Shown: positions 1 to 64,000 of the stretch, piece by piece
Position numbering within the stretch: the first letter of the stretch is position 1
Layout: each line of letters opens with the position of its first letter
Origin: Alphaproteobacteria bacterium
Lineage (GTDB): Bacteria; Pseudomonadota; Alphaproteobacteria; Sphingomonadales; Emcibacteraceae
Direction of reading: 5' to 3'
Assembly: GCA_020446675.1 (NCBI GenBank)
Contig: JAGREE010000005.1
Location: 154,637-218,636, forward strand
Length of the DNA: 64,000 bases
Position numbers and translations under genes: made by a program
Notes under the pieces: generated by a model
The model's database searches: none
What the model saw: the letters and a program-made list of their open reading frames with translations, nothing else
What the model was told of the DNA's origin: nothing

Positions 1-923
1 AGCTTGGTATTGATCCTTTTGCTGATGAACAGGTAGAAATTACCCCAAAGTCAGTAATCATCGAAGGCGAAGTCAGCGAGGAAGATGAATTACAAAGCGA
101 GATGGATGACGGACTGCCTATGCAGCTTGCTATTGTCGGTCGCCCCAATGTTGGAAAATCTACTCTGATCAATAAATTGCTTGGTGAAGAGCGCATGCTG
201 ACGGGACCGGAAGCCGGTATCACCCGGGATTCCATTGGCGTAAATTATAGTTATGAAGGGCGGGAACTGCGAATTTTTGATACGGCTGGTATGCGCCGAA
301 AATCAAAAGTGCAGGAAAAGCTCGAAAAACTGTCCGTTGCGGATACCATACGCGCTCTTAATTTTGCTGAAGTGGTGGTCCTGCTCATTGATGCGACCCA
401 GCCATTTGAGAAACAGGATTTGTCCATTGCCAGCCTGATTGTACAGGAAGGTCGTGCCCTAGTTATAGGGCTTAATAAATATGATCTTTTAGAGAACAGG
501 CAGGAAGTCATGAAGGATATCGCCCATAAGCTTGAACATAGCCTGCCACAGATTAAAGGTATTCCGATTGTTCCGGTTTCAGCACTTACCGGGCGCGGAC
601 TTGATAAACTGATGGAACAGATATTTACAACCTATAAGCTTTGGAACCGTCGGATCAGTACGGCAAAACTGAATAAGTGGCTGATACAAACATTACAGTA
701 TCACCCCGCTCCATCGGTAAAGGGTCGACGAACCAAAATGCGCTATATTACTCAAGTTAAAACACGGCCCCCAACTTTTGCCATTTTTACCAACCGCCCG
801 GCCGATGTGGCGGATAGTTATGTCAGATATCTTTTAAATGAGCTTAGATGGGATTTTGACATGCCGGGTGTGCCTATTCGTATCATGTTAAGAAAAGGGG
901 ATAACCCTTATAAAAAAAACTAA
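1..923 (+). CDS. der: Ribosome-assembly GTPase Der (EngA), 3' part
   Basis: Der is a double-GTPase that acts in late 50S ribosomal subunit maturation. The window cuts the gene; the reading frame is open from base 3, so the first G domain lies mostly outside and about 306 C-terminal residues are visible. Seen here are an acidic linker (about 35 residues) followed by the second G domain with GRPNVGKST (G1), a TRD segment (G2), DTAGMRRK (G3) and NKYD (G4), then the C-terminal KH-like domain ending in a basic tail. The ATG at 102 is internal to the linker and is not the gene start. The next gene begins 28 bases downstream on the same strand. Identification is secure; only the N-terminus is missing. 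Confidence 0.96.
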
Positions 924-951
924 AATAAAATAATCATTCAGGAGATATAAA

Positions 952-1326
952 ATGATAAGTTATGCAATGGTCGGTACCAAAGATTTAAAAAAAGCAGGTG
1001 ATTTTTTTGATAAAGTTCTGGGTGTTCTCGGCGCGAGCCGGATGATGGAAAGTGAAAGATCAATCATGTGGTCGGATGGAAATCCAGGCAGACCATTATT
1101 TGCGGCTTGCCTGCCATTTGATGGCAAAAGCGCAACTGTTGGAAATGGGACAATGATTTCATTTGGTGCCAAATCACAGGAAGATGTTGATAATATGTAT
1201 AAAATTGCCCTTGAAAACGGCGGAAGCTGCGAAGGTGAACCAGGTCTACGTGGGGAAAGTTATTATCTTGCCTATTTTCGCGATACTGATGGAAATAAAT
1301 TTTCTGCCTTTTGTCCAGTGAGCTAA
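952..1326 (+). CDS. VOC-fold (glyoxalase/bleomycin resistance-like) protein 1
   Basis: A 124-residue protein of the vicinal oxygen chelate superfamily, first of three tandem paralogues. It starts MISYAMVGTKDLKKAG, the usual first beta-strand and helix, and closes with YFRDTDGNKF near the C-terminus. The first metal-ligand position (normally His in strand 1) is Tyr or Ala here, and the final Glu after DGNK is absent, so a glyoxalase I-type metal site is unlikely. GGAG at 941 precedes the ATG by seven bases. Substrate is unknown. The second copy starts 22 bases downstream, so the three are probably co-transcribed, perhaps with der. Confidence 0.85.
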   Translation: MISYAMVGTKDLKKAGDFFDKVLGVLGASRMMESERSIMWSDGNPGRPLFAACLPFDGKSATVGNGTMISFGAKSQEDVDNMYKIALENGGSCEGEPGLRGESYYLAYFRDTDGNKFSAFCPVS

Positions 1327-1347
1327 TCTGAAGAAAGGCAATTAACA

Positions 1348-1731
1348 ATGATCGGTTATATCATGGTCGGCGTTAAGGACATAAAGCGTGCCGCAGCATT
1401 TTATGATGAAGTGCTCGGCATGCTGGGGGCCACGCGGAAAATGGACTATGAAAAATTTATTCTTTGGAATGATGCCGCAGACAAACCGTCTTTTTCGATT
1501 TGTATTCCATATGATGGTAATCCGGCAACGGTTGGCAACGGTTCAATGATTGCCTTTCCCGTTGCAGGTGCTGATGAAGTTCATAAAGTTTATGATTGTG
1601 CAATCAAGAACGGTGCAACAGATGAGGGGGCACCGGGCATGAGGGATGGTGGTTACTATATTGGTTATTTCCGTGATCTTGATGGTAACAAGCTTGCGGT
1701 TTATCATTATGCCAGTGATGAACATTTGTAA
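1348..1731 (+). CDS. VOC-fold protein 2
   Basis: A 127-residue paralogue of its neighbours on both sides. It has the same architecture: MIGYIMVGVKD at the start, a central ATVGNGSMIAF strand, and GYFRDLDGNKL close to the end, followed by a short divergent tail. It is closer to copy 3 than to copy 1, sharing the MDYEKF/MDYENF segment and the DEGAPG motif. As in the others, the canonical His and Glu metal ligands are replaced. An AAGAAAGG ribosome binding site lies about ten bases before the ATG. The function is not known; members of this subgroup are usually annotated only as VOC family proteins. Confidence 0.85.
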   Translation: MIGYIMVGVKDIKRAAAFYDEVLGMLGATRKMDYEKFILWNDAADKPSFSICIPYDGNPATVGNGSMIAFPVAGADEVHKVYDCAIKNGATDEGAPGMRDGGYYIGYFRDLDGNKLAVYHYASDEHL

Positions 1732-1771
1732 GGGATAAATATTTGTACGGATAAATAGGGAGGAAACAAAT

Positions 1772-2158
1772 ATGATTGGTTATACGATGGTCGGCACGCG
1801 CGACATTAAAAATGCGGGTAATTTTTTTGATAAGGTGCTTGGTATACTTGGGGCAAAGCGAACAATGGATTATGAAAATTTTATCGTCTGGAACATTACA
1901 CCGGACCAACCGTCCTTTTCTGTGTGTTTGCCCTATGATGGCAAAGCGGCAAGTGTCGGAAATGGTGTCATGACAGCCTTTAATGCAATGTCCCCGGAAC
2001 AGGTAAAGGAAGTTTATGATTGCGCCCTAAAAAATGGCGGAACCGATGAGGGAGCACCAGGCGAGCGGACAACACCTGGTTTTTATATTGGCTATTTCCG
2101 TGATCCGGATGGTAATAAATTTGCGGTTTTTAATTTTAGCGGTGAGCTTGGTAATTAA
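1772..2158 (+). CDS. VOC-fold protein 3
   Basis: A 128-residue paralogue and the last of the tandem triplet. It has a strong GGGAGG ribosome binding site (from 1758). The N-terminus MIGYTMVGTRDIKNAG and C-terminal GYFRDPDGNKF match the other two copies, with ASVGNGVMTAF in the middle. Metal ligands of glyoxalase I are again not conserved. It ends ten bases from the convergent SDR gene; the junction is a short AT-only inverted repeat. The three copies may form homo- or heterodimers, as VOC proteins usually dimerise, but that is inference. Confidence 0.85.
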   Translation: MIGYTMVGTRDIKNAGNFFDKVLGILGAKRTMDYENFIVWNITPDQPSFSVCLPYDGKAASVGNGVMTAFNAMSPEQVKEVYDCALKNGGTDEGAPGERTTPGFYIGYFRDPDGNKFAVFNFSGELGN

Positions 2159-2171
2159 TTTTTTAAATTAA
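2155..2171. terminator. Short AT-rich inverted repeat between convergent genes
   Basis: TTAATTT and AAATTAA flank a three-base T loop exactly between the stops of the third VOC gene and the SDR gene. It contains both stop codons. The stem is pure A/T, so it would be a weak bidirectional terminator at best. Confidence 0.3.
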
Positions 2172-2905
2172 ACAAAAATATTATCGTCACCATTTTTAAA
2201 TTTTCGGAAATCGGCAATTTTGCCGTTTTCATTAAAATCAGGGGAACAAAGCTTCACCATCAGAGGCATAAGGGCTTCCGGCTTATCAACAAGATTTGGA
2301 TCTTCGCCCGGCATTGCCCGAGCGCGCATTGCTGTTCTGATCGGGCCGGGGTTTAAAATATTTACCCGCAAATTGGATTTTTCAATTTCTGCAGCATAAG
2401 TTCTGACCATGCACTCAAGGGCTGCTTTGCTGATGGCGTACCCGCCCCAGAAAGGGCGGGGCTCCCTTACCAATGTAGAAGAGCCGACAAATACGGCACG
2501 ACCATGGTCGGCGGCCCTTAGCAGCGGGTCAAGTGATCTGATTAGTCGGTAATTTGCAGTCACATTGACATCCATCACCTGTTGCCAGACTTTCGGCTTT
2601 AAATGGCTTATCGGCGTAATATCGCCAAGGGTCCCTGCGTTACCAACCAGAATATCAAGTTTTCCGTATTTTTTGGCAATAATGCCACCCATTCTGTCCA
2701 GTGCGTCATAATCTGTAATGTCAAGCGGCACCAACGTTGTTTCACCACCCAACTTTATGATGTCATCATCAAGGGCTTCAAGGGATCCAACAGTGCGGGC
2801 AATAGCAAATATATGCGCACCTTCCTTGGCGAGTGCTTTTGCTGTGGCATATCCGATCCCGCGTGACGCCCCGGTCACGACGGCAATTTTATTTTTTAAT
2901 ATCAT
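2168..2905 (-). CDS. SDR family NAD(P)-dependent oxidoreductase
   Basis: A 245-residue classical short-chain dehydrogenase/reductase. It carries the cofactor motif TGASRGIG near residue 12, NAG near residue 90, a catalytic Ser in VGSS, and YAISK with catalytic Tyr and Lys. The substrate is not evident. Its ATG overlaps the purF stop by four bases (ATGA), so it is translationally coupled to purF and is the last gene of the dnaB-to-purF chain. An SDR directly after purF is a recurrent alphaproteobacterial arrangement, but I know of no proven role in purine synthesis. The C-terminus (NGDDNIFV) is short and acidic. Confidence 0.9.
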   Translation of the reverse strand: MILKNKIAVVTGASRGIGYATAKALAKEGAHIFAIARTVGSLEALDDDIIKLGGETTLVPLDITDYDALDRMGGIIAKKYGKLDILVGNAGTLGDITPISHLKPKVWQQVMDVNVTANYRLIRSLDPLLRAADHGRAVFVGSSTLVREPRPFWGGYAISKAALECMVRTYAAEIEKSNLRVNILNPGPIRTAMRARAMPGEDPNLVDKPEALMPLMVKLCSPDFNENGKIADFRKFKNGDDNIFV

Positions 2906-4404
2906 TTTTTGTAATCCGTCAGCAGCGAGAATTGTTTGTCATCATCTGAAGCGTTGTTATCGGTTAGTGGTGTTGGATATTCACCGCTGAAACAGGCATC
3001 ACAATATTGCGGCTTTTTATTATCTCTATTTGCTTCACCGACTGCCCGGTAAAGTCCATCTATAGAAATGAATTTCAGGCTGTCGGCACCGATATATTCG
3101 GCCATTTCCTTAATTGACATTCTGGACGCCAGCAATTTATCTTTATCCGGCGTATCAACACCGTAAAAACAAGGATCCGTTGTTGGTGGGCTGGCAATGT
3201 AAAGATGGACTTCTTTTGCCCCTGCCTGCCTGACCATATCAACGATTTTGACCGATGTGGTGCCACGCACGATACTGTCATCGACAAGAACGACAATTTT
3301 TCCGTCCAGCTCACCCCGGTTTGCGTTATGTTTCAATTTTACGCCAAGATGGCGGATGGTATCAGATGGTTCAATGAAAGTGCGTCCGACATAATGGTTT
3401 CGAATAATGCCCAGTTCAAATGGAATGCCTGCTTCCTGTGCATAACCGATAGCGGCTGGCACACCACTATCAGGAACTGGTACCACAAGGTCTGCATTCA
3501 GTTTGCATTCTTTTGCCAGTTCCTTACCGATATTTTTTCGGACTTTATAAATACTGGTACCGTTGCTGAGGCTATCGGGCCTTGAAAAATAAACATGTTC
3601 AAAAATACAGGGGCGAGGGTGCATGATCGGGAATGGTTTAATGCTTGTCATGCCATTTTTATTAATAGTAATCACTTCACCCGGATCAACATCACGAATA
3701 AAATCAGCACCGATTATATCCAGAGCGCAGGTTTCCGAAGCAAAAATATAGCCGTCATTAGGCAATTTACCAAGTACAAGCGGGCGTACACCAAGCGGGT
3801 CACGTGCGCCGATCAGACAATCTTCGCTTAGGGCAACAAAAGCAAATGCGCCTTCAATCCGGCGCATTGCATCAATGAATTTATCCTGTAGAGTTAAATA
3901 TGTACTCGTGGCAATCAAGTGTATGATCACTTCAGAATCGGACGTCGACTGAAAAATAGCTCCTTTGGCGACCAGATGTTTTTTAAGGGTCAAGGCATTG
4001 GTCAAGTTACCGTTATGAGCGACGGCAAAACCGCCACTGGCAAGATCGGCAAAAAGCGGCTGAATATTTCTTAGACCTGAACCGCCAGCCGTAGAATAGC
4101 GGACATGGCCGATGGCACTATTTCCTGGAAGCGACTCAATCACTGATTTTGTGTTAAAATTATCAGCAACATGACCGGTTGATTTATGGGCGTAAAACTG
4201 CCCTTCATAATAGCTTACAATTCCGGCTGCTTCCTGACCGCGGTGCTGAAGTGCGTGAAGCCCGAGCACAGTATGAGTTGACGCCTCCGGCGTATTAAAA
4301 ACACCAAAAACACCACATTCATCATGGAATTTATCATCTTCTGTAAATGGAGTCGTGGTAAGGGTCGAGGGCGAAAAATTAGAGGAATTTATATGATCCG
4401 TCAT
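2902..4404 (-). CDS. purF: Amidophosphoribosyltransferase PurF
   Basis: Catalyses the first step of purine synthesis, PRPP plus glutamine to phosphoribosylamine. The 500-residue protein has an N-terminal glutamine amidotransferase domain whose nucleophile is Cys30 (DECGVFGVF), implying removal of a 29-residue propeptide. The phosphoribosyltransferase PRPP loop lies around residues 372-384 (VLVDDSIVRGTTS). Cys266, Cys412, Cys468 and Cys471 sit where the Bacillus-type enzyme holds its 4Fe-4S cluster, so this looks like the oxygen-sensitive iron-sulfur type rather than the cluster-free E. coli type. It lies between cvpA and the SDR gene, overlapping the latter by four bases. Confidence 0.97.
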   Translation of the reverse strand: MTDHINSSNFSPSTLTTTPFTEDDKFHDECGVFGVFNTPEASTHTVLGLHALQHRGQEAAGIVSYYEGQFYAHKSTGHVADNFNTKSVIESLPGNSAIGHVRYSTAGGSGLRNIQPLFADLASGGFAVAHNGNLTNALTLKKHLVAKGAIFQSTSDSEVIIHLIATSTYLTLQDKFIDAMRRIEGAFAFVALSEDCLIGARDPLGVRPLVLGKLPNDGYIFASETCALDIIGADFIRDVDPGEVITINKNGMTSIKPFPIMHPRPCIFEHVYFSRPDSLSNGTSIYKVRKNIGKELAKECKLNADLVVPVPDSGVPAAIGYAQEAGIPFELGIIRNHYVGRTFIEPSDTIRHLGVKLKHNANRGELDGKIVVLVDDSIVRGTTSVKIVDMVRQAGAKEVHLYIASPPTTDPCFYGVDTPDKDKLLASRMSIKEMAEYIGADSLKFISIDGLYRAVGEANRDNKKPQYCDACFSGEYPTPLTDNNASDDDKQFSLLTDYKK

Positions 4405-4473
4405 TAATCCAACTCATTAGGGGTCTATATGCACTTCTATATATTGTGGTTTGGCTTTTTTGTGAACCTTTTT

Positions 4474-5115
4474 TTACGATTTTGTCCCTTCACGGATCAG
4501 ATTATCCATTTCTTCTCTGGATTTATCGTCATATTGGGTTTCACTGTCCTTTTTTTTATCACTGGATGGGAAGGATGGGGCCACATTTTTTAAAATACCG
4601 AACCATTCCGTGCCAAAGCGACCTTCTTCAAATAATGGTTCATCTTTGTAAGGATTCATGGAATTAAGCATGCTTGCCCCATATTCGATCAATGGTCTTG
4701 ATTTCGCTTCCATGAACATGTCGGGATATTCATCTGCTGAAAAAAATGGCGTGGTCAGCAGATAAGCAAAACTGATAAGCAGCATGCCGCGCGCCATACC
4801 AAACAGGATACCTAGGCCCCGGTCCAAAGCGCCGATATGGCTTTCTTTAATGGTTCTGCCGATAACCCCGCCAATATACTTAAATATAATCAGGCTGAGT
4901 ATGCCCAGAACCGCATAGGTAATCATACTGGCCATAAAATCCGGCTGAACTAAATTTACAATATGGGGATAAAGAATCGGGTGACCCTGAAGGGTAACGA
5001 AAAGAGCCAATACCCATGCGACCAGACTAAGGGCTTCTGTTGTGAAACCCCTGGTAATTGCAATTAAAACGGACGCGCCGATAATCAGCAGGACTATAAT
5101 ATCAATTGCGTTAAT
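4474..5115 (-). CDS. cvpA: CvpA family membrane protein, probable ATT start
   Basis: An inner-membrane protein of the CvpA (colicin V production) family, placed as usual between radA and purF. The frame encodes four hydrophobic segments, then a hydrophilic tail rich in Lys, Asp and Glu. The family N-terminus NAIDIIVLLIIGASVLIAIT is present only if translation starts upstream of the first ordinary start codon, a TTG at 5010 that would remove the first segment. In frame, the only candidate is ATT at 5115-5113, seven bases after GGAAGGA; a stop lies at 5136. The ATT start gives 213 residues, a normal family length. The exact function of CvpA is unresolved; it is linked to envelope homeostasis. 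Confidence 0.85.
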   Translation of the reverse strand: MNAIDIIVLLIIGASVLIAITRGFTTEALSLVAWVLALFVTLQGHPILYPHIVNLVQPDFMASMITYAVLGILSLIIFKYIGGVIGRTIKESHIGALDRGLGILFGMARGMLLISFAYLLTTPFFSADEYPDMFMEAKSRPLIEYGASMLNSMNPYKDEPLFEEGRFGTEWFGILKNVAPSFPSSDKKKDSETQYDDKSREEMDNLIREGTKS

Positions 5116-5141
5116 GGCTTTATCCTTCCATAATTAAAACA

Positions 5142-6512
5142 TTATTCCAGATTTGGGGCAATAATATCAACAAGTTTTATCAGTTGATTGAGTTCTGCCG
5201 TTTTCATTTTTGCATTTTTATATTTCATTTTTGACGGAATAAAGGCCTGTGTAAAGCCAAGCTTTTCAGCTTCCTTGAGGCGGGCATCGGCCTGTCCGAC
5301 GGGCCTTATTTCACCGGATAAGGCAATTTCCCCGAAAATAATGGTTTCCCCGGTAATAGGGTCCCCGGAAAGGGAGGAAATCAGTGCTGCCGCGACGGCA
5401 AGATCAGCAGCTGGTTCAGATATTTTAAGCCCACCGGCAACATTAAGATAAATATCATAAGCCCCCAGACCAAGACCGCAGCGTGCATCAAGCACGGCAA
5501 TGACCATGGCAAGGCGGGCACTGTCCCAGCCGACGACGGCGCGGCGCGGCGTGCCGAGCGAAGATGGCGCGACCAAAGCCTGAATTTCAACCAGCATTGG
5601 CCTTGACCCTTCCATTCCGGCGAATACGGCAGAGCCAACGACATCACCATCACGGTCGCCCAGGAACAGGGCAGACGGGTTGGGAACCTCTTTTAGTCCA
5701 AGGTCTGACATTTCAAAAACGCCGATTTCATCGGTACCGCCGAAACGGTTTTTTACGGCCCGGAGGATGCGAAACTGATGCCCGCGGTCTCCTTCAAAAT
5801 AAAGGACGGTATCGACCATATGTTCAAGCACACGGGGACCGGCGATCTGGCCATCCTTGGTGACATGGCCGACCAAAAGGACACATACATTTCTTTTCTT
5901 GGCAAAACGGATCAGTTCCTGTGCGCTGGTTCTGACCTGGGCGACGGTGCCGGGGGCGCTTTCTATGGTGTCGGCATACATGGTCTGTATACTGTCAATA
6001 ACCACCACATCGGGGCATTTTCCCTTGCTTAAAGTGGCGAGGATATCCCGCAGATTGGTTTCAGAGGCAAGTGAAACAGGGCTATCTGCCAGATCAAGCC
6101 TTTCAGCGCGCATACGGACCTGAGCGACCGATTCTTCCCCTGAAATATAAACTGTGCTGATCCCGTTACGGGCCAGATTGCTGACTGCCTGTAAAAGCAG
6201 TGTTGATTTTCCAATCCCGGGATCGCCACCAATTAATATAGCAGAGCCAGGAACCAGTCCGCCACCAGTGACCCGGTCAAATTCACCGATTTTTGACCCC
6301 ATTCTTGGAAGCGGTTCATCTTCACCCTTTAGTGATGAAAGCTCAATAATTGCGCCCTTGGCCGAAGCCGATTTTCCAAGGCCAGTTGGCATATTTTCTG
6401 ATGCTTCCTCGGTCAGGCTGTTCCATTCGCCGCACGCTTCACACTGGCCCATCCACTTGCCGTATGTGGTACCGCAACTGTTACAGACATATATGCGTTT
6501 CTGCTTTGCCAT
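5142..6512 (-). CDS. radA: DNA repair protein RadA
   Basis: A RecA-like ATPase that promotes branch migration during recombination. The 456 residues show the complete architecture: a CXXC-X10-CXXC zinc finger (Cys10, 13, 24, 27), a Walker A motif GGDPGIGKS near residue 95, the RadA-specific KNRFG motif near residue 257, and a C-terminal Lon-protease-like domain that lacks proteolytic function in the family. The ATG shares its first base with the mlaF stop (TAATG), and cvpA starts 26 bases after its stop. It is part of the long minus-strand chain. Confidence 0.97.
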   Translation of the reverse strand: MAKQKRIYVCNSCGTTYGKWMGQCEACGEWNSLTEEASENMPTGLGKSASAKGAIIELSSLKGEDEPLPRMGSKIGEFDRVTGGGLVPGSAILIGGDPGIGKSTLLLQAVSNLARNGISTVYISGEESVAQVRMRAERLDLADSPVSLASETNLRDILATLSKGKCPDVVVIDSIQTMYADTIESAPGTVAQVRTSAQELIRFAKKRNVCVLLVGHVTKDGQIAGPRVLEHMVDTVLYFEGDRGHQFRILRAVKNRFGGTDEIGVFEMSDLGLKEVPNPSALFLGDRDGDVVGSAVFAGMEGSRPMLVEIQALVAPSSLGTPRRAVVGWDSARLAMVIAVLDARCGLGLGAYDIYLNVAGGLKISEPAADLAVAAALISSLSGDPITGETIIFGEIALSGEIRPVGQADARLKEAEKLGFTQAFIPSKMKYKNAKMKTAELNQLIKLVDIIAPNLE

Positions 6513-7291
6513 TATCCTTTAAGGATTTCCATTTTAATAGGACCCTCGGCCTTGCCGTTAATAAACTGATCAATATAGTCACTGCCACTTTGGTCAATTT
6601 TATTTTTAGGTCCGGTCCAGATGATATTGCCGTGATAAATCATCGCCACATTATCCGCAATTTTTCGTACACTCGACATGTCATGGGTGATGGTGACGGC
6701 GGTTGCCCCCACATCTTTAACACATTCGACAATCAGTTCATTGATTACATCAGACATAATCGGGTCTAGCCCAGTGGTCGGTTCATCAAAAAAGATAATT
6801 TCGGGATTGGCGGCAATGGCGCGGGCAAGCCCCACGCGCTTCTGCATTCCTCCGGAAAGCTCCGCCGGACTTAGGGTTCCGACATCTGGACTTAGGCCGA
6901 CACGGCGCAATTTCTCAATGGCAATTTCCTTGGCATCGGCACGGTTATAAAGCCTTTGTGCGAGCAGTCCAAAGGCGACATTCTCCCAAACGGGAAGACT
7001 GTCGAAAAGGGCACCCCCCTGAAAGAGCATGCCAAATTTGCTCAGGATTTCCTTGCGGTCAGAATTTGAAATACCGATCATTTCCTGTCCATCAATTTTG
7101 ATGCTGCCTCCATCAGCGGTCAGCAGGCCAAGAATACATTTAAGTGTTACGGATTTGCCGGAACCGGAACCGCCAATAATCACCATACTTTCACTTGGCA
7201 TGACTTCAAGGTCAATACTGTCAAGAACAACTTTGCTGCCGAATGTTTTACGTAGGCCTTTCAGGCTTATTTTTGGAACAATATTTGTCAT
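6512..7291 (-). CDS. mlaF: MlaF-type ABC transporter ATP-binding protein
   Basis: ATPase of a lipid transporter of the Mla/Ttg2 family, which moves phospholipids between inner and outer membranes. The 259 residues contain Walker A GGSGSGKS (40-47), the signature LSGGMQKR and Walker B IIFFDEPTTGLDP. It overlaps mlaE by four bases (ATGA) and radA by one, implying translational coupling. The gene for the MCE substrate-binding subunit (MlaD) is not adjacent, nor are MlaB or MlaC genes; they must lie elsewhere or be absent. Family assignment is firm; the Mla label rests on pairing with an MlaE permease. Confidence 0.9.
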   Translation of the reverse strand: MTNIVPKISLKGLRKTFGSKVVLDSIDLEVMPSESMVIIGGSGSGKSVTLKCILGLLTADGGSIKIDGQEMIGISNSDRKEILSKFGMLFQGGALFDSLPVWENVAFGLLAQRLYNRADAKEIAIEKLRRVGLSPDVGTLSPAELSGGMQKRVGLARAIAANPEIIFFDEPTTGLDPIMSDVINELIVECVKDVGATAVTITHDMSSVRKIADNVAMIYHGNIIWTGPKNKIDQSGSDYIDQFINGKAEGPIKMEILKG

Positions 7292-8064
7292 GACGAATAG
7301 AACAACTCCGTTACAACATAGTTTGAAAGCAGGATCATAATGCAGGCGGATACAACAGCATTCGTGGTTGAAATACCAACACCCTGTGCGCCGCCACGGG
7401 TGTTAAAGCCATGATAACAGCCCATCAGCGCGATGAAGAACCCAAATACGGTGGCTTTGGTCAAAGAGGCCATAACGTCAATGGTTTCCAGAAAATCAAT
7501 GGTTGATTTCATATAATTTCCACTGTTAAAGCCAAGCTTGCTTGTGGCAAGAAGATAACCACCAAGAACACCGATGGTATCAGCAACCACCACCAACATC
7601 AGCGGCATCATGATCAGAGTTGCCAGAATGCGCGGAGCAATAAGATATTTAAAAGGATCCGTTGAAAGTGTTACAAGAGCGTCAATCTGTTCAGTAACCC
7701 GCATGGTGCCAAGCTCCGCTGCCATAGAGGCACTGACCCGTCCGGCAACAATGAGCCCGCAAAGGGTGGGCCCCAGTTCGCGGACGATACCGATGACGAC
7801 AATAGTTGGCAATGTGCTTTCCGCGTTAAAGCGTGAGCTTCCCTCATAAATATTAACGGCAAGGGCCGCACCGGTAAATAATGTCGTAAGGCCGACAACA
7901 GGCAGTGAATAATAGCCGATATTAATCATCTGTCTGAAAAGTTCACGCGGATAATAAGGTGGGGTTAACATATGGGCGATTGCACTGACAGCAAATAGGC
8001 CAATCCTTCCGGCAGCCCGTAAAAAAGAGATAGCAACCCGCCCGATAACGGCCAAAAAATTCAT
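7288..8064 (-). CDS. mlaE: MlaE-type lipid ABC transporter permease
   Basis: A 258-residue permease of the MlaE/TrnA family, partner of the ATPase encoded immediately downstream. It has an N-terminal amphipathic segment followed by five to six hydrophobic segments. The family signature around VRELGPTLCGLIVAGRVSAS (near residue 95) is present, followed by the conserved AELGTMRVTEQIDAL loop that contacts the ATPase. It is coupled to alr upstream by a TAATG overlap and to mlaF downstream by ATGA. Position between alr and radA suggests it is co-transcribed with cell-wall and DNA-repair genes rather than with other Mla components. Confidence 0.92.
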   Translation of the reverse strand: MNFLAVIGRVAISFLRAAGRIGLFAVSAIAHMLTPPYYPRELFRQMINIGYYSLPVVGLTTLFTGAALAVNIYEGSSRFNAESTLPTIVVIGIVRELGPTLCGLIVAGRVSASMAAELGTMRVTEQIDALVTLSTDPFKYLIAPRILATLIMMPLMLVVVADTIGVLGGYLLATSKLGFNSGNYMKSTIDFLETIDVMASLTKATVFGFFIALMGCYHGFNTRGGAQGVGISTTNAVVSACIMILLSNYVVTELFYSS

Positions 8065-9173
8065 TAAATCTTCGCCCCTAATTTATTGTTCTTACCATAC
8101 CATCTGTGGTACCTGTGGCCAATGCCGGTCAATAATTCATATTGTCCTAAAGTAGACACTTCGCTCGCCATTTCAAGTGTTATATTTGGTCCAAGTATTT
8201 CGGCAAAGTCGGATACCTTAACTTTATCAAATTCAGAGGCAGAAATATTCACGGCAATCATGTCCATTGACACTTTGCCGATTACCGGTGCCAGATGACC
8301 ATTTATGCTGACATGGCTTTTACGGTCACTGACCTTTAATGTGCCATCGGCATACCCCACATTCATCAGGGCGACTCTAGAGGGTTCCTCAGCTGTCCAG
8401 GTTGCGTTATAGCCCACAGTCATGCCGGGCAGGACGTCTCTTATCTGCAAAATTCTTGCCTTGATTTCGAATGTGGGTTTAAGGCCGGCGGGAAGGGACT
8501 TAAGCCCCGGATTGCCGCCATAAAGCATAATGCCTGGACGAACCAGATCAAAATGATACTCATGTCCTAGGAAAATTCCGCCCGAATTGGCAAGGCTTGC
8601 GGGCACATCCCCAAGGGCTTCAACAATTTTTCTGAATTTTCCAAGCTGGATATTGTTGGTCTTATGGTCCTGTTCTTCTGATCTGATAAGATGGCTGATC
8701 ATCAGCTCAAGATTAAGATTATGTCTGGAATTCAGAAATTTTTCGGCTTCATGTTCACTTAATCCAAGCCGGTTAATGCCGGTATCAAAATGCATAGCGC
8801 AGGGCTCCGGGCTACCAGACCACAACAAAACCTGCGACAAATCATTCAGGATCGGACGGATTTTATACTCTTTATAAGTTTCTATCTGGTCACTGAACAG
8901 TCCGTTAAAAACATAAATAACCGCATTGGGCAGGGTGGTCCTTAAATTGACCGCCTCAACCAGATTGGCAACAAAAAAAGTGGTACATCGGGTGTTATGG
9001 AAAATTGCCTGTGCGATTTCCGTCATGCCTAGGCCGTAGGCATTGGCCTTGACCACAGCGGCGCAGGCCGCTGTTTGGGCCTGTCCGGCAAGGGTTTCAT
9101 AATTATTGATGATTGCACCAAGGTCAACATTAAGGAAAGCTGACGAATTATTCAGTGCCTTTTCCACGCTCAT
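8064..9173 (-). CDS. alr: Alanine racemase
   Basis: PLP enzyme interconverting L- and D-alanine for peptidoglycan. The 369 residues include the PLP-binding Lys42 in AAVVKANAYGLG and the second catalytic base Tyr in VGYNATW, followed by the VGYADG segment. The beta-barrel plus C-terminal beta domain layout and length match the family. Only two bases separate it from dnaB upstream, and its stop overlaps the mlaE start by one base. dnaB-alr adjacency is common in Alphaproteobacteria. Confidence 0.96.
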   Translation of the reverse strand: MSVEKALNNSSAFLNVDLGAIINNYETLAGQAQTAACAAVVKANAYGLGMTEIAQAIFHNTRCTTFFVANLVEAVNLRTTLPNAVIYVFNGLFSDQIETYKEYKIRPILNDLSQVLLWSGSPEPCAMHFDTGINRLGLSEHEAEKFLNSRHNLNLELMISHLIRSEEQDHKTNNIQLGKFRKIVEALGDVPASLANSGGIFLGHEYHFDLVRPGIMLYGGNPGLKSLPAGLKPTFEIKARILQIRDVLPGMTVGYNATWTAEEPSRVALMNVGYADGTLKVSDRKSHVSINGHLAPVIGKVSMDMIAVNISASEFDKVKVSDFAEILGPNITLEMASEVSTLGQYELLTGIGHRYHRWYGKNNKLGAKI

Positions 9174-9175
9174 AT

Positions 9176-10705
9176 TTAATGTTTTTCCGCGTGATATTCA
9201 GGGCTAAGCGGCCGGTCACTGAATTTGGTGATTTCCGCTTCAAACTGAAGCTCGATGATGCCGGTTGGACCATGACGCTGTTTACCGATGATGAATTCGG
9301 CAAGGCCTAGAAGTTTTTCGCCTTCTTCAAGCCATTGCATATGTTCCGGTGTTCCCGCGTCCGGTTCCTGCTGGTTATGATAATATTCGGGCCGATAAAC
9401 AAAGGTTACCATATCCGCATCCTGTTCGATGGTTCCGGATTCACGAAGATCAGAAAGCAATGGGCGTTTATTATCACGGCTTTCGATGGTCCTGCTAAGC
9501 TGGGAAAGGGCAATGACGGGAATATGGAGCTCTTTGGCCAGTCCTTTTAACCCGCGGGTGATTTCGGAAACTTCCTGGACCCTGTTTTCAATTCCCTTAC
9601 CTTTTAAGCCTGTTCCTCTAAGTAGTTGAAGATAATCAACAATAACCAGTCCAAGACCGTGTTGGCGTTGCAGTCTTCTTGCACGGGTGCGAAGTGCGCC
9701 AATGGTAAGTCCCGGTGTATCATCAATGAAAAGGGGCAGTTCTTCAAGTTCAATTGCCACGCGGGAAAGCTGATTAAACTGGGCTTGGGTCAGTTTGCCC
9801 TGACGCATGTCCTGCGAAGATAATCCGGCCTGTTCTGCCAAAATACGGCTGGCGAGCTGGTCAGATGACATCTCGAGTGAGAAAAAACCAACGACGGCCC
9901 CCTTGTTCTGATCATCCGGCACGCCAAGGTCAAGATCATGCTTCCATGCCTTGGCGGCATTAAAAGCGATATTGGTTGCGAGGGCCGTCTTGCCCATGGC
10001 GGGGCGCCCGGCAATAATGAGCAAATCCGATTTATGAAGACCGCCAATTTTGCGGTTAATACTTTCAAACCCGGTGGTAACACCGGCGAGATCGCCTTTA
10101 CGCTGAAGCGCATTACCGATGACATTAACGGCGGCAATGGCTGAATCTTTAAATTTTTTAAATCCGCCGTCAGTTGTGCCATTTTCTGCCATTGAATAAA
10201 GCTGCTTTTCGGCTTCTTCAATCTGTTCTTTAGAGGTTTCTTCCACCTGAAATGAATAGGCCTTATTGACGATTTCAGTGCCCAGATCAATAAGATGGCG
10301 ACGGATCGCAAGATCATAAATCAGCAACCCATAATCAAGAGCATTAATGATGGTTATTGCAGAAGCGGCCAGTTTGGAAAGATAAATACCGCCACCAACA
10401 TCAGCAAGCATATGATCTTTTTCGAAAAAAGGTTTTAATGTAACAGGCGTTACCAACTGGCCTTTTTCAATCATGGTCTGACAGGCCTGATAGATTTTTT
10501 TGTGAGCGCCATTGGCAAAATGCTCAGGCTTCAAAAAATCCTGTACTTTTTCGAGAACGTCATTATTTACCAGAATAGCCCCGAGCAGGGCCTGTTCCGC
10601 TTCAAGGTTATGAGGAATTTCCTTATAGGAAATATCCTCATTCTCTTCTGAATCTGAACGATCATTATCCTGAATGATCGGAATTTCGGAATAATCTGAC
10701 ATCAA
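9176..10705 (-). CDS. dnaB: Replicative DNA helicase DnaB
   Basis: Hexameric 5'-3' helicase that unwinds DNA at the replication fork. The 509-residue protein has an acidic N-terminal extension, the helical N-domain (PHNLEAEQALLGAIL near residue 31), a linker, and the RecA-like C-domain with Walker A GRPAMGKTAL. DNA-binding loops and the VIVDYLQLL Walker B segment follow. No intein is inserted. Two ATGs are adjacent (10705 and 10702); either could be used. It is the first gene of the chain running to purF, with a promoter candidate at 10733-10761. Confidence 0.97.
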   Translation of the reverse strand: MMSDYSEIPIIQDNDRSDSEENEDISYKEIPHNLEAEQALLGAILVNNDVLEKVQDFLKPEHFANGAHKKIYQACQTMIEKGQLVTPVTLKPFFEKDHMLADVGGGIYLSKLAASAITIINALDYGLLIYDLAIRRHLIDLGTEIVNKAYSFQVEETSKEQIEEAEKQLYSMAENGTTDGGFKKFKDSAIAAVNVIGNALQRKGDLAGVTTGFESINRKIGGLHKSDLLIIAGRPAMGKTALATNIAFNAAKAWKHDLDLGVPDDQNKGAVVGFFSLEMSSDQLASRILAEQAGLSSQDMRQGKLTQAQFNQLSRVAIELEELPLFIDDTPGLTIGALRTRARRLQRQHGLGLVIVDYLQLLRGTGLKGKGIENRVQEVSEITRGLKGLAKELHIPVIALSQLSRTIESRDNKRPLLSDLRESGTIEQDADMVTFVYRPEYYHNQQEPDAGTPEHMQWLEEGEKLLGLAEFIIGKQRHGPTGIIELQFEAEITKFSDRPLSPEYHAEKH

Positions 10706-10732
10706 TTTGCTCGAATATTTTGTTCAGGAAGC

Positions 10733-10761
10733 AGTATATTTCTAATGCCGCCTTTAAACAA
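10733..10761 (-). promoter_or_regulatory. Candidate sigma70 promoter for dnaB
   Basis: On the minus strand TTGTTT (10761-10756) and TATACT (10738-10733) are separated by 17 bases, about 28 bases upstream of the dnaB ATG. TATACT matches the -10 consensus at five of six positions; the -35 is weaker. Confidence 0.5.
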
Positions 10762-10788
10762 TGAAAATATAAAAATACATATCTTCAT

Positions 10789-12207
10789 TTATTTTCGCGT
10801 CAGGTAATCGCTCTGATTTTTTAAGCGCACCACCTTGCCGTTGTCATCCCTTAAGAATGTCGTGACATCGGCTTCACCGCCATCATCGCGCAGCGCGATA
10901 AAATTATCCCCTTCCAGATGTCTGTATCTGGTGATGGAATCAAGCGGATATCCGGATTTGAGCGAGAAGGAAATAAGCTCATCACCCCATTGCATGATAT
11001 AAAGCTCATCGGCCCAGGGCTGCTGATCATAGCTGCCTTCATATTCCGAGAAATCCTCAACCGGTTTTGGATTGTTGGCCTTTAACACGGGGCCAAGGAT
11101 ATCCATCATATTATTGACAATCTGCAGCGGTGGGGTTGATGAATGGGTATTCATCAGGGCAACAGCCCCGATTTTCTGATTTGGTTCTATCATCGTCTGT
11201 GATGTATGACCGGCATAAACGCCGCCATGCCCGATATAGGATATTCCATTGCGGTATGTTGTCCGAAACCCGTAACCAACATCCATATTTTCAGCAGCAT
11301 GAACCGCATGTGGCCGCATCATTTCACGTAAACTGTTCTGGTTCAGGATTTTATCACCCGCACCATTATAGGTTCTTATCTGCCACATCAGGAATTTTGC
11401 CAGATCATTGGCGCTTGAGGATACACCGGCCGCAGACGTTGTGGCCCTCGCGTCAATGAAGGGCACTTCCATCCGTTGTCTTTTCCTGTCAAGCGACCCG
11501 TATCCGATGGCCAGATCATTGCCATGCTTTTTGGGGTCAATATTGGTATAGGAGTTGTTCAGACCCATCGGTTTTATAATATGATTATGAACATATTTTT
11601 CATAACTCATACCGGAGGCATTTTCGACCACCTGACCCAGCAGCATAAATCCAAGGTTGGAATATTGGTAATGCTCCCAGGCGCGGTAAAGTGTTTCAAG
11701 ATTTGATGTGGACTTTTTAAGCTCTTCCAGATCCGGAAAGGGATAACCATCCCGATAGGACCAATAGCCCAGATTAGGTTCATAGGGAAGGCCGCTTGAA
11801 TGGGTAAGCAGGCTTTCAATGCTGATAACATCTGAAAGCGGGTATTTCTGTTTTATAGTCAGCCAGGGAATATATTTTTTTGCCGGATCTCTTAAATCTA
11901 ATTTGCCAGCATCTCTTAACTGCATAATCGCGAGACTTGTAAACAGTTTCGAATTGGAAGCGATACGGTAAAGTGTGTCCGGTGTTGCCTCCAGTTCGGT
12001 GTGGGGATTGGCATAGCCAAATGATTTGGCATAGATGATTTTCTGATCATCAACAAATGAAACTGAAATGCTCGGCCAGTCATTATAATCGCGCTGCGCT
12101 TCAAGCCATACGCTTACCAAATGCTCTGCCTGTTCTACGGACTGGGCGGATGCCAGTGACGCATTAAAACCAAAACTGATTAGCAAAGTTAAAAGAATTT
12201 TTTTCAT
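10789..12207 (-). CDS. Secreted beta-lactamase-family serine hydrolase
   Basis: A 472-residue exported serine hydrolase of the class C beta-lactamase/penicillin-binding-protein-like family (beta-lactamase superfamily domain). The start at 12207 gives a clean signal peptide (MKKILLTLLISFGFNASLAS, cut near AQS) preceded by AGGGGAT; a longer frame to 12264 would run into the rplI terminator. SXXK is S84-N-S-K87, YSN follows near residue 177 and GHGG near residue 324. After about residue 380 a second, beta-rich domain follows. True lactam hydrolysis is not implied; many such proteins are esterases or peptidases. It interrupts the usual rplI-dnaB adjacency. Confidence 0.88.
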   Translation of the reverse strand: MKKILLTLLISFGFNASLASAQSVEQAEHLVSVWLEAQRDYNDWPSISVSFVDDQKIIYAKSFGYANPHTELEATPDTLYRIASNSKLFTSLAIMQLRDAGKLDLRDPAKKYIPWLTIKQKYPLSDVISIESLLTHSSGLPYEPNLGYWSYRDGYPFPDLEELKKSTSNLETLYRAWEHYQYSNLGFMLLGQVVENASGMSYEKYVHNHIIKPMGLNNSYTNIDPKKHGNDLAIGYGSLDRKRQRMEVPFIDARATTSAAGVSSSANDLAKFLMWQIRTYNGAGDKILNQNSLREMMRPHAVHAAENMDVGYGFRTTYRNGISYIGHGGVYAGHTSQTMIEPNQKIGAVALMNTHSSTPPLQIVNNMMDILGPVLKANNPKPVEDFSEYEGSYDQQPWADELYIMQWGDELISFSLKSGYPLDSITRYRHLEGDNFIALRDDGGEADVTTFLRDDNGKVVRLKNQSDYLTRK

Positions 12208-12262
12208 ATGATAATCCCCTATATTTAAATTTAACTTAATGGAGCGGCAGACTCTCGGCAAC

Positions 12263-12290
12263 AAAAAAGGCGGGTAAAAGACCCGCCTTT
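12263..12290 (-). terminator. Rho-independent terminator of rpsF-rpsR-rplI
   Basis: A perfect ten-base stem, AAAGGCGGGT with ACCCGCCTTT, and a five-base loop, followed on the minus strand by a run of T (12268-12263). It begins 26 bases after the rplI stop. Confidence 0.92.
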
Positions 12291-12315
12291 ATCAGAATTT
12301 TTTTTCGAAAAAACC

Positions 12316-12963
12316 TTATTCGGCTTTTTCTTCCTCTGCGTCATCTGCTGTTTCAGCCTCTTCAGCAGGAGCTGCTTCTACTTCAGCGTCCTCTTCACCA
12401 GTATCTGCGACAACGGCTTCAGCATCTTCTTCTTTTTCGAAGTAATCTTCTACTGCAAATTCTTCTTCATTAAGATCAGCAGAAACATCACCGCCAACCG
12501 CCTGAATTTCAGCTTCAGCAGCTGAACGGGCAACATTTACAGTAACATTTATTTCTACTTCCGCATGAAGACGAAGGGCAATATCATATAAACCGAGAGT
12601 TTTAAGAGCACGGTTAAGAATTACCTGACTTTTATCAACTTTATAACCGGCTTCTTCAAGTTCGACAGCAATGTCACGCGCTGAAACGGACCCAAAAAGC
12701 TGCCCGCTTTCACCAGCCTGACGGATAAGAACAACAGAAACTTTATCCATTTTTGCGGCAATTGCTTCTGCTTCCGATTTTGCTTTAAGATTATTGGCTT
12801 CGATTTCTTTGCGCTGTGTTTCAAAATGAGCAATATTGGCTTTGGTCGCACGAAGAGCTTTCCTTTGTGGTAAAAGAAAGTTGCGGGCATAGCCGTTTTT
12901 CACTTTTACTACGTCACCGATTTGACCAAGATTAGTTACGCGCTCAAGTAGGATAATATCCAT
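12316..12963 (-). CDS. rplI: Large-subunit ribosomal protein bL9, with acidic tail
   Basis: bL9 binds 23S rRNA at the base of the L1 stalk. Residues 1-150 show the normal two-domain protein ([19 protein letters not shown] at the start, a long central helix, and a C-terminal domain with [12 protein letters not shown]). Beyond about residue 165 the protein carries a tail of about 50 residues made almost only of Glu, Asp and Ala, giving 215 residues against about 150 in E. coli. Acidic extensions on bL9 occur in other Alphaproteobacteria. It closes the rpsF-rpsR-rplI operon and is followed by a strong terminator. Confidence 0.96.
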
Positions 12964-12974
12964 GATGATTCTCC

Positions 12975-13232
12975 TTATTGATTTACGTATGAAATAAGAG
13001 CCAGGTTACGGGCGCGTTTAATGGCTTTAGCCAGTTCGCGTTGCTTTTTGGCTGATACGGCAGTAATGCGGCTTGGTACTATTTTTCCACGCTCGGAAAT
13101 ATAACGTGTAAGCAGACGCACATCTTTATAGTCAATTTTCTGGGCGTGTGAACCTGAAAATGGGCAGGTTTTACGACGACGGAAAAAAGGACGGCGTGCG
13201 CCACCTTGTGATGATTGGCGATCAGTACTCAT
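12975..13232 (-). CDS. rpsR: Small-subunit ribosomal protein bS18
   Basis: An 85-residue bS18 that pairs with bS6 on the platform of the 30S subunit. A Gln/Arg-rich N-terminus is followed by the conserved RRKTCPFSG segment, then [19 protein letters not shown] and a KRARNLALI helix. Length and sequence are typical. Its ATG shares one base with the rpsF stop, and rplI starts 11 bases after its stop, so the three are one transcription unit. Confidence 0.97.
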
Positions 13233-13618
13233 TATTCTTCCTCCTCCACATAATCGTCATTTGATGAGAAGTCGTCACGCGTACGACTGTCACGGTCTTT
13301 TGAACGAAGAACAACGCTTTCGCCTTCCTCAAATTCATCAACACGGATCGTCATATAACGGATGACATCTTCATGAAGTCGGGCATTACGCTCCAGTTCA
13401 GCAATAGCGGCATGTGGTGCATCAATATTCAGATGAACATAATGACCTTTTTTGTATTTTTTAATCCGGTAAGCAAGAGTACGAAGACCCCAAGACTCGG
13501 TCTTGGCAATTTGTCCGCCATTATCTTTCACGATTTTGGCAAATTGGTCTGTTATCGCATCAACCTGTTGAGGTTGGATATCCTGCCTAGCGATATATGT
13601 ATATTCATATAAAGACAT
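13232..13618 (-). CDS. rpsF: Small-subunit ribosomal protein bS6
   Basis: bS6 (128 residues), partner of bS18 in the 30S platform. It starts [14 protein letters not shown] and shows the conserved [18 protein letters not shown] segment in the middle. The C-terminal 25 residues are acidic ([11 protein letters not shown]), a common tail in this protein, which in E. coli is the site of glutamate addition by RimK. It is the first gene of the rpsF-rpsR-rplI operon. Promoter and leader stem-loop candidates lie immediately upstream and are listed separately. Confidence 0.97.
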
Positions 13619-13648
13619 TTAGCAATTTCCTTTTATTTTTACATCGGG

Positions 13649-13673
13649 GTGGCAACGAATATCAAATAGCCAC
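13649..13673 (-). promoter_or_regulatory. Stem-loop in rpsF leader, possible bS6:bS18 autoregulatory site
   Basis: GTGGC and GCCAC pair across a 15-base loop about 30-55 bases upstream of the rpsF ATG, followed on the minus strand by CCCGAT. Leaders of rpsF in many bacteria bind the S6:S18 complex through a stem with a CCG bulge. The location fits; the structural match is only partial. Confidence 0.3.
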
Positions 13674-13720
13674 ATTACTTTATTAACCGATTATCCTCAT
13701 GATATTCACGGGAAGGGCGC

Positions 13721-13748
13721 AATATACATGAAAGTTAAGGTAACGCAA
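13721..13748 (-). promoter_or_regulatory. Candidate promoter of rpsF operon
   Basis: On the minus strand TTGCGT (13748-13743) and TATATT (13726-13721) are 16 bases apart. The -10 matches five of six consensus bases. The predicted leader is about 100 bases. Confidence 0.45.
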
Positions 13749-13801
13749 GGGGTTTATGGGTATTTTTTTGTTTTTACAAATAATTTAAACGCTAACTTTT
13801 C

Positions 13802-13829
13802 TTGACAGACAGAGGCTATTTGATAAGAG
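13802..13829 (+). promoter_or_regulatory. Candidate promoter of fabD
   Basis: A perfect -35 hexamer TTGACA at 13802-13807, 60 bases before the fabD ATG. The -10 at optimal spacing is poor (TAAGAG or AAGAGT near 13824). The TTG of this hexamer would also open a longer fabD frame, but the promoter reading is more likely. Confidence 0.4.
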
Positions 13830-13867
13830 TTTATAAATACAGAACAAAAAATAAGGACATATTTCAT

Positions 13868-14812
13868 ATGACAAGAGCATTTGTTTTTCCCGGTCAGGGA
13901 AGCCAAGCCGTTGGAATGGGGAAGGATTTGGCAACAAGCTCAGCTCATGCCCGCGCTGTATTTCAAGAAGTGGACGACGCACTTGGACAGAAATTATCAG
14001 CACTTATGTTTGAAGGCCCAATAGAAGATCTTACCCTGACCTATAATGCTCAACCGGCATTAATGGCGTCCAGCATTGCTGTTGTGCGGGTGATGGAAAA
14101 TGAATTTGGATTAAAAATTGCCGATCTGGCATCCTTTGTTGCGGGGCATTCCCTTGGAGAATATTCCGCACATGCTGCTGTCGGTACAATAAGCCTTTCT
14201 GATACCGCAAAGTTATTGAAACTCCGCGGCGAGGCCATGCAGCGTGCGGTTCCCGTAGGAATCGGCGCAATGGCTGCGGTCATGGGTGCTGAATTTGCCG
14301 ATGTTGAGGAAATAGCTGCTGAAGCATCCCAGGGGCAGGTTTGTACAGCCGCGAATGACAATGCCGACGGGCAGGTGGTAATCAGCGGTCATAAGGAAGC
14401 GGTTGAACGGGCAATGGAAATTGCAAAAGAACGGGGCATAAAAAGGGCAGTGTTATTACCTGTAAGTGCCCCATTCCATTGTCCGCTGATGCAACCGGCT
14501 GCTGATGAAATGGCTGTGGCGCTCAATGCAACGACATTTAATGCACCACAAATACCTGTAATAACAAATGTTAGTGCCAAGGCGCAAAAAGATCCCGAAG
14601 TTTTACGGGAACAGCTCATTGATCAGATCACCGGACGCGTACGCTGGCGGGAAAGTGTTCTTGAAATGGGCACGCTCGGTGTAAGTGAAATTGTTGAACT
14701 TGGAACAGGAAAAGTGTTAAGTGGACTGGTGCGGCGGATCAATAAGGATATTTCCGCTTCCAGCCTTCAGACACTTGAAGATATAGAAGCGTTCGCAAAA
14801 GAAATAAATTAA
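13868..14812 (+). CDS. fabD: Malonyl-CoA:ACP transacylase FabD
   Basis: Transfers malonyl from CoA to acyl carrier protein for fatty-acid elongation. The 314 residues contain FPGQGSQ near the start, the nucleophile Ser95 in GHSLGE, and the active-site His in SAPFHCPLM near residue 205. The ATG at 13868, preceded by AAGGAC, gives the standard N-terminus MTRAFVFPGQGSQ; the frame extends upstream without homology. fabG starts 16 bases downstream and acpP and fabF follow, the classical fab cluster. Confidence 0.96.
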   Translation: MTRAFVFPGQGSQAVGMGKDLATSSAHARAVFQEVDDALGQKLSALMFEGPIEDLTLTYNAQPALMASSIAVVRVMENEFGLKIADLASFVAGHSLGEYSAHAAVGTISLSDTAKLLKLRGEAMQRAVPVGIGAMAAVMGAEFADVEEIAAEASQGQVCTAANDNADGQVVISGHKEAVERAMEIAKERGIKRAVLLPVSAPFHCPLMQPAADEMAVALNATTFNAPQIPVITNVSAKAQKDPEVLREQLIDQITGRVRWRESVLEMGTLGVSEIVELGTGKVLSGLVRRINKDISASSLQTLEDIEAFAKEIN

Positions 14813-14828
14813 GTGGAGACAATTATAA

Positions 14829-15566
14829 ATGTTTGATTTAACAGGAAAATGCGCGCTAATTACCGGTGCTTCAGGCGGTCTTGGCAGTGCCATTGCCAGA
14901 ACTTTGCATGCAGCCGGTGCAAAAGTTGCGCTTTCCGGAACGCGGGAAGAACCGTTAAAAGCGCTGGCCGCTGAACTAGGTGATGGGGCATATGTGGTGC
15001 CGGCTAATCTTTCGGATCCAGAGAGTGTAGCGGCACTCCCCGCCGCTGCAACAGCAGCAATGGGGGCAGTTGATATCCTTGTTAATAACGCCGGAATTAC
15101 CCGCGATAATATTTCAATGCGTCTCAAAGATTCCGATTGGGATGATGTGATGCAGGTTAATTTGAAAGCGGCCTTTAATCTTACCCAGGGGGTTATGCGG
15201 GGCATGATGAAAAAAAGGGCCGGGCGTATTATCAATATAACATCAATTGTTGGGGTCACGGGTAATCCGGGTCAGGTCAATTATGCCGCTTCTAAGGCCG
15301 GAATGATTGGTATGTCAAAAAGCTTTGCCCATGAACTGGCCTCAAGAAATATAACAGTGAACTGCATCGCGCCGGGTTTTATTGAAAGCCCGATGACAGA
15401 TGAACTAAGTGATGATCAAAAATCTTCGCTGCTTTCAAATGTACCGGCAGGTCGTTTGGGAAGAGCAGATGAGGTTGCTGCGGGGGTTTTATACCTTGCC
15501 AGTGACGAAGCAGACTATGTCACCGGACAGACTTTACATATAAATGGTGGCATGGCGATGATTTAG
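14829..15566 (+). CDS. fabG: 3-oxoacyl-ACP reductase FabG
   Basis: NADPH-dependent reductase of the elongation cycle. The 245-residue SDR shows TGASGGLG (12-19), NNAG (86-89), and the catalytic set Ser139, Tyr152, Lys156 (NYAASK). The C-terminus ends GQTLHINGGMAMI, the typical FabG closing segment. It sits between fabD and acpP, which distinguishes it from the two other SDR genes in the window (near 2168 and 19144), whose substrates cannot be read from context. Confidence 0.96.
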   Translation: MFDLTGKCALITGASGGLGSAIARTLHAAGAKVALSGTREEPLKALAAELGDGAYVVPANLSDPESVAALPAAATAAMGAVDILVNNAGITRDNISMRLKDSDWDDVMQVNLKAAFNLTQGVMRGMMKKRAGRIINITSIVGVTGNPGQVNYAASKAGMIGMSKSFAHELASRNITVNCIAPGFIESPMTDELSDDQKSSLLSNVPAGRLGRADEVAAGVLYLASDEADYVTGQTLHINGGMAMI

Positions 15567-15622
15567 GGCTTTGCATTTCCTGATTAATTGTGTTAGGAAG
15601 CCCCAAACTCTCGGTTTAGAGA

Positions 15623-15628
15623 TATAAT
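15623..15628 (+). promoter_or_regulatory. Candidate -10 element for acpP
   Basis: A perfect TATAAT 50 bases before the acpP ATG. The hexamer 17 bases upstream is GCCCCA, so no convincing -35 is seen. A separate acpP promoter would fit the high demand for ACP. Confidence 0.4.
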
Positions 15629-15678
15629 CAATGTTTAACTCAGGCTTTAATGAAAGTCTTTAATTTAAGGAATATGAA

Positions 15679-15912
15679 ATGAGCAATGTAGCTGAACGCG
15701 TTAAAAACATCGTTGTTGAACACCTTGGTGTTGATGAAGATAAAGTTACAGATTCTGCAAGCTTTATTGACGATCTTGGCGCAGATAGCCTTGATACTGT
15801 TGAGCTGGTAATGGCATTTGAAGAAGAGTTCGGATGTGAAATTCCTGATGATGCAGCAGAAAAAATTCTTACTGTTCAAGACGCTATTAACTTCATTGAA
15901 GCCAATGGCTAA
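15679..15912 (+). CDS. acpP: Acyl carrier protein AcpP
   Basis: A 77-residue, strongly acidic four-helix protein that carries acyl chains on a 4'-phosphopantetheine arm. The attachment residue is Ser37 in [17 protein letters not shown] precedes the ATG by six to seven bases. It lies in the usual position between fabG (112 bases upstream) and fabF (140 bases downstream); both spacers hold possible expression signals, consistent with acpP being expressed more than its neighbours. Confidence 0.97.
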
Positions 15913-15913
15913 T

Positions 15914-15990
15914 TCCAGAGCATTGCTCTGAATTTATTGAGGCCGCGAATCATATTATCTATTTATTTGGATAAAATGATGCTCGCGGTC
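15914..15990 (+). terminator. Two stem-loops after acpP
   Basis: CAGAGC-ATT-GCTCTG (15915-15930 approximately) directly follows the acpP stop. A larger stem pairs CCGCGAATCAT (15943-15953) with ATGAT-GC-TCGCGG (15976-15988). Neither is followed by a long T run, so they may attenuate read-through into fabF or stabilise the acpP message rather than terminate fully. Confidence 0.4.
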
Positions 15991-16052
15991 TTGTTATGTC
16001 TGCCGTTTTTAGGTAGCATCAAATTCCATAAGTAACAAAAAAGGGTTAGCGA

Positions 16053-17318
16053 ATGAGACGAGTTGTTGTAACCGGATTGGGGCTGGTGACGCCATTGGCG
16101 ACTGGAGTAGAGGAAACCTGGAAGCGTCTTATTGCCGGGGAAAGCGGTGCGGGGCCAATTACCAGATTCGATTCTGAAGGACTTACAGCACAGGTTGCCT
16201 GTGAAGTACCGCTCGGTGATGGAACAAACGGAACATTTAATGCCGATGACTGGATGGATCCTAAAAGCCGTAAACGGGTTGATGATTTTATCCTTTATGG
16301 TATGGCGGCGGCTGATATGGCTTTTGCCGATAGCGGATATAAAGCTGAAACCATGGAACAAAAATGGCGTACCGGTGCCCTAATCGGTTCCGGTATTGGC
16401 GGGCTGCCAGGAATTCAGGATGAGAGCATCAATATGTTTGAACGCGGTGTACGCCGCGTAAGCCCGCATTTTATTCCACGGTGTCTTATAAATCTGGTGT
16501 CTGGTAATGTATCAATTAAACATGGCCTTATGGGACCAAACCATGCGGTGGTAACAGCCTGTGCCACGGGAACACATGCCATTGGGGATGCGGCGCGACT
16601 GATTGCGTTTGATGATGCCGATGTTATGATTGCCGGTGGCGCGGAAGCCGCCATCTGCCGTGTGGGTGTTGCCGGGTTTAATCAGGCGCGCGCTTTAAGC
16701 ACCCATTTCAATGATACACCGACCAAAGCGTCGAGACCCTATGATAAGGACCGTGATGGATTTGTGATCGGTGAAGGTGCCGGCATGGTCATCCTTGAAG
16801 AATACGAACATGCCAAAGCACGCGGGGCCAAAATTTATGGTGAAGTTGTGGGCTATGGCCTGAGCGGAGATGCGTACCATGTTACTGCACCATCACCGGA
16901 TGGCAGTGGCGGATACCGTGCAATGGAAGCTGCCTTTAAACGCGCGAAAATGGATCCATCTGAAATTGGTTATGTCAATGCGCATGGCACGTCAACGCCA
17001 CTTGGTGATGAAATTGAATTTTCGGCTGTTAAACGCCTGTTTGGTGATGCGGCTTCATCCATTGCCATGTCATCCACAAAGTCCGCAATTGGACATTTGC
17101 TAGGGGCTGCCGGCGCGGTTGAGGCCGTTTTCAGTATTCTTGCCATGAACCGTGGTGAGGTGCCACCAACACTTAACCTGGATAATCCATCAGAAGGCAT
17201 TGAAGGCATAAATCTGGTTCCGCATGAAGCACAGCAAAAATCGGGGATCAAAGCGGTGCTTTCAAACAGCTTCGGATTTGGCGGAACAAACGCTTCAGTT
17301 ATTATCAGGGCGGTCTAG
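16053..17318 (+). CDS. fabF: 3-oxoacyl-ACP synthase II FabF
   Basis: Condensing enzyme of fatty-acid elongation. The 421-residue thiolase-fold protein has the nucleophile Cys170 (VTACATGTHAIGDA), the first active-site His in HGTSTPLGD near residue 310 and the second in SAIGHLLGAAG near residue 346. It starts MRRVVVTGLGLVTPL, the standard N-terminus, with AAGGG ten bases upstream. mltG begins eight bases after its stop. Confidence 0.96.
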   Translation: MRRVVVTGLGLVTPLATGVEETWKRLIAGESGAGPITRFDSEGLTAQVACEVPLGDGTNGTFNADDWMDPKSRKRVDDFILYGMAAADMAFADSGYKAETMEQKWRTGALIGSGIGGLPGIQDESINMFERGVRRVSPHFIPRCLINLVSGNVSIKHGLMGPNHAVVTACATGTHAIGDAARLIAFDDADVMIAGGAEAAICRVGVAGFNQARALSTHFNDTPTKASRPYDKDRDGFVIGEGAGMVILEEYEHAKARGAKIYGEVVGYGLSGDAYHVTAPSPDGSGGYRAMEAAFKRAKMDPSEIGYVNAHGTSTPLGDEIEFSAVKRLFGDAASSIAMSSTKSAIGHLLGAAGAVEAVFSILAMNRGEVPPTLNLDNPSEGIEGINLVPHEAQQKSGIKAVLSNSFGFGGTNASVIIRAV

Positions 17319-17325
17319 CACCCTG

Positions 17326-18306
17326 ATGCAGGGGTTTAGAAAATATATTATACTCTTAATCGTTGGCAGCGTTGCATTTGCAGCGCTGTTTTCGTTTCTG
17401 ACCTATCGTGCCTTTATGGCCCCCAATGACCAAAAAACCAATAGTGTGTTTCTGGTGCCCCCGGGCCAGGGGCTGATCAGGACTTCCCGCCTGCTAAACG
17501 AAGCCGGTTTAATATCCAATAAGGATATTTTCAGGGTCGGTGTGATGTTCAAGGGTCAGGAAAGAAATTTGAAAGCGGGGGAATTTCTAATTCCGCCAGC
17601 GGTTTCCATGAATGACATTATGAATATTCTGGTTAAGGGTGAAGTCATTCAGCACCAGCTCACCATCGTGGAAGGATGGACCAGCTGGCAGATTGAACAA
17701 TATTTAAACAGTCTTGATAATCTTGTAGATCCGATAGAAGCCCCGCCAATAGAGGGAAGTATATTGCCGGAAAGCTATCATTATACCTATGGCACCAGCC
17801 GGTTTGATCTGCTTTCAAGAATGCAGGAACAGCAGCTTCTGCTGCTTGACCAGCTATGGGATAGTCGTGATCCAGACCTTCCTTTTACAAATGTTGAGGA
17901 AGCCATTATTCTAGCTTCAATAGTAGAGAAGGAAACGGGAGTGGCAGGGGAAAGAAGCCATATTGCAGGCGTATTCATAAACCGGCTAAATCGCAATATG
18001 CGGCTTCAGTCTGACCCGACGATAATTTATGGCGTTGATCCAAAAGGATTTTTGGATAGGGGGCTGAGAAAAAGTGAAATTGAAAATAAGGATAACCCTT
18101 ATAACACTTATCAGATTGATGGTCTGCCACCGACGCCGATTTGTCATCCGGGCCGTGCAGCAATTGAAGCGGTTCTTCACCCGATGCAAACGGATGATAT
18201 TTATTTTGTGGCGGATGGCACCGGCGGCCACGTTTTTTCAAAAACTTTGGAAGAGCATAAGAAAAATGTGGCCAAGTGGCGCCAGATTGAAGGCAGCCGG
18301 AAATAA
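17326..18306 (+). CDS. mltG: Endolytic transglycosylase MltG
   Basis: Inner-membrane lytic transglycosylase of the YceG family that cleaves nascent glycan strands. The ATG at 17326 gives 326 residues, beginning MQGFRKYIILLIVGSVAF with one membrane anchor. A LysM-like region follows, then the catalytic domain with the conserved Glu in ASIVEKETG and the INRLNRNMRLQSDPTIIYG segment. A longer frame would start inside fabF and lacks homology. Proximity to fabF is typical. Its stop abuts the stop of the convergent gene at 18307 with no spacer. Confidence 0.94.
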   Translation: MQGFRKYIILLIVGSVAFAALFSFLTYRAFMAPNDQKTNSVFLVPPGQGLIRTSRLLNEAGLISNKDIFRVGVMFKGQERNLKAGEFLIPPAVSMNDIMNILVKGEVIQHQLTIVEGWTSWQIEQYLNSLDNLVDPIEAPPIEGSILPESYHYTYGTSRFDLLSRMQEQQLLLLDQLWDSRDPDLPFTNVEEAIILASIVEKETGVAGERSHIAGVFINRLNRNMRLQSDPTIIYGVDPKGFLDRGLRKSEIENKDNPYNTYQIDGLPPTPICHPGRAAIEAVLHPMQTDDIYFVADGTGGHVFSKTLEEHKKNVAKWRQIEGSRK

Positions 18307-19062
18307 CTATTCAATATTAAGCATACCTGATGTTTCTAATTTCGACATTGGTACAGCACATTCCATAACAATTTTAACCGCTACTTCAGGGTCGATTATA
18401 TCTTTAGCATCGTTCATTAGCTGTTGAATAGCGAGACCAATTAAAATTGGAAATTCAATTGGGTTTTTTGTGAATTTCATTATGACTGGGATTAAAATTG
18501 GATGAAATTCCTTGATCAAATCTGTTGGTTTTTTCTTTAAACTGTGTTTTTTTTCCAATCGTGGGACACCAAACTCATTTTGGCCAATTGTTCCTGCCGT
18601 ATGACTTACCAGTTCATTTATGTCAGGAAAATTTGATGCTCCCAGTTGCTGTGCCATACCGCCAGCAAGTCCCCAAACGGAATATTGATCAGTAAAAAGG
18701 GGTTTATTTATGAGTTCTCCCATAAAATAGGTTTTGCCATCGGAGGCATCAACCCTGCTTATTCTACCGGTTTTCCCTTCATTGATTTGTTGGGTAGCAA
18801 CACCACTGATTAAGCAATAGTTTCCAGCAAGAGATCCTAAAATCCCGAGTACGGTTTCTATATGGACACCATTTTCATCTTCAGCAAATTTCAAGAGGGC
18901 ATCCTTGACCTCCATCGCACCGATCTTTAATGCAATAAGTGGATCATCTTTCTTTTTTTCTTCAATAGTTTGCATTAACGCCCCTTCAGCTGCACTTTTT
19001 TGCAACTGCGGTTCAATACGCTCTGACTTTTGATTTTTCTTTTTTTTGAAAATACCAAACAT
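18307..19062 (-). CDS. Unrecognised 251-residue cytoplasmic protein
   Basis: I do not recognise this protein. It begins MFGIFKKKK and has a basic and polar first 30 residues, then DDPLIALKIGAMEVKDALLKF and a Gly-rich stretch (GILGSLAGNYCLISGVAT) that may be buried rather than membrane-spanning. Positions 165-190 are Lys-rich, and the C-terminal quarter looks helical. There is no signal peptide or recognisable catalytic motif. A GGGGG stretch lies about four bases before the ATG. It is antisense to and abuts mltG and sits, with an SDR gene, in a place where mltG is normally next to yicC. It may be accessory. Confidence 0.75.
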   Translation of the reverse strand: MFGIFKKKKNQKSERIEPQLQKSAAEGALMQTIEEKKKDDPLIALKIGAMEVKDALLKFAEDENGVHIETVLGILGSLAGNYCLISGVATQQINEGKTGRISRVDASDGKTYFMGELINKPLFTDQYSVWGLAGGMAQQLGASNFPDINELVSHTAGTIGQNEFGVPRLEKKHSLKKKPTDLIKEFHPILIPVIMKFTKNPIEFPILIGLAIQQLMNDAKDIIDPEVAVKIVMECAVPMSKLETSGMLNIE

Positions 19063-19143
19063 GGAACCCCCAATTATTAATTATAATTGTAACAAAAAAA
19101 TTGATATCACATTCAACTTTCGTTGGCAAATTTACGCAGTGAA

Positions 19144-19905
19144 TTATTTTTTGGGAAGTCTCCGAAATAACCTCTCTAGTATAAATTCCGGAATAAGCCG
19201 CCGGACAGTAAAAGTGATCAGGCGCATCTGCCAGGGAAATGTGATATTGGCTTTATTTTTTTCAAGACCCGTGCGGATAATTCTGGCAGCTTTATCCGCT
19301 TCCATGAAAAAAGGCATTTTGAAATTGTTTTCATCCGTCATTCTGCTTCTGACAAAGCCCGGACATATAACATTAATCTCCAGCCCGCAGTCATGATAAT
19401 ACCCACGCAGGGCTTCGCCGTAAGCTTTGACAGCAACCTTGCTACTTGAATAGGCTGGTGAAGAGGGAAGCCCACGCATTCCCGCAACGGAAGAAACGAT
19501 GGCAATTTGGCCGTACCTGCGGTTTTTCATAAGCTTTATGGCTGGATGGACCGTATTAAAGACACCGTTAACATTGGTTTCAAACAGTGTTTCTGTATGA
19601 GTCGTGATATCATCATTGGCACCAAGGCTGGTTGAAATGCCGGCATTGGCAATCACCAGATCAAGCTGGGAAATCCTGTCACAGTCAGTAATCCACTCAT
19701 CCATTTTCTGTTTATTGCGGCAGTCGATGATCTTGGCGAATGTTTTGGCGCCTTTTTGTTCACAATGCCGAACCGTTTCACCAAGCCGTTCTTTGGATAG
19801 CCCACTGATAAATAGTGTTACATCCGGGGCCGCATACTCGATGGCCAGTGCCCGTCCTATACCGGAACTGGCACCGGTAATCATTATGAATTTAGGGTTT
19901 TTCAA
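19144..19905 (-). CDS. SDR family oxidoreductase
   Basis: A classical short-chain dehydrogenase of about 253 residues. TGASSGIG lies near residue 10, ANAG near residue 86, a catalytic Ser in IVSSVAG and YSSSK. The C-terminal 25 residues extend beyond the fold and are basic (LERLFRRLPKK), suggesting membrane or partner contact. I chose the TTG at 19905, seven bases after AGGAAG; the ATG at 19884 would start inside the first beta-strand, and the open frame to 19974 would overlap yicC. The substrate is unknown. It is divergent to yicC and downstream of no obvious partner. Confidence 0.85.
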   Translation of the reverse strand: MKNPKFIMITGASSGIGRALAIEYAAPDVTLFISGLSKERLGETVRHCEQKGAKTFAKIIDCRNKQKMDEWITDCDRISQLDLVIANAGISTSLGANDDITTHTETLFETNVNGVFNTVHPAIKLMKNRRYGQIAIVSSVAGMRGLPSSPAYSSSKVAVKAYGEALRGYYHDCGLEINVICPGFVRSRMTDENNFKMPFFMEADKAARIIRTGLEKNKANITFPWQMRLITFTVRRLIPEFILERLFRRLPKK

Positions 19906-19957
19906 TTCATGACTTCCTGCTATACATTTAAAACCAAAAACAACAATACAGTGCAAA

Positions 19958-20845
19958 ATGACAATATCAAGCATGACTGGATTTGGCCGCGCAGAAGGCC
20001 ATTTTGAAAATTACAGCTGGGTCTGGGAAATCAGAAGCGTAAATGGCAAGGGTATTGATATCCGCTATCGCATTCCGCCCGGGCTTGATGATCTGGATCA
20101 GTATATCAAATCAACGCTAAAAAATGCACTTTCCCGTGGCAGCCTTAATATTTCATTGCAATTGCAAAAAGATGTTACCAACCCGGACGTAAGAGTAAAT
20201 GAAGAGGCACTGGACAAACTTGTCACTGTTGCCAAGGCTGCCGCAAAAAAACATGATCTGGCCCTGCCGTCGATCGATCGGCTTTTATCAATCCGTGATA
20301 TTGTTGAAATTACAGATCTGGAAGAGGATGAAGACTTGCTTGCTGAACGGGATGAGCAGCTCAAGAAGACATTTATTTTAGCCTTGGACGGGCTCAAAAC
20401 ATCACGCCTGCATGAAGGGGAGGCAACATTTAAAATGCTGTCAGCAACCCTTGATGAAATGGAAGTTTTGCTCGGAAAAGCAATCGACATTGCCGCCACC
20501 CAACCTGCGGCTCTAAAGGAAAGACTTGATGAAAAAGTCAGTGCATTATTAGAGAATAATCACGGCATTGATCCTGACAGGCTTGCCCAGGAAATTGTCC
20601 TGCTGGTCACAAAAGCCGATGTAAAAGAGGAAACGGATCGATTAAACGCTCATATAGAAAACGCAAGAAAACTCTTAAAGGAGCAGGGGGCTGTTGGTCG
20701 AAAGCTTGAGTTTTTATCACAGGAATTTAATAGAGAAACCAATACGTTATGCTCTAAATCCTCAGATATAGCTTTAACAAATATTGGACTATCTTTAAAA
20801 GCAGCAATAGACCAATTCAGGGAACAGGTGCTCAATGTTGAATAA
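19958..20845 (+). CDS. yicC: YicC/YloC family endoribonuclease
   Basis: A 295-residue member of the YicC family, now regarded as endoribonucleases with a role in small-RNA decay in E. coli. The N-terminus MTISSMTGFGRAEG is diagnostic, and the C-terminal part has the conserved EFLSQEFNRETNTLCSKSSD segment. Its stop lies inside the gmk start region (11-base overlap), so the two are translationally coupled. yicC-gmk is a widespread pair. Confidence 0.94.
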   Translation: MTISSMTGFGRAEGHFENYSWVWEIRSVNGKGIDIRYRIPPGLDDLDQYIKSTLKNALSRGSLNISLQLQKDVTNPDVRVNEEALDKLVTVAKAAAKKHDLALPSIDRLLSIRDIVEITDLEEDEDLLAERDEQLKKTFILALDGLKTSRLHEGEATFKMLSATLDEMEVLLGKAIDIAATQPAALKERLDEKVSALLENNHGIDPDRLAQEIVLLVTKADVKEETDRLNAHIENARKLLKEQGAVGRKLEFLSQEFNRETNTLCSKSSDIALTNIGLSLKAAIDQFREQVLNVE

Positions 20846-21476
20846 TAAAAATGAAATAAAAAGAAGGGGACTGCTCCTGGTTCTGTCGAGCCCTTCCGGT
20901 GCCGGGAAATCGACATTGTCAAAATTGCTTCTCGAAAAAGATGATGAAATATATCTGTCAGTTTCAACAACGACCCGTCCGCCCCGTCCGGGTGAGGTTG
21001 AAGGCAGGGATTATCATTTTGTCAGCCAGTCCGATTTTGATCAATTGGTCAATGAAAATGGGTTTTTGGAACATGCGACAGTATTTGACCATTCTTATGG
21101 TACGCCGGCGGCACCTGTTGAGCAAATGATCAGAAGTGGTAAGGATGTCATGTTTGATATCGATTGGCAGGGAACACAACAGCTGCATGAAAAGGTAGGG
21201 TCTGATCTGGTCCGGGTCTTTATCCTTCCACCGAGCAAAGCGGAACTTGAAAAGCGCTTAAAAACCCGTGCGCAGGATACGGATGAAGTGGTGGCAAAAC
21301 GTATGGCGAAAGCCAATGCAGAAATAAGCCACTGGGCCGAATATGATTATGTGATCATTAATGATGATCTGGAAAAAGCAGAAGCCGAATTATTCACGAT
21401 CCTGAGAGCAGAACGAATGAAAAGGGTTCGTCAATCGGGCCTTGCTTCTTTTGTCAGTGATCTGACAAAAGAATAG
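20835..21476 (+). CDS. gmk: Guanylate kinase
   Basis: Phosphorylates GMP to GDP. The 213-residue protein has the P-loop SSPSGAGKSTL near residue 18, the GMP-binding STTTRPPRPGE near residue 44 and GRDYHFVS just after. Length is normal. It overlaps the end of yicC by 11 bases and its stop is seven bases from the stop of the convergent peroxidase gene. Confidence 0.96.
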   Translation: MLNNKNEIKRRGLLLVLSSPSGAGKSTLSKLLLEKDDEIYLSVSTTTRPPRPGEVEGRDYHFVSQSDFDQLVNENGFLEHATVFDHSYGTPAAPVEQMIRSGKDVMFDIDWQGTQQLHEKVGSDLVRVFILPPSKAELEKRLKTRAQDTDEVVAKRMAKANAEISHWAEYDYVIINDDLEKAEAELFTILRAERMKRVRQSGLASFVSDLTKE

Positions 21477-21483
21477 TTTTCTT

Positions 21484-22362
21484 TCAAAGGCCAAGCGAAG
21501 ATAATTTCAATTTTCCGCCCTTGGTGGGCGGGCACCAGTAATAGGCGCCATTAATAGGGCGGGTAAAATCAAATAGTGCGTCAATAATACCATCATCGTT
21601 ACCGATCATCCGGTTCATAACCGCTTCAAACTTATCCAGATTATTGGCAAATGAAACAAATACCAATCCGCTGTCCATTCCATCTGCCCAAGGCATTGAA
21701 CGTCGGATCATAAAAGCTTCCGGTTCGAAATCCTCCTGTGCGGTTCTTTTTACATGCGCAGATGATGGGGCATCAAATTCCTCGTTGCTATCAGCATGGC
21801 GGCCAAAGGTGTTATCCTGTCGTTCTTTATCCATTTGTTCAAAAACATCGAGATCATGCAGCCATTGTTGAACGGCGACAAAACTTCCACCATTAAGGCC
21901 TTCTATATCCGTATGATCAATGGCCGCTTCTAATGCGTCATCCCTTTCAGGGTTTTCAGTGCCGTCCTCATAGCCGCCTAAATCGCGGTTTTTATCATAT
22001 TGAAAGCTATCGATCACGCTGGTAATGGTGAAGGCGTCCGCTAGACAAGCTTCAATTTTACGTGATCTATGCAATATTTCACCACGATCTGTCCCTCTTA
22101 ACCAAATCCAAAGGGATTGTGGTGTGGACGGAATTTCGATGCCGCCAACAGTTTGTGCAGGCATGGTTCTGAGTCCTGGAATTTCTATTCCCAGGGCTGT
22201 TATCAGCGACTTGCCAAGTCCAACAACCGTGTATTGAGTATCAATAATTTCTTTAAGGCTTTTCAGAGCGGCAGCAATATTAGGGATTGAATATATTGAG
22301 AATGTCATATAACGGCCCAGTTTGGTTTCGCCGTCAAGAATTCCAATTTGATAGTTTTTCAT
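21484..22362 (-). CDS. DyP-type haem peroxidase
   Basis: A 292-residue dye-decolorising peroxidase, nearest to the short YfeX-like class. The family GXXDG motif is GGYEDGTENP near residue 150; the proximal haem ligand is the His in SSAHVKRT near residue 215, and the distal Arg lies in IRRSMPW. There is no Tat or Sec signal, so it is cytoplasmic unless packaged, and no encapsulin gene is present. The C-terminus (GKLKLSSLGL) is not a clear encapsulin cargo tag. It is inserted between gmk and the rsmA operon. Twelve bases separate its start from the rsmA stop, so it may be co-transcribed with that operon. Confidence 0.9.
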   Translation of the reverse strand: MKNYQIGILDGETKLGRYMTFSIYSIPNIAAALKSLKEIIDTQYTVVGLGKSLITALGIEIPGLRTMPAQTVGGIEIPSTPQSLWIWLRGTDRGEILHRSRKIEACLADAFTITSVIDSFQYDKNRDLGGYEDGTENPERDDALEAAIDHTDIEGLNGGSFVAVQQWLHDLDVFEQMDKERQDNTFGRHADSNEEFDAPSSAHVKRTAQEDFEPEAFMIRRSMPWADGMDSGLVFVSFANNLDKFEAVMNRMIGNDDGIIDALFDFTRPINGAYYWCPPTKGGKLKLSSLGL

Positions 22363-22374
22363 TGAATATAACCG

Positions 22375-23229
22375 TTATTTATTTTCTTGATATTCTAAAG
22401 CCAAACGGCAGAAGTCTTCAACAGATAATTCTTCTGCCCTTGCCGTTTCTTTTATGTTGGCGGATGCAAGAATTATAGCAGGATCTATACCAAGCCCCTT
22501 CAGACTGGCTCTAAGCATTTTGCGTCGCTGATTAAATGCGACAGAAACGACACGTTCGAGTATTTTCTGGTCCGGCGCATTGGCGGGTTGTTCTTTGGGT
22601 GTAATTTGTACGATACAGGATGTGACTTTCGGGGGCGGAATAAAAGCCTGCCTTGGTATATCAAACAAAATTCTTGGATCAGCCCGATATTGGCAAAGGA
22701 CGGAAAGACGACCATATGCCTTGCTTTTTGGTTTTGCGACTATCCTTTCTCCAACTTCTTTCTGAAACATAAGGGTGAGCGATTTAAACCAGGGCAACCA
22801 ATTTTCCACGGTCATCCATTTTACCAATAGGGCTGTTCCGACATTATAGGGCAGATTGGCAACAACATGAATGTCTTTGCCATTTGTATCACCGATCAAT
22901 GCCGCTTCATCTACGTCTAGGGCATCTCCTTCAATGACCTTAACTTTATTGTCATAAGCAGATGCAATCTCATTTAAAGCCAAAATGCAGCGATGATCCA
23001 TTTCAACGGCAATTATTTTTTGCGCACCCTGCATTAGAAGTCCGCGCGTCAGTGCACCGGGGCCGGGACCAACTTCATATATAACCGCATCTTTAATATT
23101 TCCCGCTGCACGGGCAATTTTTTGCGTGAGATTTAAATCGGTCAGAAAATTCTGTCCCAATGATTTCTTGGCTCGCAGGTCATAACGATCGATAACGTCC
23201 CGAAGAGGAGGAAGCCCGTCACTGCTCAT
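22375..23229 (-). CDS. rsmA: 16S rRNA dimethyladenosine transferase RsmA (KsgA)
   Basis: Methylates two adjacent adenosines near the 3' end of 16S rRNA during 30S maturation. The protein (284 residues from the ATG at 23229) shows [11 protein letters not shown] motif [14 protein letters not shown] and the catalytic NLPYNVGT. The start [13 protein letters not shown] resembles other alphaproteobacterial RsmA proteins; ATGs at 23244 and 23241 in the same frame would add four or five residues. Either start overlaps the pdxA stop, so translation is coupled. Confidence 0.95.
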
Positions 23230-24271
23230 TTTGATCCGCATCAATCAGGGGAAGATATTTTGACATCCGGTCAGCAAGCTTAAGTGAATTAATCATGCTT
23301 GTCGGGTTTGCAAGTCCCTGACCCGCAATATCGAGGGCTGTTCCATGATCAGGGGATGTTCTGACAATCGGCAGGCCAAGGGTCACATTGACGCCAGCGT
23401 CAAAATCAATAGTTTTAATCGGAATTAAGGCCTGATCATGATACATACATAAGGCAACATCATATTTGGCCCGGGCTGATTTATGAAACATTGTGTCCGC
23501 TGGCATCGGGCCATTAAGCCTTATCCCCTGTTTTTTTAATGCATTTATGGCGGGGGCAATAATTTCCCGCTCTTCAATACCCATTGTTCCGCCTTCTCCG
23601 GCATGGGGATTTAGCCCGCTTACCGCAATAGCCGGATAATCAAGATTAAAAAATTTCTTCATTCCCTCGTGAATGGTTCTGATCGTTCTGACCAAGAGCT
23701 GATGGGTAATGAGGGGAGGAACATCTTTTAGCGCGACATGTATGGTAAGCGGCACCACACACAGCTGTTCGGATGCAAGCATCATAACCGGGTGATACTC
23801 TTCACCGGTATGGTTTTTTGACAGTTTGGCCAGATATTCAGTATGTCCCGGACAATCAAAGCCAACACTATAAAGGGCTGCTTTATGAATAGGGGCTGTT
23901 GCCATGGCGCGCGCCTGTCCGCAAATAATAAGCTCAACGGCTTTGTCAATTGAGGCGATGACCATTTCCGCTGTCTCATGCTGCGGATGACCAAATTGAA
24001 AATCACTTTTGAAGTTAAGGTCTAACACAGGCAGAGAATTGTTGAAAATATGAACAGCTTGTTGCGGTGACGAAATTGGGGTTATGGGGACATTCAAATT
24101 TAATGCTGAAGCTTGTTTTTTCAGCAATTCAGCACTGCCGATTACAAAAAACGGTGCTATAGAGAATTCATGTCGCTTATACCAGGATTTCAGTATGACT
24201 TCTGGGCCAATGCCAGAAGGCTCGCCAATGGTAACGGCAATGGGAAGTTTATTTTCATCCAGTTCTTCCAT
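23219..24271 (-). CDS. pdxA: 4-hydroxythreonine-4-phosphate dehydrogenase PdxA
   Basis: NAD-dependent enzyme of the DXP-dependent pyridoxal phosphate pathway. The 350 residues include [10 protein letters not shown] near the start, the metal ligands in CPGHTEYLA and [10 protein letters not shown], and [12 protein letters not shown] followed by [16 protein letters not shown] near the C-terminus. It overlaps rsmA downstream and begins 13 bases after surA, in the order lptD-surA-pdxA-rsmA found in many proteobacteria. Confidence 0.96.
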
Positions 24272-24284
24272 TGCAATTTACCTG

Positions 24285-25586
24285 TTATCGATAATCAACA
24301 ATGGCATCACGTCTAAGGTCGCGCAAATGGCGTCTGGCAACTAGCTGGAGCCTTGATTGTGTCATATTATCAAGAACAGTATCAAATTCAGGAAGTTTTA
24401 CTTCAGGAATATCTTTCGCACACAAAATATAGCTTCTATACCCATTCTCTTCCTCGTAAAGCTTGGTACCTTGTCCAATTTCAAGATTAAGTATCTCTTC
24501 TCTTGCTTCTCGTGGTAAATTTCCAACTTTCGTTGTCCCAATATCACCATCACCTGTAGCCTTTAACGAAACGGCATTTTCTTTGTTTGCTTCACAGGCA
24601 TTCGTATTTTTAACTTTTGATAAAACTAATTTATTCAGATCATCAAATGACTTATCTGGAAAATCATCCTTCATGAAATAGAGGAATTTAAGTGTAACAG
24701 CAATGTCTTCGTCATTCAGGGTCAGAATTTTTCTTTTATTTGTTAGTTTGAGAATATACACACCATCCTCTGTGATAATTGGATCAGAAATTTCACCCAC
24801 ATTCATATTAGGCAGTTGACTACTGACCTCTTTAGGAAGTTCATTATCCATTACCCACCCCATATCACCACCAACAGATGCCGTAGAAGATTGTGAGAAT
24901 TGTTGTGCAATTGCAGTGAAAGGGGTGCCGTCTTCAAGTTGTTTGTGGATGAGATTGGCAGATGAAACCACTTCATCACGCTGTGCATTATTCGTAATAA
25001 GAAGGAAAATTTCACTGACATTATATTCAAATTTTCCTTTATCACGTTCAAGTTTATCAAGAAAATTCATGACCTCATCATCAGTAATATTGACCAATGG
25101 ACTTAACAGTCCGCCGACAACCCTTTGCCATGCTAGTGTGCCGCTTATCTGGTTGACGAGTGTTTGCTTTTCGATGCCAGCTTCTTTAAGGGCATTTACA
25201 AGTTCTTCTGAGGTCAGATTAAACTGGCGGGCATAATTTGCAAAAGCATCCTCTAATTCATTTGTTGTTGCAACGGCCTCAAACTTTTTCGCTTCCTGTA
25301 GTTTAAGTTTATCATCAATCAGTCCATTCATAGCCTGATTTTGTAGATTTTGTTCCTGTTCGGGTGTTACATTTCTTGATGGGTTTGAAAGAAAAAGTAA
25401 TCTCGTCCGTTGCTTTAGATCATAAAGTGAAATGACTTCATCATTTACGATGGCAACGATCTGCTGAAGATCCTGCAAGTCTTGCTCTGATTGCTGTGCT
25501 TTTGTTGGGGTTGCACAAAACGCGATTATAGGCACGCATAGCAAAAGTATTTTAAAAACTGACTTTATTTTAATTTTCATTACCAT
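24285..25586 (-). CDS. surA: Periplasmic chaperone/peptidyl-prolyl isomerase SurA
   Basis: Chaperone that escorts unfolded outer-membrane proteins across the periplasm. It has a signal peptide (KSVFKILLLCVPIIAF, cut near TKAQ), the SurA N-domain starting IVAIVNDEVISLYDL, and a parvulin domain around residues 170-275 (SSTASVGGDMGWV, then GVYILKLTNKR). A second, divergent parvulin-like region precedes a C-terminal helix. Total 433 residues. Start could be 25586 or 25580 (Met-Val-Met). It lies 122 bases from lptD, whose product it helps assemble. Confidence 0.93.
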   Translation of the reverse strand: MVMKIKIKSVFKILLLCVPIIAFCATPTKAQQSEQDLQDLQQIVAIVNDEVISLYDLKQRTRLLFLSNPSRNVTPEQEQNLQNQAMNGLIDDKLKLQEAKKFEAVATTNELEDAFANYARQFNLTSEELVNALKEAGIEKQTLVNQISGTLAWQRVVGGLLSPLVNITDDEVMNFLDKLERDKGKFEYNVSEIFLLITNNAQRDEVVSSANLIHKQLEDGTPFTAIAQQFSQSSTASVGGDMGWVMDNELPKEVSSQLPNMNVGEISDPIITEDGVYILKLTNKRKILTLNDEDIAVTLKFLYFMKDDFPDKSFDDLNKLVLSKVKNTNACEANKENAVSLKATGDGDIGTTKVGNLPREAREEILNLEIGQGTKLYEEENGYRSYILCAKDIPEVKLPEFDTVLDNMTQSRLQLVARRHLRDLRRDAIVDYR

Positions 25587-25708
25587 TTTCTATCGGAACC
25601 TAACCTTACAAACTTAATTTTAATTAAAAAGTCTTTATATAACGAAATAATCATGTGTTCTATAATTATGTTGAAAAATATGGTCATTTTGTGCCTAAAC
25701 CAAAAATT

Positions 25709-27898
25709 TTATCCCAGATTTTTCAGAATAATTCGGAAATGGACTGTACTTGATGGGGCAATATCGCGGTCAGTTGTGAAGCGTCTTTCATAACTTAAAC
25801 CAAATTCAAGGCAGTCATCGTGATAAACTAGTCCTGCATCATAGGAAATGGTTTTATCATTTAATATATCCTTGATCCAGCTTCCTTGTAAGGCCCATTT
25901 TTTATCAAAATTAATCTTCATTCCTGTACCGATTTCTCGGCGGTTTTCAAGCTCTGTGCCTATTAACCTGCTACCGTCATTAAGGTCAAGATCAAGATAA
26001 CGGACGGACAGTTTCAGCCAATCAGGCCCGGTTGACAGTATAAGTTCGTTTCTTCTGAGTTGAAATGTGCGCTTATCCAGTCTGAAGCGGTGAACATAAT
26101 CAACCCAGTCGCCAACGGTAACATCAATGCGTCCAACAAGATCAGAGGCTTTCCCCTCATACCCAGAGCCGACCGGAAAGGTTTCCGTGTTATTTAAACG
26201 GACTGATTGGCCAATTGTGGCAATCATATTGATATTATCGGTATATAAATTATAACGAAGACCAAAATTTACCCGTGTTCCGCCTTCCCAGCGATCATAC
26301 CCATTGAACCGATTGTGGCTGAACAGGTTATTTTCATCAAATTCAAAATTTCGGCTGTCCTCGTTTGCAAAATTGATTACATTTTCGGGTAAATTGGGTT
26401 TTGTCGGCGCCACAATGATAGAAAACATTGGTTCAATAACCTGTGTGGTTTTGCCGGACGATTTTAAAAATGGCATTCGCCAGTCAAGGGCCAGCTTTGG
26501 CAATATTCTTGAATGTGTACCATCGACCCCGGCATATTGGCTCTGATCAGGCATGATTGAGTTACTGTTGTTATAAAGATCACTGCGCACTGACGCAGTA
26601 AGGGTATAAAAATCACCTAAATCAGACTGAAAAGGAACGGCCCATGTTGCTTTCGTACTCAGCCGGCGGCTACGCATCCCATCAATCCGGTAAATCTGAA
26701 CACCACTGGCATCAAATTTAAACGTACTGTCAATGAAGCCAGTATCTTTATTCACATTAATATCAAATGAAGGCAATGCCTGTCCGGTCAGCCCGAAATT
26801 GTCTTCTTCATCAAGACCCTGGAAGACATAAGATCCCACTGTCGCATAATTTCGATCCCAGAAGCGTTCCAGCTTGACATGGCTTTCAAGTACGTCTGAT
26901 CTGTCATCATAATAGCGTCTGAGATAAGTATCATCACTCACCCAGTTTAAGGCATAATCCCATTGCCAGTCCCCGCCCAGATTATCAAGGCTAGGCAGAT
27001 CAAATTCACCCTTTGAAAATATATGACCGCGAAGTTCATGGTCACCTGTTTTCTGAAAGTTATTGTCCCGTTCATTAACGTTCGCAATGGAGGCTAAAGT
27101 CGTGAACAGCCCATTGCTGGTGCGTTGTCGATAATTACCGGCAAAAACGACACCTTCTCGGCTGGTGATGATCGGCTCAAATGTAAAATCCTGATGCGGA
27201 CTGATATTAAAATAATAGGGAATTTGGACAAATGCACCGAGCTCTGTTGATCTTCCCAGTTTTGAAGGGGGCAATATTCCGGTTCTTGCCCGCACAGTCG
27301 GATCAGGGTGAGCAAAATAAGGTGAATAAAGAATGGGAATACCGGCAATTTCAAGCCGGACATTTTTATATTTTATGGTTTTATCATCTGAATCGTGTGT
27401 AACCTGATCAGCTCTGATTTGCCATGTTGGTTTTTCTTTGCCTTCCTCCACACACATTTCACAAGGCGTATAAATGGCATTTTTTAGTATGGTTAGCTGG
27501 CCTTTACGCTCACCGCTTCTGGCAATCAGTTTTGACCCGTCTGTAAATATAACCCTGGTATGATTTATAAATCCCTGCTTTAAATCGCCATTCAGTGTGG
27601 CATCCTGCATATATAAAATATTGCCTGATGGTTCTTTGATTGTAATCCCGCCGGATGCATTTACTTCTCCGGAATTAACATCATATGTGATGTTATCAGC
27701 CGTCAGGCTATTGCCATTCTGGTTCAATATGACATTGCCGCTGGCCGTGATAATATTGGTTTTCTGATCATAAATCACTTTGTCAGCGGCAAAATTTATT
27801 TGCTGAGAATTTTCCGCCGCGCTTTGGGCCAGAGAAAATGACAGGCCCATCAGGAACAACAATATAGCGATAGTGATTATATGTTTCGTTTTATTCAT
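25709..27898 (-). CDS. lptD: LPS assembly outer-membrane protein LptD
   Basis: Inserts lipopolysaccharide into the outer leaflet of the outer membrane. The 729-residue precursor has a signal peptide (IITIAILLFLMGLSFSLAQS), an N-terminal OstA/LptA-like beta-jellyroll (residues about 35-160), then a long beta-barrel. Cys residues in a TPCEMC segment near residue 143 and one near the C-terminus (HDDCLEFGLSYERRF) could form the disulfides needed for maturation. It heads the lptD-surA-pdxA-rsmA operon and has a candidate promoter in the region shared with pepA. Confidence 0.94.
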   Translation of the reverse strand: MNKTKHIITIAILLFLMGLSFSLAQSAAENSQQINFAADKVIYDQKTNIITASGNVILNQNGNSLTADNITYDVNSGEVNASGGITIKEPSGNILYMQDATLNGDLKQGFINHTRVIFTDGSKLIARSGERKGQLTILKNAIYTPCEMCVEEGKEKPTWQIRADQVTHDSDDKTIKYKNVRLEIAGIPILYSPYFAHPDPTVRARTGILPPSKLGRSTELGAFVQIPYYFNISPHQDFTFEPIITSREGVVFAGNYRQRTSNGLFTTLASIANVNERDNNFQKTGDHELRGHIFSKGEFDLPSLDNLGGDWQWDYALNWVSDDTYLRRYYDDRSDVLESHVKLERFWDRNYATVGSYVFQGLDEEDNFGLTGQALPSFDINVNKDTGFIDSTFKFDASGVQIYRIDGMRSRRLSTKATWAVPFQSDLGDFYTLTASVRSDLYNNSNSIMPDQSQYAGVDGTHSRILPKLALDWRMPFLKSSGKTTQVIEPMFSIIVAPTKPNLPENVINFANEDSRNFEFDENNLFSHNRFNGYDRWEGGTRVNFGLRYNLYTDNINMIATIGQSVRLNNTETFPVGSGYEGKASDLVGRIDVTVGDWVDYVHRFRLDKRTFQLRRNELILSTGPDWLKLSVRYLDLDLNDGSRLIGTELENRREIGTGMKINFDKKWALQGSWIKDILNDKTISYDAGLVYHDDCLEFGLSYERRFTTDRDIAPSSTVHFRIILKNLG

Positions 27899-27926
27899 GC
27901 GGCTCTATTACATATTTTGTTTCGAT

Positions 27927-27955
27927 GGTATAGTGAATTAAACCAAAATCCACAA
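27927..27955 (-). promoter_or_regulatory. Candidate lptD promoter
   Basis: Minus-strand TTGTGG (27955-27950) and TATACC (27932-27927) are 17 bases apart, 28 bases before the lptD ATG. The rest of the 157-base divergent region contains further AT-rich hexamers but no clear single promoter for pepA. Confidence 0.4.
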
Positions 27956-28055
27956 TATTATTATCTATTTCCCTTGATAACATTCTATCCTATCTTTATC
28001 TCTTGAAGTAGTGAATTCCTATATTGGCCAAGCAAGACAAAATTGAGGCATAAAA

Positions 28056-29537
28056 ATGAAAATTAAGTTTATAGAAACGACTGAAGACAATAGCAAGATT
28101 GAAGGCGCTCTGGCGGTATTTGCGAATAGCGAAGATAAAAGCTATGTCCTTTCTCCAGCAACAGAGAAACTTGATAAGCAGGCATCGGGGGCCATAACAC
28201 GTGCGGCAAATTCGAGTAATTTTAAAGGCAAATTTGGCGAAATGGTTGAAATTCTTGCGCCTTCCGGCATTAAGGCAAGCCGTATTTTACTTGTTGGACT
28301 TGGGGACCAAGAAAAATTTGATGAACAGCAGGCCGAAAAAATCGGTGGTAAAATAATTGTCAAATTAATGTATTCGGGCGAAAAAACCCTAACAGTTTTA
28401 GCAAAAACAAATGCCGCTTCCGGAGCCTTCGGGGCTATTCTGCGTGCCTACAAATTTGATAAATATTATACAACTGAAAAAAATATTAAAAAACCATCGC
28501 TAGAGCAAGTTACACTGGTTACAGATGGTGCAGCCAATGCAAAGAAAGAGTTTAAAACTCTTGAGAAAATTGCAGACGGCGTCATTTTTGCCCGTAATCT
28601 CGTTACCGAGCCGGGCAATGTTATTTATCCTGAAAGCTATGCGGAGCAGATTAAGGACCTGACAAAACTGGGTGTCGATGTAAAAGTTCTGGACGAAAAA
28701 GCTATGGATGCGCTCGGTATGGAAGCACTTCTTGGCGTTGGGCAGGGAAGTGCAAGCCAGAGTCTGATGGTGATCATGAAATGGAACGGTTCAAAAAATA
28801 AAAAGGAAAAACCCGTCGCACTGATCGGAAAAGGGGTTACCTTTGATACTGGTGGTATCTCATTAAAACCCGGACCAGGCATGGAGGATATGAAATTTGA
28901 TATGGGGGGAAGCGCAGCAGTAGTTGGCGCAATGAAGGCATTGGCGGGCCGAAAGGCTAAAGCAAATGTGATCGGCGTCGTAGGGTTGGTCGAAAATATG
29001 CCATCCAGTACTGCGCAGCGCCCGGGCGATGTGGTCAGTTCCATGTCCGGTCAGACTATTGAAGTGATTAATACGGATGCCGAGGGCCGGCTGGTGCTTG
29101 CCGATTGTCTCTGGTACACACAGGAAAAATTCAAACCAAAATTTATGATTGACCTTGCCACCCTGACCGGTGCCATGATGGTTGCATTAGGGCAGGACTA
29201 TGCAGGTATTTTTTCAAATAATGATGAACTTTGCGAGCAGCTGACAGCAGCTGGCAAGGCCGTTGATGAGCCCGTATGGCGTATGCCGATCGGTGATAGC
29301 TATGACGCACTGATTAATTCCGATATTGCTGATATGAAAAATGTCGGTGGTAAATATGCGGGTAGTATTACGGCGGCCCAGTTTTTACAGCGTTTTGTCA
29401 ATAACACCCCATGGGTTCATATTGATATTGCGGGTACTGCCTGGCGGCAAAAGCCGTCCGATATCGCGGAAAAAGGGGCGACAGGATATGGTGTCCGGCT
29501 GCTGGACCGGTTAATCAGGGATTATTATGAAGACTAA
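28056..29537 (+). CDS. pepA: Cytosol (leucyl) aminopeptidase PepA
   Basis: Hexameric M17 metallo-aminopeptidase. The 493 residues show an N-terminal macro-like domain and a catalytic domain containing GKGVTFDTGGISLKPG, the signature NTDAEGRLVLADCL, and DLATLTGAM. Metal ligands (Lys, Asp, Asp, Asp, Glu) are all in these segments. In some bacteria PepA is also a DNA-binding protein; nothing here tests that. holC follows three bases after its stop, the conserved pepA-holC pair. Confidence 0.96.
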   Translation: MKIKFIETTEDNSKIEGALAVFANSEDKSYVLSPATEKLDKQASGAITRAANSSNFKGKFGEMVEILAPSGIKASRILLVGLGDQEKFDEQQAEKIGGKIIVKLMYSGEKTLTVLAKTNAASGAFGAILRAYKFDKYYTTEKNIKKPSLEQVTLVTDGAANAKKEFKTLEKIADGVIFARNLVTEPGNVIYPESYAEQIKDLTKLGVDVKVLDEKAMDALGMEALLGVGQGSASQSLMVIMKWNGSKNKKEKPVALIGKGVTFDTGGISLKPGPGMEDMKFDMGGSAAVVGAMKALAGRKAKANVIGVVGLVENMPSSTAQRPGDVVSSMSGQTIEVINTDAEGRLVLADCLWYTQEKFKPKFMIDLATLTGAMMVALGQDYAGIFSNNDELCEQLTAAGKAVDEPVWRMPIGDSYDALINSDIADMKNVGGKYAGSITAAQFLQRFVNNTPWVHIDIAGTAWRQKPSDIAEKGATGYGVRLLDRLIRDYYED

Positions 29538-29540
29538 TTA

Positions 29541-29987
29541 ATGGAAATCAGTTTTTATCATCTGACACGACAGCCGCTGATGGTTGCTTTACCAAAACTA
29601 CTGAGCAAGGTTGTGGAAGCAAAAATGAAGGCGGTGGTGAAGGTGCCCGGTCCGATCGAGATGGAGGATCTGGATCAGGCACTTTGGACATTTGACAAGG
29701 ATAGCTTTCTTGCCCACGGAACAGAAAAAAGCAAATTTCCGGAAGATCAGCCCATATATATTACAACTAGGGATGATAATCCTGCTTCCGCTGAAGTGCT
29801 GGTGTTAACAGACGGGACAACAACGTCAATCCTGAAAGGGTATAACCGGATCTTGGAAATGTTTGATGGGAATAACCCTACAATGGTTGAACAGGCGCGG
29901 GCGCGGTGGACGACTTATAAAAATGAAGGGCATACGCTTAACTATTATCAGCAGACCGAAAACGGTGGTTGGCAAAAAAAACAATGA
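29541..29987 (+). CDS. holC: DNA polymerase III chi subunit
   Basis: Chi links the clamp loader to single-strand-binding protein at the fork. The 148 residues start MEISFYHLTRQPL, with the family core LDQALWTFDKDSFLAHG and the TTRDDNPASAEVLVL strand, then a helix ending in a Lys/Gln tail. Only three bases separate it from pepA, so they are co-transcribed. The partner psi subunit is usually not recognisable in Alphaproteobacteria. Confidence 0.93.
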   Translation: MEISFYHLTRQPLMVALPKLLSKVVEAKMKAVVKVPGPIEMEDLDQALWTFDKDSFLAHGTEKSKFPEDQPIYITTRDDNPASAEVLVLTDGTTTSILKGYNRILEMFDGNNPTMVEQARARWTTYKNEGHTLNYYQQTENGGWQKKQ

Positions 29988-30025
29988 AACTTTTTTGTTC
30001 ACATTAATTTTATTTCTATTTTACC

Positions 30026-30048
30026 CACCAATTTGATATTTTTTGGTG
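30026..30048 (+). repeat. Inverted repeat before the esterase ribosome binding site
   Basis: CACCAA (30026-30031) and TTGGTG (30043-30048) can pair across 11 bases. The right arm runs directly into GAGGG, the ribosome binding site of the next gene. It may influence translation or be a weak holC terminator. Confidence 0.3.
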
Positions 30049-30060
30049 AGGGAAAATTCA

Positions 30061-30825
30061 ATGAATAAAATTGGTTCCTATATATTTATTATGATAAATG
30101 CTTTTTGGGCAGCCAATTCATTTGCTAATGGCAATTTATCCGACAATATCAGGATAAACAGTGAGGTTCTGGGATATACCCTGCAATACCGTGTTTATAC
30201 ACCAGAAAAAATGAACAAACTAAGTGATTTGCCATCAATTTATGTTACTGACGGTAATGGCTATATTACCGAGGGACGGATGGTTGAAGTTATGGATAAG
30301 CTCATCAGTGATGGAAAAATGAAGCCAGTTATCGCTATTTTTGTCGATAGCCGGAATCCTGATAATCTGGATGAAAACAGAAGAAATTATCAGCTTTTGT
30401 GTAATGAGCATTATGCTCAGTTTTTTGTTTCTGAGCTTATTAAAGAAATTGAAAGTAATTACCCGGTTAGCAAGAACAGAAATAATCGTATCATTCAGGG
30501 CGTTTCCTTTGGTGGATTAAATGCCGCTTGCTTTGGTCTGATGGCGTATAATTATTTTGGGGGTATTTCAATGCATTCTCCTGCAAACAGCAATTTTCTA
30601 AGTGAACTAAAATCGGATTATGAAAATATAGAACGTTTGCCACTTAAAATGTTTCTAAGTTTTGGAAATGAACAGGATAACAGGCGAGCAGGGAGGCAGT
30701 TTAAGAATGTACTCGTTAAAAAAAACTATGATCTGACTTATAAAGAAGTCAGGGAAGGGCATAATTGGCGAAACTGGCGTCCACTTATTGATGATGCACT
30801 TCTCACTTTTTTTTCTAACGATTAA
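30061..30825 (+). CDS. Exported esterase (esterase D/enterochelin esterase-like)
   Basis: A 254-residue alpha/beta hydrolase of the Fes/esterase D-like family (putative esterase domain). A signal peptide covers about residues 1-23 (cut after FANG), so it acts in the periplasm or outside. The nucleophile is Ser149 in QGVSFGG; His234 in EGHNWRNW is the catalytic base, and Asp206 is a candidate acid. The family includes siderophore and carbohydrate esterases, but no siderophore genes are nearby and the substrate is unknown. GAGGG precedes the ATG. It overlaps the convergent ABC-F gene by 11 bases. Confidence 0.88.
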   Translation: MNKIGSYIFIMINAFWAANSFANGNLSDNIRINSEVLGYTLQYRVYTPEKMNKLSDLPSIYVTDGNGYITEGRMVEVMDKLISDGKMKPVIAIFVDSRNPDNLDENRRNYQLLCNEHYAQFFVSELIKEIESNYPVSKNRNNRIIQGVSFGGLNAACFGLMAYNYFGGISMHSPANSNFLSELKSDYENIERLPLKMFLSFGNEQDNRRAGRQFKNVLVKKNYDLTYKEVREGHNWRNWRPLIDDALLTFFSND

Positions 30826-32683
30826 GCATTTCTTCCAGTTCAATCCACTTTTCTTCTGCTTCTTTCAATTTGTGGTCAAGGTCACTTTTTTCCCGTGTGA
30901 ACTGTTTTAAAGCTCTTCCGGCTGCAGGATCTTTTTTATTATAAAGCTTAGGATTGCTCAGGGCTTTATTATATTTTTCAATTTCCCGGTTCAGATAATC
31001 GACCCGTCTTTCCGCTTCGGCAATTTGATCTTTAAGTGCGCGCACATCTATTTGTGGCTCATTCTTTTTGGTCTTTTTCTTAACTGCAGGTTTTGGGGGA
31101 TCTTTTTTAACCACACCTGTTTTTTTACCGATTACAAGATTTTTATAATCGTTGATATCACCATCAAAATCGTTAACACCGCCATTCTCAACTACCATGA
31201 TACGATCAGCGCAAGCCTCTACGAGATAGCTATCATGGCTGATGATGATTACAGCGCCTTCATAGTCGTTTATTGCATGAATAAGCGATTGGCGGCTATC
31301 CATATCCAGATGGTTGGTCGGTTCGTCAAGAATGATCATTTGTGGTGCATTAAAGCTCATCAAAGCAAATAAAAGACGCGCTTTTTCACCGCCGGACATG
31401 GTGGAAATCTTGTTTGTTGCCTTATCAACACCAAAACCGAAACCGCCCAGTCGGGCCCGTACCTGCGTTTCCGTTGATCCTTTCATCAGGCGGGCCAGAT
31501 GGGAAAGGGGGGTGCCGTTCGGGTCAAGCTCATCCTGCTGATGCTGGGCAAAATAGCCAATACCAAGCTTGCGTGAGCGGTTTATAGTGCCTTCCATCGG
31601 CTTCAGTCTGTCGGAAAGCAGTTTGGCAAAAGTTGATTTGCCGTTACCATTCTGACCGAGTAGGGCAATACGGTCTTCCATATCTATCCTTAAGGATAAG
31701 TTTCTTAAGATTGGTTTACCCGTCTCATAACCCACGGACAGATTTTCCATAGATATCAGGGGTGGTGCCAGTTCAACAGGATTTGGAAAATTAAACTGAA
31801 CCGTATGTTCTTCAGCGAGCGCGGCAAGCGGTTCCATTCGTTCCAGCATTTTTATGCGGCTTTGGGCCTGTTTGGCTTTGCTGGCTTTATAACGGAAGCG
31901 GTCAATATATTTCTGGATATGTGCGCGTTCGAGTTCCTGTTTCTTTAGGGCCGCACGTTGAAGTTCACGTTGTTCACGATAGGTTTTTTCAAACTTGTCA
32001 AAATTTCCGCCATAATAGGTCAGACCACATGCTTCCAGATGGACAATCGCATTTGCCGAACTGTTCAGAAGGTCACGGTCGTGGCTGATGATCAAAACGG
32101 TGTAGGGATAGCTTTTAATAAAATTCTCGAGCCATAAAACCCCTTCCAGATCAAGATAGTTTGTCGGCTCGTCAAGCAGCAGAAGGTCAGGCTGTGTAAA
32201 AAGAGTGCAGGCAAGGGCCACACGCATACGCCAGCCCCCTGAAAATTCACTGCAGGGGCGCCGCTGTTCGGCATCGTTAAAGCCAAGTCCGGACAATATA
32301 CTGGCCGCCCGGGCTTCGGCTTCATAGGCGCCAATATCCTGCAATCTTTCATGAATTTCGGCAATGCGGTGGGGATCTTTACAGTTTTCTGCCTCATGAT
32401 GAAGTTCCACAAGTTCCGGATGTGCGGCGAGCACCGTATCAAGCAGGGTTTCCGGGCCGCCGGGGGCTTCCTGTGCGACCTGGCCGACGGATGCAGACTT
32501 TCTGATATTAATCTGTCCGTCATCGGCTTCCAGTTCGCCGAGGATCAATTTATAAAGCGTGGTCTTTCCCGCACCGTTTTTTCCAACGATGCCGACTTTA
32601 TGCCCGGCAGGAACGGTAACACTGGCTTTTTCCAGTAACAGTTTCCCGGCTATGCGATATGTGAGGTCAGTAATATGTAACAT
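30815..32683 (-). CDS. ABC-F family ribosome-associated ATPase (YheS/Uup-like)
   Basis: A 622-residue ABC-F protein with two ATPase domains and no membrane segment. Domain 1 has [10 protein letters not shown] and [11 protein letters not shown], domain 2 has GQNGNGKST and [11 protein letters not shown]; between them lies a basic P-site tRNA-interacting linker rich in Lys, Arg and Gln. A C-terminal coiled coil (about residues 545-620) follows. ABC-F proteins act on the ribosome to relieve stalling or, in some cases, confer antibiotic resistance; the layout resembles the housekeeping YheS/Uup groups. It is divergent to ndk. Confidence 0.92.
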
Positions 32684-32731
32684 GCATGGGGTTTTATCAG
32701 GTAAACGGAAAATATCAATGGCAAATAAATA

Positions 32732-32760
32732 TTGAAGTTTTACAAAATAACCACTATAAG
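32732..32760 (+). promoter_or_regulatory. Candidate ndk promoter
   Basis: TTGAAG at 32732-32737 and TATAAG at 32755-32760 with a 17-base spacer, 42 bases before the ndk ATG. Both hexamers are good sigma70 matches. Confidence 0.6.
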
Positions 32761-32802
32761 GCGCGCCAACAGATTAAAATTCAAATACCAAGGATAAAAA
32801 TT

Positions 32803-33225
32803 ATGGCTTTACAGCGTACATTTTCAATTATTAAGCCTGATGCGACAAAACGCAATCTTACAGGTGCTATCATTAAAAAGCTTGAAGACGGCGGTCTTCG
32901 CGTTATTGCGTCCAAACGGATTCGTATGAGCCGTGAAAAAGCAGAAGGGTTTTATGCCGTTCATAAAGATCGTCCATTTTTCGGTGAACTTGTTGATTTT
33001 ATGATTTCAGAACCAGTCGTGGTTCAAGTGCTTGAAGGTGACAATGCTGTTGCCCGTAACCGCGAAATTATGGGCGCAACAAACCCTGCAGAAGCCGCAG
33101 ACGGCACAATCCGCAAGGAATTTGCCCTGTCCATTGGTGAAAATTCCGTTCATGGCTCAGACAGCCTTGAAAATGCGAAAATTGAAATCGAATATTTTTT
33201 CAATGATAAAGAGATCGTTGGTTAA
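32803..33225 (+). CDS. ndk: Nucleoside diphosphate kinase
   Basis: Equilibrates nucleoside di- and triphosphates through a phosphohistidine. The ATG at 32803 gives 140 residues, the usual length, starting [18 protein letters not shown]. The phosphorylated His lies in [13 protein letters not shown] near residue 117. The open frame continues upstream to 32686 but runs through the promoter and has no homology. It is a single-gene unit between a clear promoter and a clear terminator. Confidence 0.97.
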
Positions 33226-33250
33226 TTCGGGTTATAAATAAAAAAATCTG

Positions 33251-33280
33251 AACCGCGTACCATTGGTGCGCGGTTTTTTT
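33251..33280. terminator. Bidirectional terminator between ndk and purN
   Basis: AACCGCG pairs with CGCGGTT, extended by an inner ACC/GGT pair, followed on the plus strand by seven T. On the minus strand the same stem is followed by CAGATTTTTT, so it can serve both convergent genes; the T run reaches the purN stop codon. Confidence 0.85.
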
Positions 33281-33926
33281 ATTCCGGTTTGGGATTTATG
33301 ACCATCTGACTGACATAGTCCGCATCTCTGATAATAACTCTGCTGCCTTCAACCATTGTCCGGCCTTCAGCGACCAGCTTTAAGGCCTGCGGATAAATAA
33401 TATGTTCCTGTGTCAGCACCTTTGCGGCCAGTGTATCGGCGTCATCATCGGGGTTTATGGCCACAGCCGCCTGAATGATGATCGGGCCATCATCCAGTTC
33501 CGGATTGACAAAATGAACGGTGCATCCGGTAAACCGTACCCCGGCTTCCAAGGCACGTTCTTGCGTATGAAGTCCTTTAAAACTCGGAAGCAGGGAAGGG
33601 TGAATATTAAGGATTTTGTTTTTCCAGCGATTGACAAATCGTGCATCAAGAATACGCATAAAACCGGCCAGACAGATAAGACCTGAGCCGCTTTCAACCA
33701 GTGCTTCATGGAGCTTATCATCAAATGCCTCACGGCTGGAAAAGTCACGGTGATTGATGACTTTGGTGGGAATGCCTGCCTTTTTTGCGCGTTCAAGTCC
33801 CTTTACACCGGGATTATTGGAAATGACCAGTGCGATACGAGCCGGGAAGGTCTCATCAGTGCAGGCATCAATTAGTGCCTGTAGATTGGTACCTCCTCCC
33901 GAAATTAAAACCGCTACATCGATCAT
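33279..33926 (-). CDS. purN: Phosphoribosylglycinamide formyltransferase PurN
   Basis: Folate-dependent transfer of formyl to GAR, third step of purine synthesis. The 215 residues begin MIDVAVLISGGGTNLQALI; the catalytic residues are Asn and His in ILNIHPSLLPSFKG near residue 107 and Asp in the DDGPIIIQAAV segment near residue 145. It starts 17 bases after purM, forming the usual purMN pair. Confidence 0.96.
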   Translation of the reverse strand: MIDVAVLISGGGTNLQALIDACTDETFPARIALVISNNPGVKGLERAKKAGIPTKVINHRDFSSREAFDDKLHEALVESGSGLICLAGFMRILDARFVNRWKNKILNIHPSLLPSFKGLHTQERALEAGVRFTGCTVHFVNPELDDGPIIIQAAVAINPDDDADTLAAKVLTQEHIIYPQALKLVAEGRTMVEGSRVIIRDADYVSQMVINPKPE

Positions 33927-33943
33927 TCAGAATCCCTTAATTC

Positions 33944-35050
33944 TTAATGGGCTGATTTGGCGACCCAGGCATCAGCATATCCCCAACTGCCCGGTTTGCC
34001 AGTGACTGTGGTTGAGGGTTCGCCCTCTTTTTTGGCGCGGACAGTGCCAATGTTGTAAACTTTTTCACCATTTGCTTCGAATATCTTACTTGCCAATTCA
34101 GCTTTATCAGCGGGAACGATGACCGCCATTCCAATACCACAGTTAAACGTTTTAGCCATTTCCTGCGGGCTGATATTTCCTGTTGTTCTAAGCCAATCAA
34201 ATACAGGCGGCAGGGTCCAGAGGCTGGCGTCCACATCGACGGTAACGCCTTTGGGAAGAATACGCGGGATATTTTCAACGAACCCGCCACCGGTTATATG
34301 ACTAAGAGCCTTAATACAATCGGCTTTCAACGCTTCAAGACAGCTTTTTACATAAATTTTGGTTGGGCACAGCAGTGCTTCACCATAAGTTTTTCCGGCT
34401 TCAAAGGTGCATGGGTCATGATAGGATACCCCGGAAACCTCCACCAGTTTTCGAACCAGAGAAAAGCCGTTTGAATGGACCCCGCTTGATGCAAGGCCCA
34501 AGACAACATCGCCTTCACCAACAGATGTCCCGTCAATCACACGGTCCCGCTCGACAGCACCAACACAAAAACCAGCCAGATCATAATCACCATCAGAATA
34601 CATACCCGGCATTTCAGCGGTTTCGCCGCCAATGAGGGCCGCGCCCCCCTGGCGGCAGCCTTCTGCTATACCTTCTATGATTGCTTTTCCAACGTCGACT
34701 GAAAGATGCCCGGTCGCGTAATAATCAAGGAAAAAAAGTGGTTCCGCCCCCTGAACTATAAGATCATTCACGCACATCGCCACAAGATCAATGCCGACGG
34801 TATCATGTTTGCCGCTTTCAATGGCGACTTTTAATTTTGTGCCGACGCCATCGGTACCTGAAACAAGGATCGGGTCTTTAAACCCTGCCGCTTTTAAATC
34901 AAATAGGGCGCCGAAGCCGCCAAGCCCGGCATCACATCCTGGCCTTTTTGTTGAAGCAGCGGCCGGCTTAATTGCGTCTACAAGAGCATTTCCGGCATCA
35001 ATATCGACACCAGCATCTTTATAACTGTATGATTTATTCTGGTCAGACAA
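33944..35050 (-). CDS. purM: Phosphoribosylformylglycinamidine cyclo-ligase PurM
   Basis: Produces aminoimidazole ribonucleotide (AIR), fifth step of purine synthesis. The 368 residues start [20 protein letters not shown], and contain [14 protein letters not shown], then [13 protein letters not shown] and the glycine-rich [16 protein letters not shown]. Length is slightly above the E. coli enzyme because of the N-terminus and a C-terminal WVAKSAH tail. Together with purF (2902) these are the only purine genes of the early pathway in the window. Confidence 0.97.
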
Positions 35051-35235
35051 TTTTATGTACTTTCAATGGTATAATTTAATAAAACAGATATAAGGCCCCT
35101 TGGCAAAAAAGGCTATAGAAATATGACCAAAAATAAATTCTGTCTGTTGCAATGAATTTGTAACATAAGATATTTATGGTATATGCCATAGTCATGACAT
35201 GATAAATTATTATAGTAAGCTGATTTCAACAATAA

Positions 35236-36441
35236 ATGAGAAATGTTTTGGATTTTAAATATTATATTACAGTAAGATACAATATTTTCTTAATGTTATT
35301 TGTCAGCATAGGGCTGCTTGGCTCCAACCCAGCTTTTTCTCAGAATGAAATAAATAGCGAGGATCGGGAAGCCAGTATTTACACAATTTACAATGTGGAA
35401 GTTGATGAAACGGCCCGAAATGTGACTTTGGCCCGTGAACAGGCTCTCAATAAAGGACAGCGCCAGGCACTAGAAAGATTGTTCCGAAGGATCATATTGA
35501 TTTCCGACCGGAAAAAATTACCGAATTTCTCAGATCGTGAAGTGATGGACTTCATCAGCGGGTTTGAAATCAATGACGAAAGACGGTCTGATGTTCGCTA
35601 TATTGCATCGTTAGTGGTGCATTTTAACCGTGATAAGGTCAATGAAGTCCTGAGCAGTTATGAAATTCCTTTTGCAGAAACATTAGGAACGGCTGTAAGT
35701 GTTCTGCCGGTTCTTGAAGAAGGTGGCGCACTCATGCTTTGGGAAAAAAATAATAAATGGCGCGAAGCATGGCAGAATTATGATGTTATCAATAATCTGG
35801 TGCCAATAAATACTCCGGAACCCACATTGATGAACCGTATGTATATCAGTGCGTTACAGGCAAAAAATGACGATCAGGATGTTATACGCGCTTTTATACA
35901 GAAAAACACCCTGAATGAGCTGATCGTTGTAACGGCAAATGTTATAAAGGATACTGCTGCAAACCAGCTTGTTCTTGATATCGCCCTGCGCAGAAATGAT
36001 ATTCTTGATGAAGGAACGGAAAATCCTACCCATAATATCAGTGTGTCTGTCCCGGCTTATGACGAGGAGGGTCTGTTAAATGAAGAAGCCCTGTTTAAAG
36101 CAGGCGTTGATGCGGCGACGGACTGGGTTGACGATCTTTGGAAATCCAAAGTTCTGGTCAATTATGGTTCAAAATCATCCATTTTAGCCCACGGCGTATT
36201 AAAGAAAATTGATGACTGGGTTATTATACAGCAGCAGCTTAAAAAAGTTAATCTGGTCAGAAAAGTTAATTTAAAAGGCATCACCATTAACAACGTTGAT
36301 ATTGAAATCGAATTTGCCGGGGACGAAGAGCAGCTGGCTCTGTCTTTAGCACAACAAGGTCTCGCCCTTACCCAAAATCAGGGCACAATGGATTGGGATA
36401 TTGCCTTAACCGACCTAGCGACCAATATGAGTAGAAATTAG
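35236..36441 (+). CDS. DUF2066 domain protein, probably exported
   Basis: A 401-residue protein of the DUF2066 family. Hydrophobic residues 17-35 (FLMLFVSIGLLGSNPAF) resemble a signal peptide or anchor; a later ATG in frame (just before LFVSIG) would give a conventional signal. The body has YTIYNVEVDETARNVTLARE, a repeated alpha/beta pattern and a C-terminal repeat-like beta region. Function is unknown. Its TAG overlaps the GTG start of hda (TAGTG), an arrangement in which DUF2066 protein, hda and ppk are linked in several Alphaproteobacteria. Confidence 0.85.
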   Translation: MRNVLDFKYYITVRYNIFLMLFVSIGLLGSNPAFSQNEINSEDREASIYTIYNVEVDETARNVTLAREQALNKGQRQALERLFRRIILISDRKKLPNFSDREVMDFISGFEINDERRSDVRYIASLVVHFNRDKVNEVLSSYEIPFAETLGTAVSVLPVLEEGGALMLWEKNNKWREAWQNYDVINNLVPINTPEPTLMNRMYISALQAKNDDQDVIRAFIQKNTLNELIVVTANVIKDTAANQLVLDIALRRNDILDEGTENPTHNISVSVPAYDEEGLLNEEALFKAGVDAATDWVDDLWKSKVLVNYGSKSSILAHGVLKKIDDWVIIQQQLKKVNLVRKVNLKGITINNVDIEIEFAGDEEQLALSLAQQGLALTQNQGTMDWDIALTDLATNMSRN

Positions 36442-37154
36442 TGGCAGAACAGGGGAAAAATATACCAGAGCAATTGTTGCTTAACTGGCCTGTCAATGAA
36501 AAATTTGCTCAAGGTAATTTTCTGGCCTCCTATTCCAATGAAAAAGCGGTTAACTGGATCGATAGCTGGCCGGACTGGCAGCGTGGTGGCGAGCATTTTC
36601 ACTGCCTGATTATTTTTGGACCAAAAGGATGTGGAAAAACCCATCTTTGCCATGTGTGGCAGGAGATATCTAATGCGCAGTTATTAAGTGCGGATGCTCT
36701 TGATAAGGGTGATTTTTTGTCGACTGAGAATTTAGTCTATGTGTTAGAGGATATTGACCAGTATATAGATAATATTGAAACGCAGCATAGTCTTCTTCAT
36801 CTTTATAACTGGATCCGCGAACAGGGGGGGTATCTTCTATTGACGGCAGGGGCGCGTCCAAAAAGCTGGCCTTTATCGTTAAAGGATTTATCGTCACGTC
36901 TGCTGGCCACGGAAACGGTGGAAATAAAAGCGCCGGATGATGAACTGCTCAAGGCAGTCATCAATAAACAATTTTCTGACAGGCAGATAACGGTCGGAGA
37001 TGACGTTGTAAACTATCTTGTCGCGCGAACAGAAAGATCATTTGAAGCGGTACGTCAGATGGTGCAGAAAATTGATGATCTGTCGCGCATGGAAAAAAAG
37101 AAGATAACCATTGCTTCAGCTAGAAAAGCAATGGAAAACTGGGATGAGGTTTAA
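36441..37154 (+). CDS. hda: DnaA-homologous replication regulator Hda
   Basis: A 237-residue AAA+ protein related to DnaA domain III but without the DnaA DNA-binding domain. It starts at GTG (36441), coupled to the preceding stop. Walker A is FGPKGCGKTHL near residue 55, and YVLEDIDQY is the Walker B region. The arginine finger region SLKDLSSRLLATETVEI is present. Hda works with the sliding clamp to convert DnaA-ATP to DnaA-ADP. It sits nine bases before ppk. Confidence 0.92.
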   Translation: MAEQGKNIPEQLLLNWPVNEKFAQGNFLASYSNEKAVNWIDSWPDWQRGGEHFHCLIIFGPKGCGKTHLCHVWQEISNAQLLSADALDKGDFLSTENLVYVLEDIDQYIDNIETQHSLLHLYNWIREQGGYLLLTAGARPKSWPLSLKDLSSRLLATETVEIKAPDDELLKAVINKQFSDRQITVGDDVVNYLVARTERSFEAVRQMVQKIDDLSRMEKKKITIASARKAMENWDEV

Positions 37155-37163
37155 CATATAAAA

Positions 37164-39275
37164 ATGGCATTAGAGGGAAATTTTACAGTTTCTGAGAGAC
37201 TGATAAACCGGGAATTATCCTGGCTTTCGTTCAATATCAGGGTGATGGAGCAATCTTGTAACAAGAATTATCCGCTCCTCGAACGACTACGCTTTTTATC
37301 CATATCAGGAAGCAATCTTGACGAGTTTATTATGGTCAGGGTAGCAGGTCTTCGTAATCTTATGAAAACTGAAACAGATGTGATCAGCGACGATGGTATG
37401 ACACCAAAAGAACAGCTTGAGAGAATAAATGCGCTGGCGGCCGAGCTTGTCGATAAACAGCAAAAAGAATGCCGTGAACTCTTAAGCGAGCTTCGCAAAA
37501 ATAATCTTGATCTTCTTGATGCATCTGAACTGACGGATACTGAAAAAGAATGGTTACAGATTTATTTTCTTGAAAATGTTTTTCCAATTCTGACACCGCT
37601 GGCGATTGATCTGGCTCATCCGTTTCCTTTTATTACCAATCTGGGCTTCTCATTAATTATTGAACTTCAACGGCAGATTGACGGTGAAACGCTGCTGGCA
37701 TTATTACCGATCCCGACACAGACAAAACGTTTTATCAGGCTTCCGGATCAGGATGGACAAATAAGGTTTATTTCACTTGAAAATGTCCTTCGTCTTTTTA
37801 TCGACTTTATTTTTCCAAACTATCAAATGGTCAGTGAAGGTATATTCAGGATCATAAGGGATAGCGAGCTTGAGGTTGAAGAAAAGGCAGAAGACCTGGT
37901 GCTTGTTTTTGAAAGTGCTTTAAAAAGAAGACGACGCGGTAATGTTGTAAGGCTTGAAGTCAACAGCAGTATGCCAAGACGGCTGAGACGGATTGTTCGT
38001 AAAGAACTCGGTGTGGTGAGAGAAGAAATCATTAATATCGATGGTATGCTTGGATTATCAGAATTATCAGAATTAATTGTTGAAGACCGTAAGGACCTTA
38101 CTTTTGAGCCCTTTAGCCCAAGATATCCAAGCCGGGTAAAGGAATTTGGTGGTGATATATTTGCTGCAATCAGCCAGAAGGATTTTGTTGTTCATCATCC
38201 GTTTGAAAGTTTTGATGTCGTGGTCAGCTTCATTAAACAGGCGGCTGGTGACGAAAATGTACTGGCCATTAAACAAACCCTTTATCGCACAGGCGATAAC
38301 AGCCCGATTGTTGCGGCCCTAATAAAAGCAGCCGAAGCAGGCAAGTCGGTTACGGCACTGGTTGAGTTGAAAGCGCGCTTTGATGAAGCCCGCAATATCA
38401 AGTGGGCGCAGGATATGGAGCGGGCAGGGGTTCAGGTGGTGTTCGGCTTTTTAGAGCTTAAAACCCATGCAAAAATATCAGTTGTCATTCGCCGTGAAGA
38501 CGGCAAACTTAAATCATATGTCCATTTTGGCACCGGCAACTATCATCCGCAAACAGCAAAAGTCTATACCGATATTTCGTTTTTTACCGATAACAAGGCA
38601 CTTGGGCGTGACGCTGTTCATGTATTTAATTATCTGACCGGGAATACGGTGCCTACTTCACTGGAGAAACTGAAAATTTCACCAATCAATATCCGCTCGA
38701 CTTTGATGGAGCTTGTTGATCAGGAAATTGAATTTGCAAAGGCCGGAAAACCAGCTAATATGTGGGTAAAGTTAAATGCACTTGTTGATCCAATCATCAT
38801 TGATAAACTTTATGAGGCGTCACAAAATGGCGTGTCAATTGATATGGTGGTTAGAGGGATATGCTGTCTTAGACCAGGGGTTAAAGGGCTTTCAGAAAAT
38901 ATCAGAGTTAAAAGTATTGTTGGTCGCTTTTTGGAACATGGTCGTATTGTCTGTTTTGGGAATGGAGAAAAATTGCCATCCAAAAATGCAAAAGTATTTA
39001 TGTCTTCCGCAGACTGGATGCCAAGAAATTTTGACCGTCGTGTTGAAATACTCGTGCCACTAGAAAATCCTACTGTTCACTCACAGGTACTTGACCAGAT
39101 CATGGTTGCCAATATAAATGATACAGCACAAAGCTGGATATTGGGTGAAGATGATCGTTATACAAAAGTAGCTGCCGGAGAGGATGCGTTTTCCGCCCAC
39201 CAGTATTTCATGACAAATCCAAGTTTGTCAGGTGTTGGTGCCGCTATAATTGAGGATACGGAAAAAGACGAATAA
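37164..39275 (+). CDS. ppk: Polyphosphate kinase 1
   Basis: Polymerises the gamma phosphate of ATP into polyphosphate. The 703 residues have the N-domain start (INRELSWLSFN), the head domain, and two phospholipase D-like C-domains. The autophosphorylated His is in ELKTHAKIS, and the second essential His in VHFGTGNYHP. C-domain signature AVDWMPRNFDRR-like SADWMPRNFDRR follows near residue 615. It is followed at once by the exopolyphosphatase, so synthesis and breakdown are encoded together. Confidence 0.97.
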   Translation: MALEGNFTVSERLINRELSWLSFNIRVMEQSCNKNYPLLERLRFLSISGSNLDEFIMVRVAGLRNLMKTETDVISDDGMTPKEQLERINALAAELVDKQQKECRELLSELRKNNLDLLDASELTDTEKEWLQIYFLENVFPILTPLAIDLAHPFPFITNLGFSLIIELQRQIDGETLLALLPIPTQTKRFIRLPDQDGQIRFISLENVLRLFIDFIFPNYQMVSEGIFRIIRDSELEVEEKAEDLVLVFESALKRRRRGNVVRLEVNSSMPRRLRRIVRKELGVVREEIINIDGMLGLSELSELIVEDRKDLTFEPFSPRYPSRVKEFGGDIFAAISQKDFVVHHPFESFDVVVSFIKQAAGDENVLAIKQTLYRTGDNSPIVAALIKAAEAGKSVTALVELKARFDEARNIKWAQDMERAGVQVVFGFLELKTHAKISVVIRREDGKLKSYVHFGTGNYHPQTAKVYTDISFFTDNKALGRDAVHVFNYLTGNTVPTSLEKLKISPINIRSTLMELVDQEIEFAKAGKPANMWVKLNALVDPIIIDKLYEASQNGVSIDMVVRGICCLRPGVKGLSENIRVKSIVGRFLEHGRIVCFGNGEKLPSKNAKVFMSSADWMPRNFDRRVEILVPLENPTVHSQVLDQIMVANINDTAQSWILGEDDRYTKVAAGEDAFSAHQYFMTNPSLSGVGAAIIEDTEKDE

Positions 39276-39285
39276 GGAAATAGGT

Positions 39286-40758
39286 TTGGGAAGATTTGCT
39301 GTAATTGACATTGGTTCAAACACTATACGTTTGGTTGTTTATGAGAATCGTGAACGGGCACCTTATGTAATCTTTAACGAAAAAGTTTTTTGTGGCCTTG
39401 GACTAGGGGTTGCAGAAAGCGGTAAAATGATCAGAAGATCAATTGTAAAAGCGACAAGAACTTTGTCGCGTTTTTCAATCCTCTTGAAAAAAATGGATGT
39501 AAAGGATTATCGTGCAATTGCAACATCAGCGGTCAGGGATGCCTTGAACGGGCGGCAGTTTGTTGCCGATGTTAAACGGGAAACGGGGCTGGATATTAAA
39601 ATAGTCAGTGGACCCGAGGAAGCAAAACTTTCAGGGAATGGAGTTATCTGTGCTGTTCCAAGGGCAACAGGGATCATTGGTGACTTGGGAGGCGGAAGTC
39701 TTGAACTGGCACTTGTTCATGAAAAAAATGTATCCCGAGAAACCACATTACCCATTGGTCCGCTGCAGTTTCAGGATAAAAGGGGCAATCGGATTCCATC
39801 AGCAAAAACGAAGATTGATGAATATCTGAAAGGTGTGGGCTGGATTACGGAAGAACAGGGCCGAAAATTTTATGCGGTTGGAGGATCATGGCGGGCGCTG
39901 GCCCATATACATATGCTTGAAACAAAATATCCTCTGATCAATATGCATAATTATGTCATTCCGGTTGAAGAGATTATTGATCTTGCCAAACGTGTCTCTA
40001 AAATGACTGAGCAGGATCTCAAAAAATACCGGGCCCATATCAGCACCAAACGTAGAAAAAACCTTCCACTTGCCGCTCTGGTTCTCTGGCGGCTCTTAAA
40101 AATACTCAATCCCTGTAAATATGTTGTTTCGGCTTTTGGTGTCCGCGAGGGCATTCTCTATAATGAAATGGAGCCTGAAGTCAGAAAGCAGGACAGCCTG
40201 ATTATCAGCTGTCATCAGGTCGCAAAAATGACAGGTCGTTTTCCGGACCATGGTGAAAGACTTTATAAATGGATTGATGGTTTGTTCGAGAATGAAACAG
40301 AAGATCATAAAAGATTGCGGCTGGCTATTTGTATTTTATGTGATGTCGGCTGGCGTGGCCATCCTGAATATCGTGCTGAAAAAGTGGTGGCCGAAGTGCT
40401 CTATGGCCGACTGGGCGGGGTAAACCATACAGATGCATCACTGATCGCCATGGCCCTTTATGTCTGTTACGGCGGAACAACCAGCAGAGTGAAACAGGTA
40501 AAAACAGCGAGATCACTGATCAGTTCAGAAGATATGCTTTATGCCAGAAGAATTGGCCTTTCTCTTAGACTGGCACAGAGAATCTCTGCCGGAACGTCAG
40601 AAGGACTAAAACTGGTCAAACTGGTGAAATCTGATAAATTTCTGATTTTAAGTGTTAAGCCGGGAATGGAAGATATGGTCAATGAACTTGTCGCGCAAAG
40701 ACTGAATAGTCTCTCCAAATTTCTTGATGTCGATTATAAGCTTACAACTGGGCTTTAA
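39286..40758 (+). CDS. ppx: Exopolyphosphatase (Ppx/GppA family)
   Basis: Releases phosphate from polyphosphate ends or hydrolyses pppGpp. I place the start at TTG 39286, seven bases after AAGGA; this gives 490 residues beginning MGRFAVIDIGSNTIRLVVYE. The ribonuclease H-like fold shows the ATSAVRDA and GDLGGGSLELAL ATP/phosphate loops. The second domain includes a HD-like helical region. Family members with this length are usually called Ppx; GppA activity cannot be excluded. It is ten bases downstream of ppk. Confidence 0.93.
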   Translation: MGRFAVIDIGSNTIRLVVYENRERAPYVIFNEKVFCGLGLGVAESGKMIRRSIVKATRTLSRFSILLKKMDVKDYRAIATSAVRDALNGRQFVADVKRETGLDIKIVSGPEEAKLSGNGVICAVPRATGIIGDLGGGSLELALVHEKNVSRETTLPIGPLQFQDKRGNRIPSAKTKIDEYLKGVGWITEEQGRKFYAVGGSWRALAHIHMLETKYPLINMHNYVIPVEEIIDLAKRVSKMTEQDLKKYRAHISTKRRKNLPLAALVLWRLLKILNPCKYVVSAFGVREGILYNEMEPEVRKQDSLIISCHQVAKMTGRFPDHGERLYKWIDGLFENETEDHKRLRLAICILCDVGWRGHPEYRAEKVVAEVLYGRLGGVNHTDASLIAMALYVCYGGTTSRVKQVKTARSLISSEDMLYARRIGLSLRLAQRISAGTSEGLKLVKLVKSDKFLILSVKPGMEDMVNELVAQRLNSLSKFLDVDYKLTTGL

Positions 40759-40760
40759 TT

Positions 40761-41921
40761 TTATATCTGTTCCTTAATGGAAAATAGTATAATTTCACCA
40801 TTTTTTATCGCGAAGGCTTTTTTCCCGTTTTTAAGTGCAATGGCATCTTTACCGAAAATATCGAACCGCCAGCCATGTAAGGCTTTAACATCGGCCTTGT
40901 CCTCTTCGGCTATTTTTTCAAGGTCTTCCACATTGGCAATCAGTTTCGGGGCAACATCTTCACGTTTACAGACAAGCTTAAGAAGGACTTTTAAAAGCTC
41001 AACAATTGGGTCGGTATTCTGTGAAGGGGGCGGCTTTCTCGAAATCTTTGGTAACTGATCCTCTGGCAGGTCCATGGCTTCCTGAATGGCGGCAATAACA
41101 GTGTCTCCACCTTTACTGGACGCAAAATTGGCCCCAAGGCCACGAATGCTGGACAAGGCGTTTTTGTGTGTTGGACGCACGGCACATAGTTCAAGCAGCA
41201 CCTCATCACGCATAACACGGTTTCTTGGTATATTTCGCCGTTGTGCTTCTGCTTCACGCCAGGAGGCCACATTCTGGACGATGGCATTGAACCGTCGGTT
41301 GCTGTTTCGGATCTTTATCCTTTTCCAGGCATTCTCCGGCTTAATGACGTAACTTTCCTTATCCAGCAATTCGTCAAGCTCTTCAGCGAGCCAGACTTCA
41401 CGCCCATTTTTTTCGATTTTTAATTTTAAGTGCTTATAAATCTCCCTTAAATGGGTGACATCCCCCAACGCATAGTCGATTTGCCGTTCGGTAAGGGGGC
41501 GGCGGGACCAGTCAGTGAACCGGGTGCTTTTATCAAGAGGTTTATTGCAGATTGACATGACCAGTTTTTCATAACCGATACTATCGCCATACCCGCAGAC
41601 CATGGCGGCAACCTGGCTGTCAAAAAGGGGCTTTGGTACGACATTAGCCATATTGACAAAAATTTCTATATCCTGCCTTGCGGCATGGAAAACTTTCATG
41701 ACATCCTCATTTTCCATCAGGTCATAAAATGGGGCAAGGTCCAGCCCTGTGGCCAATGTATCAATTGCATGAAATTCATTGTCATCAGCAATCTGGATCA
41801 GGCATAATTTCGAATAATAAGTTTTATCTCTCAGAAATTCAGTATCAACCGTTACATAGTCGGATTTTGCAAGACGCTGACACAGTGCTTCCAAATCCTG
41901 GTTTGTTGTTATTACACTCAT
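40761..41921 (-). CDS. rnd: Ribonuclease D
   Basis: 3'-5' exoribonuclease that trims tRNA precursors. The 386 residues carry the DEDDy exonuclease domain: DTEF (Exo I) near residue 21, a central HAARQD segment (Exo II) and YALGDVTHL (Exo III, with Tyr). An HRDC region follows (RRFNAIVQNVASWREAEA) with a second helical domain at the C-terminus. It converges with ppx, two bases apart, and diverges from aspS. Confidence 0.95.
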   Translation of the reverse strand: MSVITTNQDLEALCQRLAKSDYVTVDTEFLRDKTYYSKLCLIQIADDNEFHAIDTLATGLDLAPFYDLMENEDVMKVFHAARQDIEIFVNMANVVPKPLFDSQVAAMVCGYGDSIGYEKLVMSICNKPLDKSTRFTDWSRRPLTERQIDYALGDVTHLREIYKHLKLKIEKNGREVWLAEELDELLDKESYVIKPENAWKRIKIRNSNRRFNAIVQNVASWREAEAQRRNIPRNRVMRDEVLLELCAVRPTHKNALSSIRGLGANFASSKGGDTVIAAIQEAMDLPEDQLPKISRKPPPSQNTDPIVELLKVLLKLVCKREDVAPKLIANVEDLEKIAEEDKADVKALHGWRFDIFGKDAIALKNGKKAFAIKNGEIILFSIKEQI

Positions 41922-41959
41922 AAAGTCCCTTAATTCTTTGGTTCAGACTCAAGATTAAC

Positions 41960-41965
41960 TTGACA
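41960..41965 (+). promoter_or_regulatory. Consensus -35 hexamer upstream of aspS
   Basis: A perfect TTGACA 66 bases before the aspS ATG. The hexamer 17 bases further on is poor (AAAAAG), so the promoter is only suggested. Confidence 0.3.
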
Positions 41966-42025
41966 AAGCGACAATAAAGCACAAAAAGACACTGAATTGA
42001 ACTTGAATATTTAAAAAATAGAAGA

Positions 42026-43834
42026 ATGGATATGCACGAATACAGATCTCATACTTGTAATGAACTAAGAAGCGATGATGTGGGCCAGATCGCACGTCTT
42101 TCCGGATGGGTACACCGCAAGCGGGACCATGGCGGACTGTTGTTTATTGATTTAAGAGATCATTATGGAATCACCCAGTGTGTTTTCGACAGTGATTTTA
42201 AGGATATTTTTGAAGTTGCTGAGAATGTGCGTGCCGAAAGTGTTATCCGTGTTGAAGGCCAGGTGATCAAACGTGACGCAGAGGTGATAAACCCTGAACT
42301 GCCCACCGGTGAAATAGAAATTCTGGTTAAAAAAGTTGATGTGCTTAATGCTGCTGCCGAGCTTCCTTTACCCGTTTTCGGAGAACAGGAATATCCAGAA
42401 GATATCAGACTTAAATATCGTTTCCTTGATCTGAGACGCGAAAGAATTCATAAAAATATAGTGCTGCGTTCAGATATTATCTCAAGCATTCGTCGCAGAA
42501 TGGTTGATCAGGGCTTCAAAGAGTTCCAGACACCAATTCTGACCGCATCATCACCGGAAGGGGCCAGGGACTTTCTGGTGCCATCACGACTGCACCCAGG
42601 TAAATTCTATGCATTGCCGCAGGCTCCCCAGCAATTTAAACAGCTTCTTATGATTGCGGGTTTTGACCGCTATTTTCAGATTGCGCCTTGTTTTCGCGAT
42701 GAGGATGCACGTGCTGACCGCAGCCCTGGTGAATTTTATCAGCTTGATATGGAAATGTCCTATGTAACCCAGGATGATGTATTCGCAGCGATTGAGCCGG
42801 TTATGCAGGGCGTATTTGAGGAATTTTCAGATAAAAAAGTAACACAGGCACCATTCCCGCGCATTTCATATAAAGAGGCGATGTTAAAATACGGCTCTGA
42901 TAAACCGGACCTGAGAAATCCGATCGTGATTTCCGATGTCACGGAAGTGTTTGACGGTTCTGGCTTTGGAATTTTTGCCGGTGCCATTAAAAACGGTGCT
43001 GTTGTTCGTGCTGTGCCAGCACCGGGGGCGGGTGCCGAGCAGCCAAGATCATTTTTTGATAAAATGAACGACTGGGCCCGCTCAGAAGGGTTCGCAGGAC
43101 TAGGCTATGTCCGCTTTAAGGATGGTGAGGCTATGGGCCCGATCGCCAAAAACCTGGATGAAGAGCGGATCGCCAAACTTATGGACATTGCGGGACTTAC
43201 TGAAAATGACGGTGTTTTCTTTGCCTGCGCCAAAGCGGATGAGGCCGCCAAACTTGCCGGGCATGCCAGAACAAAGGTCGGCAATGAACTTGGCCTGATC
43301 AAGGATGATGAATTTAAATTCTGCTGGATTGTTGATTTCCCGATGTATGAATATGATGAAATCGAAAAGAAACTTGATTTCAGCCATAATCCGTTCTCTA
43401 TGCCGCAGGGTGGCTTGGAAGCTCTCAATAGCCAAAATCCTGAAGATATTCTTGGCTATCAGTATGACATTGTCTGTAACGGTATTGAATTATCATCCGG
43501 GGCAATCAGAAACCACGTGCCCGAAATCATGTACCGCGCCTTTGAAATTGCCGGTTACGGCCCGGAAGTTGTCGAGCAGCGTTTTGCCGGGATGCTAAAC
43601 GCCCTTAAATACGGCGCGCCTCCCCATGGTGGAATAGCGCCTGGTGTTGACCGTATTGTTATGCTTCTGGCGGACGAGCCGAATATTCGTGAAGTGATCG
43701 TTTTCCCGATGAACCAGAAGGCCGAAGATCTGATGATGAATGCGCCGAGTGAAGTGGAAATGAAGCAGTTAAGAGAACTTCATCTGCGGACTGTTCTGCC
43801 CGAGGTTAAGGAAGTCACAAAAAAGGAAATTTAA
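42026..43834 (+). CDS. aspS: Aspartyl-tRNA synthetase
   Basis: Class II synthetase charging tRNA-Asp. The 602-residue bacterial-type enzyme has the OB-fold anticodon domain (residues 1-110, [21 protein letters not shown] is its core), motif 1, motif 2 around [20 protein letters not shown], the bacterial insertion (GAD) domain, and motif 3 ([14 protein letters not shown]). ATGs at 42026 and 42032 are both possible. Whether it also charges tRNA-Asn cannot be told from the sequence alone. A terminator follows 20 bases after the stop. Confidence 0.96.
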
Positions 43835-43853
43835 TATTTCTGAAACAACAAAT

Positions 43854-43888
43854 AAAAAGGCATGATCTGATTGAGCATGCCTTTTTTT
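43854..43888. terminator. Terminator of aspS, probably bidirectional
   Basis: AAAGGCATG (43856-43864) pairs with CATGCCTTT (43876-43884), followed by T to 43888. The A run before the stem also makes a T run on the minus strand, serving the convergent small gene that ends at 43908. Confidence 0.85.
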
Positions 43889-43907
43889 GCTGTCTGAAGT
43901 AAGCCGA

Positions 43908-44102
43908 TCAGGCTCTTATATCAATTTTTTCACCCACACCCGGTTCAGTGCCGGATTCAACAGTGCTACGGCCATTGACAGAATTTTCAATTTTTTCTTC
44001 CTGGGCCTTAACTTCAATAGCGGCATTTTCCTGCGAGCTACTGTGTCCGGCATCTATCTGAATTTGTGATGATGCTGCACTTGCTGATGCTATATCAACC
44101 AT
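43908..44102 (-). CDS. Small acidic protein (64 residues), possible motility-associated
   Basis: A 64-residue hydrophilic protein: MVDIASASAASSQIQ at the start, a Glu/Lys helix in the middle, and a C-terminus GEKIDIRA. It has a good ribosome binding site (AAGGA six bases before the ATG) and a terminator downstream, which together argue for a real gene. A short protein with an N-terminal DIAS-like segment and a C-terminal G-X-K-hydrophobic-hydrophobic tail recalls the small putative motility proteins found beside flagellar genes; no flagellar gene is nearby, so this is only a resemblance. Confidence 0.6.
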   Translation of the reverse strand: MVDIASASAASSQIQIDAGHSSSQENAAIEVKAQEEKIENSVNGRSTVESGTEPGVGEKIDIRA

Positions 44103-44267
44103 TTTTAGTCCTTTACTATTAAACTCGAGCTTAAAGTATCAATTTTATTTTAACAATTTATTAATTAATTGATTGCTTTTTATCAAATTTAGTTTCCTGT
44201 ATAGTCCTTAGACGTTATAGTTAACAAACACGTTATCAATATTATCCCAATAGGTGCAATACGGCAA

Positions 44268-45683
44268 ATGCCCAATAAATCCAGCAAGTTACTTCACATA
44301 ATACTCGCTCTGTTCTTTACAGGTTTATTATCGTCTTGTGGTGGTGGCGATAGTTTCAATCCAAATTATGATGAAAATAACATGCCGCCGGAAAGGCGTG
44401 TTAATGGTGAACTTGCTTTTTCCAGTCCATCGCTTATGAAAATGGCGGAAAGTTTCCGCATAGCAGGGGATTATACAAACGCAATCAGGCTATATCAGCG
44501 TGCAGCGAATGAAAGCCCTGAGCATGTGCCATCCCGCCTTGCGCTTGGACAGATTTATCAACGGCTTGGTGCCATGGATGGAGCTATTACTTATTACAGG
44601 CAGGTACTTGATCTTGACCCCGATAATACGGAAGCCCAGCTTGGCCTGGGACAGATGATGGTGCAGAATAACCAACCGGCAGAAGCGATAGATTTTCTTG
44701 AAAAAGCGGCGTCAAAGTCGCCTGATAATTATCGGATTTATAATAGTATCGGCCTTGCCTATGATCTTCAGGGGCTTCATGATCAGGCCCAGCAAGCCTA
44801 TGGTCGCGGATTAAGCAAAAAGCCGGATAATATTTCCCTTTTAAACAACCTTGCCTTATCACTGGCCTTTCAGGACGAATTTGCACCGTCCATTAAACTG
44901 CTGAGTAAGGCGGTAAACCTGGATTACAGCCAGACAACGGCACAACAGAACCTGATAATGGTTTATGCTCTTTCCGGAGAGGAAGATGCGGCCAGGACCA
45001 TGGCAAAAAGTTTTATGACGCCGGAAGAAATAGAAACAAATATGTACCGGTATAACTGGCTTCGCGGACTGTCAAGTAAGCGCAGGGCGCAGGCGGTCTT
45101 CCTGAACCTGAATTCATTTCCCGATGAAGAAGAGGAAACAACAGAAACGGGCCTGACAGAGCCGGAACCGACAATGACCCAGCCAGTCGTTTCCATGGAC
45201 CCAAAAAGGAAAATGCTGGAAGAAATCCTGAATTCTGAAAATCAGGGTGGCGAAGGGGTAGCGACAACCAATGAGGCACCGACAACCATTGAGGCACCAA
45301 CAATTCCTGAAAATGAGCCTCGGGCAGCAGAAATGGAGAGTGTTATGGAAACACCGACTATGCCGGACAATGATCCTGAAGAAATGCCGCCGGTTCAGAA
45401 TATGTCATCCGTCAATTCATCATTATATCATCTGCAATTGGGATCATATCCGACTGAGGAAGCCGCCAATATTGACTGGCGCAGGTTACAAATTCTGGCG
45501 CCAGATATGCTGAAGGGGCAGGATATAGACATAAAATCTATTATGACAGCAGAGAATAAACAGCGTTTCAGGCTCTATTTTGGACAATATGATAATTTCA
45601 GAGCTGCGCAGGAAAATTGCCAGATGCTTCAGAATCAACAGGTCCCCTGTCTGGTGATGAAAGCGGCTAATCCTTCCAATTAA
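44268..45683 (+). CDS. TPR lipoprotein with C-terminal SPOR domain
   Basis: A 471-residue lipoprotein: signal sequence with lipobox LLSSC (Cys24), then about six tetratricopeptide repeats (residues 55-250), a Pro/Glu/Thr-rich low-complexity linker (residues 280-385), and a SPOR domain (about 390-465; YHLQLGSYPTEEAANIDW). SPOR domains bind denuded peptidoglycan at the division site, and TPRs bind partners, so a periplasmic, septum-linked scaffold is inferred. The N-terminal half resembles TadD-like TPR lipoproteins, but no tad genes are present. It is a single gene with a 165-base upstream region. Confidence 0.88.
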   Translation: MPNKSSKLLHIILALFFTGLLSSCGGGDSFNPNYDENNMPPERRVNGELAFSSPSLMKMAESFRIAGDYTNAIRLYQRAANESPEHVPSRLALGQIYQRLGAMDGAITYYRQVLDLDPDNTEAQLGLGQMMVQNNQPAEAIDFLEKAASKSPDNYRIYNSIGLAYDLQGLHDQAQQAYGRGLSKKPDNISLLNNLALSLAFQDEFAPSIKLLSKAVNLDYSQTTAQQNLIMVYALSGEEDAARTMAKSFMTPEEIETNMYRYNWLRGLSSKRRAQAVFLNLNSFPDEEEETTETGLTEPEPTMTQPVVSMDPKRKMLEEILNSENQGGEGVATTNEAPTTIEAPTIPENEPRAAEMESVMETPTMPDNDPEEMPPVQNMSSVNSSLYHLQLGSYPTEEAANIDWRRLQILAPDMLKGQDIDIKSIMTAENKQRFRLYFGQYDNFRAAQENCQMLQNQQVPCLVMKAANPSN

Positions 45684-45740
45684 ACTTTAAAAAACCAGAA
45701 AAATGAAATATGTAAAGTGCGTATTTTAGATGAAAGATAA

Positions 45741-46091
45741 TTGATAGTGCTAAAAGATATAAAGACAAAACTTGAACTTGACCCAAAGTCATGCCAGGAC
45801 ATGAATGAACTGCGGGAACAAATTGATCAATTGGACAGAGAAATTGTCAACCTCCTTGCGCTACGCAAAACATATATGGACCGTGCCGCAGAACTTAAAA
45901 AGCACAGAAATCTTGTCAGGGATGATAAACGCGTCGTTGATGTTATAAAAAAAGTTTCAGAACATGCGACAAAAAATGGAGCCGACCCGAAGCTGGTGGC
46001 TGATCTTTATCGAACCATGATTGAATGGTCTATAAATTACGAATTTGACCAGTTTGATAAAATCAATAGCGAAATGGGTGAGAGTGCCTAG
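45741..46091 (+). CDS. Chorismate mutase, AroQ type
   Basis: A small AroQ-class chorismate mutase (chorismate to prephenate). The core is MNELREQIDQLDREIVNLLALR, followed by a Lys-rich helix (AELKKHRNLVRDDKRV) and the final helix ending TMIEWSINYEF. Conserved Arg and Lys residues in the first two helices fit the active site. Start is uncertain: TTG 45741, GTG 45747 or ATG 45801; the ATG would trim 20 residues that the usual family does not need. No other aromatic genes are adjacent. Its stop overlaps the stop of the gene on the other strand by four bases. Confidence 0.82.
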   Translation: MIVLKDIKTKLELDPKSCQDMNELREQIDQLDREIVNLLALRKTYMDRAAELKKHRNLVRDDKRVVDVIKKVSEHATKNGADPKLVADLYRTMIEWSINYEFDQFDKINSEMGESA

Positions 46092-46300
46092 TTACGGCAA
46101 AATTCGGATTGAATGCGACCAATTCTGACTTTTTCAAAAAGAACATAAAAATAATTTACAAAAGTGAATGAGGGAATTTTAATTCCGCTCAATTCCATAT
46201 GTTCCTTTAGTCCATGAAAAATATCACGAAGTCCGCCTATGACTAGAATGGCAAGCAGGGGAATAAAACAATAAGAAAGCAGCTGTAGCAGAATATCCAT
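46088..46300 (-). CDS. Small membrane protein under a putative LexA-controlled promoter
   Basis: A 70-residue protein with one strong N-terminal hydrophobic segment (residues 3-24, LLQLLSYCFIPLLAILVIG) and an amphipathic remainder with a second aromatic-rich stretch (residues 45-56). The ribosome binding site AAGGA lies seven bases before the ATG. Upstream, TTGACT and TAGAAC form a 17-base-spaced promoter, and GAAC-N7-GAAC, the alphaproteobacterial LexA box, overlaps its -10. Small SOS-induced membrane peptides such as Caulobacter SidA block division; DidA of the same species is about this size. By analogy this may be a damage-induced division inhibitor or toxin, but no homologue is identified. 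Confidence 0.7.
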   Translation of the reverse strand: MDILLQLLSYCFIPLLAILVIGGLRDIFHGLKEHMELSGIKIPSFTFVNYFYVLFEKVRIGRIQSEFCRN

Positions 46301-46321
46301 TTTAAATTCCTTTATTATTAT

Positions 46322-46361
46322 GTTCTATTATTGTTCTAATTTAATTCTGCGAGATAGTCAA
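46322..46361 (-). promoter_or_regulatory. Promoter with overlapping LexA-type SOS box
   Basis: Minus-strand -35 TTGACT (46361-46356, five of six consensus) and -10 TAGAAC (46338-46333, four of six) are 17 bases apart. GAAC-AATAATA-GAAC (46336-46322) matches the alphaproteobacterial LexA consensus GAAC-N7-GAAC exactly; its first GAAC lies within the -10. A second pair, GAAC-N6-GAAC on the plus strand at 46362-46375, abuts the -35. Confidence 0.6.
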
Positions 46362-46474
46362 GAACAAAAGAGAACAAAAAGGGAATATTTTAAATTTCGT
46401 GTGAAATATGATGTTGTGCGAATGGATCAGAGTAAGTATAATTTTCGAAACTTTAACAAACAGGAACCACAATT

Positions 46475-47047
46475 ATGGTTATTTATCAAATTTCTAAAAG
46501 CCGCGTACTGGGCAGTTTATATTCATTAATCGCCGCATTTTTTCTATTTAGTGCGGCACAGGCGCAGAATTCGCCACTGGCTGAAGAGGGTACGCTGGAA
46601 CCATTTGGTAATCACACGGTATTGCACCAGTTCGGCAATGTTATTTTTGCTGATCAGCCTGATAAAGATACTGTTGAAATGTATAAAGATAAAGATGTTA
46701 AAATGGTTATCAGCATTCGCGGTGAGAATGAGAATGCCGGGTATGATGAACGTAAGGCCGTTGAAAAAGCCGGGATGGCTTTTGTACAGATTCCATACAT
46801 GAATGGACGCGCCATAGATTCTGATAATGTTGATCAGCTTATTTCTCTACTGGATATGTCAGAAGCAAATGGAACCAAGGTTGTATTGCACTGTACCCAT
46901 TCCCAGCGTGCAGGGTCATTGCTTGGTGTCGCTCTTTATAAAAAGGGCTACTCACGCGAAGAAGCAAACAGACTGGCTAAGGAAGCTGGTATGACCAGTG
47001 AAATGATTACAAAAATACATAATGAGTATCTTGATAATCTAAAATAA
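46475..47047 (+). CDS. Exported Cys-X4-Arg phosphatase-like protein 1
   Basis: A 190-residue exported protein with a signal peptide (cut near AQAQ, residue 31) and one phosphatase-fold domain of the DUF442/beta-lactamase-hydrolase-like group. The putative active loop is LHC-THSQ-RAG with Cys140 and Arg145, i.e. four residues between Cys and Arg instead of the five of classical tyrosine phosphatases. A conserved PFGN and FGNVIFADQPD start is shared with its two neighbours. AGGAA lies about nine bases before the ATG. It is first of three tandem genes and diverges from the SOS-controlled small membrane protein. Substrate is unknown. Confidence 0.8.
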   Translation: MVIYQISKSRVLGSLYSLIAAFFLFSAAQAQNSPLAEEGTLEPFGNHTVLHQFGNVIFADQPDKDTVEMYKDKDVKMVISIRGENENAGYDERKAVEKAGMAFVQIPYMNGRAIDSDNVDQLISLLDMSEANGTKVVLHCTHSQRAGSLLGVALYKKGYSREEANRLAKEAGMTSEMITKIHNEYLDNLK

Positions 47048-47081
47048 ATTTCAGATATTGACACTCCATTAGGAAAAAAAC

Positions 47082-47672
47082 ATGACAAAATTAATTTCAC
47101 AGTTTGCAAGTCGGATTTTTTATTCCTTGCTTGTATGCGGTTTTTTATATTCATCTGCCCAGGCGCAATCCATTGATCTGACAACTGAGAATGCCCAGGC
47201 CCCGTTCGGCAATCTTGATAAGACACCACAGCTTGGTAATGTTGTCTATTCCCGACAGCCTGATGCGGCAACGATTCCCATGCTTAAGGATCAGGGATTT
47301 AAAATGGTTCTCAGTGTGCGCTTTGATGATGAACCTGTGGGGTTTGATGCGCAGAAACTGATTGAAAAAAACGGTATCGCGTTCCAGCAGATATCATTTT
47401 ATAAGGGAAGCATTAATGATCAGCCACGTGCTATTGACCCTCAGGCGATTGAAGAAATAAGCAAACTTCTTGATGCAACATCCGCTAACGGATCAAAAGT
47501 CCTGCTTCATTGTGCTTCGGGGCAAAGAGCGGCAGGTGCCTTGGCGGCAGTACTTTACAAGGATCATGGCTATTCAAAAGAAATGTCCATTGAATATGCA
47601 AAAAAAGCCGGAATGACCAGTCAGAATGTGCTTGAGGCACTTGAAAATTATATGTCTGATTTAAAACGTTAA
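47082..47672 (+). CDS. Exported Cys-X4-Arg phosphatase-like protein 2
   Basis: A 196-residue paralogue of its neighbours. Signal peptide ends near residue 28 (SSAQA). After PFGNLDKTPQLGNVVYSRQPD the fold follows the same order, with the active loop LHC-ASGQ-RAAG giving Cys144 and Arg149. The family general acid would be an Asp in the FDDEP or similar segment near residue 82, but I cannot assign it. AGGAA precedes the ATG. The spacer to copy 1 is 34 bases and to copy 3 is 24 bases. Confidence 0.8.
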   Translation: MTKLISQFASRIFYSLLVCGFLYSSAQAQSIDLTTENAQAPFGNLDKTPQLGNVVYSRQPDAATIPMLKDQGFKMVLSVRFDDEPVGFDAQKLIEKNGIAFQQISFYKGSINDQPRAIDPQAIEEISKLLDATSANGSKVLLHCASGQRAAGALAAVLYKDHGYSKEMSIEYAKKAGMTSQNVLEALENYMSDLKR

Positions 47673-47696
47673 TTTGAAAAATTAAAGGAAAAGCCC

Positions 47697-48752
47697 ATGA
47701 GAAGATTAATATCATTTGCCGGCCAATCATTAGGTGTTTTTCTTTTATTTTTTACACTGGCAAGTGCCCAGACCGCTTCATTAACGGCAGAGCAGCGGAC
47801 AGAGAAAAAAACGCAGCTTCCCTTTGGCAATCTCAAAAACACACCATATTTTGGAAATGTTGTTTATGCTGCGCAGCCCGACGCTGATACGGTGAAAATG
47901 CTTAAAAGCGAGGGATTTGATCTGGTCATCAATATCCGTGAACTAAATGAAGATCTTGGATTTGATGAAAAAGGTCTGATAGAGGGGCAGGGGATTACCT
48001 ATATGCAGATCCCATATCTTACCGCCCCCACTTTTGAGGCGGAATTCTCAGATGAAGCATTAAGCAAGATTAAGTCAGTTATAGATGAGGCGACCAACAA
48101 AGGTCAGAAAATACTGCTTCATTGCAGTCACGGACAGCGCGCCGGATCAAGTCTGGGCATGATCCTATACCGGGATTATGGATATTCGAAAGAAGAGGCA
48201 CTGGCCGCTGCCACAGCCGCAGGAATGAACAGTGAATGGGCAGTGCCCCGCTTTCATCGTTATATTGATCAGTCAGTTCAGGTGATCAAGCCTTTTGGTG
48301 GAATTCATAACATAGTCAAATATAAAAATTTCTATATCACCAGCCAGCCGCCGGCAGAAGCATTTGCCATGATGAAAGAACGTGGTATTACGACAGTTAT
48401 CACCAATCGGGCCGCAATTGAAAATAATGGTTTTGAAGAAGAAAAATATGCCGAAGAGGCAGGGTTAAAATTTTACAGAGCCCGAATTTATAATGACCAA
48501 TATGGTGACATAAAAGACGGCAAATTAAATGTGGCTGAACTTGAAAAAGCCCTTGGCATTATTGCATCAACGACTGATGGTGATGTACTGGTACATTGTG
48601 GTTCCGGTGACAGGGCATCTATGGTTTTGGCCGCCCATTTATATTCGGTTGATAAGGAAAAACCCGAAGAAGCTCTAAGCAAAGCGCGTATTGCCGGACT
48701 AAAACATCCCGGAATTACTGAGCAGCTTGAAAAATATATGGATTTGAAATAA
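47697..48752 (+). CDS. Exported double-domain Cys-X4-Arg phosphatase-like protein
   Basis: A 351-residue exported paralogue that contains two copies of the domain. After the signal peptide (cut near ASAQ), domain 1 carries PFGNLKNTPYFGNVVY and the loop LHC-SHGQ-RAG (Cys143, Arg148); domain 2 (about 195-351) is more divergent, with the loop VHC-GSGD-RAS (Cys301, Arg306). Both keep Cys and Arg, so both may be active. It closes the operon; a stem-loop follows at 48774. Confidence 0.8.
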   Translation: MRRLISFAGQSLGVFLLFFTLASAQTASLTAEQRTEKKTQLPFGNLKNTPYFGNVVYAAQPDADTVKMLKSEGFDLVINIRELNEDLGFDEKGLIEGQGITYMQIPYLTAPTFEAEFSDEALSKIKSVIDEATNKGQKILLHCSHGQRAGSSLGMILYRDYGYSKEEALAAATAAGMNSEWAVPRFHRYIDQSVQVIKPFGGIHNIVKYKNFYITSQPPAEAFAMMKERGITTVITNRAAIENNGFEEEKYAEEAGLKFYRARIYNDQYGDIKDGKLNVAELEKALGIIASTTDGDVLVHCGSGDRASMVLAAHLYSVDKEKPEEALSKARIAGLKHPGITEQLEKYMDLK

Positions 48753-48773
48753 CCAAGCAGAGTCTTAAAAATT

Positions 48774-48809
48774 AAAAAATGCCGCTCTGAAATTTCCAGA
48801 ACGGCATTT
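48774..48809 (-). terminator. Terminator of the diguanylate cyclase gene
   Basis: AAATGCCG-C-TCTG pairs with CAGA-A-CGGCATTT (one mismatch). The A run to the left gives a T run on the minus strand 20 bases after the GGDEF gene stop. It may also help end the phosphatase operon on the plus strand. Confidence 0.7.
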
Positions 48810-48829
48810 GCAATAATTATATAGATTTT

Positions 48830-49906
48830 CTATGCCGAAATACTATTTTGTCCTGAAACTATCTGATCAAGTTCCAATTCACTTTGAACCATATTTCGAC
48901 CGCTTGATTTGGAAAGATAGAGAGCGGAATCGGCTCTTTGAATCAGATCCTCTGCCTTTAAGCCGCGATGGATACTGGCAACGCCAAATGACATGGTAAT
49001 TCGGCCGAAATTGGCCCCGGTGGTTTTATTTCTGATGACACGCTGTGAAATAATACTGCGAATATTTTCCGCAAGCTTAATGCCATCGGCAAGTTTGGCT
49101 TTTGGCAGCAATATTGCAAATTCTTCACCACCATATCGGGCGGCTGAACCCATAAAACCGAGTTCTTTTTTAATTACATGGGCCACAACTTTCAGCACCT
49201 GATCACCAATCTGGTGTCCGAAATTGTCATTGAATTTTTTAAAGTAGTCAATGTCGCAAAGTATCAGACAAAGATCATGTCCTATTTTTTCAAAATTGTT
49301 CATATATTCTGAAATTTTTTCTTCAAAGAATTTCCGGTTACCGATATTTGTGAGGGCATCTGTACGACTTTCAAGGCGGGCATTGTTCAGGTTAGTCTGT
49401 AATCCTTCGATTTTAATAGTGCTTTCTTCCAGCTTTTCTTCCAGCTTTTCACTTTGCTCTTTAATTTTATCTGTATCTGAAATAACAAGTCGAATTATAT
49501 CTTTAAGTTCATCGGACCCCTTAAAGTCTGATAATTTATCCATATGATCCATTAGTGCTTTCGTATGTTCGCTGGTATCATTTCCTGCGTCTTTTAAAAC
49601 TGTGATAATTTTTGCCAGTTCTTTTTGAAAAGTTGCACCGGTTTCAACAATTGTTTTTAATTCTTTTTCAGCAGCAAAGAATTTTTCATATAATTTTTCG
49701 TTTAGTTCCTCGTTAAAGGACATTTTCTTCTCGACCAGACTATCAATCACCTTTGTCAGGTTTAGATCAGAATTGGCAGAATATGTGTACCATAAATGAT
49801 AGTTTTTGGGCGTGGGGATAACTTCATACTCAGTCATCATGCTCATTGTGTTGCCTGAATTTGTCCAGATAAATTCTTTGTCACTGTCGGATAGAAACTT
49901 GGTCAT
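48830..49906 (-). CDS. GGDEF diguanylate cyclase with coiled-coil N-terminus
   Basis: Cyclic-di-GMP synthase of 358 residues. The N-terminus has a YEVIPTPKNYHLWYTY segment, then about 100 residues of helix and coiled coil (residues 95-190), then the GGDEF domain (about 190-345) with DIDYFKKFND and the active-site motif RYGGEEF. The residues before it (ELGFMGSAARYGG) lack the RXXD inhibitory site, so product inhibition through that site is not expected. No membrane segment is seen, so the protein is cytoplasmic. The 239-base region upstream holds an ACTTAT-A-ATAAGT inverted repeat. Confidence 0.92.
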   Translation of the reverse strand: MTKFLSDSDKEFIWTNSGNTMSMMTEYEVIPTPKNYHLWYTYSANSDLNLTKVIDSLVEKKMSFNEELNEKLYEKFFAAEKELKTIVETGATFQKELAKIITVLKDAGNDTSEHTKALMDHMDKLSDFKGSDELKDIIRLVISDTDKIKEQSEKLEEKLEESTIKIEGLQTNLNNARLESRTDALTNIGNRKFFEEKISEYMNNFEKIGHDLCLILCDIDYFKKFNDNFGHQIGDQVLKVVAHVIKKELGFMGSAARYGGEEFAILLPKAKLADGIKLAENIRSIISQRVIRNKTTGANFGRITMSFGVASIHRGLKAEDLIQRADSALYLSKSSGRNMVQSELELDQIVSGQNSISA

Positions 49907-49960
49907 TTTCTCTTTATCTCTTGTTTTTATATATTTGCTTCTTCCCCCAGTTACACAAAT

Positions 49961-49973
49961 ACTTATAATAAGT
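49961..49973. promoter_or_regulatory. Inverted repeat upstream of the diguanylate cyclase gene
   Basis: ACTTAT and ATAAGT flank a single base, about 55 bases upstream of the gene start. It resembles a regulator binding site, but no factor can be named. The rest of the 239-base region is AT-rich without other recognisable signals. Confidence 0.3.
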
Positions 49974-50145
49974 TACTAATATACGCTTTGATTCTGAGAA
50001 TGATAGTAGTTTTATTAATTTAAAAATTAGTTAAAGCTGAATTAAAAATATATCATTAAAAACAGGTCGTTATTAGCGAAAATTATTTAAATATTTAAGA
50101 AAAAATTAACCATAAATAATACTTGGGGATGGTATCGAAAATTAT

Positions 50146-51444
50146 CTAACGGGTGAGAAAATCGGGAATATGGTCGCCCATTCCGATGATAGGCTTGTTA
50201 TTTTTACTGCTGTTATTATTCCCGGTTTCGTCATGTTTTTTATCCTTGCGGGTTTCTTTTTCGTCAGCTTTATTATGTTTTGGGCTGTCAGCTTTCTTGT
50301 TATTTTTTTCAGCTAAAATGTTGTCAGGAACTTTGAAAAGCGGGATTTCTTTGCCGAGGAATTTTAAAAGGCCGTCCAGATATTTTTTGTCTGCTTGCGT
50401 ACTTAAGGTAAAGGCAACCCCTTTTTTGCCGGCACGACCCGTGCGGCCAATACGGTGGATATAATCTTCCGGGTTTGAGGGGACATCAAAATTGAATACA
50501 TGCCCTACATCGGGGATATCTAGTCCCCTTGCGGCCACATCACTGGCCACCAGAATTTTTGTTTTACCCTTTTTAAAGGCATCAAGAACCTCCATTCTTG
50601 TGCTTTGATGAAGATCACCATGGAGTTCTGCCGCGCTGAATTTATGGACATTCAGTGATTTATTGACAATTTTCACATCTTTTTTGCGGTTACAGAAAAT
50701 AATAGCATTATCAACATTATTTTCAGTAATCAGGTTACGGAGAACTTCGCGCTTTACCTTATCTGTTCCTTTAAATTTGACCAGATGTTCTTCAATTGTC
50801 ACGGCCGTCTGGGTTGGGGCGGAAACTTCAAATTCTTTGGGGTCTTTCAGGAAGCTGTCCGTCAGTTTCTTTACCTCTGGCGGCATGGTCGCAGAAAAGA
50901 AGAGGGACTGAATTTTCTTTGGCAGCATTTTACAGATTTTTTCAATATCGGGAATAAACCCCATATCAAGCATACGGTCCGCTTCATCAACCACCAGCAG
51001 TTCAACACCGGTCAGCATGACATTGCCCCGTTCCATATGGTCGAGAAGGCGGCCAGGCGTGGCGATCAAAACATCAACGCCCTTATCAAGTTTTTTGACC
51101 TGACCGGCAAAATCGGTGCCGCCGATCAAGAGGGCACAGGTCAGTTTTGTGTTTTTTCCGTATTTATCGAAGCTTTCTTCAACCTGCGCGGCAAGCTCAC
51201 GGGTTGGTTCCAGTATTAAGGACCTTGGCATGCGGGCCCGGGCCCGTCCCTGCGAGAGTATATCAATCATCGGCAGGGTAAAAGAGGCTGTCTTACCAGT
51301 CCCAGTCTGGGCAATGCCAAGAATATCTCTGCCCTGCAGAATGCTGGGGATCGCCTTTTTCTGGATTGGTGTCGGCTCCGTATATCCGGCATCTTTAATT
51401 GCAGAGAGAAGCTCGTCGCTTAAACCTAGATAATCAAAACTCAT
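50146..51444 (-). CDS. rhlE: DEAD-box RNA helicase, RhlE-like
   Basis: A 432-residue DEAD-box helicase. It shows the Q motif (YTEPTPIQKKAIPS), AQTGTGKT, DEAD within VVDEADRMLDMGF, SAT, and the motif VI HRIGRTGRAG. A Lys/Asn/Asp-rich tail of about 55 residues (AEKNNKKADSPKH) follows the core, as in RhlE proteins. Such helicases act in ribosome maturation and RNA decay. Promoter candidate at 51483-51510. Confidence 0.9.
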   Translation of the reverse strand: MSFDYLGLSDELLSAIKDAGYTEPTPIQKKAIPSILQGRDILGIAQTGTGKTASFTLPMIDILSQGRARARMPRSLILEPTRELAAQVEESFDKYGKNTKLTCALLIGGTDFAGQVKKLDKGVDVLIATPGRLLDHMERGNVMLTGVELLVVDEADRMLDMGFIPDIEKICKMLPKKIQSLFFSATMPPEVKKLTDSFLKDPKEFEVSAPTQTAVTIEEHLVKFKGTDKVKREVLRNLITENNVDNAIIFCNRKKDVKIVNKSLNVHKFSAAELHGDLHQSTRMEVLDAFKKGKTKILVASDVAARGLDIPDVGHVFNFDVPSNPEDYIHRIGRTGRAGKKGVAFTLSTQADKKYLDGLLKFLGKEIPLFKVPDNILAEKNNKKADSPKHNKADEKETRKDKKHDETGNNNSSKNNKPIIGMGDHIPDFLTR

Positions 51445-51482
51445 CTGTTAATCGGATTCCTTTAACGTCATCTTTCCCGCGC

Positions 51483-51510
51483 ACAATAGGGATAAAGCGG
51501 AAAAAGTCAA
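51483..51510 (-). promoter_or_regulatory. Candidate rhlE promoter
   Basis: Minus-strand TTGACT (51510-51505) and TATTGT (51488-51483), 16 bases apart, about 38 bases upstream of the rhlE ATG. Confidence 0.45.
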
Positions 51511-51556
51511 TATACATCACCGTTCATTGGAAAAATACATGGTATATTCCGGATTA

Positions 51557-52468
51557 TCACAGTTGGCTCTGCTCTTTAGGGATATCTGCTGAAGCGCTTG
51601 CCGCCCGATTATTTTTTTGTCGTCTTCGCTTTCTGCTGCGTTCCAGAATTTCTTCCTGCCATTGAAACAGATTGAGCTCAATGAACACGAAGGCCAGTAT
51701 CCATAGCATCGCATCCCAGAATTCAAGGAAAGATCCATCAATACCCCAGTATATGGCGCAGGCCAGCATAGTGATGTAGATTATGGTTTTGATAAACAGA
51801 AATGTTTTGATCAATGGTTTAAAGACGATCTGCTTTACCTGATACCAGACTTCAATTTCCAGAATAGCAACTATCAGAAGCCATGAAGAACTGTTAATAA
51901 CATCGGTCCAGGCCAATTGTTGTGTCTTTTGAATGGTGTCAGCATTTGCGAACAAAGTATAATGATTAAGCGCAAAGAGTTCTTTTCCCTGAAAGGTCGG
52001 GCAATTCTCTGCAGTCAGGGAAGAATATCCGTTAACGCGGTCGATATAGGACCAGTCCTGTCCGGCAAGTGAGCAAATATCGCCAACGTCCATTGGCGAA
52101 ATATCATAAAACATACCCAGTCTTAAGACATAGTTATAACAGACCATGATGATAGCGATGTAGCAGAGGCTACGGATTGTCAGAAGCGAATTTTTCAGAA
52201 GATTGTTTTTTAAGGCCTCATCAGAAAGGATCCAGGTTTCCATTTCAAACAGGATTAACAAAATGGTCCAGACCAGTGTGTCTATGGTTGTGTTAAAGGT
52301 TTTCAAAATTTCTTCTAGAGGAATATTGCCAGTAAATAAATGTGACGAAGCCAGCCACTCATCCCTGAAAAATAAAAGAATGTTCGAAAGAAGCAGCAAA
52401 TAGATAGAATATTTGAAGAGGCCGTAAAGAAACGATCTTTTATCCAGCTGATCAGAAATGAAACCCAT
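51557..52468 (-). CDS. Unrecognised six-segment membrane protein
   Basis: A 303-residue integral membrane protein I do not recognise. Hydrophobic segments fall near residues 20-37, 61-78, 95-115, 190-210, 225-245 and 250-272. The long hydrophilic stretch between segments 3 and 4 (residues 118-188) contains two Cys (DICSLAG and NCPTFQG) that could pair if it faces the periplasm. The C-terminus is very basic (RSRKRRRQKNNR). It lies between parE and rhlE on the same strand but with spacers of over 100 bases on each side, so it probably has its own promoter. Two inverted repeats lie in its leader (52487-52542). Confidence 0.82.
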   Translation of the reverse strand: MGFISDQLDKRSFLYGLFKYSIYLLLLSNILLFFRDEWLASSHLFTGNIPLEEILKTFNTTIDTLVWTILLILFEMETWILSDEALKNNLLKNSLLTIRSLCYIAIIMVCYNYVLRLGMFYDISPMDVGDICSLAGQDWSYIDRVNGYSSLTAENCPTFQGKELFALNHYTLFANADTIQKTQQLAWTDVINSSSWLLIVAILEIEVWYQVKQIVFKPLIKTFLFIKTIIYITMLACAIYWGIDGSFLEFWDAMLWILAFVFIELNLFQWQEEILERSRKRRRQKNNRAASASADIPKEQSQL

Positions 52469-52486
52469 TGTCTTTACTCACTTATT

Positions 52487-52542
52487 AAAAGCAGGTCATG
52501 CTTTTCAGACAAAAATTTAATACAAAGTTTCAATCAAACTTT
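52487..52542 (-). repeat. Two inverted repeats upstream of the membrane-protein gene
   Basis: AAAAGCA-GGTCA-TGCTTTT (52487-52505) and AAAGTTT-CAATC-AAACTTT (52524-52542), each with seven-base arms and a five-base loop. They lie 19 and 56 bases upstream of the start at 52468 and could be operators or leader structures. Confidence 0.4.
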
Positions 52543-52591
52543 TTTTGTTAATTTGATAATTGAGCTGGTAACGCCATTTCACTTAAAAAGC

Positions 52592-52626
52592 AAAAAGAAA
52601 ATGACGTTAAAAATTATTTATAACGT
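52592..52626 (-). terminator. Weak terminator-like hairpin after parE
   Basis: ACGTTA (minus strand, 52626-52621) and TAACGT (52609-52604) pair across an AT loop, followed by a T-rich stretch. It starts just after the parE stop. Confidence 0.4.
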
Positions 52627-52630
52627 ACTT

Positions 52631-54610
<1,980 letters not shown>

Positions 54611-54650
54611 TTAAAGCTCTTATTAAATCACTTTTAATATATTTGGTTAC

Positions 54651-54678
54651 ACTATAGAGTATGAATTCAAATTCACAA
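54651..54678 (-). promoter_or_regulatory. Candidate parE promoter
   Basis: Minus-strand TTGTGA (54678-54673) and TATAGT (54656-54651), 16 bases apart, about 46 bases before the parE ATG. Confidence 0.5.
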
Positions 54679-54706
54679 CACCCAGATATTGATTTATTTT
54701 GTTTTT

Positions 54707-54735
54707 TTGAAGTAAAAATATTGAAACATGATAAT
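54707..54735 (+). promoter_or_regulatory. Candidate promoter of the YibQ-like gene
   Basis: TTGAAG (54707-54712) and GATAAT (54730-54735) with a 17-base spacer, 19 bases before the ATG. The leader would be very short. Confidence 0.45.
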
Positions 54736-54754
54736 CCGACAAAATTAAGGTAGC

Positions 54755-55795
54755 ATGAGCCACACCTCCCAGAAAAGAAAAAGCCAGAAAAACAAAATTA
54801 TCAGATATCTGATGATTTGTTTTTACTTTGTTTTTATCGGCTTCTGTCTTGTGGGGATCTGGCTGAAATGGGATGTGTCGTCCGAGCCGGGAAATAGTTA
54901 TACTACCCATGTATATGAAGAAGGGTTGGACGCGATAACGGTTGCTGTGCCATTACCGGATGCTGGTAAGAAGGAAAGTTTTCTTGAACGTCTGAGCCGC
55001 CGCGCGGCGAAAAAGCCTGCACCCGTTATTCATCCGCAAAGGGATGATCGTGCAGAACAGACATGGCAGAAATATGCTGCCCTTCCGGTTAATGTACCTG
55101 CCGGAAATGCCGAAATTATTCTCGTGATAGATGATCTGGGCATTGTCAAGGGAACAACAAAACAGATGATTGAAATGAATGTGCCTTTGACGCTGTCATT
55201 TCTGCCTTATGCGACCGAAATTGCGACACAGGTTAATGAAGCCTATCTTAGGGGGCATGACATCCTTGTCCATATCCCGATGGAGCCAAAGGGCAATGCC
55301 GACCCCGGTCCACATGCGTTGCTATCATCTTCATCTGCCGATAATCAGATGGAAAGTATAGATTATAATTTGGGACAGTTTTCAAATTATATAGGAATTA
55401 ATAATCATATGGGTAGCCGTTTCACTGAAGATGAAGAAGCGGTAAACCGATTTCTTGATGTGATAAAGACAAAAGGCCTTCTGGTTCTTGACAGCAAGAC
55501 CACGGCAAACAGTCGGCTTGAAAAACTGGCCATTGAAAAAAATATACCGGTGACGGACCGCGATGTGTTTCTGGATAATGAGCAGGATATCAATTATATA
55601 CTTGGCCAGCTTGGAAAACTGGAACGGATTGCCAAGCGTGATGGCTCCGCCCTGGCCATTGGTCATCCCTATGCCCAAACGGTCGCTGCTCTTAAAGAAT
55701 GGATCCCGACACTGGCCGATAAGGGCATTACAATCATTCCTATTTCACAAAAAGTGAGAGAGAAATACGCCAACACCAGCCTTGCCGCTGATTAA
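54755..55795 (+). CDS. Divergent polysaccharide deacetylase family protein (YibQ-like)
   Basis: A 346-residue protein of the divergent polysaccharide deacetylase group (YibQ/DUF610). A basic N-terminus is followed by one membrane anchor (residues 18-38), a variable linker, and the domain from about 115: AEIILVIDDLGIVKG (the Asp pair), ILVHIPMEPKG, GINNHMGSRFTED and LDSKTT. These replace the usual NodB zinc motifs only in part, so deacetylase activity is uncertain. YibQ-like genes often accompany envelope cell-division genes such as envC and ctpA; none is adjacent here. It overlaps the gnd stop by four bases. Confidence 0.85.
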   Translation: MSHTSQKRKSQKNKIIRYLMICFYFVFIGFCLVGIWLKWDVSSEPGNSYTTHVYEEGLDAITVAVPLPDAGKKESFLERLSRRAAKKPAPVIHPQRDDRAEQTWQKYAALPVNVPAGNAEIILVIDDLGIVKGTTKQMIEMNVPLTLSFLPYATEIATQVNEAYLRGHDILVHIPMEPKGNADPGPHALLSSSSADNQMESIDYNLGQFSNYIGINNHMGSRFTEDEEAVNRFLDVIKTKGLLVLDSKTTANSRLEKLAIEKNIPVTDRDVFLDNEQDINYILGQLGKLERIAKRDGSALAIGHPYAQTVAALKEWIPTLADKGITIIPISQKVREKYANTSLAAD

Positions 55796-56691
55796 TCTTT
55801 TTTCTTAACGCTGTGGCCACCGAACTGGTTGCGTAGGGCGGACACCACCTGTCCGGTATAGCTTGGGTTGCCGGTTGAATCGATCCTGAACTTTAATGAG
55901 GCTTCTATTACCGGGGCAGGGACGCCCTCTTTTTTTGCAGCCTCAACTGTCCAGAGCCCTTCACCGCTGTGGGAAACCTCCCCGGAAATGTTCGAAAGCT
56001 CTACACCTTCTTCCCGGTAAGCTTTTTGAAGCCAGCCGACAAGACGGCTTTCAATAACACTGCCATTATTATAAATGCGCGACACTTCAGCCAGATCAAG
56101 ATCAAATGGACTTTTTTGCAGAATTTCAAACCCTTCACCGATAGCCTGCATCATGCCATATTCGATGCCGTTATGAACCATTTTGACAAAATGTCCGGCG
56201 CCGGTTTTTCCCATATAGGCGTAACCGCCTTCAGTGCTTAGGTCTTTAAAGAGCTGCTCATATTTCTGGAATTTTTCCCGGTCCCCGCCAATCATCATGC
56301 AGGCGCCGTTTCGGGCTCCTGATGGACCGCCACTGGTGCCGACATCCATAAAGACCAAACCTTTTTCCTTTAGATCGTTTCCGCGTCTCACGGTTTCCTG
56401 ATAATTTGAATTGCCGCCATCCATAATGACATCACCGGGTTTTAATATATCGGAAAGATCGGATATAACCTGATCGACAACATTATGGGGCACCATTATC
56501 CAGATAAATTTTTCGCCCGGTAGTTTCTCATCAAATTCAGTTAAATTGACGACCGTTTCGGCCCCTGCAGCTTCCGCTTCTTTTCTGGCCGCTTCATTGG
56601 GGTCGGTCGCGACAACCTCATGGCCATGGTCCAACAGGCGTTTCACCATTGCCAATCCCATTTTCCCAAGGCCGATATATCCGATTTTCAT
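55792..56691 (-). CDS. gnd: 6-phosphogluconate dehydrogenase, short (GndA-like) form
   Basis: Decarboxylating oxidation of 6-phosphogluconate to ribulose 5-phosphate. The 299-residue protein is the short form with one helical domain instead of the duplicated one of the 470-residue enzyme. It has the dinucleotide motif GYIGLGKMGLAM, MDGGNSNYQ, TSGGPSGARNG and the catalytic region KTGAGHFVKMVHNGIEYG. NAD preference is likely for this subgroup, but the residue after strand 2 (TDPNEA) is the only hint. It follows trpE by 26 bases on the same strand. Confidence 0.93.
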   Translation of the reverse strand: MKIGYIGLGKMGLAMVKRLLDHGHEVVATDPNEAARKEAEAAGAETVVNLTEFDEKLPGEKFIWIMVPHNVVDQVISDLSDILKPGDVIMDGGNSNYQETVRRGNDLKEKGLVFMDVGTSGGPSGARNGACMMIGGDREKFQKYEQLFKDLSTEGGYAYMGKTGAGHFVKMVHNGIEYGMMQAIGEGFEILQKSPFDLDLAEVSRIYNNGSVIESRLVGWLQKAYREEGVELSNISGEVSHSGEGLWTVEAAKKEGVPAPVIEASLKFRIDSTGNPSYTGQVVSALRNQFGGHSVKKKD

Positions 56692-56717
56692 CTTAAATTC
56701 CTTAAATTAAGCCGCGG

Positions 56718-58241
56718 TTATTGTATGGCTTTATCCGCACCAGCAAAATGAACCGCTTCCTCAGCGGCCCTGACCAGGGCACGGGCTTTTGCTTCGCATT
56801 CTGCATATTCCGATTGCCATGTGCTGTCGGCAACCACACCGGCCCCTGCCTGAATATACATCATACCATCTTTTACAATCGCTGTCCTTAAAGTGATGCA
56901 GGTATCCATACTGCCATCCGCTGAAAAATAGCCGACGGCACCGGCATAAATTCCGCGTTTTTCAATTTCAAGCTCATCAATGATTTCCATGGCCCGCACT
57001 TTGGGGGCACCGCTGACGGTACCAGCAGGAAAACCAGCCGACAATGCTTTTAAGGCATCATATTCCTCGCGGATTTCCCCACGCACGTTTGAGACTATAT
57101 GCATGACATGGGAATAATATTCGATAATCATTTTTTCGGTAAGCTCAACCGTCCCCACTTTTGAGACACGACCAACGTCATTCCGGCCAAGATCAAGCAG
57201 CATAAGATGCTCTGCACATTCTTTCGGATCGGCCAGCAGGTCTTCTGCATTTTGTTTGTCTTCGGTCGCATTTTTGCCGCGTGGCCGGGTTCCGGCGATG
57301 GGACGGATGGTGACTTCATTATCGCGTAACCTGACCAGAATTTCAGGACTTGACCCGACAATAGAAAAATCTCCCATGTTTAGATAAAAAAGAAACGGTG
57401 AGGGGTTTGTACGCCTTAGCGCCCGGTAAAGGGAGAAGGGCGGCAGTTCAAAGGGAAGTGAGAAACGCTGGGATAACACCACCTGAAAAATATCTCCGGC
57501 TTTGATATAGTCCTGAGCGCGGGCAACCATATTGGCATATTGCTCTTTTGTTGTGTTTGATTTCGGCTCAGCGGGATGATCTGCCGAATCCAGATTATGA
57601 CGGCTGATTTCAAGCGGTCTGGAAAGCGCACTGATAATATCATTAAGCCGTTCTTCCGCCCGGATATAGGCAGTTTCAGCGCTTATAGTTTCTGTTGGGC
57701 GTACCGGTGTTACAATTGTGATCAGGTCAGTAATGCTGTCAAATACGATCATAATGGTCGGGCGCATAAACATGCTGTCCGGTGTGCCAAGACTATTTTC
57801 CTTGGCTTCAGGCAGTTTTTCCATCAACCTGACCATGTCATAGCCCATATAGCCGATAAGGCCGGCTGCACTTGGCGGCATATTTTCCGGCAAATCAATC
57901 AGGCTTTCATCAAACAGATCGCGAAGGCTATCAAGTGACGATTTTTCCTCGTCCGTAAAATCCTCTTCACGCACGCCACCAAGCGTTTTTCGGTTAATTT
58001 GTGCGTGCTCACCCGTACAACGCCAGACCACATCCGGTTTTAAACCGATAAAAGTGTATCGGCCACGGATAGCCCCGCCTTCGACCGATTCAAGTAGGCT
58101 GGTATATTCTTCATTACGGGCCAGTTTCAGGTAAGCACTGACCGATGTTTCAAGATCAGCGACCAGTGTCGTCCAAATCACCTGAGCATTCCCGGCATTA
58201 TATGACTTTATAAAGTCAGACTGTTCCGGAAATACTGACAT
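56718..58241 (-). CDS. trpE: Anthranilate synthase component I
   Basis: Converts chorismate and ammonia to anthranilate, first step of tryptophan synthesis. The 507 residues include the Trp feedback site (TSLLESVEGG near residue 45) and the chorismate-binding domain with PSPFLFYLNMG, GTRPRGK, LGRNDVGRVSKVGTV, FPAGTVSGAPKVRAME and the IYAGAVGYF region. trpG, which normally follows trpE in this class, is not next; gnd is. Its ATG overlaps the ppiD stop by one base, giving the known ppiD-trpE order. Confidence 0.95.
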   Translation of the reverse strand: MSVFPEQSDFIKSYNAGNAQVIWTTLVADLETSVSAYLKLARNEEYTSLLESVEGGAIRGRYTFIGLKPDVVWRCTGEHAQINRKTLGGVREEDFTDEEKSSLDSLRDLFDESLIDLPENMPPSAAGLIGYMGYDMVRLMEKLPEAKENSLGTPDSMFMRPTIMIVFDSITDLITIVTPVRPTETISAETAYIRAEERLNDIISALSRPLEISRHNLDSADHPAEPKSNTTKEQYANMVARAQDYIKAGDIFQVVLSQRFSLPFELPPFSLYRALRRTNPSPFLFYLNMGDFSIVGSSPEILVRLRDNEVTIRPIAGTRPRGKNATEDKQNAEDLLADPKECAEHLMLLDLGRNDVGRVSKVGTVELTEKMIIEYYSHVMHIVSNVRGEIREEYDALKALSAGFPAGTVSGAPKVRAMEIIDELEIEKRGIYAGAVGYFSADGSMDTCITLRTAIVKDGMMYIQAGAGVVADSTWQSEYAECEAKARALVRAAEEAVHFAGADKAIQ

Positions 58242-60169
58242 TATTGTTGTTCAGGACCAGCTATTTGCTGCAATGTAGCCTGAATATTTTTGTTATTCAT
58301 TTCTACTGGCAGGGTATCATATAGACGGGATATAAATGCCCCCATCATATCATTTTCATAAGAGGATTTAATTTGCTTTTTGGTTTCGTCAATCGCGACC
58401 TGATCAATATTTTCCGGAAAATCGCGGCTTTTGACCCTGACAACAACATATCCATCATTGTTAGATGCAGGAATCATTTTAACGGTTCCGATTTTCTGAT
58501 CGAATATGCTTGAATGAATTTCTGCCGAAACCGAATTATCATCATTCGATCTGCCAACCGTTACTTCATTAACAGACAATTGACTTAACAGGTCCGGATA
58601 TTCTGAAAGTGCCTTGCCGGCGTTTTCAGGTTTATTATATTCCTCAACAATTTTTGTTGCATAGTCTGATGCCAAAGTTTCACGACGGTTCTGGGCCCAG
58701 TCTTCTCCTACTTTTTCCTTTACATCCTCAAAAGCACGTAATTTGCTTGGAATAATATTATCAACTTTGATCATATAAAATTTGTTTGAAATTCCTTCAT
58801 AAAGTTCAAGATCAGAATCCATGGACAATTTGAATGAATTATCAAGGAAATCGACAATCAATGGTAATTCTGTAGAGGCTTTCCCGTCTGGCGTCATGCC
58901 TTCCATGCTGACATTTGACACTTTCTTAAGTGGCACATTAATGACGTCGGCAATAGTATCTATGGCCGATCCGGCAGCAAGTTCATCATCAATTTTATTT
59001 CTGACATCATAAAGTGCGTCCGTTGCCTTGTTCATTTTAAGGTCTGTGATAATGTCTTGTTTCACATTTTCAAAGCTTTCAGAACTGCCGGCATCTATTG
59101 AATTTACTTTAAATATATATACACCAAAACCTGTTTCTATCGGGCTGGTATATTCGTCAAGACCGATACTGAAGAGCGCTTTGGCGGCATCTTCACCATA
59201 TAAGTCTCCAAATTCTTTTTCTGTCTGTTCACCAAAGGTGCTGTCTTCTGCAGTGTCACCCGTTTTATCGGCAAGCACTTCATCGAATGATTTTCCGTTT
59301 TGCAGATCTTTATAAGCGGCTTCTGCTGTGGCTTCATCATCCATCAGCATTTGCACAAAACCACGTTTTTCAGGTTTTGTAAATTCGGTGATGCGGGATT
59401 CGTAAGAGGCAAGGGCGTCTTCCTCGCTGATATCTATTGTCTCGGCCAGATCACTGGCGGAAATTTCAAAATAGCTCATATCACGATATTCCGGGGCCAT
59501 ATATTTATTTGCGTTTTCATCATAATATGTTTTTAGAATTTCATCGTTCATTTCACCAATACCAGTCATGGTGCTGGCAGGAATGGAAAGAATTTCAGAG
59601 GTTCTTTGCTCGGATGCATATTTTGTCAGTGTTTTTGCGGTAATTTCCGGTGCGACAACATCATCAAGTAAGGCATTGAAAAATTTAGAGCGTGCCAGAT
59701 CGAGCCTTAATAGATTTTCAAATTCCCGGGTTGAATAGCCCTGTGTTCTGGCAATCTGGTCAAAATAGCTGCGATTAAATGTTCCCGTCTGGTCCTGAAA
59801 GGCCGGAATACTGAAAATATAATCCCGCAGTTCCTCATCAGATGTCCGAAGACCAAGATTTTTTGTTTCAACATCATATGCCTTTGTCTCAACCAGTCTG
59901 GCAACGGCCTGCGCGCCGAGACCAATTTGAACAGCAAGCTGTCTTGTTATGCCTTCACCGGCATTTTGCTGCAATCTGCTGAATTCATTTTCAAATGCTC
60001 TGGCCAGATCATTTGGGGTGAGGTCTTCGTCACCGACCTTGGCAATTTCACTTGACCCAAGTGTGCTAAGCGGGTCACCAATGCCCCATAAAGCAAAACT
60101 GACGATAAGGATGGCGAGTAATCCGCCAGCCAACATGGACCCCATGCCTTTTCTGAAAAAGTCTAACAT
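58241..60169 (-). CDS. ppiD: Membrane-anchored periplasmic folding factor, PpiD-like
   Basis: A 642-residue SurA N-domain/PPIase family protein. A single anchor lies at residues 11-30 (MLAGGLLAILIVSFALWGIG), followed by the SurA-like N-domain (EIAKVGDEDLTPNDLARAFE), a parvulin domain in the middle (residues about 270-365), and a long helical and beta C-terminal part. PpiD-type proteins bind nascent exported proteins at the SecYEG exit. It has its own promoter candidate and diverges from tpiA. Confidence 0.88.
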   Translation of the reverse strand: MLDFFRKGMGSMLAGGLLAILIVSFALWGIGDPLSTLGSSEIAKVGDEDLTPNDLARAFENEFSRLQQNAGEGITRQLAVQIGLGAQAVARLVETKAYDVETKNLGLRTSDEELRDYIFSIPAFQDQTGTFNRSYFDQIARTQGYSTREFENLLRLDLARSKFFNALLDDVVAPEITAKTLTKYASEQRTSEILSIPASTMTGIGEMNDEILKTYYDENANKYMAPEYRDMSYFEISASDLAETIDISEEDALASYESRITEFTKPEKRGFVQMLMDDEATAEAAYKDLQNGKSFDEVLADKTGDTAEDSTFGEQTEKEFGDLYGEDAAKALFSIGLDEYTSPIETGFGVYIFKVNSIDAGSSESFENVKQDIITDLKMNKATDALYDVRNKIDDELAAGSAIDTIADVINVPLKKVSNVSMEGMTPDGKASTELPLIVDFLDNSFKLSMDSDLELYEGISNKFYMIKVDNIIPSKLRAFEDVKEKVGEDWAQNRRETLASDYATKIVEEYNKPENAGKALSEYPDLLSQLSVNEVTVGRSNDDNSVSAEIHSSIFDQKIGTVKMIPASNNDGYVVVRVKSRDFPENIDQVAIDETKKQIKSSYENDMMGAFISRLYDTLPVEMNNKNIQATLQQIAGPEQQ

Positions 60170-60201
60170 AAATATTGTTACCTGTGTTTAAGCTTTTTTG
60201 T

Positions 60202-60222
60202 GAGCATTAATTATATATGCTC
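60202..60222. repeat. Inverted repeat between ppiD and tpiA
   Basis: GAGCAT and ATGCTC separated by nine AT-rich bases, 32 bases upstream of the ppiD start, within the 197-base divergent region. Possible operator; no regulator is identified. Confidence 0.3.
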
Positions 60223-60240
60223 TTTAAATATAATTGCGGC

Positions 60241-60269
60241 ATAATAGTTACCTGCCTGGCTAATCGCAA
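60241..60269 (-). promoter_or_regulatory. Candidate ppiD promoter
   Basis: Minus-strand TTGCGA (60269-60264) and TATTAT (60246-60241) with a 17-base spacer, 72 bases before the ppiD ATG. Confidence 0.5.
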
Positions 60270-60366
60270 CCATAAAAGCGACTAAAAACCAACAATCCAT
60301 ATAGAAAATTTGCTAAATATCTGTTAGGTACATGTTCAATGATTAATAAGAAGGATAAAATATTCA

Positions 60367-61125
60367 ATGACAGCACCCAAAGCGCTTGTTGCCGGAAACT
60401 GGAAGATGAACGGACTTAAGGCCTCCGCCAGTGAATTATCAAAGCTCAATACTCTGATTCAGGAAAAAGGTGCAAAGTGTGATGTGCTGATTTGCCCGCC
60501 CTATACACTGATCAATACTTTCGTCAGTTTAAATGCAAAAAATGTGTCTATTGGGGCTCAGGATTGTCATATGAATATGAGTGGGGCCCATACAGGTGAT
60601 ATTTCAGCGGAAATGATCTGTGATCTGGGCTGTGAGTATATTATCGTCGGTCATTCAGAACGCAGGGCTGACCACGGTGAAAGCAATGAGATTGTAAAAG
60701 CAAAGGCGGTTGCGGCACAGTCGGTAGGTGCAACGGCAATTATATGTGTCGGTGAAACGATTGAACAAAGAGAGGCCGGCCAAGCGCTTCAGGTGGTAAC
60801 GACGCAGGTAAAAGCATCAATACCCGACAGTGCGAAAGTGGAAAATACCATAATAGCCTATGAACCCGTCTGGGCGATTGGCACAGGGCACACACCAACG
60901 ACAGGTGATGTTGAAGAAGTTCATCAGGCGGTTCGCGACGTGTTGCAGTCGCGTTTTGGTGATGCAGGCAGGAATATAAGAATTTTATATGGCGGATCTG
61001 TAAAAGCATCAAACGCGCTGGAACTTATGTCGGTAAAGAATGTCAATGGTGCCCTGGTCGGTGGTGCCAGCCTTAAGGCGGATGACTTTTATGGAATAAT
61101 ATCCGCTTATGATAAAATTGGCTAA
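60367..61125 (+). CDS. tpiA: Triosephosphate isomerase
   Basis: Interconverts dihydroxyacetone phosphate and glyceraldehyde 3-phosphate. The 252-residue TIM barrel starts with NWKMNG (Asn and catalytic-site Lys), has the electrophile His in VGHSERR near residue 99 and the catalytic Glu in [11 protein letters not shown] near residue 171, and the phosphate loop [17 protein letters not shown] precedes the ATG. With eno nearby it supplies glycolysis and gluconeogenesis. Confidence 0.97.
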
Positions 61126-61232
61126 TTTTATACTAGCCATTGTTGGTTCTTTAGAGTAAAAGCCTCTTGTAATTAACATGAATAACGCTATTTATACGTA
61201 AAGCGAAATTTAAAAAGATAGAGTAAAATAAG

Positions 61233-61568
61233 ATGGAATCAGTCATTCTTGTTATACATTTGATGTTGGCAGTTGCCCTTGTCATTACAGTATTACTGCA
61301 ACAGTCAGAAGGCGGTGCCCTGGGTATTGGTGGTGGCCCCACAAGCATGATGAGCAGTCGTTCAGCCGCGAATCTTATGACCCGGATGACAACAATTCTG
61401 GCGGGTTGCTTTTTTGTGACCACACTTTTGCTGGCATGGATGGCTGAGCAGGATGCATCAAGAACATCAGTCCTTGATGGTGTGACCCCTCCGGCTGTTG
61501 AACAAACTGTACCTGATGTTCCCGAAACACAAACGGATAACGCTCCTCAGGTCCCCGTTTCAAATTAA
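61233..61568 (+). CDS. secG: Preprotein translocase subunit SecG
   Basis: Small SecYEG subunit of 111 residues. Two membrane segments (residues 3-21 and 54-73) flank the conserved QQSEGGALGIGGGPTSMMSSRSAANLMTR-type loop, of which GALGIGGG and RSAANLMTRMT are visible. The C-terminal tail is Pro- and Thr-rich and variable, as in relatives. It sits between tpiA and pyrG, a frequent order. Confidence 0.95.
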   Translation: MESVILVIHLMLAVALVITVLLQQSEGGALGIGGGPTSMMSSRSAANLMTRMTTILAGCFFVTTLLLAWMAEQDASRTSVLDGVTPPAVEQTVPDVPETQTDNAPQVPVSN

Positions 61569-61572
61569 TATT

Positions 61573-61605
61573 AAGCGGCACCCCCCGGTGCCGCTTCATT
61601 TTTTT
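61573..61605 (+). terminator. Terminator of secG
   Basis: AAGCGGCACC pairs perfectly with GGTGCCGCTT across a four-C loop, followed by CA and seven T. It lies five bases after the secG stop. pyrG begins 45 bases further on, so pyrG needs read-through or its own promoter. Confidence 0.93.
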
Positions 61606-61646
61606 AGTAAAATAAATTTTAGTTCGTATTTCTGGATAGCAAATAA

Positions 61647-63281
<1,635 letters not shown>

Positions 63282-63284
63282 TGA

Positions 63285-64000
<716 letters not shown>

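Follow-up and report, generated by a model that had tools for sequence, protein, structure and literature searches.

On the minus strand of the window, by which we mean the whole stretch of 64,000 nucleotides analysed here, the genes radA, cvpA and purF follow one another in this order, as assigned by NCBIfam and Pfam profiles (Table 1). The window is located in contig 140 of genome G000, an assembly of 3.16 Mb in 170 contigs. The cvpA product matches the Pfam profile PF02674 (Colicin_V) with residues 4-144 covering positions 1-140 of the 144 in the profile (E-value 2.9e-29, 102.4 bits, cut-off 29.3), a score above the family cut-off across the domain, by which it belongs to the CvpA / Colicin_V family. 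Against NF008100, the NCBIfam equivalog for the colicin V production protein, it scores 57.4 bits, which is below the cut-off of 264; CvpA is a family relative and not that equivalog. The cvpA frame is a real, intact gene, and its ATT lies 26 nt from the radA stop. Elsewhere in the window, the plus strand encodes at 952-2158 a tandem of three small proteins that resemble each other (124-128 aa); they are glyoxalase/VOC-like as judged by eye and are each matched in four genomes of the genus.

Table 1. Genes and sequence features around cvpA, in positions of the window
Feature	Position	Strand	Remarks
cvpA (Colicin_V / CvpA family membrane protein)	4474..5115	-	213 codons from ATT, then stop TAA; Pfam PF02674
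cvpA stop TAA	4476-4474	-	sequence
ATT, codon 1 of cvpA (proposed start)	5113..5115	-	ATT/ATC kept among genus loci
Shine-Dalgarno GGAAGGA	5123..5129	-	ends 7 nt before ATT 5115-5113
In-frame stop TAA barring upstream starts	5134..5136	-	sequence
radA, upstream gene	5142..6512	-	NCBIfam TIGR00416, 579.5 bits, cut-off 403.05
purF, downstream gene	2902..4404	-	NCBIfam TIGR01134, 501.5 bits, cut-off 350
Promoter-like TTCACA-N17-TATATA between cvpA stop and purF	4438..4466	-	consensus match only

The start region of cvpA in the window

According to the initial annotation, the conserved N-terminus of CvpA is encoded upstream of any ATG, GTG or TTG codon (further called NTG), behind an in-frame stop and a Shine-Dalgarno sequence that precedes an ATT. 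Direct reading of the minus strand bears this out: the first in-frame NTG of cvpA is the TTG at 5010, which is codon 36, a TAA is present at 5136-5134, and GGAAGGA is separated from ATT by the seven bases TAAAGCC. A single detail had to be corrected, in that six codons (TTA TGG AAG GAT AAA GCC), and not nine, separate this TAA from ATT. From ATT on, the frame continues with AAC GCA ATT GAT ATT ATA GTC CTG CTG. An ATG at 5142-5140 on the same strand overlaps the radA stop (TAATG) and is in frame with cvpA; it cannot start the gene because TAA 5136 follows one further codon (TTT).

The Shine-Dalgarno sequence of the window forms a six-pair duplex of -6.1 kcal/mol, and the duplexes of the 12 cvpA loci of the genus range from -5.5 to -6.1 kcal/mol. 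Compared to the ATG-started frames of at least 200 aa in the window (36 of 38, with start calls that are mechanical), a duplex of -6.1 kcal/mol or stronger is found in five of the 36, with a median of -3.9 kcal/mol; among the 18 ATG frames whose duplex reaches at least -4 kcal/mol in strength, a spacing of 7 nt is the most frequent one (five frames). When the start regions of the 12 genus genomes were folded, no structure shared by all of them was recognised by eye.

Conservation of the first codon in genus, family and order

Homologs of cvpA were found in 143 of the 147 genomes searched, own genome included (genomes are numbered G and loci L). The genus, which belongs to the Alphaproteobacteria, is represented by 13 genomes together with that of the window, 12 of which have a cvpA match, each locus being counted once; G007 is the sole genus genome in which no cvpA match was found. 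The other 11 CvpA proteins of the genus are 66-80% identical to the one of the window. Aligning the cvpA starts of relatives had been proposed as a check, and it gave ATT as codon 1 in 11 of the 12 loci, ATC in one (G002) and ATG, which had been named as evidence against an ATT start, in none. An AAGGA core is present in all 12 loci; its distance to codon 1 is 8 nt in G004 and 7 nt in the 11 others. The gap between radA and cvpA measures 16, 25, 26, 27, 29 or 37 nt and thereby occurs in all three phases; that the spacing between AAGGA and codon 1 is kept although this gap varies counts for the ATT/ATC codon as the start.

In 10 of the 12 genus loci, no NTG lies between codon 1 and the stop that precedes it. 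Outside the genus, 18 other family loci with a match were compared together with 40 of the 113 order genomes with a match, and in all 58 (18/18 family, 40/40 order) an NTG is present at or upstream of codon 1, at 0 to 12 codons upstream of the cvpA codon 1 position. In six rows of the family (L028, L029, L031, L035, L036 and L038), the codon alignment has slipped and codon 1 is shown three codons too far downstream, by which neither the frame nor the presence of the upstream ATG is affected. L076 and L079, both from the order set, have a single NTG, an ATG exactly at the codon 1 position, so that a start there is no novelty as such.

In 10 of the 12 genus loci, codons 2-9 encode N A I D I I V L; the deviations are one Val at codon 4 and one Ala at codon 7. 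Synonymous differences occur at seven of these eight codons, with Ala3 and Val8 each encoded by four codons, indicating that this segment is constrained as protein and that translation begins at or before it. The in-frame codons upstream of codon 1 are kept only over the Shine-Dalgarno sequence (-4 to -2), and there are stops among them. No usable NTG, a conserved codon and a normally spaced Shine-Dalgarno sequence, the features looked for in a conserved near-cognate start, are thus all found at cvpA, and ATT as the genus-wide start codon of cvpA is strongly supported by this comparison of sequences.

Further non-NTG starts were surveyed in 65 non-overlapping frames of the window for which stretches of five genus genomes contained a homolog, distances being compared by eye. 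In many rows similarity begins a few residues before the first NTG; for cvpA, each of the five relatives shows similarity from 39-41 residues ahead of the first NTG in the window. As further candidates, the frame at 3-923 was rejected since it is cut by the window edge, those at 6512-7402, 19913-20845, 12316-13005 and 30815-32773 since each overlaps a neighbour, and that at 15664 since an ordinary ATG is present. At 63423-63968 on the minus strand, similarity to G002 (42%) starts 25 residues before the first NTG and that to two other relatives starts later, and at 41845-42048 similarity begins 14 residues before the first NTG in one relative. In G010, 85 non-overlapping frames whose homolog is at least 50% identical were surveyed, and 12 were flagged. 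Of these, four overlap a neighbour; in seven, similarity extends 6-10 residues upstream (in one relative for six frames, and in three relatives for 235015, which corresponds to window 40761-41942); and in cvpA it extends 15 residues upstream in three relatives. Frame 235015 was discarded because, at the nucleotide level, its upstream similarity is a Shine-Dalgarno region and no conserved protein start. Among the 65 window and 85 G010 frames, which cover a small part of the genome, cvpA is the clearest gene that is conserved past all NTG starts in several relatives and does not overlap a neighbour.

Proposed origin of the start and mode of initiation, and competing explanations

The 12 CvpA sequences of the genus group as a single clade (support 100/100) in a tree that also contained six outgroup rows, and the ATC species G002 is nested inside this clade. 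In the other genera of the family, an ATG or TTG is situated some codons upstream (e.g. ATG GAT GGC CTG TCG ATC AAT in L022) and the homologous codon encodes Ile, Val, Leu or Phe; in L039 the homologous codon is itself TTG, so that this locus could start there. As the 18 other family loci have a canonical upstream start and a short extension, the start in the genus seems to have shifted to an internal Ile codon. The simplest history would be that the short extension was lost once and initiation passed to this codon.

The comparison of the loci shows which codon is used, that it is conserved, that alternatives are lacking and that a Shine-Dalgarno sequence precedes it; from this we infer the following path. 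The AAGGA Shine-Dalgarno sequence 7 nt upstream would place the ribosome on the AUU of cvpA, which the fMet initiator tRNA (anticodon CAU) would read with a third-base mismatch. Because of this mismatch, initiation is proposed to be slow and to be discriminated against by IF3, by which the level of CvpA would be low and would rise if IF3 is scarce; an AUU start is accordingly predicted to lower the CvpA yield and to make it IF3-sensitive. The AUU start would have arisen once, at the base of the genus, when the extension was lost together with its start, the Shine-Dalgarno sequence now setting the ribosome on a formerly internal Ile codon. Taken as a whole, we regard this as the best explanation and as very probably correct.

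An ATT start might also be real and carry no regulatory meaning, as a weak start that is tolerated because little CvpA is needed and that is kept by descent. This explanation shares its start codon with the one proposed above, the two not being exclusive, and its chance of being true comes fairly close to even without reaching it. It is in line with the confinement of the ATT/ATC start to one clade of species that share ancestry, and with ATT being the commonest Ile codon in the cvpA set of the genus (130 of 278, codon 1 left out). Moreover, purF possesses a promoter-like sequence of its own, TTCACA-N17-TATA being found after the cvpA stop in 11 of the 12 genus loci and in 4 of the 18 other family loci, so weak translation of cvpA need not starve purF. 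Conversely, ATG is one substitution away from ATT and ATC, yet it is absent from 12 species between which CvpA has diverged as mentioned above (66-80% identity of the 11 others to that of the window), and the ATT:ATC ratio of 11:1 at codon 1 differs from that at the two other all-Ile codons among the first 60, which split 7:3:2 and 7:5. The retained Shine-Dalgarno sequence also argues for a start site that is maintained rather than decaying. That selection has put cvpA under IF3 control, with AUU/AUC being kept and CvpA being low and rising together with infC (AUA) when IF3 is short, is a tentative possibility to which we give a somewhat smaller chance, and what is left falls to selection keeping expression low with no IF3 signal involved, or to a wrong start.

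The remaining explanations place the start elsewhere. G001 and G012 contain an in-frame GTG 8 codons upstream, within the last codons of radA, and the two together also show a TTG at the radA end. The resulting 8-residue extension, of a length similar to those in other family genera, could be ancestral and still be used in these two genomes. We consider this improbable, as such a start is impossible in the other 10 genus genomes, as no Shine-Dalgarno sequence is evident before the GTG and the AAGGA-ATT pair is intact in both, and as G001 and G012 are not grouped together in the CvpA tree.

Translation might also begin at an internal NTG, which in the window is the TTG at 5010 and gives the longest NTG-started frame, of 178 aa, in a mechanical ORF list. 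A start at this TTG would cost the protein 35 residues, among them the first hydrophobic stretch and the beginning of the Pfam match, and leave the protein constraint on codons 2-9 unaccounted for. Initiation at TTG 5010 was the other outcome held to speak against ATT, and it does not agree with the relatives: the codon varies, and the first in-frame NTG is codon 8, 10, 12, 16, 32, 36, 40, 47 or 61 depending on the genome, G005 having none before codon 61. An internal start is therefore very improbable.

Even less credit is given to a frameshift or read-through feeding cvpA from radA, which ends closely upstream, or from the three-codon ATG frame ATGGAAGGATAA, which overlaps the Shine-Dalgarno sequence in the window; the radA gap occurs in all three phases, in-frame stops intervene, and ATGGAAGGATAA does not recur in the 11 further loci of the genus. 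A sequencing or assembly error hiding an ATG, conceivable in an assembly of 170 contigs, is excluded for practical purposes by ATT or ATC at the same codon in the assemblies of 11 other species, including the single-contig G012.

Near-cognate starts in infC and other genes, and possible meaning of the cvpA start

The gene infC starts at AUU, AUC or AUA and is autoregulated by IF3. In the genus, an ATA shortly after GGAGAAA is present in all 11 infC loci fetched (G006 was matched and lies outside these 11; G003 gave no match), and an ATG five codons after the ATA is also available in all 11. Within the loci compared (L080-L109), two of other family members, L106 and L108, lack the downstream ATG found in most of the rest, and this supports ATA as the actual start of infC. 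Genus cvpA resembles infC in its near-cognate AUH start, its good Shine-Dalgarno sequence and its conservation across relatives, with ATA being seen in the same genus. Unlike cvpA, infC encodes the discriminator itself, which makes a feedback loop; we know of no role of CvpA in initiation. E. coli pcnB, a gene with no relation to initiation, reportedly has an AUU start that limits its translation (Binns and Masters, 2002, by title); pcnB encodes a different protein in a different lineage, and its start was tested by experiment.

A deviating initiator tRNA does not explain the cvpA start. An initiator-type anticodon arm AGG-CTCATAA-CCT, with A:U as its first pair, was found in all nine order genomes searched, in G000 as L180 (G000:C102:886-907), and is thus not special to the genus. 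ARAGORN called a tRNA-Met(CAT) in seven of the nine loci with the A:U arm, G000 included, and none in L181 and L184. The usual anticodon arm with three G-C pairs was found in none of seven genomes, and a pattern search for the initiator tRNA in G000 gave 10 matches, about as many as the control and none with CAT.

According to PMC5472188, non-NTG starts are well supported for few bacterial genes, the standard case being infC of E. coli and, with ATC, of Streptomyces. The same paper describes Streptomyces sigR, of which the GTC start is repressed by IF3. Like cvpA, sigR has a non-canonical start that is kept throughout one genus, together with an extensive ribosome site and a downstream gene with its own promoter; it differs in having GTC and not ATT and in being a sigma-factor switch, and IF3 control has been demonstrated for sigR, whereas for cvpA it is a proposal. 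In Staphylococcus, cvfC1 (of S. aureus) starts at AUU and ccpN at AUA, and in S. aureus grown in poor medium, such conserved AUU and AUA starts yield about 10% of what an AUG reporter gives (PMC13009471). These genes share with genus cvpA conserved AUU/AUA starts with a strong Shine-Dalgarno sequence, which is extended in the staphylococci and six-pair in cvpA, and the staphylococcal starts were demonstrated by profiling and reporters (PMC13009471). In vitro, when a CAU anticodon reads AUU, full-length peptide makes up a smaller share as IF3 is raised (PMC10158994). By analogy to infC, pcnB and sigR, IF3 discrimination may act as a control of cvpA, the AUU most likely being read with lower efficiency as in infC, sigR and S. 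aureus cvfC1. A non-canonical start of cvpA was not reported in the literature that our search covered, with most subscription journals outside this coverage.

The AUU start of cvpA appears comparatively well supported as a genus-wide trait, with ATT or ATC in every genus member where the gene was found and a likely evolutionary origin. Gene finders limited to NTG would truncate or miss cvpA. Next to infC in the same genomes, it offers a testable second gene for IF3-dependent initiation. The conserved ATT suggests that the cell keeps CvpA production low, or ties this production to the factor that polices start codons. If the latter is true, the genus would possess a small set of IF3-gated genes beyond IF3 itself, acquired by way of a start moved to an internal Ile codon.

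Follow-up and report, generated by a model that had tools for sequence, protein, structure and literature searches.

Sequence profiles, predicted folds and phylogeny show that the four domains encoded by three adjacent genes of an alphaproteobacterium form a divergent branch of exported proteins neighbouring DUF442/BLH_phosphatase/TIGR01244. The superfamily is a known one, if poorly understood. Taken one by one, the features of these proteins are known already (the fold, the shortened loop, their export and either of the two chemistries that come into question); new is the genus-wide fourfold exported expansion of a DUF442-like PTP fold with fixed, different signatures. That the domains of the cluster are periplasmic sulfurtransferases is the favoured reading, to which we give slightly less than an even chance; it is likelier than a phosphatase function. 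Public records label CX4R proteins of the DUF442 kind either 'protein tyrosine phosphatase family' or 'sulfur transferase'. With its four exported paralogues, whose loops are fixed but differ, the genus offers a compact test system for phosphate versus sulfur chemistry in the PTP fold, and the same set is also a test system for the role of exported DUF442-like members.

Gene cluster

The window, that is, the whole 64,000-nucleotide stretch of DNA that was analysed, sits within the 3.16-Mb draft genome of a marine-type alphaproteobacterium. Three ORFs lie on its plus strand, exactly where an earlier reading made from the letters of the DNA (the sequence-only reading) had located them, and are spaced by 34 bases (genes 1 and 2) and 24 bases (genes 2 and 3):

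46475..47047, + strand: gene 1, exported single-domain CX4R protein, 190 aa (ORF, Pfam, AF2)
46475..46567, + strand: signal-peptide region of gene 1 (MVIYQISKSRVLGSLYSLIAAFFLFSAAQAQ; sequence read by eye)
46889..46909, + strand: P-loop of gene 1, HCTHSQR (ORF translation, alignment; THSQ in 11/12 orthologues)
47082..47672, + strand: gene 2, exported single-domain CX4R protein, 196 aa (ORF; DSPc 22.3 bits, below cut-off)
47508..47528, + strand: P-loop of gene 2, HCASGQR (ORF translation, orthologue alignment)
47697..48752, + strand: gene 3, exported two-domain CX4R protein, 351 aa (ORF, Pfam DSPc, AF2)
47796..48287, + strand: gene 3 domain 1 (HMM match boundaries)
48120..48140, + strand: P-loop of gene 3 domain 1, HCSHGQR (ORF translation, orthologue alignment)
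48270..48752, + strand: gene 3 domain 2 (HMM match boundaries)
48594..48614, + strand: P-loop of gene 3 domain 2, HCGSGDR (ORF translation, orthologue alignment)
48777..48809, - strand: intrinsic-terminator-like hairpin with a 15-bp stem, between gene 3 and a convergent GGDEF gene (hairpin scan)

Export had been claimed for all three proteins, and each indeed begins with a hydrophobic N-terminus that looks by eye like a signal peptide, the segments ending in AQAQ, AQAQ and ASAQ in genes 1, 2 and 3, respectively. Several gene 3 orthologues may be lipoproteins, because a lipobox-like Cys closes the signal peptide in L063, L064, L066, L067 and L070; the window copy has none. The hairpin scan returned 3 hairpins against 2.6 expected by chance, and only that at 48777..48809 has a long stem. 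Promoter-like sites were as numerous in the real sequence as in shuffles, and neither RNA elements nor tRNAs were found in the window. A small ORF of ~70 codons with a hydrophobic N-terminus occupies the gap upstream of gene 1 (about 46090-46300, - strand). Control of the neighbouring GGDEF protein in the manner of TpbA-TpbB was considered and set aside: this 358-aa protein is encoded convergently, beyond the hairpin, has no membrane segment by eye, and yielded no further domain above cut-off in Pfam.

Domain family and predicted fold

The proteins carry four homologous domains, as had been proposed, which align over about 150 residues; the other three share 46, 41 and 30% identity with the first (gene 1). 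Common to all four are P, F and G near the start, QP, R, E, HC, R and other residues. The short loop was also read correctly from the sequence: every domain has HC-X4-R, one residue fewer than classical PTPs, and the HC-X5-R signature of classical PTP/dual-specificity phosphatases is absent from all four loops. The third residue after the Cys is Gly in gene 2 and both gene 3 domains and Ser in gene 1 and its orthologues. Membership of the three proteins in the DSP/PTP clan is supported by Pfam E-values of 1e-4 to 1e-13. Judged by this homology, the clan E-values and the high-confidence models of a PTP fold described below, the similarity of the domains is not a product of chance.

Pfam and NCBIfam agree on the clan but not on the family. 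Gene 1 barely exceeds the cut-off of Tc-R-P (28.0 bits against 27) and stays below those of PTP-NADK and BLH_phosphatase, and gene 3 scores 50.6 bits against the DSPc cut-off of 33.5 and also passes Tc-R-P, PTP-SAK and, marginally and in sequence only, Rhodanese (PF00581; 22.7 against 22.2). With PF04273 (DUF442/BLH_phosphatase; gathering cut-off 26.1), gene 1 fails at 15.6 bits and genes 2 and 3 are not listed; intermediate relatives pass (L110 33.0, L146 31.5, L148 28.9). All three proteins match TIGR01244 below its NCBIfam cut-off of 85.85 (28.5, 26.3 and 43.8 bits). The TIGR01244/PF04273 family, which includes the Blh N-domain and DUF442-SQR, shares the CX4R loop, the QP...R-x3-E layout and the PTP fold with the window proteins. 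These, however, are exported, unfused and far below the family cut-offs, and their loops read HC[TASGQE][HS][SG][QD]R instead of CR[ST]G[TM]R, with T, A, S or G rather than a basic residue after the Cys. The phylogeny, which the sequence-only reading had named as a check, places the domains in a separate clade distinct from canonical TIGR01244/PF04273 DUF442. The kinship with DUF442/Blh that it had suspected is thus upheld by profile, fold and tree.

Structure prediction, the other check it had named, gave a confident dual-specificity-phosphatase (PTP) fold for the gene 1 domain and both gene 3 domains (AlphaFold; pLDDT 96.7 and pTM 0.91 for the mature domain of gene 1, pLDDT 94.6 and pTM 0.90 for both gene 3 domains together). 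A rhodanese fold was rejected, as the best 50 fold matches of gene 1 are all PTP/DSP and none is a rhodanese. In this respect the domains differ from PspE and YgaP, sulfurtransferases that are exported or membrane-bound and have a Cys loop but a rhodanese fold (PspE: PMC2593051). The best folds in the PDB for gene 1 are 3GXG/3GXH, archaeal PTPs, TpbA, PRL and NMA1982, and the family profile ranks 3GXG first (E 6e-16), followed by NMA1982 (2F46), HP1203 and TpbA. The putative phosphatase DUF442 of Shewanella putrefaciens (3GXG/3GXH), the best PDB match by both routes, has the PTP fold and a CX4R loop (HCLANYR); unlike the window proteins, to which it is 18-20% identical, it is a single domain without the QP, R-x3-E and P-loop Gly motifs. 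NMA1982 of Neisseria meningitidis resembles them in loop length and fold (TM 0.69/0.74) but lacks a signal peptide (PMC10716126) and has a TIGR01244-type CRTGTR loop. TpbA of Pseudomonas aeruginosa is an exported single-domain DUSP (PMC4409338) of similar fold (TM 0.75); it differs in its CX5R loop, HCKHGNNR, with a general acid, and forms a long branch in the tree. For the two-domain model of gene 3, good matches are 3GXH, TpbA and other single domains. Cdc14 comes out on top by E-value, yet with an rmsd > 13 over both domains, so the arrangement of the gene 3 domains is not that of Cdc14.

Conservation and specialisation in the genus

Cluster genes occur in 12 of the 14 genomes of the genus, the window's own included; the near relatives with names are Emcibacteraceae/Kordiimonadaceae metagenome genomes. 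In most gene-bearing genomes with enough sequence, the genes follow the order single, single, double domain and have a TPR/SPOR protein gene and one of chorismate-mutase-like type upstream; a GGDEF gene and a DEAD-box helicase gene often lie downstream. The sister genus has one single-domain gene instead of the cluster. Conservation of Cys and Arg, on which the sequence-only reading had staked its proposal, is found throughout: no complete domain from 11-12 related genomes lacks the His, the Cys or the Arg, and QP and R-x3-E are nearly always present. Because the pattern used to scan wider relatives contained HC....R, conservation of Cys and Arg is partly circular there; the genus orthologues are independent evidence. 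Between orthologues, pS is 0.75-0.85 (saturated) and pN 0.14-0.28, and since synonymous sites are saturated while pN stays this low, the cluster is, by this comparison, under purifying selection. Together with the recurrence of the same cluster and flanks in most of the genus, these values refute the view that the cluster is decaying or that the similarity arose by chance without function, to which we assign a negligible probability; in its favour, gene 3 is degraded in the incomplete genome G031. As variants of the layout, L071:6450-7532 and L072:7316-8407 each encode a two-domain fusion of genes 1 and 2; domain 2 of gene 3 is missing in L071, and gene 3 is degraded in L072.

The tree resolves four clades (support 99-100), one per position, and every clade has characteristic signatures. 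Gene 1 orthologues have PYM[KNE]GR before the catalytic helix and the P-loop HCTHSQR (one TRSE); gene 2 orthologues combine a KG[SN]xxDxxR substrate loop with HC[AQGE]SGQR; in gene 3, domain 1 has PYxxxP....FS and HCSHGQR, and domain 2 RIYNDxY and HCGSGDR. Because every position has a clade and a P-loop/substrate-loop signature of its own, the copies are, as far as sequences tell, old and specialised. As each has kept a different active-site signature, the four domains probably do four related jobs. Gene 3 had been taken for an internal duplication, which the tree does not support: its domain 1 shares a clade with genes 1 and 2 (100/99), close to which the sister genus's single-domain protein is placed, and its domain 2, much more divergent, sits on a long separate branch. 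Constraining the gene 3 domains to be sisters costs 17.3 log units (p-AU 0.09), so a recent internal duplication is disfavoured, short of rejection, on phylogenetic grounds.

Tandem PTP-fold proteins exist in which only one domain has turnover. The cluster might likewise be a mixed set, with one or two domains acting as enzymes and the rest as anion-binding or regulatory partners, but we regard this as improbable. The tandem layout, similar to Cdc14 and receptor PTPs in layout only (rmsd > 13), would fit such a set, as would the missing P-loop glycine of THSQ in gene 1, the loss of gene 3 domain 2 in G025 and the degraded gene 3 of G031. Pseudo-enzymes, however, usually lose catalytic residues such as Cys and Arg, and in all four groups no complete domain has lost either.

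Sulfur or phosphate chemistry

The claim that exported, multiplied phosphatase-like proteins are rarely studied was imprecise with regard to relatives, as Blh, SQR-fused DUF442, NMA1982 and exported TpbA have been assayed and 3GXG/3GXH has been solved. In Blh, the DUF442 domain acts as a sulfurtransferase with thiosulfate as donor (PMC5823870). DUF442 fused to SQR, with the loop CRTGTR, has a kcat of 4.89 per second with thiosulfate and cyanide, and its sulfurtransferase activity is mostly lost in the R99I variant (PMC8533005). NMA1982 has the same loop and is a weak phosphatase with a kcat of 4.4e-5 per second, whose hydrolysis needs Cys95 and Arg100 and is assisted by Asp71 (PMC10716126). 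The turnover of these two published CX4R activities is thus ~100,000-fold apart. Because CRTGTR is on record with both, the P-loop alone cannot decide between phosphate and sulfur, and it was rejected as a test. Going by the published rates, in a comparison that spans different proteins and substrates, canonical CX4R domains seem better developed for sulfur transfer than for phosphatase activity.

If the window domains are sulfurtransferases, an anionic sulfane-sulfur donor (thiosulfate, polysulfide or a low-molecular-weight persulfide) would be held by amides of the loop together with the invariant Arg. The loop Cys would accept the sulfane sulfur, forming a cysteine persulfide, and hand it on to a thiol or other acceptor. 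Exported enzymes of such function exist, as exemplified by PspE (PMC2593051). The four domains go back to duplications that predate the divergence of the sampled genus, and because different loop signatures were retained, these probably differ in donor or acceptor. It is conceivable, although rather unlikely, that the cluster serves as a periplasmic relay dedicated to sulfane sulfur, in which each of the four PTP-fold domains has a different donor or acceptor, and thus the exported counterpart of the cytoplasmic DUF442-SQR-SDO pathway of the same genome. The canonical cytoplasmic locus of that genome comprises SDO, a DUF442-SQR fusion (L198), SulP and cytochrome bd, and its presence counts in favour of sulfur transfer.

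Gene neighbourhoods of relatives favour sulfur, so far as genomic context is a guide. The relative L138, with the loop HCASGNR, follows a BigR-like ArsR gene, and an exported HCASGNR relative in Endozoicomonas (L135) follows a YgaP-like rhodanese gene with a BigR-like regulator adjacent. In 5 of the 7 sister-genus genomes with flanks, the exported single-domain gene and cysD-cysN are divergently oriented; these are close kin and therefore count as about one event. Other observations speak against sulfur transfer. No signal peptide is obvious in L138 or its closest kin, which belong to a sub-clade other than that of the window proteins. A sulfide-oxidation context or fusion is present for L138 and L198 but absent at the window cluster, which no sulfur gene adjoins, and most relatives inspected likewise had none nearby (Stenotrophomonas, where the gene lies beside dnaG, Planctomycetota and others). 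The distance of all domains from the TIGR01244 cut-off and the missing basic residue after the Cys also weigh against this reading, as does an invariant Asp found in two of the domains.

In PTPs the general-acid Asp resides on a WPD-like loop. At the position of this loop, whose alignment to TpbA and NMA1982 is ambiguous, an Asp is invariant in 12/12 orthologues of gene 2 and 8/8 of gene 3 domain 2. Alternatively, the proteins could be true periplasmic CX4R phosphatases acting on a phosphoprotein, phospholipid, inositol phosphate or other phosphomonoester, a serious alternative, which we hold to be less probable than sulfur transfer. The Cys would attack phosphorus, the Arg bind phosphate and the upstream-loop Asp serve as acid/base, candidates being the D of KG[SN]xxDxxR in gene 2 and that of RIYNDxY in gene 3 domain 2. 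Besides this residue, the PTP fold with 3GXG/3GXH, TpbA and NMA1982 as nearest solved relatives, the invariant His-Cys pair that opens the P-loop, the DSPc match of gene 3 and the precedent of NMA1982, a CX4R protein with Cys-, Arg- and Asp-dependent hydrolysis, would all agree with a phosphatase. However, gene 1 and gene 3 domain 1 have no invariant acid in the corresponding loop, and the only CX4R phosphatase kinetics found are those of NMA1982, which is extremely slow. Moreover, the inspected relatives showed no recurrent neighbour among kinase, phosphoprotein or phosphate genes, whereas sulfur genes recur near some.

Several further loci were noted. L138:718-6447 is a bigR-type sulfide-oxidation locus with a Blh-type SDO, two BigR-like ArsR, TauE and SQR-like genes; the DUF442-like part is encoded separately there, next to RND efflux-like genes. 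In L076, and also in L084, L085, L086, L088 and L089, all of the sister genus, the single exported CX4R gene points away from cysD-cysN/C and converges on formate dehydrogenase-like genes. L102 is a contig with the label Bacillus subtilis SK7B5 whose genes resemble those of Stenotrophomonas, probably through contamination. Finally, a DUF1684-like gene lies beside or near exported CX4R genes at L110:6611-7624 (KSB1) and L146:2354-3301 (a gammaproteobacterial-type genome).
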